From: Perkinsus chesapeaki
Lineage: Eukaryota > Perkinsozoa > Perkinsida > Perkinsidae
NCBI GenBank assembly: GCA_013115145.1
Contig: JAAPAO010000001.1
Coordinates: 1-64,000, forward strand
Direction: 5' to 3'
Length of the DNA: 64,000 nt
Translations under genes and position numbers: made by a program
In this document: piece by piece, positions 1 through 64,000 of the stretch
How positions within the stretch are numbered: the first letter of the stretch is position 1
Layout of the letters: every line of letters begins with the position of its first letter
Notes under the pieces: generated by a model
The model's database searches: none
What the model saw: only the letters and a program-made list of their open reading frames with translations
What the model was told of the DNA's origin: nothing

Positions 1-538
1 CTGTTCTAATCTGAGAGTAATCCTAAGCTTTTCAACATATGAAACTGCCTAGCGGAGCGAAGCGATCGCTACAAGGTGCGGACAGCGGAGCGAAGCGATG
101 CAGGTTTTGATATTTTGGATGTCACGATAGTTGGCATCTGTAAGCTCGACCTGATGGCCTGGATACCTTCTGCTAGTCTATCAATGTTCCCGTATTCCAT
201 GGTTAGAATCTTTAGGGCAACGCAATTTAATCGTCGTATTAAAAGATGCTTCATTGAAAGAGCAATATCAGCCGTTCTATCGGTATGATGATACTATATA
301 GCCTTCTCGCGCCGCTGCCCCATACAATAAGATTCTTCCTGAGTAATATCTCGCAGATCCTGGATAAGCTAAGTGCATGCCCTAGCCTTCGTCCTCTCAT
401 TTGTCTCTCCTTCATTAGCATAGTATCCCTCGTGGGCCACGAGTCGTGGCCCGTGGTATCTTTCTCTAGCTTCATGCTTTTGCCAAAGGGGCTCTCTGAG
501 TTGCATGCTGTCTGACAGCTTATCTACTCGTAACATAT
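1..538. other. Upstream region, no gene recognised
   Basis: No coding exon was recognised here. It lies upstream of the phosphatidylserine synthase start at 539 and probably holds its 5' flank. A 16-bp direct repeat (AGCGGAGCGAAGCGAT) occurs at 51-66 and 84-99. The open frames on both strands overlap one another and show no family motif. Confidence 0.5.
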
Positions 539-2051
539 ATGGTCGTTCCCGCAGCTGCCGGCCTGAATGGTGATTCGAAACCGTTCGCCTATCCGATATC
601 CGATGGTACGCAGTCCGTCGTACAACACGGCGTCAACCTGCTAGTTTCGTCTTTGAATTCTTGGTGGTCATCACTAACAGACTTGGACGAGAATGTTATG
701 CGGAAAGTTGAGCTATTCAGTGGTGCAGTCATTGTAGTGTCCCTCAGTGTAGCATATTTGCCCGACCACGGAGTTTTCAAAAGGTAGTAAATCTGGGTTA
801 GGATTCTGTCAATGCTCGGTAATCAGGCCATTCAAGGCTGTCTGGCGTGTAATGCTCGGCCTCGCATTATCTTACTCCATTTTCCTTTCATATCTTCTAA
901 TAAACTATAACAGAGAGGATGCTATGTAATACCAATCGAAATGCTTTTTTATCATGTCCCGTTTTCAGTCACTTCTTGGTTTGGTTGGACCCAAGTCTTG
1001 GTAAACCTCTCCCAGAGAAAAACTATGCCGATAATTGTGAGCTATGGGACTCATCGGCAGCTAATCCGCTACATAACCTTTGGGATAGGGTTGACATATT
1101 CATTGCCTGCCACTTATTTGGTAATATATTGGTAATTGGTACTTGGAACTGTATCAAATATCAGGTTGGATGTGGAAGACTATAATAATAAGGGATGCTG
1201 CACTAGTGTGGTATCTATCTATACTTTTCGAATTTATCGAAATATCATTCCGGCATTTATTACCCAACTTCTACGAATGCTGGTAATATGCTATTCAGTA
1301 AGGGGGCAACATGAGACAGATTTGTTATGTGTTTAGGTGGGACTCTTTGTTATTGGATGTCCTTGGATGTAATGCTTTAGGGATTTGGCTCGGGATGAAA
1401 GTTGTCCGCAAATTAGGACTTGAAGAATACGACTGGGGTAGTACTACATAATACTTTATGATGACTACTACCGTAGTAGTCATCATAAAGTATTATGATG
1501 GACTTGTTTAGGGTTCCCTCGGGGAGGATGGTGGTCGAATCATCGAAAGCTGCTCGTGTTCCTCTTTATGACTATCTTTGTGGAGCTGCTCGATACCACC
1601 CTGTTCTTCATAAAGTACTCTTGTTGGGTACTATTTCGAATAAGTATCTTTCCCAGGTTTGAGCTGTGGATGCCGACATCACACTGGATCCTTATAAGCC
1701 GAACATTCTTTTGGGCTTTCTATGCTCCACCCTGTACCACGTAATACAATTACTATCTTATCATATGGAATGCATGCTTCTTATATTATCAGGGAGCTGT
1801 ACAAGGTCCTCCAGGGGAAACTTGAATCCTTCCCGATATATCTCACGGTCGGTACAATAATACAGTGTCTTGAGCTTGGTCTTTGCATTAAATATGGCAG
1901 AGGTTGGTTTGACTTGTTGATGTCGGAAACTGCCTTCATTACGGCGTGCTCTCTCAGGTGTGTTCAACGAATCAATGCCGAAGAACATTCGTATTTGTTG
2001 GATTATTGTTTGGACGATCGCTATTGGTCGAGCGATACAGTTGCGGATTAG
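539..2051 (+). CDS. Phosphatidylserine synthase (base-exchange type), seven exons
   Basis: This integral ER-membrane enzyme makes phosphatidylserine by exchanging serine for the head group of an existing phospholipid. I read introns at 784-826, 926-968, 1121-1164, 1283-1336, 1438-1511 and 1741-1792. Removing them leaves 1203 nt, exactly 400 codons plus stop. Family hallmarks appear in order: LDPSLGKPLPEKNYADNC early in the protein, then WDRVDIFIACHLFGW, the IIIRD segment, [20 protein letters not shown], and GIWLGMK followed by EYDWG. Several hydrophobic spans surround them, and a further pair follows EYDWG. The length is slightly short for the family (usually about 420-480 residues). Intron 5 is mostly a perfect hairpin (see 1447-1497). 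The ATG at 539 is the first in frame. The family call is firm from the motifs; whether it prefers phosphatidylcholine or phosphatidylethanolamine cannot be told. Confidence 0.87.
1447..1497. repeat. Perfect 25-bp inverted repeat inside intron 5 of the phosphatidylserine synthase gene
   Basis: Left arm 1447-1471 and right arm 1473-1497 are exact reverse complements, separated by one base (C1472). The palindrome occupies 51 of the 74 nt of intron 1438-1511. Transcribed, it would form an uninterrupted 25-bp hairpin. Without one arm the intron would be about 49 nt, the usual length here, which suggests an inverted duplication. Confidence 0.95.
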
Positions 2052-2764
2052 AGAGAGCAAAACCGCCAAGAATGGCGAGGCTTGTGTAAATACCAATAAG
2101 AAGAATCCTTCTAAAAAATACAATTAAGAGGTTTATTCAGAGGATAACTGTTTCTTGATAACGTTATTATGGTGTTATACTTTACCACATGAATGCACAT
2201 TAATGACGCTGCCATTGGATTGAACAGCGCATGCAGTTGACAACGTACCGCGGCGTGTGCACTGCTATCAGCCTACCTACCGCGTAGCATAAACCGTATA
2301 GGTAGGTAAGGTGAAGGCCGTGGTTAAAACTAGAAACTCAACATCTTTCACGTGATAAATTTTGATGCCTCAAAGCAATGACTAAGTCAATCCCTTCACT
2401 TGTTGTATTTTCACATGCCGATTTATAGTCTACTTGTATAGTAGACTTCTGCTATGTAATATATCATTCGACAGTAATCAAATCGTACATAATCACCAAA
2501 CATAAGACCTATGGAAGAAGTTTAAAGGGATTATACTATGCTTCTATATAGAAGATAAGAAAAATTTGCCGTTAGATTGCTGAGCTCAAGCGAGTGCCTA
2601 CATCACCTGCACAGTAATCTTATTGTGTGACAATAACCAGCGAATACAGTTTGGTGCGATGATGAGATGTTCCGCAGCGGCACGAATCGACACAACAGTA
2701 CGACTGAGAGGCCGCTGCGAAACCTCATGTATAGTTACCATCAGCGACTACATACCATCACGGA
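2052..2764. other. Intergenic region between convergent genes
   Basis: This is the A+T-rich space between the ends of two converging genes. No exon or RNA gene was recognised. Two small inverted repeats are visible, CCTACCTACC near 2274-2283 with a slightly imperfect partner near 2307, and AGTCTAC/GTAGACT near 2426-2446. Presumably 3' flanks. Confidence 0.5.
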
Positions 2765-3484
2765 TTAGCACTGATTCTGTTGTTGCAGATAACCATAGTA
2801 GCAGGTTGTAGACATAGATCTGAGCTCGGGGTATGCTGCTAGTTCATCGAGGAGGTCATATAGTCTTTCTGTTAGTAGCTTATCGACCTCAACATCCTCA
2901 TCATCATTCACGTCTATGTCACGGTACTGAAGAGAATTGTGAGACGACGACGATGACTCTCTCTCGAGAGCGAAAGACATAGTATCAGATGTGGGTGGTG
3001 TTAGCGCCGCCTCAGTAGTAGAAACTCTGAGTTCAGCTTCACCATGTGCATGCCTACAATTCTCCGCCGCCCCGCACTTCCCTCTCAGCCAGAATCTACA
3101 AAGGGACGTTTTGTAGAGGTCGGGGGTGCAGCGGAGCTCTGCTCTACTATGAGCGTAGATGCAGTTTTCGCCTTTAGCACACCTACCAAGGCGATGTTGT
3201 TGACAAAGTTTGGTCTTGCGGAGATCTGGAGCATCTCTAAGCTCACTTTTACCATGGGCGTATGCACACTGTTCTCCATGCCAGCAAAGACCCTGCTGAT
3301 AGAACTTACACAATCGTATCTTAGTGAATGCAGCACGACGTGTACCAAGAGAGCTTCCAGTGCTGCATGAGACCGTACCGCCGGACGAAGTTCTATGCCT
3401 TCTACTGAGTGCTGCAGACGCACCGATACCTTGCGGTGTAGAAGTAGCGGTTACAGGGACGCCGGGAATGAGGTTTGAAGCCAT
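2765..3484 (-). CDS. Triple CCCH zinc-finger protein
   Basis: This 239-residue intronless frame carries three CCCH fingers, each C-x7-C-x5-C-x3-H, at about residues 59-77, 94-112 and 129-147. They recur every 35 residues exactly, with linkers of the type ELR..PDL.KT.LC, so the domain looks like a tandem triplication. Such fingers normally bind single-stranded RNA, and many protist members regulate mRNA stability or translation; that role is inferred here. The N terminus is Ser/Thr/Gly-rich. The C terminus has a Ser run followed by an acidic stretch and a short leucine-rich helix (about residues 190-225). The start is the ATG at 3484. No orthologue is assigned because CCCH triplets are common and diverge quickly. 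Confidence 0.85.
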   Translation of the reverse strand: MASNLIPGVPVTATSTPQGIGASAALSRRHRTSSGGTVSCSTGSSLGTRRAAFTKIRLCKFYQQGLCWHGEQCAYAHGKSELRDAPDLRKTKLCQQHRLGRCAKGENCIYAHSRAELRCTPDLYKTSLCRFWLRGKCGAAENCRHAHGEAELRVSTTEAALTPPTSDTMSFALERESSSSSHNSLQYRDIDVNDDEDVEVDKLLTERLYDLLDELAAYPELRSMSTTCYYGYLQQQNQC

Positions 3485-4168
3485 AGGAGAGATACCCAGA
3501 TAAGGTGTGCGCTTTGTGCTTGCCGAGGGGAACTACAGCGCAGCGGCACCCCACCTGGGCGAGCGAGAACCGTACACATCAGAATAACCAGCTGGAACGA
3601 GTATCGAGTCTACCTTATCTCGCCATTGAGACTTAGTAGATAGAATAAACCTCCTTGAGCTGATGAGATACCAAAAAACTCGCCCGATATCAAGTTACAC
3701 TAATCATCATTTGTGCACGCGTGCGCACAGGTATCAGATCCGCATCTTAACAACACGCGAAGGCCCCTCTTGCACGTGTTGGAAAAGCCTTAAACTTCCT
3801 GAGCGTCTGATACTGTATCTTTCGTCAGGCACGCTTGCTAACAACAAACTGTGTTCCACATACACAAGTTGGTGCTCAGAGCATACGCTCGATCGTGACC
3901 GTTCTAGCGACAGGTAGGAGACAACAGAACAAACCAAAGCGTGACGCGGGTTTTTTGGGAACTTACTTGTTTCTGAATACTTTAAAGGAAGTACTGAGTG
4001 TAACTGGTGCAACGCAAAATAGAATGGGGTAACCAGATGCATCACAAATCACTGAGGACAAGTGCGCGAGGACAAGACAACAGTTGGTGGACAAAAACCG
4101 TGACAAGTTGCTTCATTGGCAGTGAATTGCAAATCTATTAAGATAGCTCACCAATGTTCCAACCATCA
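3485..4168. other. Intergenic region upstream of the CCCH gene
   Basis: The 5' flank of the CCCH gene runs into the 3' flank of the carboxypeptidase gene. An open frame at 3734-4045 (-) has no recognisable motif and I do not call it. No tRNA or repeat was seen. Confidence 0.45.
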
Positions 4169-7163
4169 TCACACCACCTAAGAAAAACAATATAATAACA
4201 ACTTACCTTTAACAAATACTGACAACTTACCAAGTCGACAAATTCTGGCACCTGCGCTTGGACGATCCCTTTGTGAAGTGCTGCCGCTGTGATTGGATCT
4301 TGACAAACATCATCAGCGAAGGAGCAACCACGTGTAAAGGAATAGAGCATATGAGCGGCTATGTGCGGCACATCCATAGGCACCTACAAGAACAACGTAG
4401 AGGCGTATTTAAGGCCAATTTAACGTACCAGATGCCCAGCTTGGTTTATAACAACATGGGTAAGAGAACCGACTTCCACGAACCCGCCAACCTACCGCCG
4501 ATATGCATTAATATCAAACGGCCACCTTACTATTTCCTCGACGTATTTCTCCTCAGAAGGCTGTTTCCCATTCGCCCCCTCGGTTGACGGTAACATCTTA
4601 GAGACCTTCTTGTTCTTAATTGACCATGGCCTCCGCTTTGTTGCCTTAAATTCATCGATGAGATTCCACTCCATATTAACTGCACAGTAACGCTGGTGCC
4701 TAAGCCCCTCTGCACCGACCTCTCTGCCTACGCATCCATCTGGCTGTCCCTATCATATTGCAATCCATATCGTACATCCCGTTATAAAGCAACGTTCGTG
4801 TTCCATTTTGAAGCAGCTGCGTGTATAGGTGAGTTGCTGGCCTTTGCTCCCAACCACCAAGGATGTAACTGACCACCCAACAAGTCCATCATTTCCAATT
4901 CCCTCAATCCTACGCTATTGCGGAGTTGTCCTCGGACCATGGCCCTGCTCTTGAGTCTACATTCATGGCAGTGAGGACCTCAGGCCGACGGAGGTACCTT
5001 AAAAAGAGGAGGGCGGATAAACCACAAAGTCGGAGCTGTACCGGCAGCCTATGTGCATCAAATGCAGGCGTCAAGTAGCACAGAGCCGTGGTAGCCAAAC
5101 CCAACTTACTCAGTTAAAACAGCATTGTCATAGTCACCATAAACTCTCACATCGTACCTACCAACAATAGCTTCATAGTGGAGCGAAGTAATAACGTACA
5201 TGTTGGCTCGACTGTTATTAACAATATGCTCTTCTATGCGCGAACAGACATCATTTGCCCTACGCCAGTCGTCAGGCCTGAGGAGGAGGGGCGATGAGCA
5301 TGGAAGCAACTTCTCCTTGTCCTACGTAATGATATCATTTAAAGCTTCAAGGCACTCCTGTTCGAGCCTCTCAACATCCTTAGTATCGGGGCTGTTAATT
5401 AGGCCATGCTGGAACCTATTATAAACCCATATCCTACCCCCGACCCTCTCCCGATGCCTACGCGAATTCTTTATATGTCATCTGTTGGGTCGGCGGATCC
5501 ACCCAACCATCGCCAACTCCAACGCCTTGAAGGTTTATCCAAGAATGACGCTCCCGAATGTCTACGGCCAACTCTGGAACGTATCTGAAACGGTCGCTCC
5601 CGTGCTGGCATATCTACGACACTCGAAATGCACTACGTAGGGTGTACAGTACTACAGAGATACGTTCGGCTGCCCCCGACATTTATGCGACAGGGCACCA
5701 AGTTCGCAAGGTGCTCAATGATCTCAAGGGTAATCATAAAATACTGCGGGCCTTTGCATGTGGACAAATCCGAGTTTATCTTCACATGCCAGTCTAAAGC
5801 TGGGCAATTTCGAGGGAAAGTACCGAGGCCACAGATAACGTAGTGCCCAGACACTACTGGGGAGACCCCACGCTTTCTCAACGTACTGGGCGAAGCACGA
5901 CTCGTCGAACGGCGCTAGGTGGCCGAGGAACGAAACGAAGGTGCTCCCACCGACGTACGAGTAGAGTATTGTGGGGATCCAAACCCCTGAAGTGGTGTAT
6001 ACCAAGTTTAAGGATAGGTGCTATGGAGGAACGCTTTTAAGTAGTGTGGGCGAATGTCATTCCCTTATATTACTTTCCACCATACGATTCGCCAAAGACA
6101 AAAAATGGAAGGTCTTTAAGTGACGGGAAGTAACTTCGTAATAGAAGGCTTATCTAAAAAAGGTAAGAAATACGGCAATGGTGAACACCAGTGCAGTGAG
6201 GCGGTGCAATACGGAGCAAAGCAAACTGGAAGATGTTACGTAAAAATAAGTAGCTTGTAAAATCCTAACCTCTCGGAAAAACCGAAGTCCCCAAAAAGCG
6301 CAATATAACTTTATTTTGTTAGCAAGGCGAAGCATCATATGACAAGGTCGATAAGAAGACAAGGTTGAGCGAAAAAAGTAATTCCACGCGCACAACTGCA
6401 ACGCATGTTACAAAATTCATGTGATGACAACCAGGATACCCCTACTACCGAATCGCCAAGGTTTTGTATAGCCTCCTCCTCGCTTTCTGGCAGACACTTA
6501 TCATCAGTTACGAAACTCATACCGACAGGTGCTGGCTGATCAACGACAATATACCTGACAAAGCTCATAGGCCGTCATCCCCAGGCAGTCCTACGTAGCA
6601 TTGTTGTGCCAGGAGAATTCATTTCTGACGAATGCTCCGTCGCTCTGTACCGCTGTTACAGGGCCATTTTCAAGGAAGAATCCGATGAGGCCAGAGGTAC
6701 CGGGGCCACCCTACAGAAGCACACTACCTTACTAGCGCGAGGCTCTCTTGACCGACCTGTAACCACAAAACTACAGGGTCGGTCCGCGGATCGTTGGCAC
6801 TCGGTACAAGGATGAAATATATAGCCGTAACACCTATGAGCGGAATTACGCTGTGTTGATGCCCATGCAATGGTACATTGACTTTTGCTTTTGTAGAGTG
6901 GTAGGTAGCCTCCTTGTGTGCCATTCGGTAAGGGTTGTCGATATCTAGCAAGAGATGGTCAGAAGTTTTCGAACGAGCTTTTACCCAGGCAATGCTGTGA
7001 TGGGCCCGAAGCCCGGCAAGGAGTTGGGATCTGATGGTCTAACGTTATTCTTTGGAGCTCCGAATGCCAGCGAAGACAAGACGGTCGTCAGGAACAAGAT
7101 GCTAGATAAATGGGCCAGAAACGACGGCCGCGGCCGTCTCGATGAGGGGAGAACAAATGACAT
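4169..7163 (-). CDS. Secreted serine carboxypeptidase (peptidase family S10), about ten exons
   Basis: The gene is fragmented but recognisable from ordered S10 motifs. Exon 1 (from ATG 7163) encodes a signal peptide with a hydrophobic core (LSSILFLTTVLSSLAF). Next come GGYLPLYKS, YFILVPSANDP, DPVVLWLQ spliced to GGPGTSG, then ENGP and FSWHN. YIVVDQPAPVGMSF follows, then the nucleophile motif GESYGG (near 6085), YVPELAVDI, INLQGVGVGDGWVDP, LLYNGMYDMDCN with the catalytic Asp, and GHLVP with the catalytic His spliced to a C-terminal helix. The triad is therefore present, so a digestive or lysosomal-type carboxypeptidase is likely. Oddities are GGPGTSG in place of GGPGCSS, a 489-nt intron (5585-6073) between GESYGGK and YVPELA, and an in-frame TAG near 5310 that needs a small intron or marks a lesion. 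Stop at 4169-4171. Exact borders of several exons are uncertain. Confidence 0.8.
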
Positions 7164-7360
7164 AGACGGAAATTAAGTTCAGAACTAGTAAGATATAATG
7201 GTCCACCTGATTGTTGACGGGCCTTCGTCGGCAGTATTAAACTTGCTCACTTGCGCAATCTTGCTCTTTCCTTGTTTTGTCCGCGCGTTCACCTTGCAAA
7301 TGGTACTGTTAAGTGGTTCGGTGGTGAGGATGTTATTGTATTTAGGTTGATTGTAGTTAT

Positions 7361-7908
7361 ATGTCAGCTGCAGTCCACTCTCAGACGTGCTTCTTGTGTA
7401 ATGAAGCTGGGCATTTTGCAAGGAATTGCCCTCAGCGATTCGAGGATGATATGGTAACAGTAGTCGGCCTCGGGCCAATCAGTTAGTGTTATTATTAGCA
7501 TTCCCGCCGTCGTCCACAGAACTGCTATAACTGTGGCCAACCAGACCATCTAGCTAGAGACTGCCCTAATGAACAAACTAATGAAAGGCCGTGCTTCAAG
7601 TGCCAGAAAGTCGGACATTTTGCAAGGTAAGACCATCGGCCATCGTTTATCTGATCGCGGACGTTTTAGAGATTGCCCTTCGGCCGATACAAGGAATTGC
7701 TTCCGTTGCGGCCAACCTGGTCATCTTGCCAGAGAGTGCCCAAACGACGAGAACGGCAATGACAATAATCGTCGTGAGTCGTGAAAACAAGAGTGCTTCT
7801 GAATTGCTGTCAGGCGGTGGTGCTGCTGGTGGTGGTGGTGGTGGTGGTAGGAACTGTTTCCATTGCGGCCAGCCTGGTCATCTGGCACGCAACTGTCCGG
7901 CACATTAA
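7361..7908 (+). CDS. CNBP/GIS2-like protein with five CCHC zinc knuckles
   Basis: Introns at 7454-7519, 7627-7669 and 7774-7813 leave 399 nt, exactly 132 codons plus stop. The protein is almost entirely CCHC knuckles (C-x2-C-x4-H-x4-C): five copies, each starting CFLC, CYNC, CFKC, CFRC or CFHC and ending HFARNC, HLARDC or a close variant. A Gly-rich linker encoded by a GGT run separates the fourth and fifth. CNBP, yeast Gis2 and trypanosome HEXBP proteins of this kind bind single-stranded nucleic acid and influence translation. The start at 7361 is the ATG nearest the first knuckle. Just upstream the same strand reads NGTVKWF, which resembles the beginning of a cold-shock domain, but the rest of that domain is absent. 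Confidence 0.87.
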
Positions 7909-8709
7909 GTCAATATTAACGAGTTGCCTTATTGTCTCTGTCATACAAGTTTCATGAGTACATGCGATAGTTGATTTTGTATGTTGTTTAAATGGAGTAT
8001 TGAGTAACGGATAACAACAGTGGCCTTGTCGTGCCTACTTAATGCACTAAAGACTACGACAGCTTGCATGACCTCACAGTGAAGCTGCACGTCATGCTAC
8101 AATGCTGAAGTTAGACATCCCGACCGCTGGAAATATCGAAAATATCTTCTCGCCAAAACCCTCAGGTGGGATGACAACAATCTAAAGTCCAATACAATCA
8201 TGGGCTACCGTGACGTGTGTACACACAATAGTTCAGCGAGAGAGTAAGACCCTCGACACTTCGAGCTTGCAAAGTAGATGATCAGCCGCAAAACAGATGT
8301 ACAACCCAAGATTGATGATACCTTTGAACTGGAACCTGCCGCGATGTATATTGATATAACACAACTAGTAGATTATACTGAATTGTACCAGTAATGGAAT
8401 GAAAGAAAACATACCACTCAAAAAAGGCGGTGCGGTAGAAATGATAGCCATGATGACCGAAAGGACAACAATTGCCCAAAGGTCAACAATAGCATCATAA
8501 TCTTTCAACTACATAATACTCATCAAGCACACACCAGTGCAGCTAGGATCCTCAATAACCATAAGGGAAACCGTTAACACTCCCACACTGTATTATCGAC
8601 TTAGTCGTTTTGGAAGAGGGAGTTGCTGTTGAACAGTGAGGACCATGGATAGCATTAGGAAGTTGGTGTATAACGAGACGGAGACTATGAGTGGTAGGCA
8701 GCGCGTTCT
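7909..8709. other. Intergenic region between convergent genes
   Basis: This covers the 3' flanks of the CCHC gene and of V-ATPase subunit G. The only sizeable frame (8282-8479, -) has no recognisable motif. No RNA gene was seen. Confidence 0.5.
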
Positions 8710-9196
8710 TTACATAGAGAGAACATCGACCTGGATTCTGCTAAGCTCGGGCTTGACATCCAACACACGCTCGACCATGTACTTGACAGTGGCCTTGCAG
8801 TTCTTGTCGTAGGAAGCGCGGATGGCTTGAATATCGGCCTGAGTCTGCTTAGCGAGCTCCTCGTCCTCGCCACCGGAAGTGCTCTGGAGAGCCTGAACAA
8901 AGATACAGTAGGAAAGGAACAATGAGAGGAGAGAGCTGAGATTATTAGCAAGGGCAACTTACGGCATAGTCACGGTTGAACTTGTCCTCCTCCTTTTGAC
9001 GGAAAGAGGCGACCTCCTCCTGAGCGGCAGACTTGGCCTCACGGAGCTTCTTAGTCCTGAAGGGAAACGGTACAAAAAGATACTCACGAGGTTGATACAC
9101 CTACCTGTTGTCTCTGGCGCGGCTGACATAGGTATCGGCCTCCTGCTCAGCCTTCAAAAGCTGCTGAATGAGTTGCTGGGACTGCTGACTGGCCAT
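8710..9196 (-). CDS. V-type proton ATPase subunit G, three exons
   Basis: This peripheral-stalk subunit of the vacuolar proton pump pairs with subunit E to brace the rotary V1 head against the membrane sector. The start ATG at 9196 opens with ASQQSQQLIQQLLKAEQEA, the family N-terminal signature. It continues RARDNRTKKLREAKSAAQEE across the first splice. Two short introns interrupt the frame, near 9057-9104 and 8894-8962. The remainder is a charged alpha-helix ending RIQVDVLSM and a TAA at 8710-8712. About 122 residues agrees with the usual length of 110-120. The call is firm. Confidence 0.92.
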
Positions 9197-9590
9197 GATG
9201 ATTGAGTAGAGGGTTGTTCGTAAAACTACCAGTTAAACTGAAGCTTAAATATGGACGGGAAGCAAAGCAAGTACGAAGCTACGGGCTAAGAACAACGACT
9301 GGCCCATCACAGAAGGAGCGTTACAAGGCTACTAGGGGAAGCCATGTCTAAAGACATGCTCATGAGGTTATAGTACACAGAAGTTGAGCTACTAAAGTGA
9401 TTAGATGAGATACATGAACCGCTACAGTGTGACTTTCGGGCCAGGCTGCGTTGTCTTAGGCTGCAGCTTAACGCTACACTTGCCATCTTGCACAATCTTA
9501 CATTTCCTCAACGTACTTGGATGTCGTTGTCGGTTGTTGCCGCATTCTCCTCCTCCTCCCTACCGCTGAACTTAGGATAACTCATTTAAT

Positions 9591-12049
9591 ATGTCTTCTT
9601 CTGGACCTACCACTGCCACACAGCAGACCGCTTCTAATAAGGGAGATATCCGTTTGGATAATTCGAAGACTCGCGACGTTCGTGCATCAAACATTATAGC
9701 GGCCAAAGCAGTAGCAGATGCAGTGAGGACTAGTCTTGGCCCTAGGGGTACTAAGATATTTTGAAACTTAACTTGGGCTCGCCTTGTTAAAATAACACAT
9801 ATTGCGCAGAATTGACGTGCCGTCGTACAGCGTTCGGAAATGCTTTCACTCAGGCATGGACAAGATGATCCAAGATGGATCTGGCGAAGTGGTCATCACT
9901 AACGATGGTGCTACTATTCTCAAGGAGGTGGGATAATAATAGTAACCGACGAAGAGTTATTGGGTTACTCAGATGTCTGTCCTCCATCCCACCGCTAAGA
10001 TGCTTGTTGAGCTTTCAAAGAGCCAAGATATCGAAGCCGGAGATGGTATTAGGCTGCCGTCGAACTTGTCATCATCCTCGTAGGTACGACTTCTGTCGTT
10101 GTTATTGCTGGTGCCCTGCTCGGTGCTGCCCAGAATGTAAGGAACAATAGGAGCTGTTGTTAGAACGCCACCCCACCTTAGCTTTTGGAACGTGGTATTC
10201 ACCCTAATACGATCAGCGATGGTTTCCTATTGGCCGCTCACAAGGCTGAGACCATATTGGAGGATATGAGTATACCTATCAGTCTGGATGACAGGGAGAG
10301 CCTTATTACCAGTGCCAGTAGGGGGATGACAAACTCATCAACGATTTAATGGCATACATGTTGGCAGGCACCTCTCTCAACTCGAAGGTTGTCGCTCAGT
10401 CCGCAAGCCTTCTCGCTCCTATGGCCGTCGATGCGGTAGGCTCTTACCTGCCAATACTTCTCATACCATATTCCGGTTGGATCAGGTTATGAAGGTGGCC
10501 GAGATGCCCGAAGACCCCAAGCAAGGCGGCACCGTCGATCTCAACGATGTGAGGGAATATTCTCAGAAATCGGATTTATGTATCCATCATAGGTTCGTAT
10601 TTGCCGTAAGCTCGGTGGTACTATCGATGACTCTGAGCTGGTCGACGGTCTGGTAATGAGCCAGAAGGTTGCCAAGGTTGCTGGAGGTATGCGTCAGTGG
10701 TGGGGTGGTTCGATGGGGACGGGTTTACGGCTCAGGCCCCACCAAGGTGGAGAACGCTAAAATTGGATTGATCCAGTTCTGCTTGTCGCCGCCTAAGACT
10801 GATATGGAGAACAGCGTTACTGTTAACGATTATGCTCAAATGGACCGTAATACAAGGTCGAACCTAATGGGGGGGAGCTAGTTGGTGGCAGGCATTCTTA
10901 GAGAGGAGCGAGTTCAATTGGCTAAGATGGTTAAGCACATTGCTAAGACCGGGTGCAACGTAAGAGCAACGACAGCTGCTGCTGCTGTTGGAAAGGCGGT
11001 GGCCTTTTTAGGTTTTATTGGTCCAAAAGTCTATCCTCCGTGACGCCGTCACAAACCTCAGTCTAGACTTCTGTGCTAAGGCGAAGATCCTTGTGGTAGG
11101 TCAAGGCTGCTGATGAGGTTGTTGTATCGGGAAGGGTGGTCGCTGGTAGGTGAGGGACGTCGAGCGCGATGACATCGACTATCTCTCGCGTATCCTGGGT
11201 TGTGAGCCTGTTGCCAGCCTAAACGAATTCACTAAGGACAAGCTTGGTGAGGCTAAGTTGGTGTAAGTGTGGCATTTGTGGGAGACATTGATTGTGAAGT
11301 GGTCTACTGTAGCCGCGAAGAGCCCCTCGGATCTGGTCTCGGTACCATCATCCGATTCACTGGCCTACCGAAGCTCAATACGTCCAAATGCGTATCGATT
11401 TTGTTAAGAGGAACCAATCAATTGGTAGTAGTATGGCATAAGTTGCTGAAAAGCCCTCTGTTGTATTAGACTCTCGACGAGGCCGAGAGATCCCTCCACG
11501 ATGCCCTGTGTGTGGTTCGATCCCTTGTGAAGAAGCCAGCCGTCCTCCCTGGTGGTGGAAGTGTTGAGATGGAGCTTAGTGTAGGCTTGGTTGACATTAC
11601 CAGCAGCTATGATTCAAGTATCTTAGGTACGATTAAGTCAATGGACCAGACGTGAATTGAAGGGCGTTGAGGCCTACTGTGTCCGAGCCTTCGCTGAAGC
11701 TCTCGAGATCATCCCCTACACTCTAGCCGAGAATGCAGGTTTGGCACCGGTGGAGATTGTCACTCAATTACGTAATAATGGCGGGAATGCATTTAGTCTG
11801 CAGCAGTAATGTGGCAGGTGCCGCTCATGCTGACGGGTCCAAGTTCGCCGGTATTGATGTAAGAAAGGGCAAGGTAGAGAAGGACATGGCTAAGAATTTA
11901 AAGGTAAGATTAAATGCCTTACCCGAGGATCGAACCTGGATCTGTTATAGGTCCTACAGCCTTTGTTGGTATCGTTGAGCGCCATCCGTGGTGCTTCGGA
12001 GACCGTCCGAATGATCCTTAAGATAGATGATCTGGTATACACTCGTTAA
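9591..12049 (+). CDS. CCT4: T-complex chaperonin CCT, delta subunit
   Basis: This is one of eight subunits of the cytosolic ring chaperonin that folds actin, tubulin and other proteins. It is split into many short exons. The first exon ends [20 protein letters not shown] then RTSLGPRG, and the next read [20 protein letters not shown] and [18 protein letters not shown], followed by ERG-HP. Later exons read [34 protein letters not shown] and [20 protein letters not shown]. The last exon ends [16 protein letters not shown] with stop TAA at 12047-12049. The RT/DVRASN opening and the C-terminal ILKIDD distinguish delta from the other subunits. Exon borders in the middle are approximate. The gene appears intact. 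Confidence 0.88.
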
Positions 12050-12373
12050 TAGGGTGGTGATGATGCTCGTAACGTAGTAGTAGAGGTGGCGGCCTCCGCG
12101 GCCTTGGTTTCCATTATCGATAATAAAAGACACTTGTGACCAACTGCGCTTAGTGTTGTTGTGTTATTGTCCCCTAATTCATAATATCTGTTAGTAGTAG
12201 CCCCTTATCAAAGCCTCACTTTACTGCTGCTGCTGCTGCTGTTATTGTCATACATACCAATAACATTGACAAGATCAGCAGCTATTTGTCTCTAACCTCA
12301 AACTACTTGTTGCCATCGTTGCTGCTCGTCGTCATCATCGTCATTATCATCCTTTATATCATCAACCCTCTCT
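12050..12373. other. Intergenic spacer with a (CTG)6 run
   Basis: This is the 3' flank of the CCT gene and 5' flank of the next gene. It holds six tandem CTG units at 12224-12241 and several ATC/CAT-rich simple stretches near 12335-12360. No gene was seen. Confidence 0.6.
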
Positions 12374-15300
12374 ATGAGCAATCGTTATTATCAGATGAGG
12401 GCATCTCATGAGGAGCTGGGAACATCTAATCCCGGTCATGAGGGCAATACGAAGGGATCAGCGCTGCCACCGCCACTAAAAAGAAGGAGTAATAACCGCA
12501 GGCCATGGCTGATGTTAACTTGGCGACGAGCGCTGCTACCGATGCTAGTGGTTGTATGCCTCATTGGCCTTACTATTAATCATCCTAATTCTGTGGACTT
12601 AGTGGTATCTGGGGCTATGGTAAAAGCTCAGGACATCAGTTTGGCTGAAGAGGAGGAGGAGGAGGAGGAAGAAGAAGTTGATGATAGGAATAATAACATC
12701 GAGGTGGTTGCAGATGATGATGATGCGAAGGAGGATGAAGAAAGGTATGGTTACTGTGAAGCTCAGGGCCTGGAGGATGCTGGGGATGGCACTTGCAAGA
12801 ATCCGGATGTTTTAACGATCATCCGACGCCAACAGAAGGACCCTTCCTCCGACTCTTCTACCGAATCGACGTCGTCATCATCATCAAGCTCCTCCTCCGC
12901 CTCCTCTTCGTCTGCATCATCATCTGAGACTGGCTCAAGCTCGCTACCTAACCCTTTTGAATCTAAGGAGATGATGGACATTTTTAAGGACACTACAGAC
13001 TTTGTGGTATCTTTAGTTGATGGCAGGCTTATAGCCTTTGATGGTTGTGGTACTAAACTTTGGACATATACAGCCAAGTCACCAACGGTAGAGGCGCGCT
13101 TTAATGAAACTGCGGCTAAGGGCCTTGGAAGTGGTGATTGGGCCAGTCATTTTGCCGCGGATGATCCTACTAGAACACCGAGGATTGTGCCGGCGCTTGA
13201 TGGGACAGTATATATAGTCACACCCAATCCTCAGTCGCCGAGTCAGATAGTGTTTACGCACCTACCAACACTTCTGGAGGACATGGTCAGCGTTGCTCCC
13301 TTCTATAGCCCAGCATTTCCGGGGATGTATGTTACTGGTAGCAAGCTGCAAGGCGGCACTACAGTTGATTTCTCCAAGGTGGAATGGCACATACCATCGG
13401 GGCCATTGCCGAGGTATATGAAGAAGAACAAGCTTGTATTTGCCAGGCAGGAGTGGGCATTACATTCGCTGGCGGCCGAGGATTCGGAGGAGGTATGGCG
13501 GGCCAGTTACGCGGAGTTCCCTCCCGTCACGCATGAGCACCTGTTCGCTGGGACAGAGGTGAATGCCAGAGCTAGAGCACTGACTAGTGTCATTGGGATA
13601 TTGGATAATCAAACGAGTGTATATAAGAAGATAGCGGATCACAACAGATGTCCGACAATTCGACGGGCAGTAGAGGAGGGGCAGGCTTTGGACGAACCAT
13701 TAAAGCTGGTCTTTGACTCTCCTGTGGTAGGAGTATTTGCTGTTGTTAACCCTCAAGATACTCCAGCGAAGTTGGGTATGGTACCAGTGGCACACGCTGG
13801 TCCGTGGTGCCATGAGGTAATAAAGGGGGATTGCGGCTATCCTGACTGGGTGGTGTTGGCTCGTGGATAGTAGAACATGTTGGTAGTGTATTCCTGTGTC
13901 TTGTATAGAATTATCATATTCTCATAATAGTCATAGTGCCGAGTCGGGTCGTAGGCTGCCAGCTCGGCCTTTGATAGGTGTGCTGAGATGGTGTATTTAG
14001 TGGCTTTAGTTATCTTATATAGGGTAACCGATTCCCTGTAGTCTATAATAGTACTTGTGGCCTTTTATGAGATTATCATTTCGTAGTTGTTTTTCAGTTC
14101 CCTGGCTATGATAAGTTAACAATACCGTCATATGTTAACATGCCCCACGCCTATGATGGCAGACCACAGCTTTATCCACCATTCACCTATAACGACGGCC
14201 AAAGGGGGCGTCATCCTAGGGGCTCCGTCAAGGACGAGCAGCCTTACTATATGTACAAAAACAGACGGAGGAGTCCAGAGCCACTGCAGCTGGCACTGGA
14301 AGGAGGGGTTACTCTGGATGAGATGGCAAGTATTTTTATAAAGCTCAACGGTCCGAACCGGCTTTTCTTCGGGGGCCTGGGCGGCGACTACGATATGGGC
14401 GGCGGACCAGGCGGCCCGGGCGGTGGTCGTGCTGCTCCCCCGGGCCATGGATCATTTGGACAGCTTCCCGACGGCGGGGCTAACTACCATGATGAGTATA
14501 AAATTAGGCCTTTAAGTTTACCAGGCCCTGGTGGAAGCTACACGACCGTGGACCCAGCGAAGGTGCATTATCTCAATGACGTGGCGCGTAACACTTCTCT
14601 TCGAGAGTTCCTAGCCGTGAAGTATCAACATAACTACATAGTGCTGATCTTCCTCCTGGGTCTCATGGGCTTCGGCGCTGTGGTGTATCGGTTCATAGCT
14701 GGCTGGGTGCAGGTGTTTAAAGTGGTGGCCCCGGACGGAGAGGGTATGTCCCCTGGACTTGGACAGGATGATGATGAGATGAGTGAAGACGAGGAGATGG
14801 AGGATGGTGAAGATGATGCGGAGGACTCTGATTTCCTGTCTGCGGCGGCATCGATGGATTTGATAGAGCAACCGTATGACATGGGCAAGTTGTTGGATAT
14901 CAAGCAGGATATAATGTATATACCGGAATGGCAGGACATACTGCTGCAGACAAGTCTTAATAAGAGACTTCAGCAGTTCAACGATCTCACTAGAATAGCC
15001 TTCAAACACGGTGAGAGCGATGTCCGAACGCTTCATGGCGGAGTGCTGTTCCTTGGTCGCAATGTCGATGATCCGCAGTTCATCTTCCGCAACCCCAAGC
15101 AGGAGCTCAGTCAGAGGCCTAACGTACCCAAATACACTCAGGCGGTTAGGAACGCTGTTGCTGGAAATGCTATGAAGGAAGTGCGCTATTTGAAGGCCTA
15201 CTGCCCGAAGGCATGTGTGGCGAGTTGGAACACCTTCGAGGGGGTCATACAGGACTTTGTATGCAAGCATCCGACGGATTCACACGTCAGCTGCCGAGAC

Positions 15301-16794
15301 GTCGACCCAGAAGTTGCCAGAGATGCATCATTGATCATTATGGCATTGAGAGATACTGATGCTCATGAGGATAATATGATGAGAGATAAGCTTGGCAGGA
15401 TAGCTCTGTTCGACCTTGGGTGCGCACTGGCCGATAGACCATTGCCGAGGGACGACATGACCCAGGAGTACCTGGACAACTTTGCCTTCTGGCACCAGAC
15501 TCCACTGGTATTGGACGCCCCATTCACGTCTCAGCAAATCCGCTATCTGAAGTCCCTTGACTTTGAGAAGTTACGGAAGATCTGGTCCCACTTCAACTAC
15601 CCCGGCTACGTTGTGGCGGAGTGCGAGCGAGCTAGGCGGCGTGGAAGGCTGAGAAGATCTTCGCGAGGTCGGTCTAGGTCAGCACACACCAGATCCCATA
15701 GCACTAGCAGCCCGGGTGTGGTCCGCCAGGCTTTGGGATATTTAGTCAGTCCTCGGGCGGCTGGCAACACCAATTCGGAGGTGGAATCTGGCGGCAGTCC
15801 CACAGCAGCAACTCAACGACCACTGCTGCCTCTGGTGCTTCCTCAGCGAGTGGCTGGTCGGCGACCTCAGCCGTCGCAAGACGACCGTGGGAGCGATCGG
15901 GCGTCGTCCTCACCGAGCCCACCTGGGACGAGAGAGGGCTCTGAAGGGGAGACTGATAATGCTACGTCAAGTGGCGAGGAGGCCACTGTGCCGAGGAAGC
16001 CGGGATCGAATCGAAGGAGGGCGAGGGCAGAGACGTTTGCGGTGGCAAAAGTGTCAAGAGAATATGAACCGAGCAGCAACGAAAGCTGCAATCATAACGA
16101 TCATGATGAGACCACCGATGAAGAGTCTGTTGGAGACTACGATGAAGTAAGGATGGTACCAACAGTTGACATGGTCAATGTTATGGAGGCTAATGTAAGA
16201 TTCCTTTTGAGATGTGCGGAGACCGACAAGCCTATGCTGTTCGCTGCAGAGGTGAGCCTTCGCTTGTACTGTGGATGTGCTGTATGTAGTGTGGTTCAGG
16301 TTATGTATAGTGGCCTCTACGAGAGGGTATGGCATGACCTTCCGGGTGGGGTCACAGACTTTGAGAGCCTTGGTGACACGCTTGTCGACATTGCCAGCGT
16401 TGAATCAGTTTATGATATCTTCACGGATTGGGATGATAGAAGGACTGGCCACCGTCATGTTGATATGTTATGGGCCGGCCCACCGAGGCCTCTGCCTCTC
16501 TGCAATGGTCATCGTAATGGCGATGCCACCGACACCAGCTCCGACAAGCTCCTCTCCCCTGCCGACGAATCCATGTCGTGCCGTAGCGGTTCTGTGGCCT
16601 CGCGGTTCGACGGGGAAATTGAGATGGTTGGGTTCGACGATGACAATACAAGTGTTGAGATGGGGACGGCGGCTTCGGTAGCCAGCGGACGACCAGGTGG
16701 TGATGGTGTTACTACTAGTGAGAGCGAGGAAGGTGAAGCGAAGAAAAAGACGAAGAAAAATGTTACCATTAGAATCGGTAATACATTCACTTAA
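12374..16794 (+). CDS. IRE1-like luminal domain fused through a membrane span to a PI4K-gamma-like kinase
   Basis: Two long frames join if intron 13817-14097 (GTAATA...TTTTTCAG) and a frame-preserving 48-nt intron 16252-16299 are removed; 4092 nt remain, exactly 1363 codons plus stop. Residues about 50-67 are a hydrophobic signal anchor, followed by poly-Glu and poly-Ser stretches. About 205-480 resembles the IRE1/PERK luminal beta-propeller: VSLVDGRLIAFDGCGTKLW, IVPALDGTVY, VFARQEWALHSL...EEVWRASY, FDSPVVGVF. A second membrane span lies at about 659-682, then an acidic segment. About 785-985 resembles type II PI4-kinase gamma: DTDAHEDN (D902, H904, N907), IALFDLGCAL (D920), FAFWHQTP and PFTSQQIRYLKSLD. 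A charged tail rich in Arg and Ser follows. No IRE1-type RNase domain is visible. It may be an ER-membrane sensor signalling through phosphoinositides. If the 281-nt intron is not real, these are two adjacent genes. Confidence 0.72.
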
Positions 16795-17097
16795 TTGTGT
16801 GGATGATTGGGTTTATCAGATACTGATATCCCTTCTGTTGTTGCTGCTGGTGCACCTTTTGACGGTCATCATCATCATCCAACTGATGAGGCTGATCATT
16901 AATTATCATCATTAGACCATCTATTCTCCTCCTTTATCATTTATATACCATAGACCTACCACCCACAGTAGCTGGATTCTGTCATCACCAATACTTTGAT
17001 TATCAGTACCATTGGCTGGAACGACGAGAAGGAAGAAGAAGAATAAGCAGACAAGATTGCTATCATATTTCCATTGTGTTCAACTTGGCTTTGCGTA

Positions 17098-18905
17098 ATG
17101 TCACATCATGGCCCCACTGAGTTGTTGTTGCACATGCATTCGCCATCTGGTGCTCTTAATGCTACAGCTGCAGCGCCGGCGGCGGCGGCGGTCACTGCGC
17201 CAGATGATGATATAATACCTATTATCTGGGAACCTGGTGAAAGCGACTTTGTTGCTGGCAGGCCGCATTCGGCGAAGTACTGGTCTGGTATCATACTTTT
17301 TGTAAGCAGTGCCCTCATCATCTGCTGCTGCTGCCATGCCTCAATCTCGATAGGTGATCGCCTATATCATCCTCGTACCGGGTCTCTCCATCAACCTTTA
17401 CAGCTACAGCTTCTTCGGTACCGAGATAACTAAGTCAACCATCACTACTATAACTTTGCTTTGGAACGATGGCTACACCCTCCCAGCTGTCCTCTTAGCC
17501 TTCTTTGCTCTCGTGGTAGGCATCTGTACTCCATCAACCCAACTCAACTGCTTACTCAGGTGCCAACAGTGAAGTTGTTGTTGTGGAGGCTATCGGTTTA
17601 CTACCAGAACCCTCATCTCATCCATGTGGTGCAATATATATCTAAATGGGCCACCGTAGATGCCATCGTAGTGGCCTTCTTGATGGGCTTCCTTTCTGTG
17701 GCCGTTGACGTAGCCCAGACCTCACCGTAGCTGCTGCCACAGCCGTTTCCTTAGGGTCTCATAACGACACAGCTGCACGCTGGCTTCCCCTGTTTTGTCG
17801 GCTACTGTCTGATCTCCACGGCGGCGGCCATGCTGGTCCATGCTGTCCCTAGAGACCGCGAGGATACATCTCCAGTAGTCGCATCACTCTCTTGCGCTGT
17901 GTACAGTTGTGTACATGGTGCAGATTAAGCCCGAGTGGCGTCGTGTGCTAACGTTGCTAATCAACGGATTAGCCCTCACCTGTTGGGCCGTAGCATCGCA
18001 TACAAGGTAAGTTCTGTAGGAAAGCTCCTTGGAGGCTCTCGTTGCGGTATTTTTCAGCTCAAGCACTCGTAGACTTTAAATCTTAAGTGTGACCAATTGC
18101 GAGGAAAATGGTGGAATAAACGCGCTGCAGAGACGACTGTTTGGTTCTCAGAATTGTCCGAACGAGCCGGTTGGTTTACTGATTCATATGTCGCTTTCGG
18201 TCCCGCTATGTCATTCAATGGCTTTAGGAATCAGTTGCATGTGTTACGATCTTTCCTATTAGCCAAGTTGTCCTCCCATTTCCATTTGTCAGTTTCTGTG
18301 CTTTGGCTATCACACTGAATGGTAAGGACATCGACAAAAGAGACATAAGCCTCTGGAATGCCATGGGCATATTATATCAGAATCATCCAGTGGCCTTACC
18401 AGTCCTACTTGTCTTTGTATGGGCCCTGCCGGCTTTTGAGTAACCCTATATCGCCGCCGCCGCAGTTCGTTCTGCTAAGATCCCTGTCAGATCCCTCCTG
18501 TGGGTGATAGTGTCCTTGGCGCCTTCGACGGCAGTGAGGCTCTGTCCGGCCATCACCGTTCGCAGTCCGATCGGTCGCTCGTGCTGGGGGCTTGCAAGCT
18601 GGTTGAGGCAGCTTCGATTCTGGGTCATGTGGGACGTGGCCACAGTGAGCATCTTGGTGATGAACTCGGCCTTGAACTCCACCGATAAGTTGCGCTGCGA
18701 GGTCTACTGGGCTCCATACTGTCTCTGGTGGATGACAATGGTAGGTTTGCCTTGGCCATATCACTGTATCCAGCCGTGTCAGATCCTCATGTACACGGGA
18801 AGGTGGATTGGTGATGACTTTCTAAAGCTTGTAACATCAAGATTGCAAGGGGCGCCGATCAGGACGGTTAATGTTGTCTACCAGAATGTTACGTCGGCCA
18901 TATAA
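17098..18905 (+). CDS. PqiA-like multi-span membrane protein
   Basis: At least six exons, joined by 40-52 nt introns, encode two sets of membrane spans like the paired domains of PqiA proteins. The first set reads LVPGLSINLYSYSFFGTEI, LWNDGYTLPAVLLAFFALV, VPTVKLLLW and YISKWATVDAIVVAFLMGF. That is the PqiA order of a short luminal loop, P-hK helix and SKWSMLDV-type helix. The second set reads LWNAMGILYQNHPVALPVLL and FWVMWDVATVSILV, ending VYQNVTSAI and TAA at 18903-18905. A cysteine-rich, glycosylation-prone loop lies between them. In bacteria PqiA works with MCE proteins in lipid transport between membranes; the eukaryotic role is unknown. The central exons near 17880-18300 are poorly resolved. 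The start is the ATG at 17098. Confidence 0.65.
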
Positions 18906-19025
18906 AACGACATGCTCACCGTACCCTGTACAATTGCAAGTCCAGTAAATGTGCCTAGTTTTTTCTCGCCATGAAGCGTAGAGTTGTTGGAGAGCATTCC
19001 GTCACGCGCCAGCAAATACCCTCCC

Positions 19026-19774
19026 ATGTCCGAGCCATCTTCCCCAGCAGCCTCCGACATCACAGATAGTCTTATCATTATCAACGAGGCCGCCGTGGTG
19101 ACTCCATTTCCGGAGGAGGATACCTCTCTTGCCTCGGGAGAGTGTTCGGTTTGCCATCGGACACCGGCCACGGGAATGGTGCGTTTACACGCTGCTGTTC
19201 ACCCTACTGGGAATCCAGGTCCCACTGGTCGCTTGCCGGCATCCTATTTGTCGCCGATGCTGTCAGCTTGCACTTGAGCCAACAATAGGATGCGCGGATT
19301 GTGGAGCTGTATCACCAGTGCCCGTCCTTGATGGGGAAGTGTCAGAGGTTTCCTCGGTGACCAGTACGTCTTCGAGGTGAGTTGTTCGACCGCATCTGTT
19401 ATCCACCTCTCACTTTCAGTCCTGTCTCGACCCCTACACTTCACTTCTCCCTATGGACATCGGTTACAGCTGGTGTCACGCTAGCCTTCGCTGCATGGGC
19501 GCTGGCAGAGCTTGTGGCAACTAGAAGAGGGAAAGCTCCGAAGGCCTTGATGAACAGTATAAAAGGAGCTACAACTGCTGCCGTGTCACCATTTAAGGTA
19601 GGTACGGTGGCCGCCAATCTTGCACTCTCTCCATTTCAGATTTCAACTGTGACCGCCGCTGGCAGACTCTCTACTGCGTCTGTGATGTACACAAGTCTGG
19701 CAGTCTTCCGCAGCCGTGGCACAGCATCGTCTGTGGTGTCCACCCTTTACACAAGATCATCTAGACCGGTCTAG
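19026..19774 (+). CDS. RING-finger protein with a C-terminal membrane segment
   Basis: Removing introns 19179-19218, 19377-19419 and the frame-preserving 19598-19639 leaves 624 nt, 207 codons plus stop. A C3HC4-type RING spans the first splice: CSVC, then ACRHPICRRC, then CADC. The N terminus is acidic and Ser/Pro-rich. After the RING comes a hydrophobic helix (TSVTAGVTLAFAAWALAEL, about residue 135) and an Ala/Ser/Thr-rich tail. Membrane-anchored RING proteins are usually E3 ubiquitin ligases; that activity is inferred, and the substrate is unknown. It follows the PqiA-like gene by only about 120 bp on the same strand. Confidence 0.7.
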
Positions 19775-19903
19775 TGGAACCATTCTTGCTCGGCTATGCG
19801 AGCCATCGATGTGTAGTTTTAATCAGTGTTCTGGCGGAGTGTTGAGTTACCGATAGGAGTGCGGGGCAGAGGGCGCACCTTTGGAGTTGATTTGGCAATA
19901 GTG

Positions 19904-20209
19904 ATGGACGGTCGCCGAGGAAGGCCTTCGACCGCTCCCGCTCGCTCGAACGAGAGAATCACGAGACTTTTGCAAACGCGACGGATGAAGCAACCTCGTA
20001 TCTTGAAAAAGTGGGAGGATGTCGAGCGTCCTGTTGTGAAGCCCAGTGAGTGGTTATGCTGTTCAATCTGAGAGTAACACTCGCCATCAGAGGTGGTGGA
20101 GTTAACCAGAGTGCAGAGCTGGTTGAAGAGGCGCAACATGCCTGGTACAAGGAAGCTCACCTTTGTTGAAGAGCAGGACCTCAGACGTACCGACCACAAT
20201 AACACTTGA
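19904..20209 (+). CDS. Small basic protein of unknown function
   Basis: Two exons separated by a 45-nt intron (20046-20090, GTGAGT...ATCAG) encode 86 residues. The protein is very basic: it opens MDGRRGRPSTAPARSNERIT, continues RRMKQPRILKKWEDVERP, and ends with a helix WLKRRNMPGTRKLTF and an acidic/basic tail. Such composition fits a ribosomal or nucleic-acid-associated protein, but I recognise no family. It sits 130 bp downstream of the RING gene on the same strand. Confidence 0.55.
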
Positions 20210-20421
20210 TACGGTGAACTTGTTGGTTCAGGCCTCTTTAGGATGTTGGATGCTCGTGGGGAAGGTGTGGTACCATCGGCTATAGTAGGGAGTACTCCGC
20301 TGTGTTTGAGAAGGCTGTGTTGTGGGTGTAGGTACAAGCTTTGTTATCCAGCCTTAATGAGTATGAAAGTGAAGGAAACGATCGGGAGAAGCGAGAGTCA
20401 TATTACCAACTCGGGAGAAGT

Positions 20422-20747
20422 ATGAACGAGACGGACTTTGTGCGGCTTATGGAAGGCAGGCCTGGTGGGGTTGATGGTGTAAGCTCATCTGTCATACCAG
20501 TCGATGTGAGAAATCAGCATCAATAATGATATGGGTTATGGTGCTTCATTAGATCGCTGTGGCGGCGGCTTATAGACGGTACGAACTCAACAAGATGAGC
20601 ACCACAGCAAAGGCATTGACAGAGCATCTGACCATGCTGGCCACGAGACTGCGAAGCAGGAGGGATATTGGTGGGGAGGCCTGGCCAAGGGATGCTCCGG
20701 ATACAGTAGAATCTATCTCTGATAGACCATGTCTGGGGACAAACTAA
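20422..20747 (+). CDS. Small helical protein of unknown function
   Basis: Two exons around a 74-nt intron (20479-20552) give 83 codons plus stop, starting MNETDFVRLMEGRPGGVDG and continuing into a basic helix (YRRYELNKMSTTAKALTEHL). The same frame is open upstream to about 20339, so an earlier exon may exist; a TAG at 20332-20334 blocks a direct extension. No family was recognised. Confidence is limited because the model rests only on frame and splice signals. Confidence 0.42.
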
Positions 20748-21242
20748 TCCCACCGGGGTACAGCTATTCTCACCGCCAAGGCCAGAGCAGCAGCAGCAGC
20801 GTAACGGCGGTCTTAAGTCAACTAGATCACTTCAGTGTCATCTGCCGATAACGGGACATGTTGCACAACCGCCCAAAGAGGAGATGGAGAGTCGGCAACA
20901 TGAAGGGTGAACTCACAAGGGAGGTTTGCTGCCGCATGCTTCTCCATAAGGCTCTGTATTTACTTCAAGGACACAGCGAGCGGCGGCCAGATTTGGGAAT
21001 ACTGGCCACCACTCAAGTCGAAGCCGAGCAAGAGCCACGCGGCTCGTGTCGGGTCCCGTGGTGTCCGCCATGTTCGAACATGTATAACAACAGGAGAGGT
21101 AGGTAAGGACGATTGTGAAGGTGATGGTTTATTAATGATAAATATATTCGTGAAGATCAATTGGTTGAACATTTCATCTCATACGAAGCCATGTGCAGCT
21201 GACGTTTGGCGGTGTGAGCTTAGGTTCATTTAATACAGGCAA
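20748..21242. other. Unassigned stretch before the RCC1-like gene
   Basis: Open frames such as 20907-21233 (+) have plausible composition but no family motif and no clear start. This may be additional exons of the previous gene or the 5' flank of the next. A short (CAG)n-like run lies near 20791. Confidence 0.35.
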
Positions 21243-22463
21243 ATGGTCACCTTTGCACCTTCGATCCCGACGCTGGGGTATTTCAGCAGCACTGCTTTCC
21301 ACAAAGTGACGATATCGGTCTTCCCTACAGATGGGCCACATCAGCCAGAACGACAAGTGCCCTGTAAATTGCCGGCCTCGGACCCCCTTCCCTATGTTCA
21401 AGCTCCCAGGTATCTTAGCTCGAAGCCTGCTTCCGGATCCCATGACTGGGAGATATGTTGGACCATACCGAGTAGCCCGAAGAGATGGGGCGAAACACGT
21501 TCCACAGGTGACAAGCATTCTCTTGCTCGGAACATCGTATCACCCCTCCGATCAGTCCCATGCCGTGTAGAGAGTCCGCTGCCTCCCGCCAAGGCTGGGC
21601 GAAGCGTCGACCTTTCCGAGTACTTCCAGCAGCGCTGCCCCGTTTCCATCGTCGATGTTGCCGAGACCTCGAGCTCTGTTTACTGGCTCCTTGGCAATGG
21701 TTCTGTCATTCACCTTTCTGACCGTCACCTATTCGCTCGTGTCAAGCCCCGTGGTACAACCGAGAACAGCATGCCTCCGAACAAGCTTGCAAAGATATCC
21801 TTGCCGGCCACCAAAGATTTCCTGCATACTCTATTTGAGGACCCCTTCCTGGCTCCCAGAGCACGAATGCTATCTATTCGCCGAGCAGTGTCGTCTATCG
21901 CTGCTGGATGGAAACATGCCCTATTCCTCTCCCATCAAGGAGGAGCCGTCTTCGGACTCGGCGACAACACCAGAGGTCAGCTTGGTCTTCCCGAAGGCAG
22001 ATTTGTAGCAACGGCGCCGATCCAGTTGACCTCACTCGGCAAGCTAACTGTGAAAAGCATTGCCTGCGGTGGACTGTTCTCTCTTTGCCTCGGTCAAGAT
22101 GGTACCATCAGTGCATTTGGGTGCAGTCGTAAAGGTCAACTCGGCTGTGGGAATGTGGCATCTTCGCCGACATCTCCGGCATGCTTGACCCTACCCGATG
22201 GTGCTTCACTCATCTCCTGCGCCCCCGAAACAGCGTGTGCTCTCACCAAGACCGGTCGTCTGTTCGTGTGGGGTGCCTTCCATGCAAAAGGGGAACTCCC
22301 AGACCCTGCTGGGTCATCCATCCGAGAGGTCCGAACTACTACTAATCATTTTGAACCCGTTGAGATTCCCCTCAAAAGGGGAAGCGATGGCCATCTCCCT
22401 GCGGGCAATCCACCACGGCAACTTGCTGTCACCAGCTCTACCATTTTCCTTCTGTTCACATAG
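21243..22463 (+). CDS. RCC1-repeat (beta-propeller) protein
   Basis: This 406-residue uninterrupted frame contains RCC1-type blades in its second half. They read SSIAAGWKHALFLSHQGG then VFGLGDNTRGQLGLPEG, SIACGGLFSLCLGQDGTISA then FGCSRKGQLGCGN, and CALTKTGRLFVWGAF. The spacing is about 50 residues, as expected for RCC1 repeats, but only about three are clear, fewer than the seven of a full propeller. The N-terminal 200 residues are Pro/Ser-rich without a recognised domain. RCC1 itself is the chromatin exchange factor for Ran, but isolated repeats occur in many unrelated proteins, so no specific role is claimed. The ATG at 21243 is used; no introns are needed. Confidence 0.72.
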   Translation: MVTFAPSIPTLGYFSSTAFHKVTISVFPTDGPHQPERQVPCKLPASDPLPYVQAPRYLSSKPASGSHDWEICWTIPSSPKRWGETRSTGDKHSLARNIVSPLRSVPCRVESPLPPAKAGRSVDLSEYFQQRCPVSIVDVAETSSSVYWLLGNGSVIHLSDRHLFARVKPRGTTENSMPPNKLAKISLPATKDFLHTLFEDPFLAPRARMLSIRRAVSSIAAGWKHALFLSHQGGAVFGLGDNTRGQLGLPEGRFVATAPIQLTSLGKLTVKSIACGGLFSLCLGQDGTISAFGCSRKGQLGCGNVASSPTSPACLTLPDGASLISCAPETACALTKTGRLFVWGAFHAKGELPDPAGSSIREVRTTTNHFEPVEIPLKRGSDGHLPAGNPPRQLAVTSSTIFLLFT

Positions 22464-23588
22464 AGTATTCACTAACAAGTATAAGTACTGCCTTTCTCAG
22501 CGTGCAGGCATGTTTACCTTGTTCATACTTCACGTAACATGATCTTGAGAGTCACCATTGAGCAGTGTTGTGTTCCCAATATAACAGGGCATTTCATGGT
22601 TCATTTTACTCCGAAGGGATCGAACGTTAGTTCCATTTTACCCTAATAGCGACTGGTGAACAGTAAAGTGTAAGCATTTCATACACCTCCCTGTTTCCCC
22701 CCGAGCAGCACATCCCCGCCAGGCTCAAGTCCTATTCCGACTAGGCGTTGGATTGAGCGAAGTTGTTCCTTCGTGCACCAATCGTCGTTGCTAAGGATGA
22801 GAATTGCCTCGGTCTCTCTGCGTAGGGGGGTTCTTTTGTTCGCTCCCGAAAGTATTAGCTAGCCCGGATAACAAATAATTTGTTTACGTTAGCTCTGTTA
22901 TATATATGCCCTCATCTGAATCGGTATCATTTCCCATCATTTTCCTGTGTGATCTTTCTAACCCTTCCACAAGTCAAGTCTGAGCTACGGGATGGGGATT
23001 GGCAGCATTATCTATCCCACGGGATTCTCTTTGCCTATCAAAGCCCTAAACCTGGCCTTTTTGCCCCTCAGATGCTCTGGTTCATGTCAAGGCTCGACTA
23101 CCCGACTGAAGGTGGGAGTGCCATCGCTGCAGTTGTTAACATGCGCTCTTGTATTTCCCGCGCGCCATGAAATTGTCATCCTGCGCCGCCTTTCTGCGCG
23201 ACTAGCACGCATGCAGCTGTCGCTGTGATAATGTGCCTGTTGAGTTGCAGCTATACAATGACGGAGGGCCGGTAGGGAAGTCTGAACCTTAGAAGTTTCC
23301 GAAAGGGTGGATTTTTGGATACGGGATGGTCCAGGATTTCGATGCTTCTGTTGTACCACTAAATGAACAGTACTGGAAAAGCCTTACAGCCGAGATTAAA
23401 GCGGGAACAGGATGTCGGAGATGAGAAGATAAATTGTCTTCACCAGCAACTAGCGGGAAAAATCTCAGATGTGAGGATTGGGCACGGAAGGAGCTACGCG
23501 AAAATAGCACTTTGCTCGTCGGCGCATTCTGCCGGCAGCGACAACGCGGTGCGTGGGTGGTGTAATGGTTGATGCTGCTGCCAGCAGG
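22464..23588. other. Unassigned region upstream of the KDM5-like gene
   Basis: About 1.1 kb in which I recognise no domain on either strand. The first exon of the KDM5-like gene must lie here or just downstream. Open frames at 22880-23170 (+), 23289-23627 (-) and 23363-23572 (+) overlap and lack motifs. Confidence 0.4.
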
Positions 23589-27902
<4,314 letters not shown>

Positions 27903-28123
27903 GATCGGCAGTTTTGCCCAATCGACGGCGGCTTTTCAGAGCGACCAATCTACGCGGCGTTCTCCGATCGATCCTTGGCATGAAGGCACTCAATTCGAAA
28001 GAAAGAGGCATACACACCAGAGCAGCAGCAGTAGGCGGTATCACCAAAGTGAGTCTATCGTTTATGAAGTGCCCTACCTAATCCACTTAGTCCCCCACTG
28101 CCCCATCTCCCTCCTCCAATAGG

Positions 28124-28526
28124 ATGGCTAAGTCCGGTACATTGAAGCAAGCGAGCTTCATTCTCACCGGTGGTTACATCATTCTCTATCTTTCGTGCAT
28201 CCTGCGCCTCGCAGGCACGCACGAATCGCTGGGGAAATTCCAGATTGGTCACGAAATGCCAATCGATGAATCGCTATCGAAGGCTCAATTGGCTCTGGCG
28301 CAAGCGACCGATCTTGGTGTAAGCGATTTACCAGAAGAAGCGTAAGTCCCTCGATGGGTTCGACAAGTCTATTACTGAATGTAGGCTCGTCCGTGATTGC
28401 ATTAACGTACATGCTCAAGTGGCTGAAATCGAACTGTCCCGTGGGAAAAAGGAATGTATATCTAATATCGTCGAAGGTCAAACAAACAGTACATTATGGA
28501 GGGCAACATTTGCAAGGAATATTTGA
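28124..28526 (+). CDS. Small membrane-anchored protein of unknown function
   Basis: Two exons around a 43-nt intron (28342-28384) encode 119 residues. The N terminus is basic, followed by one hydrophobic span (FILTGGYIILYLSCILRLAG, about residues 12-31). The rest is a mixed helical region with several acidic residues and two cysteines. The layout, a short N-terminal anchor with a soluble tail, is common in mitochondrial inner-membrane accessory subunits, but I recognise no family. A further in-frame exon upstream (ATG near 27980) could be spliced on; I use the ATG at 28124. Confidence 0.5.
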
Positions 28527-28885
28527 AGCTCAATAACCAACAAAAACAGTTTCCTAGAGCAGTACGATCTCATCTGATTGTTATTCAGTAATAGTCTCAT
28601 TTATAAGTCTCTTCTATTTGATGAGCGGTTGTGTTCTCACAGTACCCATTTGTTCCACGAAAACTACGAAGCGATTGGCTTGATTTGACGTGATTTCACT
28701 TGCAGTGTCCTATATTAGTGCGCATTCACGGAGAACCAAAACCAATTCACAAGTGAGACGAAAAACTCCTTTGACATTTACTTGAAAGAAGACTGTACGG
28801 AATGAGTCAATACTGATCACTCACACCGCGGGGTAACACTTTCTGTATATCACCGTAAGATGATATTTCGGGCAAGGCTACTGGC
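28527..28885. other. Intergenic region between convergent genes
   Basis: The 3' flanks of the small membrane protein and of the first glutathione S-transferase. No gene or repeat was recognised. Confidence 0.55.
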
Positions 28886-29735
28886 TCATTCTTTGACTTC
28901 ACGCTTCTCTCTCCAGAGAGCAACTGCCGGGTGGCTTCCAACCAGCTTTTGGAGGTTAAACAGCAGAGGGAATCCGGCGACAATGTCAGCTGGGATGCCC
29001 GTCAGAATACCCGAGCTGAGCCATTCCAGCACACCAACCAAATCCTGAGCATACAGTGTACTTTAAAGAGAGCGTGTTGAAGCAACCCTACCAGATCAGC
29101 GATGGTCAGATTGTCTCCGGCGGAATACTTGTGTTCTCCCATTATCTTTTCAATCCTTCCGAAATAGAACGGCAAGGTCGTTTCACCCAATTCCTAAGGT
29201 AGAATGCCGTAATTTGAAAACTGGTTGACCTATGTAGGGCGCCTCGGAAAACAAAAAGCTCCCACCTTGCGAGCAGCTGCTTTCTGCGCTTCATCGGTCA
29301 TATGAACCGTTGGGCCAATCTTGCCCCTAACATCGGTCACAATGCCCAGCATTTCGTCAACACGAAGCCTCTGGCGTGGATCGTCAGGATAGAGATTTAC
29401 TGATGGATTTAACTGCAGCAGCACACATATGTCGTTTGGCAATCAACCTACTCTTTCGTTCTTACCGAACCAACATAGCGTAAGATAGCAGTAGACTGGC
29501 TGGCCATAGTGCCGTCTTCGAATTCCAATACTGGAAGCTGGTTCATCGGATAGATATTAGCCGCCTTCTTAGCAGCCCAATCACCTCGGGCGACACGGAC
29601 ATCATCAAACTTGATACCTAATCGAGGTCACCGCAATGACAACCTTTAGTTCAACTGGTCACCTGAGATTGCGAATGCCAGACGGATCGGTTCACCGCGA
29701 TTGGCAGCATCGAAATAGTGAAGCTTGAGGACCAT
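28886..29735 (-). CDS. Glutathione S-transferase, copy 1 of a tandem array
   Basis: This cytosolic enzyme conjugates glutathione to electrophiles. The start ATG at 29735 begins MVLKLHYFDAANRGEPIRLA, the sigma/mu-like N terminus with the catalytic Tyr in LHYFD. After a short intron it continues FDDVRVARGDWAAKKA and LPVLEFEDGTMASQSTAILR, the thioredoxin-fold glutathione-binding motif with its cis-Pro and Gln-Ser. The helical domain shows NLYPDDPRQRLRVDEM, YSAGDNLTIADLV (the N-capping box) and a C terminus HPAVALWREKREVKE. About 210 residues in five exons. It is the member farthest from the tRNA-Ile gene. Intron positions match those of the next two copies. Confidence 0.88.
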
Positions 29736-30025
29736 GAATAACGAACAAGTTAGTCCAACCACAGCTGAATCGCATGACACCATGGCGAACTTTCGATCTC
29801 CCTTCCCAAAGAGGATTTTCCAGTACATAAATTCGTATCACTAACACGTGGCGCGCGTTAAGTCTGTGCACGCATGCATAAACACAAACAACGAACCGCA
29901 AGGAATTAAGCAATTAAGCAACCTGTGAAACTCAACCTTAGAGAATTCACTTAAAAACTCACAAGATATGCCACGATGAAAGTGATATGATTAGGCACGA
30001 CGAAATGAAAGTTATCGAGCCCTTC

Positions 30026-30944
30026 TCAAGAACTGGCACTGACTTGGCGTTTATCCTTCCATGAGGATACTCTGGAATCAGAGAAGACATTAGCTTGGAC
30101 ACGTTTAAGATTAGTATAGGGATCACACACAGTAGTAGGCAGACCGTCGATGTAACCACTGCTGAAGACTTCCATCATGTTGGACAGTAACTACGAAAGG
30201 ATGATACCTGGGCGATCAACTTCCCTGGCGTGGAGCACAATTCCGGAAGGAATGCGGCGAGATGGCGCCGGTTCGCGACTTGGACTCTTCTGGAAGTTGA
30301 CAAACATCGGCACCACCCTACTCACCAAATCCGCGATAGTCATCTTGTCTCCGGTACAGAACTTCTTATCACCGACCATTTTATCAAGCTTACCAAAAGT
30401 GAACGGAATCTCTTCTTCGGCAAGGGCCTGATACACAAGAGCTTCTGATCAGCACAATAGTAGAGCGCAGAGGTTGGAGGCTACCTTTCGGACGGCCATC
30501 TTCATATCATCGTTCATCTTCATGGACGCGGCAACCTTGACGTGTATATCCTTGACTATATCCATGACTTCATCAACTCGGAGGCGATCGAGGGCATCAG
30601 CGGGGTACAATCCAACAGATGGGTTCAACTAAGATTGATGAAGTGTGCTTAGATTGCGACTTGTGCAAAACTTACAGATCCGACGTAACGAAGAATGGCG
30701 TAGCCTTGCGTGATCATTGATCCATCCTTCTTGAGTTCCAAAACTGGGACTTGACCGAGAGGGAACTCAGCCTTCTTCGCCGGGAACTCGGCGAAGGGAA
30801 TTCTGCAGTCTTCAAATTCGATACCTGCAGCGAATGGCCCGCGCCAGGAAAGTAAGGGGAGATCTCACCAGACACGGCAAACGCCATTCTGATGTGTTCG
30901 GCTGCACCAGCGGAGTCGAAATAGTGAAGTTTGTATTGGGCCAT
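30026..30944 (-). CDS. Glutathione S-transferase, copy 2 of a tandem array
   Basis: The start ATG at 30944 begins MAQYKLHYFDSAGAAEHIRM with the catalytic Tyr conserved. It continues into a thioredoxin-fold exon (VLELKKDG near the cis-Pro region) and a helical exon with FGKLDKMVGDKKFCTGDKMT and ADLV. The next intron is longer than in the sister copies, about 130 nt. The last exon reads MMEVFSSGYIDGLPTTV and ends RVSSWKDKRQVSASS with stop at 30026-30028. The EPIR of the other copies is EHIR here, at the edge of the glutathione site. Function as in copy 1; substrate preference is unknown. Confidence 0.83.
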
Positions 30945-31246
30945 AGTGCAAGTTGGATCGACTACGACAACAAACGGGCTTGCATGTGCGACAGAAACTG
31001 CACACCACTGCAACGTCACCGCTCACTAGATTCTGTCACAAAGTCTTGCACAATTTCAAGAGACACAGAGAATCTGAAACCGCCATGCAAAAGCGTTCGC
31101 CCAAATGCCGAGGCGCAGAAGCCAGGATTGGGGTAACTTATTATTGCTTGCCCGTCAATCATTGCAAACGCAACCGTACTAGTCGTAAGAAAAACTTGAC
31201 AAGAGCGCTGTCAAATATTGAATGCTTAAAGAGCTGTGCTAACCGG

Positions 31247-32217
31247 TTAGGCGGGGGCTGCTTTCACTTCGCGCTTTTCACGCCACAGCTTCACAGCGGG
31301 GTTGGCTGAAACCAAGCCTTGAATCTTCTGGAGTTGAGCATAAGAATCTAAGATGGTCGGTCGAATGCTCAGTTGAACGACATGGAACATCCAATCCAGC
31401 ACAGAATCTATAACCTGTATTCAGACAGCAATGAGTTTTTGACACTCGCGCGCGGTGATTCTTACCAAGTCGGAGATTGTGAGGTGGTCTCCTGCTGAGT
31501 ATCTGTAGTTTCCGATCATGCTTTGAACTCTGTCGAAATAGAAAGGGTAAACAGTCTTTAACAGTTCCTAAAGCAAGCGTCGATTTGACCCGTCCAGACT
31601 CACAGCGCTGCATCGTTTCCACTGAGCAAGGACATTTCCGCGCCTTGCACACTGTGCTTCAGCGCAACCAATCTGTCGAGTGGATGAGAAAGCGCGTCCT
31701 TACCTCGCGGGCAGTGGCTCGGGTCGGCCCCTCTGGCATCACATTCACCACCCGAGTCTTCTCTCGGATATCGGCAAATGTTTCCATTATCTGGTCTATG
31801 CGAAGTCTCTCCAGAGGATCGTTGGGATAGAGACCGTACGAAGGGCGCAGCTGAAAATCAAAACTAGGTTGCAGGTTAAGCGGGGGAAGTACAAGAGTAA
31901 CGTATACCACAGTCCAGTTTTGATGAGGCTTACCGTGGCCACATATCTCAAGATGGCATAACTCTGAACTGCCATCTTTCCATCGGGGAACTCTAACACG
32001 GGCAGCTGGTCCAGTGGAAACACATGCTGGGGCTTGAGAGTTTTCGCCCATTCATCCCTAGAGATGCGGTGATCCACGAAAGGAATGCCTGAATAATGAT
32101 AGGAGGTTCTGTGCTAGCTCTGTGACGGCCTTGGTCACCTTGAATGGCAAATGATAGACGGATTGGCTCCGCTCTGGCGGCTACATCGAAATAGTGTAGC
32201 GTAAGAAGTCCTGACAT
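31247..32217 (-). CDS. Glutathione S-transferase, copy 3 of a tandem array
   Basis: The start ATG at 32217 begins MSGLLTLHYFDVAARAEPIR with the catalytic Tyr. Later exons read DQLPVLEFPDGKMAVQSYAI, LYPNDPLERLRIDQIMETFA, YSAGDHLTISDLV and a C terminus ANPAVKLWREKREVKAAPA with stop TAA at 31247-31249. The closing WREKREVK motif is shared with copy 1, so these two are closer to each other than to copy 2. Head-to-tail orientation and matching introns indicate duplication by unequal crossover. Confidence 0.86.
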
Positions 32218-32535
32218 CTAACTTAGTCGAAATTTGATTATCAAATAAGTTTATACTGGAGAGCGACCACTGGGTAAGCTCGATTTAGCTGACGAAGCTC
32301 CTTTATGTCCATGGCAACCTTTAACTGAGTGTGACTGCCAGCGCAGAGGAGCGCACAACGGCTATACATGGAAATGGATAACCACATTATCAACGTATCT
32401 AGATCGTAAGGCGTATACCGCGGAATGTCAAGCCAGAACATGGGATTCGTATGGGAATAGCCGGTTGCTTTGAAGAAGCTAGATACGTAGTGTGCAGCTG
32501 CGCGAGTGGCAAATGACCAGTCACTGTGAACGAAA
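32218..32535. other. Spacer with an open minus-strand frame
   Basis: On the minus strand a frame without an ATG at its start runs from just downstream of the tRNA-Ile gene to 32241. It contains MFWLDIPRYTPYDLDT and a hydrophobic stretch. I recognise no family, and it may be a gene remnant. No splice model connects it to the neighbouring transferase gene. Confidence 0.35.
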
Positions 32536-32608
32536 TAGTCCCGGCGGGGGTCGAACCCACGACCTACGGCTCATAAGACCGTCGCTCTAACCACTGAGCT
32601 ACAGGACC
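32536..32608 (-). tRNA. tRNA-Ile (anticodon UAU)
   Basis: The minus strand folds as a complete cloverleaf. The acceptor GGTCCTG pairs with CGGGACT through two G-U pairs. The D arm is GCTC/GAGC, the anticodon stem ACGGT/GCCGT, and the loop CTTATGA with anticodon TAT. The T arm is GTGGG-TTCGACC-CCCGC and the discriminator A. No intron. G at position 37 is unusual for an isoleucine tRNA, so identity by anticodon should be confirmed. Confidence 0.85.
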
Positions 32609-32861
32609 GCACACCAGCTTAGTTGCGTTTAATGGGCGATGATTATTCAATTCGGATAATTCGGGCGACGATCTCAAGTCAAAGACGCAAATCCGAGGTA
32701 CAAGTGAACGACGAGCCACAACAACACTTTGTGATACACTTGAATACCCTCAAACGGTATAGGGAAAATATGACCCGTCTCGATTGAACTTCGAATCGTG
32801 ATCAACCGCTTATTATAACGCAACGTCTGCTTTATTAACAGAAACAACCGAGGAAGAACCA

Positions 32862-35175
32862 TCATGAAACTCGCATACCCTGCCGGGCTGCTGTTCTACG
32901 CGACTCTCGCTTGTGCCTATTCTTGGCGGCCCTTAGCTTAGTCAACTCCCGTGCATGTCTCCATGGCAAACCGCGACCCTTTGCCTTCTTCACTTGCTCG
33001 GCGTCAAACGTCTTCGGCACGCGCTCAAGGACGTGGGCCTCTACTGCACCAGATTTCATCAGGTAGTCTACGCTAGCATTCGGCACGTCGGCCACCCATC
33101 CCGCTTCGGCCTTTCTTACCCTTTCGAGCGGGCAAGGGACGCGAGACTTCAAAGCATCAACTGATGGATAGAGCGAATGTTCGAAGTCCGAGATCATCAC
33201 AGCAGTGAAATCTGGCACTCCAGAATATAAGGACACTTTACTCTTTTTTGGTTGGAGCTGACCGTCAGTATTCAACAGCGATACTATTCTTGCCATAACC
33301 TCTGTCGCTCTACCCTCGGCGACCAGATCTTGGGCGATACCCTCCAGGCACTTCCATGACCCCTGGTGAACCGATAGTATTTCTGTCGCCACTGCGGCAT
33401 ATGCATGAGACCTGAGCTCTTCTTCGGTAGGCAGGTTAGTATTATCGAAGTTCTGTTTCGTTGCTTCAATAATCTTCTGCATCATCGGCCAGTCGCTTTT
33501 ATCATATAATGTGATCACCTCGCCTTCCTCACCCGCTCTCCCCGTACGGCCAGCTCGATGGATATACGCAGTCGGCTCTTCTGGAGGCCGAAAGAGGATG
33601 ACGTATTGCAGTCCCGGCAAGTCAATTCCCCGACTCAGCAGGTCAGTGGTGACAAGGAAGCGGATACGTCTGCCTCGGAAGGAGTTCAGGAGCCAATCAC
33701 GCTGGCTCTGCGGCATGTCGGAATGCAGCGGTTTCACGCCCAACGCCTCGATCGCAGGATGCCTTGCTATCGCTAATGCCTCCTTGGTGGTATTCGCAAA
33801 GATCAGAGCTTGACTATCAGCAATAAGGCTTCGGAGAACATGACAGAGTCCGCGATAACGAGTGAGATTCGCCCGTTCTGGTAGGCGGATCATTTTGTGT
33901 GATGTTGACCGGACGGTTGCTGGCTGACGATAACCTGCACAGGAGATAGAGAGGAAGACCCTCGCCACGATACGACAAAGAGGGTAAACGGAGCAAGGAA
34001 AGCCACACCAAATCAATTCGCACACCTGGGCTGGTCTTACTAAAGCCATTGGCAACCAGGTCAACTTTAATAGGGTGGCTCCCACCGAGCTCCGATACCT
34101 TGCCGACAACCGCGTCAGACATTGATGCCGAGAAAACCACAGTTTGTGGAGAGAAGGGCTTCACTTGTGCCAATAGCGATTCGACATGGCTATTTGTTTT
34201 GGTGCCATCTGAGAATCAACACGTTAGTGTTAGTGGAGTTCTCGCGGAAGTAGCACGAGGCATTATCGACTATGCTTGCAATACGCCGTTCACCTTTTAG
34301 CATAACATCTGCCTCATCAAGAACGATTATCCTAACCTTCCCAACAGGGATTGCTCCGTTTGTTATTAGCTGACCTAAGCGTCCGGGTGTGCCAATAACT
34401 ATCTGAAGAAGTGGTATGTACTGGATCAAAAAATAAAGGTAGCGAGATTCATCCCAGCCCCGTTCACTAGTAAGTCACTGTAGACCCGCACCGCACCTCT
34501 GGTTTATTATTTTCCACCTCCCTCGTCAATGCTTTCATATTTCCATGCCCTCCAGTAGCCAGTACAATCGTAACTTTAGGCATCAAAGACAACAAGACAG
34601 ACGCCACCTGCAAGTTAGCTTGTTGTCCATCGGCAGTTGTCTATCACTACCTGTCGGCTCAACTCACGGGATGGCAGAACAATCAGAGCTGCACCGGGCC
34701 CAGAGAAATGCTCATTACGCAGACGCTCAGTTATCGGTAGCAAATACGCTAGCGTCTTGCCAGTACCAGTACGTGCTCGCCCGACGAAGGATTGTCCCCT
34801 GGAAGGTGAAATAGCGCCATCGCACAATAAGCCGGATGGCGGGATCGAACCGCCGACCTCCAGTTTACAAGACTGGCGCTCTACCACTAAGCTAAACCGG
34901 CTTGTTAAACGCACATGCTGTCTTGAGGCTTCAAAAGAAAGCAAGATCCGAAATTTCATCGTGTAGCCCGCGTTGAAGCGAACAAAGCCAACTTACTTTA
35001 TAATAGGCTCAAAGGACTTCTCCTGTATGCGAGTTAGACTTGTGAACCCCATTGCTCGTAGCGCATTCTTCACACTTTGAGACAGGAACCCCAACGAGTC
35101 TAATGAAGTCATGCGTTCTGCAGCAGCACTCGAGAACCGACGTCGAAGTGAGAACAAGCATGCCCCAGGTGCCAT
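32862..35175 (-). CDS. DEAD-box RNA helicase, probably mitochondrial
   Basis: The ATP-dependent helicase core is complete across several exons. The Q motif is SLTRIQEKSFEPI, motif I ARTGTGKT, Ia PSREL, Ib GTPGR, II DEAD and III SAS (VFSASM). Motif IV is LIFANT, V RGIDLPG and VI HRAGRTGRAG. The first residues (MAPGACLFSLRRRFSSAAAE) are basic, hydroxylated and free of acidic residues until the end, like a mitochondrial presequence with an RRRFS-type cleavage site. After the core, about 170 residues include a compact domain (VPDFTAVMISDFEHSL) and a very basic C terminus (KNRHKRESRRTAARQ). A role in organellar RNA processing or ribosome assembly is likely but inferred. The intron after FEPIIK houses a tRNA-Thr gene. 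Start ATG 35175, stop 32862-32864. Confidence 0.86.
34831..34901 (-). tRNA. tRNA-Thr (anticodon UGU) inside an intron of the helicase gene
   Basis: Cloverleaf on the minus strand. The acceptor is GCCGGTT/ATCCGGC with one T-T mismatch. The D arm is GCTT/GAGC, the anticodon stem CCAGT/ACTGG with loop CTTGTAA (anticodon TGT). The T arm is GGCGG-TTCGATC-CCGCC. It lies in the same orientation as the host gene, between the donor after FEPIIK (about 34994) and the acceptor before GQSFVGRARTG (about 34801). Confidence 0.88.
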
Positions 35176-35338
35176 CCTGGCATATATAAACTGGAAAAAC
35201 CCAGCTCCGCCCTAGTTCCCTACCCACCACTGGAGGTCAAACGCAAGGCATATTAATTTGGTAGCTTCAAAAGATATTTTAATGCTGCAGGTTTCTTGCA
35301 GCCAATTGTCTCATGCATTGCGAACGTCCAATAAGTTA

Positions 35339-37624
35339 TTAGGCCACTATCGTCGACGGCTCTCTTGGAAGGGCGGAGGCGAACTCAGCGACGAACCTCT
35401 TGCCGAGCTCAACCAACTTCGCGCGAGCACTGAAGCACAGGAATACACACAAGGCCAGCTGGCTCACCCGTACACTCTGTCCTGCTTGGCCCTCTTTTCG
35501 GCTATCCGTTTTTGCTCCTCAACTGCCTCCTTTTTGGCCTTCAGTTCAGAAAGCTCAGCCCTCCAGGCCTCCCCATCACGCCCAAGGCGCTGCTCTCTCT
35601 CCGCCACACGAGACAGCAGCCTGAAACCGAACTGCATGCCATGCCATCGACAACTTACTCGCTCAAGCGTGCCTCGTGCTGTGGATTAGGTTCCGCCTCC
35701 TTAGCCGAGAAAGCCTGTCGCTGGGCGTTCAGTTTCGAAACTGAAGACCGCACTACTTCCCTGCATCACGGAGCTCCTCGACAGTTGTCGAAGCTACTTC
35801 TGTGAGCCGCTTCTTCTCTGAGTTTGCCAGCATCCTTCATCACTTGCGAGATATCAGGGTCGTTAGTGCGACGATCCTCCAGGGTCTGCAAAGTCTGGCA
35901 AACAATTATTCCAGCAACCCGACAAATCCCGCAGCCGGGGTTCGAACCCCCGACCCACTTGCTCCGCCTTGGCCCTATCCGTCTTGATCCCCCTCGCCTT
36001 CTTAATTAACCCCTCAAATCTTGAATTTGTCTCCCTCCAATCGTTCGTCCTCTCCTTTGCTGCCGATAACTTCCTGAAGCATCCAGGGGACCTCCAACAT
36101 ATCCAAATGGAGCTCTTTTACGCTTGTTTCTCATCAAGGGACTTCCGCAGCGATGCCTCCCTGTCCTCCGACTTCTTGTGCCTCTCCACAACCTTCTCAG
36201 GATTCTCCACCACCAAGCTGGTGACCTATCGAACTCTCCAAGTGCACACCACATCCGTGTACATGTTCCAGCTCCCTTTTCTTTTCTTCGATCACTTGTC
36301 GTCTAGCCTGCGATTTCGCCGTCAACTCCTCTCTTATCCTTTCATGCTCCTCGATCGCTGTGGTGAGGCCCTCCTTGGTTACCCCCAGGCATCCTGATAC
36401 CGCCCATAGCAAACTATATCGCCAACCCAAACCCACGGAGCTCTTCATCCAGAGCGTGCCTCTCTTGTTTCACTTTCAGTAGGGCTGGTTTCAGCATCTC
36501 TCGCGTTGCCTCCACCTGCCAACCTCAGCACTGCCTGCTTCATCCTTTCCGTAACCTACCTCCTCGAGGACCTTTCTACTATTCTCGACCTTCTCTTTGG
36601 TCTCTAGTAATGTATCCTCCTCATCAGCCCGCATCTGCTCTATGTTACTGATCTGAGGTTGGGTTAATACTATGTACTTGTACCTGCTATAAATTCTAAG
36701 AACTCATAGGCTTCAGTAATCCCAAAAACGCGTAATTATGTGAATCAATCAGATGTCAGACAACTCTACGGGCACCATTTTTGAGCTCCCTACAGCCTAG
36801 GGAACTGAGTGGTATGCTTCGTCAAGCGACAGAATTTTGGACACCTTATCTTCACTAGATAGTACTCGTGGTAAACTGCTAGGATGACTGTGATAGAGCT
36901 ACCGCAAGTGGATCAGAGTTATAGTAGGACACTAGGAAAGTGGCAAATTGAATCATCAACTGTATAGCATCTTTCAATCAGCAGGGCCCGCCTAGACCAA
37001 GAGCAGCCAGGAGAATCGAGTTACTATAGCAGTTCGACAGAGTAGACTTACCTGATATAGTTAATAAGGGCAGAAACAAGTATCCTTGTGCGTTTGGTGT
37101 CTTCATATGGGGACACCACAGAGCTTATAGCAACCGGAGGACAGACAGCACTGATCTGAATGAGTCATAGGCCCAGGATGCAGCGAGAGTGTGGTATGAC
37201 ATGTTCGGCTGCACGAAGAAGATAGACGTAGGTCCACTTTGATTGACGGGACATTAACATTATTGGCGTGCTGCTCTCATGAGACGCTCGTTGAGTTAGG
37301 AACTCCGATTGAACACTAAAAGGTAGGCCAAGCTCCCAGACTTGTCCGTTTCATGGGCAGGGCATACCCAAGGTCATCTTCAGTAAGGTCCAAGGCTCCA
37401 ATAAGCAGGGCATCGAAGGTAACACGTAATATGTCAGTGGGGCAGGCACTCAGATCCTCCGGCTGCAGGGCCAGGATGGCGGACTAAACAAAAAGACGAT
37501 GAATTCGCCCCTACCTCGGGGCGACTGGCACCTTAAGCTTTGGTGGGACTATAGCGGCGAAGTCCTTCTTCAAGACCTCTACTATCTGAGCTGCTGTTAA
37601 CTTAGGGAAGCTGCCTCGAACCAT
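35339..37624 (-). CDS. Kinetochore protein Nuf2 (NDC80 complex), many exons
   Basis: Nuf2 pairs with Ndc80 to attach kinetochores to spindle microtubules. The start ATG at 37624 reads MVRGSFPKLTAAQIVEVLKK, the Nuf2 N-terminal calponin-homology opening. Further exons give SAILALQPEDL and a later YEDTKRTRILVSALINYIR, matching the conserved Nuf2 block R-T-R-x-L-S-x-x-I-N-F. The rest is broken into small exons of charged coiled coil: EQMRADEEDTLLETKEK, EHERIREELTAKSQARRQVI, REQRLGRDGEAWRAELSELK. The last exon reads KLVELGKRFVAEFASALP and ends near 35339. The CH-domain exons between 36700 and 37350 are only partly resolved. Identity rests on the two conserved N-terminal blocks and on the coiled coil. 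Confidence 0.72.
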
Positions 37625-37727
37625 TCACAGAATCAACAGCAACAAGACAAGACCTGATCCCCTCTTATATCCCGACTTAAACCGACAAGATCAAATATAA
37701 AGAAAATGATGCACTTAACATGCTGGT

Positions 37728-39285
37728 TTATCCACCACTCGTTGCTGATGTAAAAAACTGGGTAATCTGGCATTGCTTCCCTCCTCCTCTTCCTCCTCCT
37801 GCCACCCCCACCCTTCGTCGCTTCGGCGCTTGCTTCGCTGGCGGTCGAGGTGCGGTGGCGTCAACGTCAGAGTCACTGGATAGTTCCACTACAGCAGATA
37901 CAGATGGCTTAGCCCGGATTTCTGGTAGATAACTGCAGCTCGATCCACCGTCCATAAATGTGCAGACTTCACCACCCACACTATCACTCGAACTTGCCCC
38001 TGGTGGTGTTCGAGCCTTACGAGCCACAGGTGCCACCATAGGTGGCCGGTCTTCCTCTCGAGCCTGCATGAGATCCCCCAACAACTCCTCTAAAGGGCAA
38101 CTCTCTTCAGAGCTAACAGTCACTTCCGTGGCTGTTCGCCTGAGCTTTGGCAGTGCGGTGACAGACTGCGATACCTCGCTGCACTGTGACGCAAATCCTA
38201 CTATCCTCGTAGCCTGCCTCTGCAATTGAGGCACTGTATTAGATGGCATAGTCTCTGACTGACACTTTCCAGTGTCTCCTCCTCCAGCCAAAGATCTCAT
38301 CCTCTCCAGCACAGTCTGGTCCTTGGTCCTAGTCAGCAGCTGCCTTTCATGCCCAATACGCAGCACTCGCTCATGGGCCCTCGTTCCCCCGGCTCTCTTC
38401 CGCCTGGCAATAGGACTTCTACACTTCGCTCGAGCCTCCCTCAACTCTTCATCAATAGCATTTATCTCAGCCTTGAAGATCTCTAGATCCTCCTCCGGCC
38501 GCCTGTATGACTCCAGCAACTGCTGCCATTCCAACTCCACTGCCTTCATCAGCGCATCAATATTCCTATTACTAACAATGTTATCTCTCAGAACCTTCAT
38601 GCCAGGTTTCGGCTCTCTAACCGTCATATCTTCTCTCACAGCACTTTGAGCTTTCCTTAGCTCCTCCAACTTCACCTGCATATCCAACTCCACCGTATAG
38701 ACCTTCTCCTCTGCTGTTTGCCTCAGCCGCTTAGCTTTCTGCGCTGCCTCTAGGGTCCTTCCCAGCTCCATCTGACCCGTCTGGCACTCCTCCTCAAGAT
38801 CCTCTATGGCAGATGAAACTACTTCAATGCACTCCCTCAACTTCTCGTTGGCCTCTTCTATATCGGCAACCTCATTTTCGACTCTCTCTACCGTATCGCT
38901 GTCGTGTGGCAATAAGTGGTCCTCTAAGCTCTGCACTTCCGGCTTCAACCGAACCAATTTCCCCTTCTGCTCTGCTTTGCATTCCGGACAAGTCTGTGAC
39001 CTGAGATATACTATTCGATACCCCAACGTCACACTCAGGCAGCATAACCAAGTTGACCCTAGAGCCTCAATGTGAAATTTCGACCCCAGTGAGTCCCGAA
39101 GAGGAAGCCTCCATCATCGAGGGGTATAGCAGAGGAAAGAGGCGACCCTTGTATGACCTTTTCATCCATTCCCTCAGACAACGTTCGTGATACACATGCC
39201 TGCATTTGGTGGCAACTAGCTGAGACACCTCTCTTCGCGAGCTTACAGCCCCAAGGGTGTCCATACAGATAGAACATGTTGACAT
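37728..39285 (-). CDS. TRAIP-like RING E3 ligase with coiled coil and C-terminal PIP box
   Basis: Exon 1 (ATG 39285) starts MSTCSICMDTL and carries most of a RING: CSIC, CRHVYHERCLREWMK. It is spliced over an intron of roughly 140-160 nt to SQTCPECKA, completing the domain. Residues about 60-230 form a long charged coiled coil. The tail is disordered, rich in Ser, Pro and Lys, and ends with QCQITQFF nine residues from the C terminus, a consensus PCNA-binding PIP box (Q-x-x-I-x-x-F-F). This order matches TRAIP, which ubiquitinates the replisome at stalled forks and in mitosis. The assignment rests on architecture more than on sequence identity. It is divergent from no close neighbour and lies head-to-tail with Nuf2. 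Confidence 0.75.
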
Positions 39286-39873
39286 TCACAACAACCTCAA
39301 AGTAGCTCAGCCTTCTCACAACTATACACAACAACACAGTTAAGGGTAAAGCAGTGAATTTTTCCATCACATGAACATTGCTCTGAACGGTTCGACACGC
39401 GGAAGACGAATCTCGCCGCCCACAGAGCTACTCCCATTCTCTTCAGTTTGAGAGCAACTTCAGAGCATGCTCCGAAGACTCTATATCGAGAACACCTCAA
39501 TCTCCTTCGATACTACCGATTCTGGAAGTAGACGGGTGGCCTTCAGTAATTGGACATGAGCCATATCTAACCAATATGGAACACACTTATTAAACTACAC
39601 CAACGGTAATTTTTATTATCGACTTTCTTGCCTGAACCGACAATACGGTCTCTACTCAAACCACGACGACTATCCCTCAAAACCGGTGCCGCGTTGATGC
39701 TATCCATACCCGATTCCCCGAAGTCGAGGGTGTTGCCTATAGAAGCCCTCTCCCCCTGTTGGCAGATGACTAAATACAATACCATGCTTCACATTATAAA
39801 CATCACACCAACAGCGTTTTCAATTTAGTATGTTTTGGTAGATAATGGCCAACTGATGAACACAGGGGATTTA
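39286..39873. other. Spacer between two minus-strand genes
   Basis: This is the 5' flank of the TRAIP-like gene and the 3' flank of the secreted-protein gene. An open frame at 39567-39785 (-) has acceptable composition but no motif and is not called. No RNA gene was seen. Confidence 0.45.
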
Positions 39874-41085
39874 CTAAAAATCCCTGAGCTTTATACCAAC
39901 CCAAGTAGGCTTTTCGTTTGAAGGTTCCCCGCCTCGATAGGCGAAGACCAATACTAGTTGCTTTTTGTTGCAGATATGAAAGCTAGCCTCGCTGATAGTC
40001 CCTTTGACTTTAACGTCATCTCTCAGTATCTCGAGGTCCGACTTCAATTTCATTCTTATGCTATCGTCTGACGGTAACGAAAGATGCAAACATCCACGAA
40101 CACTTTCCGATGGTACCAACTCCATGACCGGAAAATCGAGTTGTTTTCCAGAAGTTAATTTCATAGTCATGCTGCATTGCATAGATCCGCCCCGTTGTCC
40201 TACAAATACCGTACATTCCTTAACCCTTCCGAATGGGTCGCAGCTATAGAGTCCTTCCCGTATTATCGATGGTGGTAGTCCTCCCTTTGTTTGTGCACTT
40301 GATTCAGCCTGACGTACTGCGGCAACCTTCTTAGATGGCTCTCCAAGTTCCGGAGCTGAAGCTGTAGATGGCCTCTTGAGAGCCGAAGCTTTGTCTGCAT
40401 GCTCTTTGGGGGCATTTAATGGGCGGACTGGAGGTAATGGTGCAGCTTTATTAACAACCTTAGGAGGAGGAGCGTTAACATATGACGACTCGGCTTGTGG
40501 AAGTGCCTGGGGATAACCAGCTGGCTCTTTGCTTGGTCCAGCGGTACTTTTATGCACTTTAGGTAGAGAGCTGGCAACAACAGAAGATGGCTTGGCACCA
40601 TCCATAACCATAAGGCATACCGACTCTACAACTTCCATATATTGGACAGTCTTCGCCATCATAGCAAGTACTTCCCCTGTATCGGCGATACAGAAAAAGA
40701 AGTGATCAAGACTGTAGCCCAGCGCCGAAGAGACTAGAAGAGATAGCACGGGGAAATTACCAGTGCCATCATCGAAAAACTTTGAGCATTTAACCACTTC
40801 CATCCCAGCAAACTTACTGCCGGGATTCGGCGTCAGTTTCCAGACTAGCGGAATCGCCAGTCCCATACCGTCACGTTCGAAGTCGTCCGAACGACTTAAG
40901 CGAGCGGCTTGGCCAGATCCCAGGCTCGTCACCTCCATAGTCAAGTTACCATAATTTCCGTAAAGGCATTGACCAGCACTGCGATATATACCGGAAGGGA
41001 TCTCACTGGGGGTAACAGGCCGCTTAGTACCAGCTATGCTGCCAATAGTCAATCTCACCAACAGTGGTAATACCAAGATATGCAT
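39874..41085 (-). CDS. Secreted protein with two similar domains, unknown family
   Basis: An uninterrupted frame of 403 residues begins with a signal peptide (MHILVLPLLVRLTIGSIAG). Two regions look alike: an N-terminal domain opening PSGIYRSAGQCLYGN (about residues 28-140) and a C-terminal domain opening REGLYSCDPFGRVKECTVFV (about 280-400). A Pro/Ala/Lys-rich linker lies between them. Both continue with an alternating hydrophobic pattern typical of beta-sandwiches (TMEVTSLGSG versus SMTMKLTSGK, then a block on the LVP/LSLP theme). I recognise no named family; lineage-specific secreted families of this build are common in parasitic protists. It is single-exon, unlike most neighbours. Confidence 0.68.
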   Translation of the reverse strand: MHILVLPLLVRLTIGSIAGTKRPVTPSEIPSGIYRSAGQCLYGNYGNLTMEVTSLGSGQAARLSRSDDFERDGMGLAIPLVWKLTPNPGSKFAGMEVVKCSKFFDDGTGNFPVLSLLVSSALGYSLDHFFFCIADTGEVLAMMAKTVQYMEVVESVCLMVMDGAKPSSVVASSLPKVHKSTAGPSKEPAGYPQALPQAESSYVNAPPPKVVNKAAPLPPVRPLNAPKEHADKASALKRPSTASAPELGEPSKKVAAVRQAESSAQTKGGLPPSIIREGLYSCDPFGRVKECTVFVGQRGGSMQCSMTMKLTSGKQLDFPVMELVPSESVRGCLHLSLPSDDSIRMKLKSDLEILRDDVKVKGTISEASFHICNKKQLVLVFAYRGGEPSNEKPTWVGIKLRDF

Positions 41086-41430
41086 TCTATTAATAATGGT
41101 AAGTTATTTAACTTCGCCGTCTCGTCAACAGAAATAGGGGACGAGACGGGATAAACTTGAGAATCGCAAGAAATGACAAGATCGTCAAGAATTCCTGATC
41201 GCGTGGTGTTGTTAACGACTGATAGGTGTGTGTAGATCTTTGAATAGGGTCATTTCCTTCCATTCGTAATTGACATTATTATTATACCAACTGATATTTG
41301 ATAGTAAAGTTGCACCACTATATTCTCCACCTCTGCCCTCTTAGATGATAATCAAGCTCACCTTCACATTGTTGTCTTGTCAGCGTTGGACTTTCCGTGG
41401 TTATTCACTTACCACCGCCGCCTTCCTGCC

Positions 41431-41946
41431 ATGAGTAGCCTCCTTGTCGTCCCGTCGGATATCACTATTATAGAGGAGAAGAACAAGATCGCTAAGAGGC
41501 GTATTCGTACTCTAGAGAAGACCGGCCTGGCCATGATGCTACCCGTGTTCCACTGGCGCTACTCTAAGCTTGACAAGCATGATATGTACAACATCCTCAG
41601 ACGCAAGTTCGATCCCTCCGCCAGTGATCCTGCCATTGATATATGCCGTAGAAGACAAGAGAGCGTTCGCCGCAGAGTTATTGCCCAAAACGGTCTTCTT
41701 CCCGGCCTGTTCTTGGGTTTCAGTCTCCCTTGGTGGAGTCTTAGAAAGTACAACTACCAGAGCAAGCTCATTGCTTTGCCTTTTTGTGCCTATCTTGGTG
41801 CTATCTGTGGTCGTATAGCTGGTCATGGTCTGAGTTGGAGATGGGTTGAGACTGATCGTCAGAGGATGCTTGGTAGTCTACCCGCGAAAGTCTACTATAG
41901 GCCAAAGTCAACGACGTCCAGTCAGGAAGCCGAAGCCGAGGAGTAG
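41431..41946 (+). CDS. Small two-span membrane protein, unknown
   Basis: A single-exon frame of 171 residues starts MSSLLVVPSDITIIEEKNKI. The N-terminal half is basic and helical (KIAKRRIRTLEK, YNILRRKFD). The C-terminal half has two hydrophobic spans (LLPGLFLGFSLPWWSL and LIALPFCAYLGAICGRIAG) separated by a basic loop, followed by a hydrophilic tail ending in acidic residues. This layout is frequent in small mitochondrial membrane proteins, but no family was recognised. The ATG at 41431 is preferred over upstream non-ATG codons. Confidence 0.62.
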   Translation: MSSLLVVPSDITIIEEKNKIAKRRIRTLEKTGLAMMLPVFHWRYSKLDKHDMYNILRRKFDPSASDPAIDICRRRQESVRRRVIAQNGLLPGLFLGFSLPWWSLRKYNYQSKLIALPFCAYLGAICGRIAGHGLSWRWVETDRQRMLGSLPAKVYYRPKSTTSSQEAEAEE

Positions 41947-42536
41947 ACGAGCAATGACGATCAGTTTTCTCAGTGTTAGTGGGTCATGTTAGTATTATTA
42001 TCGTAGAGCAAATAGTCCAGTTCTTCCTCGACAATGTTGATGCCCGTCAAACACTGACAAGCGCCGGTATCTGACACCTCTAGCTGTCATTTCATGGTGC
42101 ATTCTGTCAGTAGTGGTGATCGTTGTTGGTTTGGACTGGGCTTCATGGTATTATCGTTTTCGTTTGTTACCGTAGCGTTGCGTTCCATATGTATGTGGTG
42201 ATGCCCTTGACCATGAGACATCAATCGTAAGTTCGTTTTAACTGAGCAATGGGTGTATCTCGGTGCCGCGCTGTTGCTGTGGTTACTCGAGCTCGCACCA
42301 AGATCAGTAGGGTAGTCGGGGGTGCTCATGGGGCTCGGATATGCGCGTCGACTGCGAGGAAAAATCAGGTAGCTTGATGTTGGCATTCTACTGGTGAGAA
42401 CTGCTATCAGGATTTGGTCTCAGCCTTCCGACATGCATCCTTGGTTATACCTCCTAGAGATACCCTTACCCTCCATAAGGCCCCACCCCACGCAATACAC
42501 CGATTTGCCCTTTGGCCGGCACTGGTAAATAAAGCT
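41947..42536. other. Spacer upstream of the helical protein gene
   Basis: The frame of the next gene stays open upstream to 42414 without an ATG, so this stretch may hold a 5' exon ending near an acceptor at 42410 (CTATCAG). Otherwise no gene or repeat was recognised. Confidence 0.45.
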
Positions 42537-44944
42537 ATGAGAAGGCTTAGACGGCTGCCTGCCAGTGGAGCGCATAATATCCTTCTTCATATAGCAAGAT
42601 CTAAAGGCCCCCGAGGGCCAAATCCAGTAACAGTAGCGCCTTTATGTCGGGCAGTACTAATGAAAGTGGTATGGCACGAGCGTGATGACCCTCAATGGAT
42701 GAGGACAGCAGCGGGTGTGTGTGGTTTGGCAGTCAGCCGTGTTGGTGTGGATTGGAAAGCTCATATACCTGTGCGGTACCGGGCGGCTGTCTTGAGGGAC
42801 ATTTCGAGAGCCGTGGAAAGTGTCGCTGAAGCCATTGATGCCAGCACTGATGGATCGAGCATTGGCTACGTATGCGAGGCCGTTAGAACTCTAGGTCTGG
42901 AGTCGAAGCAGTTTACTAATACTGTTATGGATGCCATTGCCAATACAGCCGACGAAGGCCGCAAGTTCGGTCCACTATCACTGGTCCAAGTGGTGTCCTT
43001 TTTGGCGGACTACGCTGTCAGCGATTCATCCAGGACGCTACCAGATGGTCTGGGTAAGATCGTCGAGTGGAGAGTGTCATGTCATTGGCCGGAGATCTCT
43101 GGCCAGAATCTTGCCGATCTTTTGGTCGGTATGGAGTCCCTCGGATGGCTGAGCGATGAGCTTATCGTTAATTCAGCCAGAAGGGTCGCCTTCACCTTAC
43201 ATGCGAGCCTGCGACCTCAAGATATTCTGAAGATACTTCCGATCATTGTTCGATCCTCGGCCGACCTTGAGGACTCTACCATAATTGATGCCAGCCGAGC
43301 GTTGGTGGGACGAATGATTCTATTTTCGAAGCTTGATATTATTCTTGCCGATGTCACGGCACTACTAATGCTTTGGAGGGAAGCTGTCCGCAGCGGCCAT
43401 GGGGAGCTGTTCCCAAGCGGGTTCAAACCCTGGTTGCGGAATCAGTTGGCAATCAGAGGAGACGACACGGTGAACAGCAGCACTGTTATGGATATTCTTG
43501 AGGCGATGCACACTGGTAAAACGGGTTGGGTCAGGGGGGAGGCTTCAGCGCCATGTTGTCTCGGTCAGGTCAGCCACAAACTCGCGATGCCCTCAGCTTG
43601 GGGCTATCTGGAGTTCTGCCCTCCTGCACTGGCCATACTTTACTGAGATACCTACACTATCTATCCTTTTACTTCACGCCATCGGGGGCAGCCTCAGCGC
43701 CGGAAGATCTATTCGATTGGACAGAATCGTTGTTGAAGGCAGTGAGATCAAATACCGATTTTGCGTCCCTGGCTTTGGGCCTTGGGGTCTGTGCTAGGGT
43801 TGACCGTGTCGACTCGGCAACGGCTTTGCTCACACGCTTCACACAGGAGACCGAAATGATGATTTTGTCTCCCAGTGGCAGCCCTAGAGACTGGGCATTG
43901 TGGGCCGGGATATACGACTCTATGGCCCGGCTACGGCTGAGAGACTTCTGCTCGGACCAAGAGCCCGTCGTCCTGCCTGTCGGATTGTCCTCCGCAACCA
44001 TGGCCTTGCTCGTTCATGCGTGCTATGTCCTAGATATTAAAGTAGATCTAGACAGTGTGTTAGCCTCAGCTACAAGTGGGTTTGGTTGGAGCTCCCTTTC
44101 AGCTGAGGGAATGTCTCAGCTCTTGGTCGCCCTATGGGCACAGCTCGACCTAGGCTTTAGTGGTGGCACCGTCTCAGAGGCAGGCAACTCCTGCAGACAG
44201 TTAAAGCTTTATGCGTTTATAGAGGAAGGCCTTCAGACATTATCGTCAAGACTGGACGCATTGCCTATGGGAACGGACCTTCCACGCTCCTTACCTTTGT
44301 TGGCTGCTATGGTCGGCGGCACGGCTCGACGGAGCGGTGTGTGTGTTCCACTGAGGTGCATGGAGGTGTTCGCCAACATATCAGAGTTCCTGACCGACAG
44401 CGAATCATCCTCCCTACGATCGTCGAGTAGTTCCTACCGGACCGAGGTGTATTCAACACTGAAAAGGCTGGTGCAGGTTGACAATTGTCTACCCTTCAAG
44501 GAGGCACTCGTAAAGGCTCAAGCGAACCCTCATAGACTCCGTACTGGAGGCATGTCTCAAACAGTGCTACACAGACGCCTTGGTCAGGAGGCAGACGTCG
44601 AGGCAGGCCCTACCACCGAGGATCCGGAGGACAGGGAGCTCTATGGAGAAGATTCCGTGACCATCTCAAGACGAGTTAGCTCGGGCGTTTGCGGCATCCC
44701 GATCGATCTGCTGTTTTATAAAGAATCGGTACTAAGGGGTGTGGGGTTTGCACCGACCTTCGTGGGCGGAGGAGTTCGCTTCACACGCGAGAGGCCGGAG
44801 TCTCGGATGGTGCCGGAGGAGGGGGATGCGACGGAGAAGTCTCGGGAAAAATTTCGAGAAGCCGCCGTTCACGTTAAAATGCGTCATGTTGACAACGAAC
44901 CATGCAGGGGAGCCGAGAAGCTCGAAATTATGTTTGTGAAATAA
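42537..44944 (+). CDS. Large alpha-helical protein, possibly organellar RNA-binding
   Basis: Removing intron 43516-43568 (53 nt, GTAAAA...GGTCAG) leaves 2355 nt, exactly 784 codons plus stop. The chosen start gives MRRLRRLPASGAHNIL, basic and free of acidic residues as in a mitochondrial presequence. The body is a series of helix pairs with recurring L-x-x-L-L and A/V-x-x-L patterns (LADLLVGMESLGWLSDEL, MSQLLVALWAQLDLGFSG), like the FASTK/RAP or heptatricopeptide-type helical repeats of alveolates. No RAP domain is visible at the C terminus. A second protein of similar style lies at 51340-52824. The function as a mitochondrial RNA factor is a guess from composition. The true start may be in an upstream exon. 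Confidence 0.6.
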
Positions 44945-44963
44945 CGATGTTTCTGAAGGCCAA

Positions 44964-44994
44964 ATGGTCCCGAGTTCAATCCCGGCACCTGTCA
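44964..44994 (+). pseudogene. tRNA-like 3' fragment
   Basis: The stretch reads TGGTCCCGAGTTCAATCCCG and continues GCACCTGTCA, closely resembling the T arm and 3' acceptor of an alanine-type tRNA. The T stem is broken by a base change and a missing C, and no D arm or anticodon arm precedes it. It begins about 20 bp after a stop codon. Likely a relic, but chance cannot be excluded. Confidence 0.35.
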
Positions 44995-45078
44995 TTTAGA
45001 TTCTTCAGTTTTTTATACTTGTACCATCTTTGCTACCCCTGAAAGACTTTTCCAGGTTAAAGGGCTTTCGCAACTGTT

Positions 45079-46404
45079 ATGTCTCATTCTTATAACACAA
45101 ATGGGGACAGCACCGGCACAGGAGACTCCTCTCCGTCTAGTCTTCTGCAAAACACAGATCTCTACGACCTTCTACATGTAGCTCGAGACAGTGATGCTGA
45201 TGGGATCCGTCAAGGTTACTTGGAGCAGAGCAAGCTGCATCATCCGGACAAGCGGGCGTCTCAGGGAGGAGACCCGGAAGCATTTCGTCAGATCAATTAC
45301 GCCTACAGGGTACTGTCCAACCCCACTATGAGGGCTTTTTACGACAAGTACGGCCCAGAGGGTATTAGCCTCGCCGATGGTATAGTTGTAAAGCAGGATG
45401 AAACTCTTGCCAATCTGGAGCGTCGAGTTAGAGCTATGGTACGCAGCAATGAGGAGATGAAGGTGCAGAGGATGTTCCAACTGCAAGGGGAGATGACGAC
45501 CGGGCTCAAATTCCGTGACTTACACTCTGCCCCTCGATGGGCATACACGAGCTTTACCCATGGTATGGGCATCACTGCAGGGAGGCACAACTTCACCGTT
45601 GTCACCGCCAGCCATGTCCAAGCCAATGGCGGTGGTGTTGGGAAGATGACCTTCTTTTGGCAGACTGGTTGGAGCCCCTATATGCAGAGCCGAGTTATGG
45701 TGGATACAGTAGCGGGCCAGTGGTGGCCACCGGCTATCGAGGGGGTAGTTACACGTCAAGTGGGGCAGCATTCGACCCTGAGACAGACGGTTTCATGGAC
45801 CCAAGCTGGAGGGGTGGGAGCTGCTATGACTTGGGGACTTCAGCTCTTCAAGGATTGGTCTGGCAGCGTTACATTGGCCGTGGGACACGGTAATCATGCG
45901 GCATTCGAGATCGAGAAGACAAATCCCGAAATTGGCGGGGATGATGATCTGGCCAGGATGAAGGCGTGGGACAGATGCACTATGAAATACAATTTCTCAA
46001 TAGAGGGGGAGGGCAACGTTGCCTTTGAAGCGAAGGCCGTGTTGCCGTTCAGTGGCGGCTTCGAGATCTCCTGTGGCCCCACAATGTCTTTGGCCACGGG
46101 TGCCGGTATCGAGTTGAAATGTTCACAGCAGCTGAATGGCGCTGAGAGCTTGAGTGACTGGGAGGAGCTTGATGGTGCCTTCCCGACTCTAGTGCAGTGG
46201 TCACTTATGCTTCGATGGCCCAACTTCGATTCGGCTATCCTAAAGTTCCGCTTCACCCGGGGAGGAGCCGCCTTTACCCTACCGTTGGAGTTCTCTGTGC
46301 CTGGTGATAACACTGGTGTGGCCATGGCAACCAGTATCTTTTTGGCTGCCCCATTAGCAGTAAAGGTGGTGAGAGAGACAGTCCGAAGGCTCAAGAAAGA
46401 CTAG
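45079..46404 (+). CDS. DNAJC11-like J-domain protein
   Basis: A single-exon frame of 441 residues. The J domain (about residues 27-95) reads DLYDLLHVARDSDADGIRQG with the HPD motif at 55-57 (LHHPDK) and ends FYDKYGPEG. The remainder lacks the zinc and Gly/Phe regions of DnaJ. Instead it is rich in alternating beta strands (GMGITAGRHNFTVVTASHVQ, TVAGQWWPPAIEGVVTRQVG, RWPNFDSAILKFRF), matching the beta-barrel-like and C-terminal domain of DNAJC11. DNAJC11 sits at the mitochondrial outer membrane and associates with the MICOS cristae-organising system. The same location is inferred here. The ATG at 45079 is the first in frame. Confidence 0.78.
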   Translation: MSHSYNTNGDSTGTGDSSPSSLLQNTDLYDLLHVARDSDADGIRQGYLEQSKLHHPDKRASQGGDPEAFRQINYAYRVLSNPTMRAFYDKYGPEGISLADGIVVKQDETLANLERRVRAMVRSNEEMKVQRMFQLQGEMTTGLKFRDLHSAPRWAYTSFTHGMGITAGRHNFTVVTASHVQANGGGVGKMTFFWQTGWSPYMQSRVMVDTVAGQWWPPAIEGVVTRQVGQHSTLRQTVSWTQAGGVGAAMTWGLQLFKDWSGSVTLAVGHGNHAAFEIEKTNPEIGGDDDLARMKAWDRCTMKYNFSIEGEGNVAFEAKAVLPFSGGFEISCGPTMSLATGAGIELKCSQQLNGAESLSDWEELDGAFPTLVQWSLMLRWPNFDSAILKFRFTRGGAAFTLPLEFSVPGDNTGVAMATSIFLAAPLAVKVVRETVRRLKKD

Positions 46405-46621
46405 CATTATATACCAATCAGCAGCAGTGAGACCGTCAGTAGCTGTAGTATCAATCGTTTCGTGGTAGTCATTTAAGTTGCGTTGCGAAGTCCTAGGGGA
46501 TCGCCATTCTCCTTGAGCTTTATCACACAATCGGCTGTCCCCTATGTACGAATGGGTCGGGCATACTACCTTGCCACTCGACAGTCCGCTGTTCTCAGTG
46601 GCATTTAATTGTCTATTCAAT

Positions 46622-49600
46622 ATGGAATCGACGCGCGGTGCTGGATGCATATCCTTGGCCGTGCGAACCGTGCTAGCATTGATGGTGATGCTCCTCATAG
46701 GAGTTGCTTTTGGTGAAGAAGTCTTAGACACACCCTCTGGTCGACCGATCTCTCTGGTGAAGGGTCCAGTCGACGGAACAAAATGTGAAGTTGAGGCGGT
46801 CCAGAGGGCGAACTCGGCACAGCTGCATTCGATTCTGGAGGAGCTGGCCAACACAACATACTTCCGCTTGGTGCGGGTGGCCATGGACGATGACTGTCCC
46901 TTTACGTGGGGCGACAAAAACAAGGATGAAGTCACGTGCGGATCTACTCCACCCGGAGGACCAGCTGCCGCATTTGGTTTTGGCAGCTCCCTGAGTTCGC
47001 CTGGTGGCGGCGCTTCTCTATGCAGTATCGAGCCCACTGGTAACGAGGTTAATCCTTTTATCTCTGATACAGAGTCCAGTGTGATCGAGGATGAGTTTGA
47101 TGATGATATGGATAGCGATGACGACGACGTGAGCTTGAGGCCGGATTTCTGGTTTGATATCTGCCGCCCGCCACGAGCCGGCAGCCAACTTGACTATGTG
47201 AATCTGGTCTTGAACCCCGAGCAAAACACAGGGTACAATGGCTCTCATATATGGGAGGCCATCGATGCCGAGAACTGTGTTAGCATTGGCCGGGGCCTTG
47301 GCGGTGGTTCTGGTGGGTATTGTTATGAGGAGCGGGTGCTCCAGAGACTTCTCTCTGGGATGCATGAGTCTGTCACTATACAGGTGCTGGCCAACTACTA
47401 TCCTCCCAAGAAGGGTGAAGTTGCTTGGAGACCCAACACTGATAAGTTCATGGCCACCGTCGGCAAACATCCTGAGTGGTTGAAGAATCTCAACTTTGCC
47501 TATTTGGTGATGCTCAGAGCCCTTCACAAGGCCAAACCAGTTCTCTACAACTGGGAGTACACTACAGGAGAGCCAACAGAGGACGAGAACACTTCAAAGC
47601 TGATGAAACACTTACTGGATGCTTCTGAGATGAAACTCTGTACTCCTGTTTTCGAAGGTTTTGACGAGGACAGCCTCTTTCCAGTTGACCGATCAGATAG
47701 GCGACAGTTGGCAGAGCAGTTCAAGTCTGTCTTCCAGAACGTCACCACCCTTACCAACTGTGTTCGGTGTCGTCGTTGCCGTCTCCATTCCAAGGTGACC
47801 CTGCTTGGCCTTGGTACTGGTTTGAAGATCCTGCTCACTCCGGATGTATCTCTCCTGCCATCAGCCCTCTCTCGAGATGAGATAGTTGCTTTGGTTAACA
47901 CCGTACATACTTTCTCACACAGCCTCATGGAGGTAGGGCGTCTCACTAACCTCTACCTCGAAGACCAGCGGAAACTTGTGGCCCAAGTGTCCCGTCCAGC
48001 TGCAGCCTTCAGCAACTCGGGGGCTTCGGCAATGGAACTCGCTCTATCCTACGTCGCAGAGCTCCATCTTGACCAAGCCAATGAAGATCTTCTGGTGGAC
48101 GCTATTGTGGATCGAGATGAAGCTGTTTTGTCCCTTGCTGCCAGCTTCCCGCCAGAGGCCTTCGGCCGCCATGCTCTGAGGTATCTCAAGTCCAGGCAGC
48201 GCACTGTGAAAGATACCCGCCCCCGGTACGATGCAGTTGTCGTTGGTGGTGGTCTTGCTGGCATGAGTGCGGCCATCGCCTCTGCAGATCGAGGTGCTCG
48301 GGTGCTCCTTCTGGACAAGTCGAAGCATCTTGGTGGTAACAGTGCGAAGGCGTCGAGTGGCATCAATATGAGGATGGACCAGAGCGGCGAATGCTATGAT
48401 TCCTTCCTCAGTGACACTATACGGAGCTGCGAGAGCGGCCTGGGCCCCTGCGGTCATCCAGAGCTCGCCAACGTCCTTGTGAATGACTCCTATGACGCCG
48501 TACACTGGATAGAGGACCGCTTTGGTGTACCTCTGTCAGCCCCGGTGAAGCTTGGCGGTCATTCTAGGCCGAGAACTGTGAGGCCGCCCGGGGGTCTTGT
48601 GGGAGCAGAACTCACAGCAGCTGGATCGAAGGTCATCCACAAAATGTCTAATATTGTTGTGGTCAACAACGCTAAGTTGGTCGGTTTGATAGCCGACCAC
48701 TCTGGCACTCACGAGGCCGTTCGAGGAGTTAGGTACACTGTTGGATCTGATGAGACCACTGTAGAAGTTCTCAGTGACTCGGTTGTTTTGGCTACTGGTG
48801 GGTTCGGTTATGACGTCTCGAGTGGCTCTCTGATGGCTAAGTACCGGCCCGACCTTCTGACGTTCCCTACAACTCTTGGATCTCAGACCACTGGTGACGG
48901 CATAAAGATAGCTGTGAGGGATGCCGATGCAGGCCTAAGAGACATGGACCAAGTCCAGCTCCACCCCACTGGCTTCATTGACCCCAAGGATCCAGACTCT
49001 CGGACCAAAGTCCTTGCTGCCGAGATTCTCCGAGGTGTCGGCGGCGTTATTATTGATAAGAACGGCCACCGATTCTGTGACGAGCTGGGCACGCGTAAAT
49101 ACGTGACCTCTAAGATGCTCGAAAGAGCTAATGAGACTGGCGATACCTCGAGGACCTTCAGCATCCTTATACCATATGATGCTATCAATGGTCCCGCTAA
49201 GAGGCACATTAACATGTACAAGTCCCGAGGCCTTCTACAAGAGGTGGATTACAATACCGCAGTTGAAATGGTTGGTGGTGACAGCTGGAAGGATTCAGTC
49301 GACAAATCCTCTAATGGGCGCTATTTTGTTGGTGAGGTTACCCCGGTTATCCACTACACCATGGGCGGCATCAGCATCGATACCGACGGTCATGTCCTCG
49401 ACACTCATGGAGATCTCATCGACGGCCTTTGGGCAGCTGGCGAAGTCGCTGGTGGTGTTCATGGACGTAACCGTCTGGGGGGTAATTCCCTCCTCGAGTG
49501 TGCGGTCTTCGGCAAGCGGATCGGTGACCGATTACCGGTGGAGAAGTACCATCAACCAGACGAACCTGTGGAGTCCGATCACCCGAAGCGCTCTAAGCCT

Positions 49601-49873
49601 ACTATCGACATCGCCGAGCTGGCTAAGCACGGTACGCCAAATGATTGCTGGATCGCATTGTATGGATCGGTCTACGACTTCAGCGGATACTCCACTGAGC
49701 ATCCCGGAGGATCGTCTGCTATAGAAGGCGGATGCGGCAGAGATGCGACTGAGACGTTTGAGCAGGTGCATACTGCTAACTTGGTTGAGGACATGGGCTT
49801 CGAGCCTATAGGCAACTTCTTCGCTGAAGGCAAAGTTGGCGCTGGGAACCGACACGCGGCTGATGAGTTGTGA
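46622..49873 (+). CDS. ERO1-fumarate reductase-cytochrome b5 fusion protein
   Basis: One uninterrupted frame encodes three enzymes of about 1083 residues. From ATG 46622 a signal peptide is present (VRTVLALMVMLLIGVAFG); the in-frame ATG 46544 is an alternative. Residues about 60-450 are ERO1, the ER thiol oxidase that recharges protein disulfide isomerase: DDDCPFTW, VLNPEQNTGYNGSHIW, LLSGMHESV, LNFAYLVMLRALHKAKP and the active-site CVRCRRC (C380/C383/C386) followed by GLGTGLKIL. About 535-990 is a flavoprotein fumarate reductase of the Osm1 type: FAD motif VVVGGGLAGMSAA (542-547), HPTGF at 781, YTMGGI and GRNRLGGNSLLEC. About 1000-1075 is cytochrome b5 with heme ligands in HPGG (H1027) and VHTA (H1050). 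An electron path from ERO1 FAD to fumarate is the obvious inference. The ERO1 shuttle cysteines (C106, C134) are separated by a 27-residue insertion. Confidence 0.9.
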   Translation: MESTRGAGCISLAVRTVLALMVMLLIGVAFGEEVLDTPSGRPISLVKGPVDGTKCEVEAVQRANSAQLHSILEELANTTYFRLVRVAMDDDCPFTWGDKNKDEVTCGSTPPGGPAAAFGFGSSLSSPGGGASLCSIEPTGNEVNPFISDTESSVIEDEFDDDMDSDDDDVSLRPDFWFDICRPPRAGSQLDYVNLVLNPEQNTGYNGSHIWEAIDAENCVSIGRGLGGGSGGYCYEERVLQRLLSGMHESVTIQVLANYYPPKKGEVAWRPNTDKFMATVGKHPEWLKNLNFAYLVMLRALHKAKPVLYNWEYTTGEPTEDENTSKLMKHLLDASEMKLCTPVFEGFDEDSLFPVDRSDRRQLAEQFKSVFQNVTTLTNCVRCRRCRLHSKVTLLGLGTGLKILLTPDVSLLPSALSRDEIVALVNTVHTFSHSLMEVGRLTNLYLEDQRKLVAQVSRPAAAFSNSGASAMELALSYVAELHLDQANEDLLVDAIVDRDEAVLSLAASFPPEAFGRHALRYLKSRQRTVKDTRPRYDAVVVGGGLAGMSAAIASADRGARVLLLDKSKHLGGNSAKASSGINMRMDQSGECYDSFLSDTIRSCESGLGPCGHPELANVLVNDSYDAVHWIEDRFGVPLSAPVKLGGHSRPRTVRPPGGLVGAELTAAGSKVIHKMSNIVVVNNAKLVGLIADHSGTHEAVRGVRYTVGSDETTVEVLSDSVVLATGGFGYDVSSGSLMAKYRPDLLTFPTTLGSQTTGDGIKIAVRDADAGLRDMDQVQLHPTGFIDPKDPDSRTKVLAAEILRGVGGVIIDKNGHRFCDELGTRKYVTSKMLERANETGDTSRTFSILIPYDAINGPAKRHINMYKSRGLLQEVDYNTAVEMVGGDSWKDSVDKSSNGRYFVGEVTPVIHYTMGGISIDTDGHVLDTHGDLIDGLWAAGEVAGGVHGRNRLGGNSLLECAVFGKRIGDRLPVEKYHQPDEPVESDHPKRSKPTIDIAELAKHGTPNDCWIALYGSVYDFSGYSTEHPGGSSAIEGGCGRDATETFEQVHTANLVEDMGFEPIGNFFAEGKVGAGNRHAADEL

Positions 49874-50107
49874 TGAGCTGAAAACACAAAACACCTAAAC
49901 AGTAAAACAGATATACTTTTTCATATGACCATTCATTTGCTACTACCTTGCCTACTGCTATTCACCTTCTTCGATCGTGCCACAGTGATACTTGTTATTT
50001 TCCCTTACACGAACGAGAGACTTGCCTTATACCACGGCTTTGGGGAGGAGAGTCACGAGCGTCTGTCGAGCAGTTGACTTGTATTAATATATAGATCTCA
50101 TAAGAAA

Positions 50108-51137
50108 ATGCCCAGCCACGAATCTTCTAGAAACGGCGGGCCTATGGAGAAGCTGAGTCTGACCTCCCGCGTTCTCGCCATTGTATTCTGGATAGGCGTC
50201 ACCGTCTTGGGTGTCTATCTGGTGTATCCAAAGACGGGGAAATCGACGACCCCGAGAGATGCCGATATACTGGTTAAAATACACAACATTTGCGAAGGGA
50301 TATTATTAGTTGCATTGGGGGCCTACAGCACCTTCGAGTAGGTCAGTGTGAGAGTAGCTGTGAGCTTACTGTGGGATCGATCAGGACCCTCCGGACTTTC
50401 AAAGCTCGTGAAGGGCTTACAGCATGGCAGCAGTTCAAACACGACAGCCTCAGACTGTTCCTGTGAGTGCACAAGATACTTAATAGCTCACATTGAAGCC
50501 CCTTACTAGATACGCCATAATCAGTGGTTACGTTATAGGTGGCCATCGATACTCAGAGACCTTCGAGTCAATAGCAATGTGGTTAGGAATAGTAAGAATG
50601 ATGAGCTTATGAATCCACCCACCAGCGCTGCCCTTTCAGCTCGGCTTCGTCATCGCCCTGCTGTACTTGGTTCAAACACTTGCCTTCTTCACCGGCCAAA
50701 ACCTGCATCACTTACGCAATTCCCACAACACCAACGGGCGTCATCACTCCAACGAGGATGAGTACCATCAGGCGGGCCCTGCGTCGTCGTCTATGCAGAG
50801 GCCGCTTGTTAGTGATGAAGCAGCAGCGGCACTGGAGGATGGGTCAGCTCCTCGACAAGGCAACAATGCTATTCGTGGTAAGCATATATAGCGGGCTTGG
50901 AGTGACGAAGGAACTTTCACTGGTTTGGTATTACGGTGCTCTTGTTCAGCTGAGGATCCCTCCTACGCCGAGAGACGGTCGGGCAGTCCAGGTCTGAATG
51001 AACCAGCACCTTACACCCCTCCTCAGCCCAGGAAAGCTGACTCGCCAGTGTTCGGTTCTGGCAAGAAACAACCGTGGGAGCAAGGCGCCGCAGATGGACC
51101 GAAGGGTAACCCGTTCGCCGGCGGTGCATCTGAGTAG
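50108..51137 (+). CDS. Multi-span membrane protein with a cytosolic tail, unknown family
   Basis: Five exons separated by introns at 50338-50384, 50463-50509, about 50592-50639 and about 50880-50950. The hydrophobic spans read VLAIVFWIGVTVLGVYLVY, ICEGILLVALGAY, LRLFLYAIISGYVIGG and LGFVIALLYLVQTLAFF, so four membrane passes are likely. A hydrophilic tail of over 100 residues follows, rich in His, Asn, Pro and Gly. Its end GKKQPWEQGAADGPKGNPFA looks intrinsically disordered. No named family was recognised. The ATG at 50108 lies close to a TATA-like AATATATAG at 50087. Confidence 0.62.
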
Positions 51138-51339
51138 ACCTGCGCAATATGAGTTTGAAAGTCTTCTCTGTTACATTTGCGTGAGTTCCAGATATCTGAA
51201 GATGTCTCCATCCTCGGCTGGGTGTACAAGAACACCGCCAGCTGATGATGGTGATGAGCTAATTTTGAATCGATTTCATTTTCTTTCGGCCTTGCGTTAT
51301 AATCCCTAGCCACGTCACTGTACAGCTTTTTACTCAAGC

Positions 51340-52824
51340 ATGCACCGGTTGTCCTGCACCCACTCCAGAGCCTCCAGCTCGACAGTTGGTCTAATTAAAC
51401 TTGAGCGTTTGCTGAGTTCTCGAAGCACTTCGTCGGCCGTTTCCCCTCGGGACATCCTTCACTGTTTCAAAGGCCTCACCACAGCCCAGAAGAGGTCCGT
51501 CCCCTCCTCAACCATGGACTCGGCCTTCTCTCTTTTGCGTGCGCAGCGCCTCGGCCCGCTCGATGTGTCCGGCGCGATGGTGTCTTTCGGGGTCTATTCG
51601 GACCACTTCTTGGAGGACCTCCTCCGCTGGCAAATCGAGCAGGGTCCGACAGTCTATCGTCAGTTCCCACCTCTGCTATCCCAATCACTGTGGACGTCAA
51701 AGGAAAAGCTGCACAGGAAAGCTGTGGAAGAATACGTCAATTTTGCGGCGCGTGCCGTTGCGAGCGATGGTGATACTCTCCTCGCCAATCTGCAGCTCGG
51801 TGAGGTATACAACCTCCTGGAAGTCTTTGGACATAACGAAACTTGGCAGCCGGCATTCGAGCAAGTCTGTATTTTCGTGGCGCGTGACACCTTAGCAAGC
51901 CGCCTATCTCTGAGGGATGTCGCGATGTTAATGGCCGCCTTTGTTCGCTGTAAAGGGTCACTGGAGGTTCCTCACCTGTCACACTTCATGCCGGGTTTAC
52001 TCCAACGAGTAGTCGACTTGTTGGGGAACAAAAAGGCCACGGGACGCATCCGGCCTGACTGGGCGGCACTTATCACCAATTCGATTGCAAAGGCGCTGAT
52101 GGATCCTTCTGGGGAAGATGTGAAATCAGTAATGTCACAGTTGATGGCCGAGGCTTTGAAAGACGGCAAGGAGCCCGACAACATAGCTAAGATATATCTT
52201 GCAGCTGCCAAGCTAGAGATCCTCTCGAGTCACTCGGCCACCGATTGGCTGCTGCCTAAAGTGGCCGACTCATCCTTGACGATGTCGATGATGTCGGCTG
52301 GGCTGGCGAGGTCTCCTCAACTGTTGCTGGCATCAGTGAAGCTACTTGCCCGAAGGAAGGGCCTAGAGAGTTTGAGTGAAGCCTGCAAGTATCAAGCGAT
52401 CACCGGCCTGCTTGGGACCTGGCCGTTGCTGAGGGGAGCTGAGCTGAGAGACCTGAGAGCAATCAATCATGTGATAGAAGCGATGGAAATGAACAAATTA
52501 AAAGCGGCAGTAAGTTGCAGAAAGCTTCTCCCTATTTACCAAAAGGCTCTTCTTCAGGCCTCCTCGTTCGCTCTGATAGCGTCAACCCGGGATCATATTG
52601 GCTGCATGGATGCGCTGAAGGCTATTACCGGCAGTGACAAAGCACTGTCGCCTTTACATCACATGGTCACGGAAGCCTTTGCTCTACCATACTGGATAGA
52701 CGTGGTCCTCGTGCCGATCCATCGAGGACTTGACCACCCGCCGCCTCCTCTAGCCTTTAACTCTATAAGGAGTTCATGCCATGACCGACCTTCTCCGCGT
52801 AATGTTTCAGCTTTTCAAAGTTAG
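51340..52824 (+). CDS. Alpha-helical protein with a presequence-like N terminus
   Basis: A single-exon frame of 494 residues. The N terminus (MHRLSCTHSRASSSTVGLIK, then LERLLSSRSTSS) is rich in Arg, Ser and Leu without acidic residues for the first 20, as in mitochondrial targeting peptides. The body is helical throughout with repeated motifs like LQLGEVYNLLEVFGHNETW and LSLRDVAMLMAAFVRCKGSL, about 37-40 residues apart. This resembles the style of the protein at 42537-44944. Both may be lineage-expanded organellar RNA-binding helical-repeat proteins; that is inference from pattern only. Confidence 0.6.
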   Translation: MHRLSCTHSRASSSTVGLIKLERLLSSRSTSSAVSPRDILHCFKGLTTAQKRSVPSSTMDSAFSLLRAQRLGPLDVSGAMVSFGVYSDHFLEDLLRWQIEQGPTVYRQFPPLLSQSLWTSKEKLHRKAVEEYVNFAARAVASDGDTLLANLQLGEVYNLLEVFGHNETWQPAFEQVCIFVARDTLASRLSLRDVAMLMAAFVRCKGSLEVPHLSHFMPGLLQRVVDLLGNKKATGRIRPDWAALITNSIAKALMDPSGEDVKSVMSQLMAEALKDGKEPDNIAKIYLAAAKLEILSSHSATDWLLPKVADSSLTMSMMSAGLARSPQLLLASVKLLARRKGLESLSEACKYQAITGLLGTWPLLRGAELRDLRAINHVIEAMEMNKLKAAVSCRKLLPIYQKALLQASSFALIASTRDHIGCMDALKAITGSDKALSPLHHMVTEAFALPYWIDVVLVPIHRGLDHPPPPLAFNSIRSSCHDRPSPRNVSAFQS

Positions 52825-52953
52825 AGGATTGTAGATGTTGAGTTGGTGTGAAAGTGTAAATACTGCTATTGGCTTACCCGAATTGTTCAACAATCTGCGA
52901 GTCATATCGAAGCGAGAACGGCAGCTCCTTTTATTGAAGACGCAGTTGTTATA

Positions 52954-54439
52954 ATGGATGGCCAGCCATCGGTGTCCGAGTCAGATTCCAGCTCAGATGG
53001 ATCAGAGTACGCTGACGTCGACTGGGCCTCACCATCAGATAACGAGACAGCATCGATCACGGCGGCCACGACCATACAAACCGGCCAGGAGGTGCACATA
53101 ACTCTACCACCTCAGCGGGGGCGAAAGAGAAGGAGAAATGCCCGCCCAGTTTCACGGAGGGAGATCATGGCCTGGTTCAGCGCATTTGAGGACCTCACAC
53201 ACTTATGTTTCGATTCCGACCTCATCAAGCGTGCCGTCAATGACCGCATGAGAGAGATGGACGTGCCGCTGCCATCACAGGCACCTTTCACTATGGTGCC
53301 TTGGCCTCCGTACTGGATAGCTGCGGACCCCTCCCAACTGGACTTGAGCCTCGAGCCCCTGCCAACATCGGAATCTATTGCCGACGAGCTGCTCCTCAGC
53401 GATGGAGGAGTGTCCACCTACATTGGGGCTCTGGCAGCGACTTGCGCTGCAATAGAGGGCGGAGCAACCTTGTTCGCAGCTACTGGGTATCCGATGCCTT
53501 GGCTAGAAATTGGTTCTGGGAAGGCGGTTGGCCTTCCACCAGGGAAATCGAGAACTCTTGGCGTGGTGATAGGCAAAAGGAAGATCGGCGACTTTTTTGA
53601 TGCCACTGTTAAGTACGGTAGTCTCCGGCGAGCCAAAATACTCAAGTGGCTGCGGATTTCCCCTGGCCCGGACGATGGCAAGCTCCCCAGAAGTATTGAG
53701 GGCTTTAGAAATAGCACTACCTACATATTGGACTCGCAGTTGACGAAGTTCGACCACTTGAAGGAGGCTGCTAGGCCAGTTGGTGTTTTCTCTGGCCGGG
53801 ACCCTATATATTTACGGGAAGATGTCGAACGATTGAGGACTGAGTCACAGTGGGAGCGGCGGGGCATGGTTCTGAGATCTGATGCAGGGAGCTGTAAGCG
53901 AACACTCGAGACTAAACGAAAATTAGTGAAACTGTACTCTGAAGAGCAGACTGAAGAAGCGCCTGAGAGACACCTTGGAGCCGACGGAGAGATTCCAGTC
54001 AACCGGTTCGGCTTTGTTGACCTCACCGATGGCAGACGCCCTCCAGAAGGAACTGAGTTCGTCGTAGGCATACCCTTGCGGAGGGTCATACGGAAATGCA
54101 AGGAGATTGGGGTTGAACATTGGGCTCCCGCCCATACTGGATGGATGGCACAAAGACCGCAAATCGGGGGAGTGGTAGGCTGGTGGATTCTAACTTGATT
54201 TATTTCTAAAAAATCGTTGGTATGTCGAATACGAGCTCATGATTCAGGTCGTCGCGATGGCTGACGCAAGTGTTCTGAGAGACAGCTTGGAGGAGGATAC
54301 CAGAACTCGTGAGGAGGCACAGCGGTTGAAAGATGAGCGACTCGCTAAGATAGCGTGGAAAGCGCTCATAAAAAGGCTACTGGCCAGAAGATACGTCGAG
54401 ATGATTTCAGCGTCCAGTGCGACATCCAGGCGACATTGA
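52954..54439 (+). CDS. XPC/Rad4-like DNA damage recognition protein, short form
   Basis: Removing a 73-nt intron (54175-54247) leaves 1413 nt, 470 codons plus stop. XPC/Rad4 detects helix-distorting lesions for nucleotide excision repair. The end of the transglutaminase-like domain is visible (GDFFDATVKYGSLRRAKILK). The beta-hairpin domains follow: DSQLTKFDHLKEAARPVGVF, YLREDVERLRTESQWERRG, GEIPVNRFGFVDL and AHTGW. The final exon after the intron reads VVVAMADASVL and then EEAQRLKDERLAKIAWKALI with a basic end, the standard C-terminal block. The N terminus is acidic and Ser-rich with a nuclear localisation-like RGRKRRRNAR. At 470 residues it is much shorter than fungal or animal homologues (750-940) because most of the transglutaminase region is missing. 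Confidence 0.8.
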
Positions 54440-54697
54440 CAAACAGCTCGATGCTGCGCCTAAGGCATTTGGCGCGGATTGGTGATTGGTGGTTCAGAGA
54501 TATCGAGGTCGTTGCCTGGCGAAAAATGAGCTGGTTCAGCTTACTCGAGGCGGGTTACGTTAAATTTATGTTAGTGACACTGCAAAATAAATCTAACCCT
54601 TTTATGTCTTGTGTCAAAGTGGTGAGTGATATTTAGAGGGCAATGGTAATTCAGTAGTCATACTGTTCTAGCGTGCCTAGTAACCATCCTATCACCT

Positions 54698-54770
54698 TCC
54701 GATGTAGTCTAGTTGGTTAGGATTCGTGGCTCTCACCCACGCGACCGGGGTTCGAGTCCCCGCATCGGAA
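54698..54770 (+). tRNA. tRNA-Glu (anticodon CUC)
   Basis: Perfect acceptor TCCGATG/CATCGGA. The D arm is TAGTCTAGTTGGTTAGGAT, typical of tRNA-Glu. The anticodon stem is CGTGG/CCACG with loop CTCTCAC (anticodon CTC). The T arm is CGGGG-TTCGAGT-CCCCG. No intron. Confidence 0.93.
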
Positions 54771-55163
54771 CTATTTCGTAAGCCTTCTCTCCACTTGTGC
54801 AACTCACCGACGGCCTGTCCCCATCTTGTATATCATTCCCCATTGTTGACAACTACCCCATTGCATGCAATGCCTCTTACCTGAAACCTCCCCCAATAGG
54901 TCATGTTGCTACTTTAACAACCCAACATGACTTTAAAAGCCCACCGAAACCAGACGTCACAGTAACGATAGATTCTCTGATGAGGGCGTTGGTAAAACGT
55001 AGCAGGAATCGTGATGCCATCAGTAGATTTACGGTGATTATGATGAATACAATAGGAATATCGTGACTCGACGTTTTAGTACGCATAACGGACGTACTCT
55101 TCCGTTTTATGGTACCGATGACAGCAACCTTGTCAGTGCTGTACATCATCATCTCAAAGCTGT
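54771..55163. other. Spacer between tRNA-Glu and the polymerase gene
   Basis: The 3' flank of the polymerase gene. Open frames on both strands (54797-55066 +, 54901-55152 -) overlap and show no motif. No gene called. Confidence 0.5.
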
Positions 55164-58100
55164 CTAGTAGTCTTCTTGGACTCTCAATCTCAGGCGAATG
55201 TTCATACTCGCAAACTCGGCAGACATATACCGGAATACGTAAGGGAGAGTGACGGCGGCACAGCGAACCTCAACACCCTGAAAACAACTCATCGAAATGC
55301 AGCAGTTATAGTGAAATCAACAACATACCCTCTCAGTCGAGCATGCTCTGCAGATCGGGGCTTGAGCAGCGGCTTCTCTGCCACTGTAGCGTTTGACAGT
55401 TTCGGGCGAGTGGGCGTAGGAAAGGATCGATCCACAGTCGGGGCAAACCCAATCCTCACAAGCATCAGAACACTTGAGAAGTCGATCAGCAAGAAGGGCG
55501 GAGGTTCCGTGGGAGATAAGGGAATCACGTTCCATCTCTCCAAAACGAACACCACCGTGCTTCTTACGGCCCTTCACTGGTTGCCGAGTGAGAGGATCAA
55601 TCGGACCAGTAGCGCGCACCTGGAACTTATCGAGAACCTAATACCAAAACATTTCTCACAGTTGCTATGAAACAGGAGCCTTACCATATGCCTCAACCTC
55701 TGATAGTAAACAACACCCATATAGATGTGGGTCTTCAAAGGTACACCGTGCATGCCAGAATACAACTCCTCCGCTCCAAGATACTCATAACCGAACCTTA
55801 CAAAAGCTATACACTAATAGGAGAACATTGAGCTCACTTCTTCAAGGTCTCGCCGAAGTACTCATGTGCAGTGGTGTCACCAGGTGCATAGGGATCCTTC
55901 TCGTTGTTATGTTCGGTGTCCAGTAGACCCTTCCCGCGATATTGACGGAAACTGTTGGCATTGACCACAGGAGTGCCAGTCAGTGCTGCCGCCTTTCCAG
56001 CCATGAACTCGATAAGCATACCTAAACTAAGGTATACACCACAACCCGATACAAGCCTTATCATTACCAATTGTCATTCGACTAGGCATTCCATGGGGAT
56101 TGAACATGATATCGGGAGAGATACCAGACCGGCCTGAAAAAGAACACTGCGGTCTTAGCGTGGATCGGGTAGAGTGAGAACTCACCGCTGAAGGGCATAT
56201 CAGCCTGGGGCCAGAGGATGGCCATGACACCCTTCTGTCCGTGACGAGATGAGAACTTATCACCGACGACAGGGTTTCTGATAGGAAAGATAGTCCCCCT
56301 TCGGAACTCGGCAAACGCTACCTCGGCAATCTGAGCTTAATTGACATCCTCTCAGCACCGTCTTTGATGCCTCCAGGATTCCTAGCACCGGCTCCTCCAC
56401 CCCACCAACCGCCACCGCCAATCATGTTAACTTGCTCCACCCAGGCAACCTCCCCTTCCTTATACTTCTCCATTTTGGCCTCACCAGTGCCCTTATTCAG
56501 CACTCGGCAGATGGGATCACCTTCGTGCACTTGTTGACCAATATACGGTATTCCGTCATAGTCGAGATCCTTCACAACCTTCTCTCCCTTCACACTGTGA
56601 TTGTCCGCCCGGAACTGCGTAAGTCTAGAGCCCACTGTCCCCTTAGGCGGACAGTTAATGACCTTTGTCTTGTACACAGATCCATGCTTGAAACCTCTAT
56701 CATAGCTCCCCTTGGAGATGATCAGAGCGTCCTCCATGTCGAACCCAGAATGGGCAATCACCGCTACAATGGCGTTGGTGCCGGCTGGCTTCACATCGAA
56801 GTTAGCATCGCTCAAGACCGTGGTTCGGACCATCGGGAACTGCGGGTAGGTAATCTTATACACCTGAGATTTAGTAGTAAAGGACACGTCTAGCCTCTCC
56901 TCCTCCTCTTATTACCTTATTATCAGTTCTATAAGGATGGTTCAAGTACGGTATAGCCATGGTCTGTTTAAGCATCTGACATTGGTACATATTACGGGGA
57001 CTCTGATTATGATTGGAGAAGGGCGTGAGACCAGCAATGACCGAGAGCATCGATATCGGGCTCAACTCCATATGAGTGTACTTCAGTGGGATGTTCTCGG
57101 GAATGTCACTAGTGTTATTGGAAGCTTCCAAATCCTCGCGGGTGACGGCTATCTTCATGAACACCTGCTCCATGGGACCAATGAGCTCCTCGTTACCAGA
57201 GGCAAGATCACGGACTGGGCGGACCATCCTGCATGGCCCAGTGAAGAGCCAGAGACCCTCGAAAGATGCCGGAATCTGGCATGCGACGATCTCGAGATCC
57301 GCCGGCACTCCAGGGCAGGCCTTGTCTATCTTCAACCTTCTCAGCTCCTCTGCTACGGCCTCCAGGCGACTTCGTGCCACCTTGCCGATAACGCGACCAT
57401 CGAGGGTGACATAAGCGTTCTCTCCAGCACCGAAGTTCGAGGTTGATGTCTTACTGCTGCGGACCAGCTGCACGCCCAAGGCAGCCAGCTCGGCCTCCAA
57501 ACCAGGAATGATTCCCTCAGGAGAGGCCACGCGAACCACTGGCTGACACGGTGCTGCTAGATGATTCAACAGACCGCACGGTGTCCCATCAGGCGTGTGC
57601 ACCGGGCACAGGAACCCCCAAGTCTCAGGTAGAAGTTTACGGACTGATGTAGTCTTCATTTCTTGGAAGAATGATCCTCTGTGAACCGCTCGGAAATGGG
57701 AGAGGTAACGGTAGGCGTTGAGCTTATCGGCGACAACAGTGAAACCGGTGGTTTGCTGAAGATCGAGGCCACTTCGGGAAGTAACATTGCCAGTGGCCAG
57801 GAAACTTTCCATACGTTTGGTCACGTCACAGACGCCCATAAAGGTATTGCGTATCAACTCAGCCGATAGAACCGTAGGGGCTCGACCCTTTCCAACCAGA
57901 GCCTGCCTAGACTTCTTAGACAAGGCACCTTCAAGTCGTAGCAGTGAGGATTGGAGGACCTCCTTGAGCAAGGCGCCGTACAGCTGACCAGGAAGAAGCA
58001 GTTCTTGGACATCCATAGCATCCGCGTTATCTGGAGCGATGTCCCCACGGACCAATGCCATCAACTTGCGGAACATCAGGACAAGGCAGTCGACCTGTGC

Positions 58101-59576
58101 AGCAACAATGCCTACATCCCGGCTACCGGCCAACAGCTAGTACCTTGGCTTTGCCGCCCTCGGCACCCTTGGGACAATGAACCAGCATGAGGGAATCCAA
58201 TAGACGTCGGGCAACTGATACCGACTTTTCCACAGGATTCATCGAAGCATCGTCAACCTCGAGGGCAATGCCGTCCAGAGATACCTAATAGGTACACCGG
58301 CGTAAGCCGCTTCTGCCCAGGATACTATCCTACCCCTGCACCACGCTTTTCACGGAAAACCACTTCAAACTTGGAGCCGAGATAGTATAGAGCATCCTCT
58401 CGGGAGTGAACGTGTTTGAGCTCCGGATGAGTCCTCATCTGCTCCAACATACATGTCACACGCTCGGCAACGAACGTATCAGCCATCAACCCATCGCAGA
58501 GGAGCTAAATAATAAAGATATTTCCAAGTTAGATGCAGCTGGACTACCTCGAATAAGCTTCGTTCAGAGTTCAGCTCATCCGGGGCGAAACACTTAAGAA
58601 GGAGCATCAGTGGTATCAAGTACTCATTCTTAAGATAGGTAAATCTCACCTAAACAGGTATGGTCCCGGACAGGCTCTTCAGGAAGAGAGCTGCTGCTCA
58701 CCCAACATGTACCATCCTTTCGATAATGCATGGTCACCGTCTGTGTGGTGAGATCAGGTCTCATCGAACGCATTTGTACGGCATAGGCCGAGTACAGTGG
58801 ACCTGTGCTAGCAATTCCCTCACGCTGGTCCCCGCAGTTCCCTTCTCCCTCTTTACTACCTCTATTGGAGAAGCTTGGCCTATATAAGGCGATCGGAAAG
58901 TTACTCTTGGGCATGATTAACAGACGTATGACCTTCTCGTTACCATTTACGATGAAATAGCCTCCCCTCTCATCCGGATCCTCCCCGCATCGAACCATTT
59001 GAGATGGAGTCATACCGTGAAGGTGACAGGCCTCGGAGCGGACCATGATTGGCACCAAACCAAGGGGCACTCCGGCCATTTGAACCGGCGGCTCTCCTGT
59101 CCCAAGGGATACGTTGACGGTTCCAGAGAGCTCCCCAGAATACGTAATGTGAGCTTGACGACAATGTGTGGGGAGCAAGCGAGGATCAATGACATCTTCG
59201 CCTCGGATAGGCTGATGCAAGGCTAAGTCAGATAACCAACACCGTACTGTAGTCCCATCATGCCAAGTCATTTCAGCTGGAGAAAGGTCATCGGGCATGA
59301 GGCCGAGAATCTCATTCGCCTAATAAAAGAAACAACATTACTGCTGTCAGAGATCCCCCCTTTTGGATCATATTATACCAGCCGTTATATTACAAATAGA
59401 TTGAATGAGTCAATATGTGGTTTAACACTATCGTTGAGTAATCTGGCACCCCAGGCATCTACAGGGGCATTATATTGTACGTATCGAGGAGAGTCGAAGG
59501 GGCTCCATTTCCCATAGGATGCGACAGCCTCCTCTGCTGACTGTTTGCTTTGAGCTTTAGCTGCCCTTTGAGGCAT
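55164..59576 (-). CDS. RPA2: RNA polymerase I second-largest subunit
   Basis: This subunit forms half of the active-site cleft of the enzyme that transcribes ribosomal RNA. The N terminus (ATG 59576) reads [10 protein letters not shown] and VKPHIDSFN. Later exons read [40 protein letters not shown] with [12 protein letters not shown], then [40 protein letters not shown] and [19 protein letters not shown]. The LLIMP and RGSFFQ blocks mark polymerase I rather than II or III. Further on are [39 protein letters not shown] and a C-terminal zinc site (VCPDCG, ICRAC). After a last intron the end reads [20 protein letters not shown]. At least nine short introns. Stop at 55164-55166. Confidence 0.93.
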
Positions 59577-59652
59577 GGGGTAACCTCCAAAAGAAGACAC
59601 TGAGAGGATAAAGATACAGAACTACACAAGTCACGTACAAAAGGGAGAAGCT

Positions 59653-59664
59653 AATTCAAAAAAT
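59653..59664. repeat. 12-bp direct repeat, left copy
   Basis: AATTCAAAAAAT, identical to 59723-59734, exactly 70 bp apart. The two copies bracket a tRNA-like fragment and look like a target-site duplication. Confidence 0.85.
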
Positions 59665-59722
59665 ACCCTCACTGGGATTCGAACCCGAGTCTTCCAGCGC
59701 ATTATCCTGCATCGCTCCGCCG
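59665..59722 (-). pseudogene. Truncated tRNA-like insertion flanked by direct repeats
   Basis: On the minus strand the piece reads GGCGGAGCGATGCAGGATAA near its 5' end and ACTCGGGTTCGAATCCCAGT near its 3' end. It resembles an arginine-type tRNA with a recognisable D-arm region and T arm, but the anticodon arm is collapsed and no 5' acceptor strand pairs with the 3' GAGGGTA. A run of T follows directly. The 12-bp repeats on both sides suggest insertion by retroposition. It lies in the divergent promoter space between the polymerase and phosphate transporter genes. Confidence 0.45.
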
Positions 59723-59734
59723 AATTCAAAAAAT
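59723..59734. repeat. 12-bp direct repeat, right copy
   Basis: Second copy of AATTCAAAAAAT; see 59653-59664. Confidence 0.85.
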
Positions 59735-59794
59735 GTTTACAGGTTCTTCCGAATGCCCTTTCCCCACACTGTATGGTAGTTTTTGTCAATAGAC

Positions 59795-62086
59795 ATGTCA
59801 TCTGATGCCATAGGATCAAACACGCCCCTGTTGGCTCCTTGTCAATCTGCTAAGGAAGCTTCGGAGCCCATCGAGGACCATGACCATCGGGAAAGAAGAC
59901 ATGCCCCACGCATCACCCCAAGAGACTCTAAGAGCAGGATATTCGCCGTCTGTGGGTTCTTCGTATCATCCCTGATGGCATCCAGTGCGGTCTCGACCGC
60001 TATACAATCTTTGTCGTATCCTGCCATATTCGGTGGCCATAAGTCTGAGGCGCTCACTAGCACACTCTACCAGGTACCGCTAGTAACCCAAGGGCTGTAT
60101 TATACTTTCCCTTAGTTCCTTCTAGTATTCGGCCAGTGTATTGGTTGCTTCCTCGGTGGACTGGCGTGCGATGTCTATGGCCGTAGACCATCCTATATAG
60201 TGTAAGGCTCCCTATCACCACCATTCATCACATTTCTCTCAGTTCACTGGGCGTCATGATTCTTGTATTGGGCCTCAATGCCTCTGTTCTAGCAGGAGAC
60301 TACTTCAGCGGCACACTACCGCGGGGAATCTTTCATCAGGTTATACTGCAGGTGGGGGTGCAGCCATAGCTCAAAGGCCATCGGTGACTTTATGCCGACG
60401 GCTTCCCTGCGCACAAAGTTGAGAGAATTTCGGTATGGCATTGGCAATGACGGGGCGCTCGATTGAGGCTTAGTTAGCTCTGTTACTGGCATTCGCAGAT
60501 TCTCTGGCTGATATTGAGCACCCTACTGGGTATTAGCAGCACCCTGTTGTACCCTATATGCGGCTGCATGCTGATAGAATCCACTCCTGCCATACAGCGA
60601 CATGTCGACACCGCAAAGTAAGATAGGTACACTAGATCCGTCCTTGAACCAAATGAAAAGGTACATGTGCGCTCAAGGAGTGGCGCAACTGATCGGTGGA
60701 AGTCTTGTGGTGGGATTATTAGCGGCCTTCGGAGCGCAGACGAGAGGCCCAGCCGAGTTCGATTCCCAGGCTCTCCTTCTTATATTATTTTGTATACCTA
60801 TAATAGCCACTGCATTGCTCTTCGTAGCAGCGTTAAAGTGGCTGAATGAGAGCACATTCTATTATGATTATAGGGCTGATCTTAATCTATATATGGGAAC
60901 ACGGACACCCTCAAGGTACTAGTGGGCCGGTCTGTCGGGATACCTCATCGAGACCGCCACGCGTTAGACTGTCCCCTTCGCTGATTAAATCCCACGTAAT
61001 GACTTGCTGGAAGACCTGTATGGAGTATCCAGAGAGGCTGGCGGGATGTGCAGTGCCTTGGCTGCTGTTTGATGTCACCTTTTACTGTGATGGGGTCCTA
61101 GGCCTCATATCGGTGAGTTGATAATACCGTACTTTCCTCAACTCATGGCTCCATAGGTTGGTGATAATGAGAGCATGACAGTTCCAAGTGCACTGGGGAA
61201 CGACCCACCGGCGATGTTCGAGGATAATCTCCTCAGTTTGATGGTGGTTGGCATATCTCTCGTAGGCTACCTTCTTGGTGTTAAATCTGCTAAAATGGTG
61301 CCACCTAAACTGATGCAGTTGATGGGATTTGTGGTACTAAGGCTGGCAGGGCGGCTGTGAAACTTTATTAGTCTCACTCAATCTCGAAATAGTAAGCAAG
61401 TGAAGCAGATATTTTCATACCGTAAAAATCCGAACCGAACCAGGCGTAGTCAATATTTTCCGGAACCAATTTATGCCCTGCTCACGTTTGCTCGTTTTTC
61501 TGGACACATCACAGATCGACTTCGCCGCCCAACTCTTTTCGGGAGATTTCGCGAGCATATCCCTCTGCTTTCCTAGGTACTGTCTTTTTCATTCTTCGGT
61601 TTGGCGCTCTCACTGTGGTCCGTCGACACTCCAGAGAGTGCTGTTACTGATCGTGTTGCTGATTGCCTTCTTTTCAATGCTGTCTTTCGCTTCTTCAATT
61701 TCGGGCCTAATATCACCACATATTTGATACCATTAGAATCCTGGCCAACTCCAGCCCGAGGTAAGACGGAGCGGCGGCGGCGGTTATCTGGTCCAGCTAA
61801 CGCTCAGGTACCATGCACGGCATTGCCGGATCCGCGGCTAAACTGGGCGCCACCATAGGGCTTGGTTTATTCTGGCTCCTAAGGAGTAGGAAACTAATGT
61901 GTGTCGCCTGTGCCATATGTGCTGGTTTGGCTACTTTAACCACCATGATGTACACGCCCCATCTAGTGTAAGTTGCTGCTGTACAGCCTTTAGTGGTTCA
62001 CCATCGATCCTCTTAGACCTGTCTCTGCAGCCCTGCAGCTCATCGATAAAGAGTGGGAAGAAGGGCGAGTGAGCTCCAATGATTAG
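59795..62086 (+). CDS. PHO84-like phosphate:proton symporter (major facilitator superfamily), many exons
   Basis: This is a twelve-span transporter that imports inorganic phosphate with protons. After a hydrophilic N terminus from ATG 59795, exons read FAVCGFFVSSLMASSAVST, GCFLGGLACDVYGRRPSYIV (the D-x-x-G-R-R loop after span 2), LGVMILVLGLNASVLAGDYF and STLLYPICGCMLIESTPA. Span 6 reads AQLIGGSLVVGLLAAFGA. The second half reads CAVPWLLFDVTFYCDGVLGL, matching the PHS-family W-F-L-L-D-I-x-F-Y block. Then comes FGPNITTYLIPLESWPTPAR spliced to TMHGIAGSAAKLGATIG, a PHO84 hallmark. The last span is CVACAICAGLATLTTMMY. The stop is probably TAG at 62084-62086. Several exon edges are uncertain. Confidence 0.78.
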
Positions 62087-62503
62087 CATTTTTACAAGCC
62101 CTACACGTGTACATTTGTCTCCACTTCTAGTGTCCAGTATTTTTGTGACTGTTTCTCTGCATCATCAACTTGAGTGTTGTAAGTTGCCGGAAGAAGGCGT
62201 AGCTTACGGAACTCGTATGCCACGATGAGCACGTATTCGATTAAGAGAAGATATATCGTCGAATAGTTACCTCAACGGTGACGTGACTCGAGAGAAGTCT
62301 GTGGGGGACCCTCGAGGGCTAAACTATATCGTCGGCAGCGCGAAGTCATTGGACAATTATTGCCCCTTCAGTAGAAATCACCTCAACACTAGCATTGCCG
62401 GGTATCAAGATGTAACAAATGTACATGGAATAACGATGACAGAGTGATCACAATAGTAAACTTATTTATAGTACACATACATGTAATAGTCTCATGCGGA
62501 TGA
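62087..62503. other. Intergenic region
   Basis: No gene, RNA or repeat recognised. Presumably the 3' flanks of the phosphate transporter (+) and of the tentative minus-strand gene beyond. Confidence 0.5.
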
Positions 62504-62960
62504 TCAGTAATAATTACTCAGGAACGGCCAGGACGGTAGAAGTCGCTGCGTAAGGGTGTAACAGGCAATCTGCTGACCCTTTGCACTCCAAGTATGTTTT
62601 CCATCTGAAGCTCCCAGTTCACCAAATTGCATTGTTAACCGGTCGTCACCTCGGCCATAATCTTGGCGATTCCCATACTGCTGCCTCGATGCAACTGTCG
62701 TGACCTTGAAGACCGTGACTTCTTCTATGTTCATTTTGGCTTCCTACTTACCGATCATTCACGTCTTCATGAGCATCCTTATAGTCCTCTGCATAAGTTC
62801 GCCCATCAACGGGGGCATGCTGGCCCAGGCCTCTCCATGTTGACGGGTTTGTTGCTATGCTGCTTGGCCTAGTTCGAGACTGAGAACATTCTCCAACCGA
62901 AGTAGTGATGGGACGGCTCACTCGAACACTTGTGTGGGTCCTCGGTGTCGATGAGGATGT
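62504..62960 (-). CDS. Tentative exons of an unidentified gene
   Basis: On the minus strand an open segment reads GLGQHAPVDGRTYAEDYKDA, followed by a GTAAGT donor and later by an exon with QYGNRQDYGRGDDRLTMQFG that ends at 62504. Composition and splice signals look real, but no start codon and no family were recognised. It may belong to the next gene on the same strand. Confidence 0.3.
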
Positions 62961-62974
62961 TGCACCTGATCAGA

Positions 62975-64000
62975 TTACTTGATTAACACGGAGCATGCGG
63001 ATCCATTACTCCTGATAGGTGGCAGCTTCAATCTCGGCACATCCTTCGGTTTAATAACAGCAGCTGCCTTTGCTTTCGCTTCGACCTGACACTCCAGACT
63101 CGCGAAACTCCCACAGTATGAAACAATGCGATAAGCTATAAGACACGCAAGTTGTTGCTGCACACATTGCATTCATAAGGCAATCTGAGCATACAGTTCC
63201 TTGGCCGCATGGGCATCCAAGCTTGATGCCCAGATTAAACCTCCTAGACAGTAAGGCGGAGATTGCCTAGCTTACCGCATAACACAGTCCGTCCAAGAAT
63301 AGGACATAACAACAATGCCTGAGCGTGCTGACGCGTCGCCCATCGGAATACGGGAGCGATGGGTCCGGATCTCCGAAGCGCTGGTGTCCGAAGCGCAGGT
63401 CGGAGCCCTACCTATTGTTGCTACCATGCTCGTAAATCCTCCAGCTCTCGCTCGCCGGCTGCCGTTCCCTTTCTGCAGTGAATTTTCCGGCACAACGGTT
63501 GCGGCGGCGTCTCGATGTTCAGAATACTGTTTAACAACAGACGAATGAGGCAGTTGTACGGCTCTTGAAAAGTCGCAACGCACCTTGAAGAATACATTTA
63601 GAAAGGGGTGTGTAAGACATCGAGTTTGAGGCAGACACAGACCACCTTCATAGTTCATAGCGCAGCCTACTATAGTCAACCTCTTTGAACTTAAATTATC
63701 TTCCCAAGGTGGCGGGGAGTACTTGTTCGAGAAGAGTTTGGTCAGCTCCAACACTGGACCACTGCTGAGCTTGATACTGCTCAATGACCGAGTTAACGCT
63801 CACAGGGCCTGAGGGAAGCATGAGCGCAAAGCAACGCGATTTAATCACCTGGAATGAACGATCTCAAAAGCATTCTATCGGACTCAAAAACTCGTTTGAA
63901 ATCTTCCAGCGTAACAATCTGGTCGGTGTCGATTGCCTCTTCCTCGACATCTGAGAGCGTTCCTGGTGCACACAAACACTCTCACCCGGCTAGGTTTCCT
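62975..64000 (-). CDS. Unidentified multi-exon gene, truncated by the window edge
   Basis: Coding-like pieces on the minus strand are spread through this region. The first (63850-63960) reads SDVEEEAIDTDQIVTLEDFK and then ESDRMLLRSFIPG, spliced through GTGATT...CCTCAG to SVNSVIEQYQAQQWSSVGAD. Further down are a helix with LDAHAAKELYAQIAL (63173-63236) and a last piece with VEAKAKAAAVIKPKDVPRLK ending at 62975. No family was recognised. The 5' end lies beyond 64000. Exon joins are uncertain, and this may be two genes. Confidence 0.4.

What the first reader, a model, noticed from the sequence alone, without database searches (positions are those of the whole stretch)
46622..49873. Single-chain ERO1-fumarate reductase-cytochrome b5: a possible oxygen-independent disulfide-forming enzyme
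The sequence shows one unbroken reading frame with an ER signal peptide, a full ERO1 domain (CxxCxxC at 380-386), an Osm1-type flavoprotein fumarate reductase and a cytochrome b5 with both heme ligands. Established knowledge: ERO1 normally passes thiol electrons to oxygen, and in yeast the ER form of the fumarate reductase Osm1 supports ERO1-dependent folding without oxygen. A covalent fusion would channel electrons from cysteines through ERO1 FAD, perhaps b5 heme, to fumarate, making succinate instead of peroxide. I know of no described protein with this architecture. It would suit an organism living in hypoxic host tissue.
Basis: partly seen in the sequence, partly recalled or inferred. Interest (0 to 1): 0.96.

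Follow-up and report, generated by a model that had tools for sequence, protein, structure and literature searches.

The report
Fused ER disulfide-making fumarate reductase
A single protein in a shellfish parasite joins the enzyme that makes disulfide bonds in secreted proteins to one that passes electrons to fumarate instead of oxygen; the same fusion occurs in free-living dinoflagellates and diatoms, so it may let much marine plankton fold proteins without oxygen.

Summary
Window 46622-49873 (+) is one 1083-codon frame: signal-like N-terminus, ERO1, a helical linker domain, Osm1-type soluble fumarate reductase, cytochrome b5, and a C-terminal ADEL resembling an ER-retrieval signal. It is not an artefact: of 198 proteins held (the window protein plus 197 recovered), 91 carry ERO1 and reductase in one chain, all in this order, 86 with the same linker and 83 with b5. 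They come from Perkinsus, dinoflagellates and diatoms, one truncated haptophyte model, and many unnamed sources; some are transcript-derived. The ERO1 CxxCxxC, the six Osm1 catalytic residues and both heme histidines are almost invariant. It is the only ERO1 found in the 35.4-Mb genome held. Best reading: a single-chain thiol:fumarate oxidoreductase, a covalent form of the yeast Ero1-Osm1 relay, in which b5 may carry electrons between two flavins. Electron path and substrate are inferred, not shown. The hypoxic-host rationale does not explain it, because free-living algae have it too. The genome also holds QSOX-like and VKOR genes, and two ERO1 FAD-contact arginines are replaced in Perkinsus. 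Seven literature searches listed no paper describing the fusion.

The parts
46622..49873 (+). whole gene, 1083 aa plus stop, no intron needed (in-frame upstream ATG at 46544)
   Evidence: full-length relatives
46622..46714 (+). N-terminal signal-like segment (residues 1-31, likely cut after AFG)
   Evidence: sequence; hydrophobic stretch; cleavage site by the (-3,-1) rule (recalled), not predicted by a tool
46820..47932 (+). ERO1 domain (residues 67-437)
   Evidence: Pfam PF04137; 3ahq alignment
46937..47023 (+). candidate shuttle cysteines C106 and C134, 27 residues apart on a loop with pLDDT under 50 (canonical spacing 4)
47759..47779 (+). ERO1 active site CxxCxxC (C380, C383, C386)
   Evidence: C in 89 of 89 fusions that have a residue at these columns (91 aligned)
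48029..48196 (+). helical linker domain (residues 470-525) between ERO1 and reductase
   Evidence: AF2 pLDDT 88-91 over residues 471-520; profile hit in 86 of 91 fusions
48230..49492 (+). Osm1-type soluble fumarate reductase domain (residues 537-957)
   Evidence: Pfam PF00890, TIGR01813 above cut-off, 5glg by sequence and fold
48962..48964 (+). H781 = Osm1 H281, fumarate ligand
   Evidence: 87 of 87; Osm1 numbering from PMC6242907
49022..49033 (+). E801 and R804 = Osm1 E301 and R304, proton path
   Evidence: 86 of 87 each
49094..49096 (+). R825 = Osm1 R326, catalytic Arg
   Evidence: 86 of 86
49352..49354 (+). H911 = Osm1 H435
   Evidence: 86 of 86
49472..49474 (+). R951 = Osm1 R477
   Evidence: 84 of 86
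49613..49795 (+). cytochrome b5 domain (residues 998-1058), heme ligands H1027 (49700-49702) and H1050 (49769-49771)
   Evidence: Pfam PF00173; 83 of 83 and 83 of 84; 3ks0 alignment
49859..49870 (+). C-terminal ADEL, ER-retrieval-like
   Evidence: same-genome signal-bearing HSP70s end SPDEL and APDEL; P. olseni RADDEL and Amoebophrya QKDEL

Best explanation
A soluble ER-lumen enzyme with two FADs and one heme b that oxidises PDI thiols and can reduce fumarate to succinate: a single-chain thiol:fumarate oxidoreductase. Proposed path: PDI dithiol to the mobile outer cysteines (C106/C134), to the ERO1 active pair (C383-C386), to the ERO1 FAD, then through the tethered b5 heme (one electron at a time) or directly to the reductase FAD, then to fumarate. 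Shown: architecture, order, conserved residues, long co-inheritance, ER-type ends by sequence. Inferred: cofactor binding, every electron-transfer step, the substrate, and the b5 role. Oxygen is probably still usable by the ERO1 flavin, so the enzyme is best seen as dual-acceptor.
For: 91 of 198 proteins carry ERO1 before the reductase in one chain, none reversed; 86 of 91 keep the linker and 83 of 91 the b5. Catalytic residues of all three modules are near-invariant. Distances between fusions agree between domains (r 0.91 ERO1-FRD, 0.90 ERO1-b5, 0.89 FRD-b5; n = 61; 0 of 500 permutations as high), so the domains have travelled together. Yeast Ero1 and Osm1 reconstitute thiol oxidation with fumarate in an oxygen-depleted tube, bind weakly (Kd about 150-200 uM), and are docked with flavins more than 20 A apart, which the authors call controversial (PMC6242907, sections read); a covalent tether and a heme would address both problems. 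It is the only ERO1 found in the genome held. The reductase paralogues of that genome whose starts I read, three long frames (L002; L003 = L048; L004 = L047) and the interrupted L008, begin at or near the FAD motif with no signal peptide; the weaker hits on C673, C310 and C331 were not examined.
Against: No biochemistry. Two ERO1 FAD-contact arginines shared by human and yeast (human R187 and R300 / yeast R260; roles recalled) are Q201 and W286 here and also replaced in P. olseni; across fusions they are R in 59 of 70 and 47 of 78. The AF2 pTM is 0.55, so domain placement, and with it the flavin-heme distances, is unknown. The outer cysteines are not in a CX4C. The genome also has three QSOX-like genes and one VKOR gene. 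8 of 91 fusions lack a b5 hit (some are fragments), so b5 may not be essential. Only 5 of 91 end in DEL. An ER fumarate supply was not looked for.
Confidence: 0.62

Rival explanations
1. ERO1 works as an ordinary oxygen-using oxidase; the reductase-b5 module is fused for co-targeting or flavin stability and recycles free FADH2 or FMNH2 in the ER, with no intramolecular electron flow.
For: Osm1 oxidises free flavins, and an Osm1 chimera that no longer bound Ero1 still supported thiol oxidation (PMC6242907 discussion). Photosynthetic carriers (lifestyle recalled) mostly live in oxygen. The ERO1 domain keeps much of the normal core: T203, Y205, W211, S245, H248 and CxxCxxC.
Against: A conserved order in 91 of 91 and a folded linker in 86 of 91 suggest fixed geometry rather than loose co-targeting.
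Confidence: 0.22
2. The b5 is an electron exit or entry for a partner (a ferricytochrome, or a luminal reductase feeding the fumarate reductase), so the ERO1 and reductase halves serve different donors.
For: The best PDB matches of the b5 are flavocytochrome b2, where, from memory, flavin electrons leave through the heme. Reductase-b5 pairing without ERO1 is common, including paralogues without signal peptide and with 3 b5 domains in this genome.
Against: No NAD(P)H-reductase module in the chain. The tight ERO1-b5 co-inheritance (r 0.90) would be unexplained.
Confidence: 0.11
3. The reductase domain reduces another enoate rather than fumarate.
For: The fold family includes urocanate reductase (6t85/6t86), so substrate cannot be fixed from fold.
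Against: All six Osm1/Fcc3 catalytic residues are kept in 84-87 of the 86-87 fusions that cover each, and both Ser ligands (S578, S579) in 91 of 91.
Confidence: 0.04
4. Assembly or gene-prediction artefact joining two genes.
For: The public P. chesapeaki model P0003 is mis-spliced, showing that annotation of this locus is unreliable.
Against: Open frame in the raw sequence; same fusion in P. olseni, Effrenium, Polarella, Amoebophrya and diatoms and in transcriptome ORFs; linker shared.
Confidence: 0.01

Closest known systems
Yeast Ero1 plus ER-resident Osm1 (anaerobic disulfide formation, PMC6242907)
   Same: Same two enzymes, same compartment, same proposed acceptor; six catalytic reductase residues identical
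   Different: Two separate proteins with weak binding and no heme in yeast; here one chain with a linker domain and b5
ERO1 family (human Ero1-alpha 3ahq, yeast Ero1 1rp4)
   Same: Full PF04137 domain and CxxCxxC
   Different: Outer cysteines 27 residues apart instead of 4; two FAD-contact arginines replaced in Perkinsus; C-terminal extension of about 640 residues
Soluble fumarate reductases Osm1 (5glg) and Shewanella Fcc3 (1qjd)
   Same: Fold and active site; Fcc3 too carries a heme domain in the same chain
   Different: Heme is a C-terminal b5, not an N-terminal multiheme c domain (position recalled); ERO1 occupies the N-terminal position
Reductase-b5 proteins without ERO1 (basidiomycetes Rhizoctonia and Serendipita; Nitzschia and Cylindrotheca with two b5; Perkinsus paralogues)
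   Same: Same reductase-b5 order
   Different: No ERO1 hit and no linker hit (linker profile not run on the Perkinsus paralogues); Perkinsus and fungal copies group apart from the fusions with support 100

Membership tests
ERO1 (PF04137) | Pfam model above curated cut-off over full length | tested here: met
   262 bits against 27, profile 1-353 of 354
ERO1 (PF04137) | Inner active site CxxCxxC | tested here: met
   C380/C383/C386; 89 of 89 fusions with residues there, 2 of 91 gapped
ERO1 (PF04137) | Outer shuttle cysteine pair on a flexible loop | tested here: inconclusive
   C106 and C134 conserved (57 of 59; 62 of 62) on a loop with pLDDT under 50, but spacing is 27 here (median 34, range 10-153 in 53 proteins), not 4; shuttle role unproven
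ERO1 (PF04137) | FAD-contact residues | tested here: inconclusive
   T203, Y205, W211, S245, H248 kept; human R187 and R300 equivalents are Q201 and W286; roles recalled
ERO1 (PF04137) | Thiol oxidase activity with bound FAD | not testable with these tools
   needs protein
Osm1/Fcc3 soluble fumarate reductase | Subfamily model above cut-off | tested here: met
   TIGR01813 295.4 bits against 285.45
Osm1/Fcc3 soluble fumarate reductase | Six catalytic residues H281, E301, R304, R326, H435, R477 | tested here: met
   H781, E801, R804, R825, H911, R951 all present in the window protein; each kept in 84-87 of the 86-87 fusions covering it; residue list from PMC6242907
Osm1/Fcc3 soluble fumarate reductase | Fold | tested here: met
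   predicted model against 5glg: E 4.8e-34, target TM 0.83
Osm1/Fcc3 soluble fumarate reductase | Fumarate reduction | not testable with these tools
   needs protein
Cytochrome b5 | PF00173 and both heme histidines | tested here: met
   H1027 in 83 of 83, H1050 in 83 of 84
ER-lumen protein | N-terminal signal plus a retrieval signal valid in this organism | tested here: inconclusive
   Sequence favours it; two signal-bearing HSP70s of the same genome end in PDEL, a PDI-like protein in GEEL, a cytosolic-type HSP70 in EEVD. But ADEL itself was seen in no other protein read here, no localisation was measured, and only 5 of 91 fusions (4 Perkinsus-type sequences, 1 Amoebophrya) end in DEL
NADH-dependent fumarate reductase of trypanosomes (recalled) | NADH/flavin reductase module in the chain | tested here: not met
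   no such Pfam hit

The most novel reading that the evidence does not exclude
Large groups of marine protists (Perkinsus, dinoflagellates, diatoms, probably haptophytes) make disulfides with an anciently fused thiol:fumarate oxidoreductase as their main ERO1. Two flavins are wired through a tethered b5 heme, so secretory protein folding can run without oxygen and without making hydrogen peroxide, tied to fumarate/succinate instead. The fusion is a natural test of the disputed Ero1-to-Osm1 electron transfer.
Probability: 0.4. Interest if true: 0.93.

Novelty: new variant of a known kind. Interest (0 to 1): 0.85.

Why it matters
How ERO1 is re-oxidised without oxygen is an open question; in yeast the Ero1-Osm1 link is weak and the flavin-to-flavin distance is disputed (PMC6242907). 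A gene fusion kept across alveolates and stramenopiles is strong independent evidence that the two enzymes belong together, and gives one stable polypeptide on which the electron path, including a heme, can be measured. If active, it means many marine plankton have a built-in alternative to oxygen for protein secretion.

Tried and rejected
Artefact or chance fusion: rejected. Recent joining of local genes: rejected; the reductases without signal peptide of the same genome group apart (support 100). Hypoxic-host adaptation as the cause: rejected because free-living algae (lifestyle recalled) carry it. Single origin of the fusion: not settled. The 177-row FastTree needs 17 changes of the ERO1-or-linker label, inflated by fragments. 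In a reduced tree (59 rows picked by me out of 177 after seeing the first tree: 35 fusions, 18 reductase-only, 6 outgroup) fusions plus reductase-only proteins form one side of a branch against the outgroup (100), the reductase-only rows lie among fusions, and one fusion clade is not rejected (p-AU 0.091). So one gain with later ERO1 loss is likely but unproven.

ERO1-only relatives: 18 of 198. P0065 by eye contains half the linker and looks like a cut gene model; P0069 and P0071 (115 and 38 members) end just after ERO1 and could be real stand-alone ERO1s or stop at introns. So I do not claim that the fusion is the only ERO1 outside Perkinsus.

Fold look by VIA-align: library not present. ERO1 was not among the 50 Foldseek rows shown (all flavoprotein reductase, oxidase or dehydrogenase relatives), so the ERO1 fold rests on sequence. 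Signal peptides across fusions: 39 of 48 with seemingly complete N-termini have an 11-residue window of at least 1.8, but only 22 of 48 beat 190 of 200 shuffles, and some do not look like signals. Literature on the fusion: searches listed no paper on it. Except for the three papers named in the report I saw listings only (titles and starts of abstracts); one search listed 20 of 268 papers; the library holds open-licence PMC papers only. PMC5638582 (Osm1 with Erv1, met in a reference list) is not held.
Full report
What is there. Window 46622-49873 (+) is an uninterrupted 1083-codon frame. Pfam finds ERO1 (67-437), FAD_binding_2 (537-957) and Cyt-b5 (998-1058), all far above cut-off; NCBIfam adds TIGR01813 flavocytochrome c. 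The nearest solved chains are yeast Osm1 for the reductase and human Ero1-alpha for the ERO1 part, and flavocytochrome b2's b5 for the heme domain. AlphaFold2 on an alignment of 38 fusions gives mean pLDDT 79.8 and pTM 0.55: good domains, uncertain arrangement. Residues 471-520 between ERO1 and reductase form a confident helical domain (pLDDT 88-91). Foldseek puts Osm1 first (E 4.8e-34).

Which organism. The public P. chesapeaki protein P0003 is identical to the window frame except for two missing pieces, so the window is very probably Perkinsus chesapeaki (Alveolata, Perkinsozoa). Those two pieces (429 and 228 nt, in-frame, GT...AG) were evidently called introns; they hold all six catalytic residues, which P. 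olseni P0002 retains.

How widespread. One search returned 63 proteins at E <= 1e-10; 58 of them (P0002-P0059) have precomputed ERO1 and FAD_binding_2. Searches (22 listed; 120 listed of 5088) brought the number held to 198 with the window protein. All three searches scored only the 8000 or so candidates sharing most words, so counts are lower bounds. Profiles made here (ERO, linker, FRD, b5) on all 198 give 91 with ERO1 and reductase: 79 ERO-linker-FRD-b5, 7 ERO-linker-FRD, 4 ERO-FRD-b5, 1 ERO-FRD; none reversed and no b5 before the reductase. The 91 include the window protein and P0003, its mis-spliced twin. Another 18 have linker-FRD without ERO1, many probably 5'-truncated. Named carriers: P. 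chesapeaki, P. olseni, Effrenium voratum, Polarella glacialis, Amoebophrya sp. A25, Bacillariaceae MAGs, a sequence whose record begins 'Leptoc' with taxon id 163516 (Leptocylindrus danicus), Pseudictyota dubia, and one haptophyte model (Emiliania huxleyi P0058, truncated early in the reductase). EukProt Trinity ORFs (P0007, P0012, P0017) and MMETSP ORFs (P0022, P0024, P0035, P0140, P0148) are transcript-derived, so the join is in mRNA. P0140 and P0148 lack the start of ERO1.

Constraint. In the alignment of 91 fusions, counting only rows with a residue: CxxCxxC 89 of 89 at each Cys; Osm1 H281 87 of 87, E301 86 of 87, R304 86 of 87, R326 86 of 86, H435 86 of 86, R477 84 of 86; fumarate ligands S78 and S79 91 of 91; heme His 83 of 83 and 83 of 84. 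The few exceptions sit in P0052, P0057 and P0073. The Osm1 residue list is from PMC6242907 (section read). ERO1 C181 (68 of 69) and C340 (84 of 84) are also near-invariant; neither is matched by Cys in the human alignment, so they may form an extra, perhaps regulatory, disulfide (inference). Pairwise distances of ERO1, reductase and b5 correlate at 0.89-0.91 (n = 61, 0 of 500 permutations as high).

Where it works. The N-terminus is signal-like and the C-terminus is RHAADEL. To ask whether this could be an ER-retrieval signal here, I read the ends of ER-type proteins in the same genome: two HSP70s with signal-like starts end in SPDEL and APDEL, a PDI-like protein in GEEL, and an HSP70 without a signal in EEVD. 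P. olseni P0002 and the related P0004 end RADDEL, and Amoebophrya's QKDEL. Dinoflagellate and diatom copies other than Amoebophrya's lack such an end (5 of 91 fusions have it), so their retention, if any, uses other means. The reductase paralogues of this genome whose starts I read (L002, L003 = L048, L004 = L047, and the interrupted L008) begin at or near the FAD motif without a signal; hits on C673, C310 and C331 were not examined.

Only ERO1? The Pfam ERO1 model finds one hit in 35.4 Mb, this gene, and none in the 14 control genomes. The search is intron-blind and the assembly may be partial. Other thiol-oxidation genes exist: three Trx-plus-Erv (QSOX-like) genes and one VKOR.

Mechanism. 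In yeast, Osm1 takes electrons from Ero1 FAD to fumarate by free FAD or direct contact; [quoted passage not shown] three sections read in full). PMC9516139 (search listing and passages only) repeats this model and states that ERO activity depends on oxygen; PMC4021093 (listing and passages only) links anaerobic yeast folding to fumarate reductase and Ero1. The window protein fuses ERO1 on the N-terminal side of the reductase, where Fcc3 has its heme domain, and adds a b5. From general redox knowledge (recalled), thiols to fumarate is downhill and a b5 heme can relay single electrons, though its potential could also make it an exit. I hold thiol to ERO1 FAD to (b5) to reductase FAD to fumarate as most likely (0.62), with oxygen as a second acceptor.

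Evidence against my reading. Two FAD-contact arginines of ERO1 are lost in Perkinsus (Q201, W286); in fusions at large R is kept in 59 of 70 and 47 of 78. The outer cysteines are far apart (C-X27-C; 10-153 in 53 proteins), a trait shared by five ERO1-only relatives, so it is probably not due to fusion. One protein, P0066, is ERO1-linker-b5 without reductase. b5 is missing in 8 of 91. No activity was measured.

Origin. With the signal-less Perkinsus and the fungal reductases among the rows chosen as outgroup, all 35 fusions in the reduced tree group with 18 diatom-type reductase-b5 proteins (100 support), and those ERO1-less proteins lie among fusions. This fits one old fusion and later ERO1 loss in diatom paralogues; p-AU for a single fusion clade is 0.091, not rejected, but the group was picked after a first tree and long branches are present.

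Literature. Seven searches of an open-licence PMC library listed no paper describing the fusion; Ero1 with Perkinsus gave 0 papers, and Ero1 with fumarate reductase gave 8, of which I opened three. Databases that name these proteins mostly call them 'fumarate reductase' or 'flavocytochrome c' or give no function, which hides the ERO1 half. Subscription papers and preprints were not searched.

Noticed in passing
own genome C57 (L047:810-7112, +): One 2100-aa frame with three tandem fumarate reductase domains followed by three b5 domains, no signal peptide.
   Followed up: partly
own genome C104 (L048:700-4719, +): A 1339-aa frame with two tandem fumarate reductases and three b5 domains.
   Followed up: partly
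own genome C206 (L049, - strand): Two neighbouring frames made of tandem b5 domains: five in 743 aa and eight in at least 953 aa, as if poly-heme wires.
   Followed up: partly
window 46622-49873, public model P0003: The public P. chesapeaki gene model omits 143 and 76 residues of the reductase as apparent false in-frame introns, removing the catalytic residues.
   Followed up: yes
window residues 201 and 286 (47222-47224, 47477-47479): ERO1 FAD-contact arginines shared by yeast and human (roles recalled) are Gln and Trp here, and replaced in P. olseni too.
   Followed up: partly
window residues 106-134 (46937-47023): Candidate shuttle cysteines are separated by a long low-confidence loop (median 34 residues in 53 proteins) instead of 4.
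   Followed up: partly
P0066: A related protein with ERO1, linker and b5 but no reductase.
   Followed up: no
own genome C215:28838-31948 and C632:67587-68612: Three Trx-plus-Erv (QSOX-like) genes, two of them side by side.
   Followed up: partly
window 52954-54198 (+): Rad4-like protein (BHD_1 above cut-off, BHD_3 below); the gene upstream of the fusion, 45079-46404, has a DnaJ domain.
   Followed up: no
window 12374-16794 (+): Two long frames without Pfam hits; the first has long acidic and serine-rich stretches, the second a hydrophobic segment.
   Followed up: no
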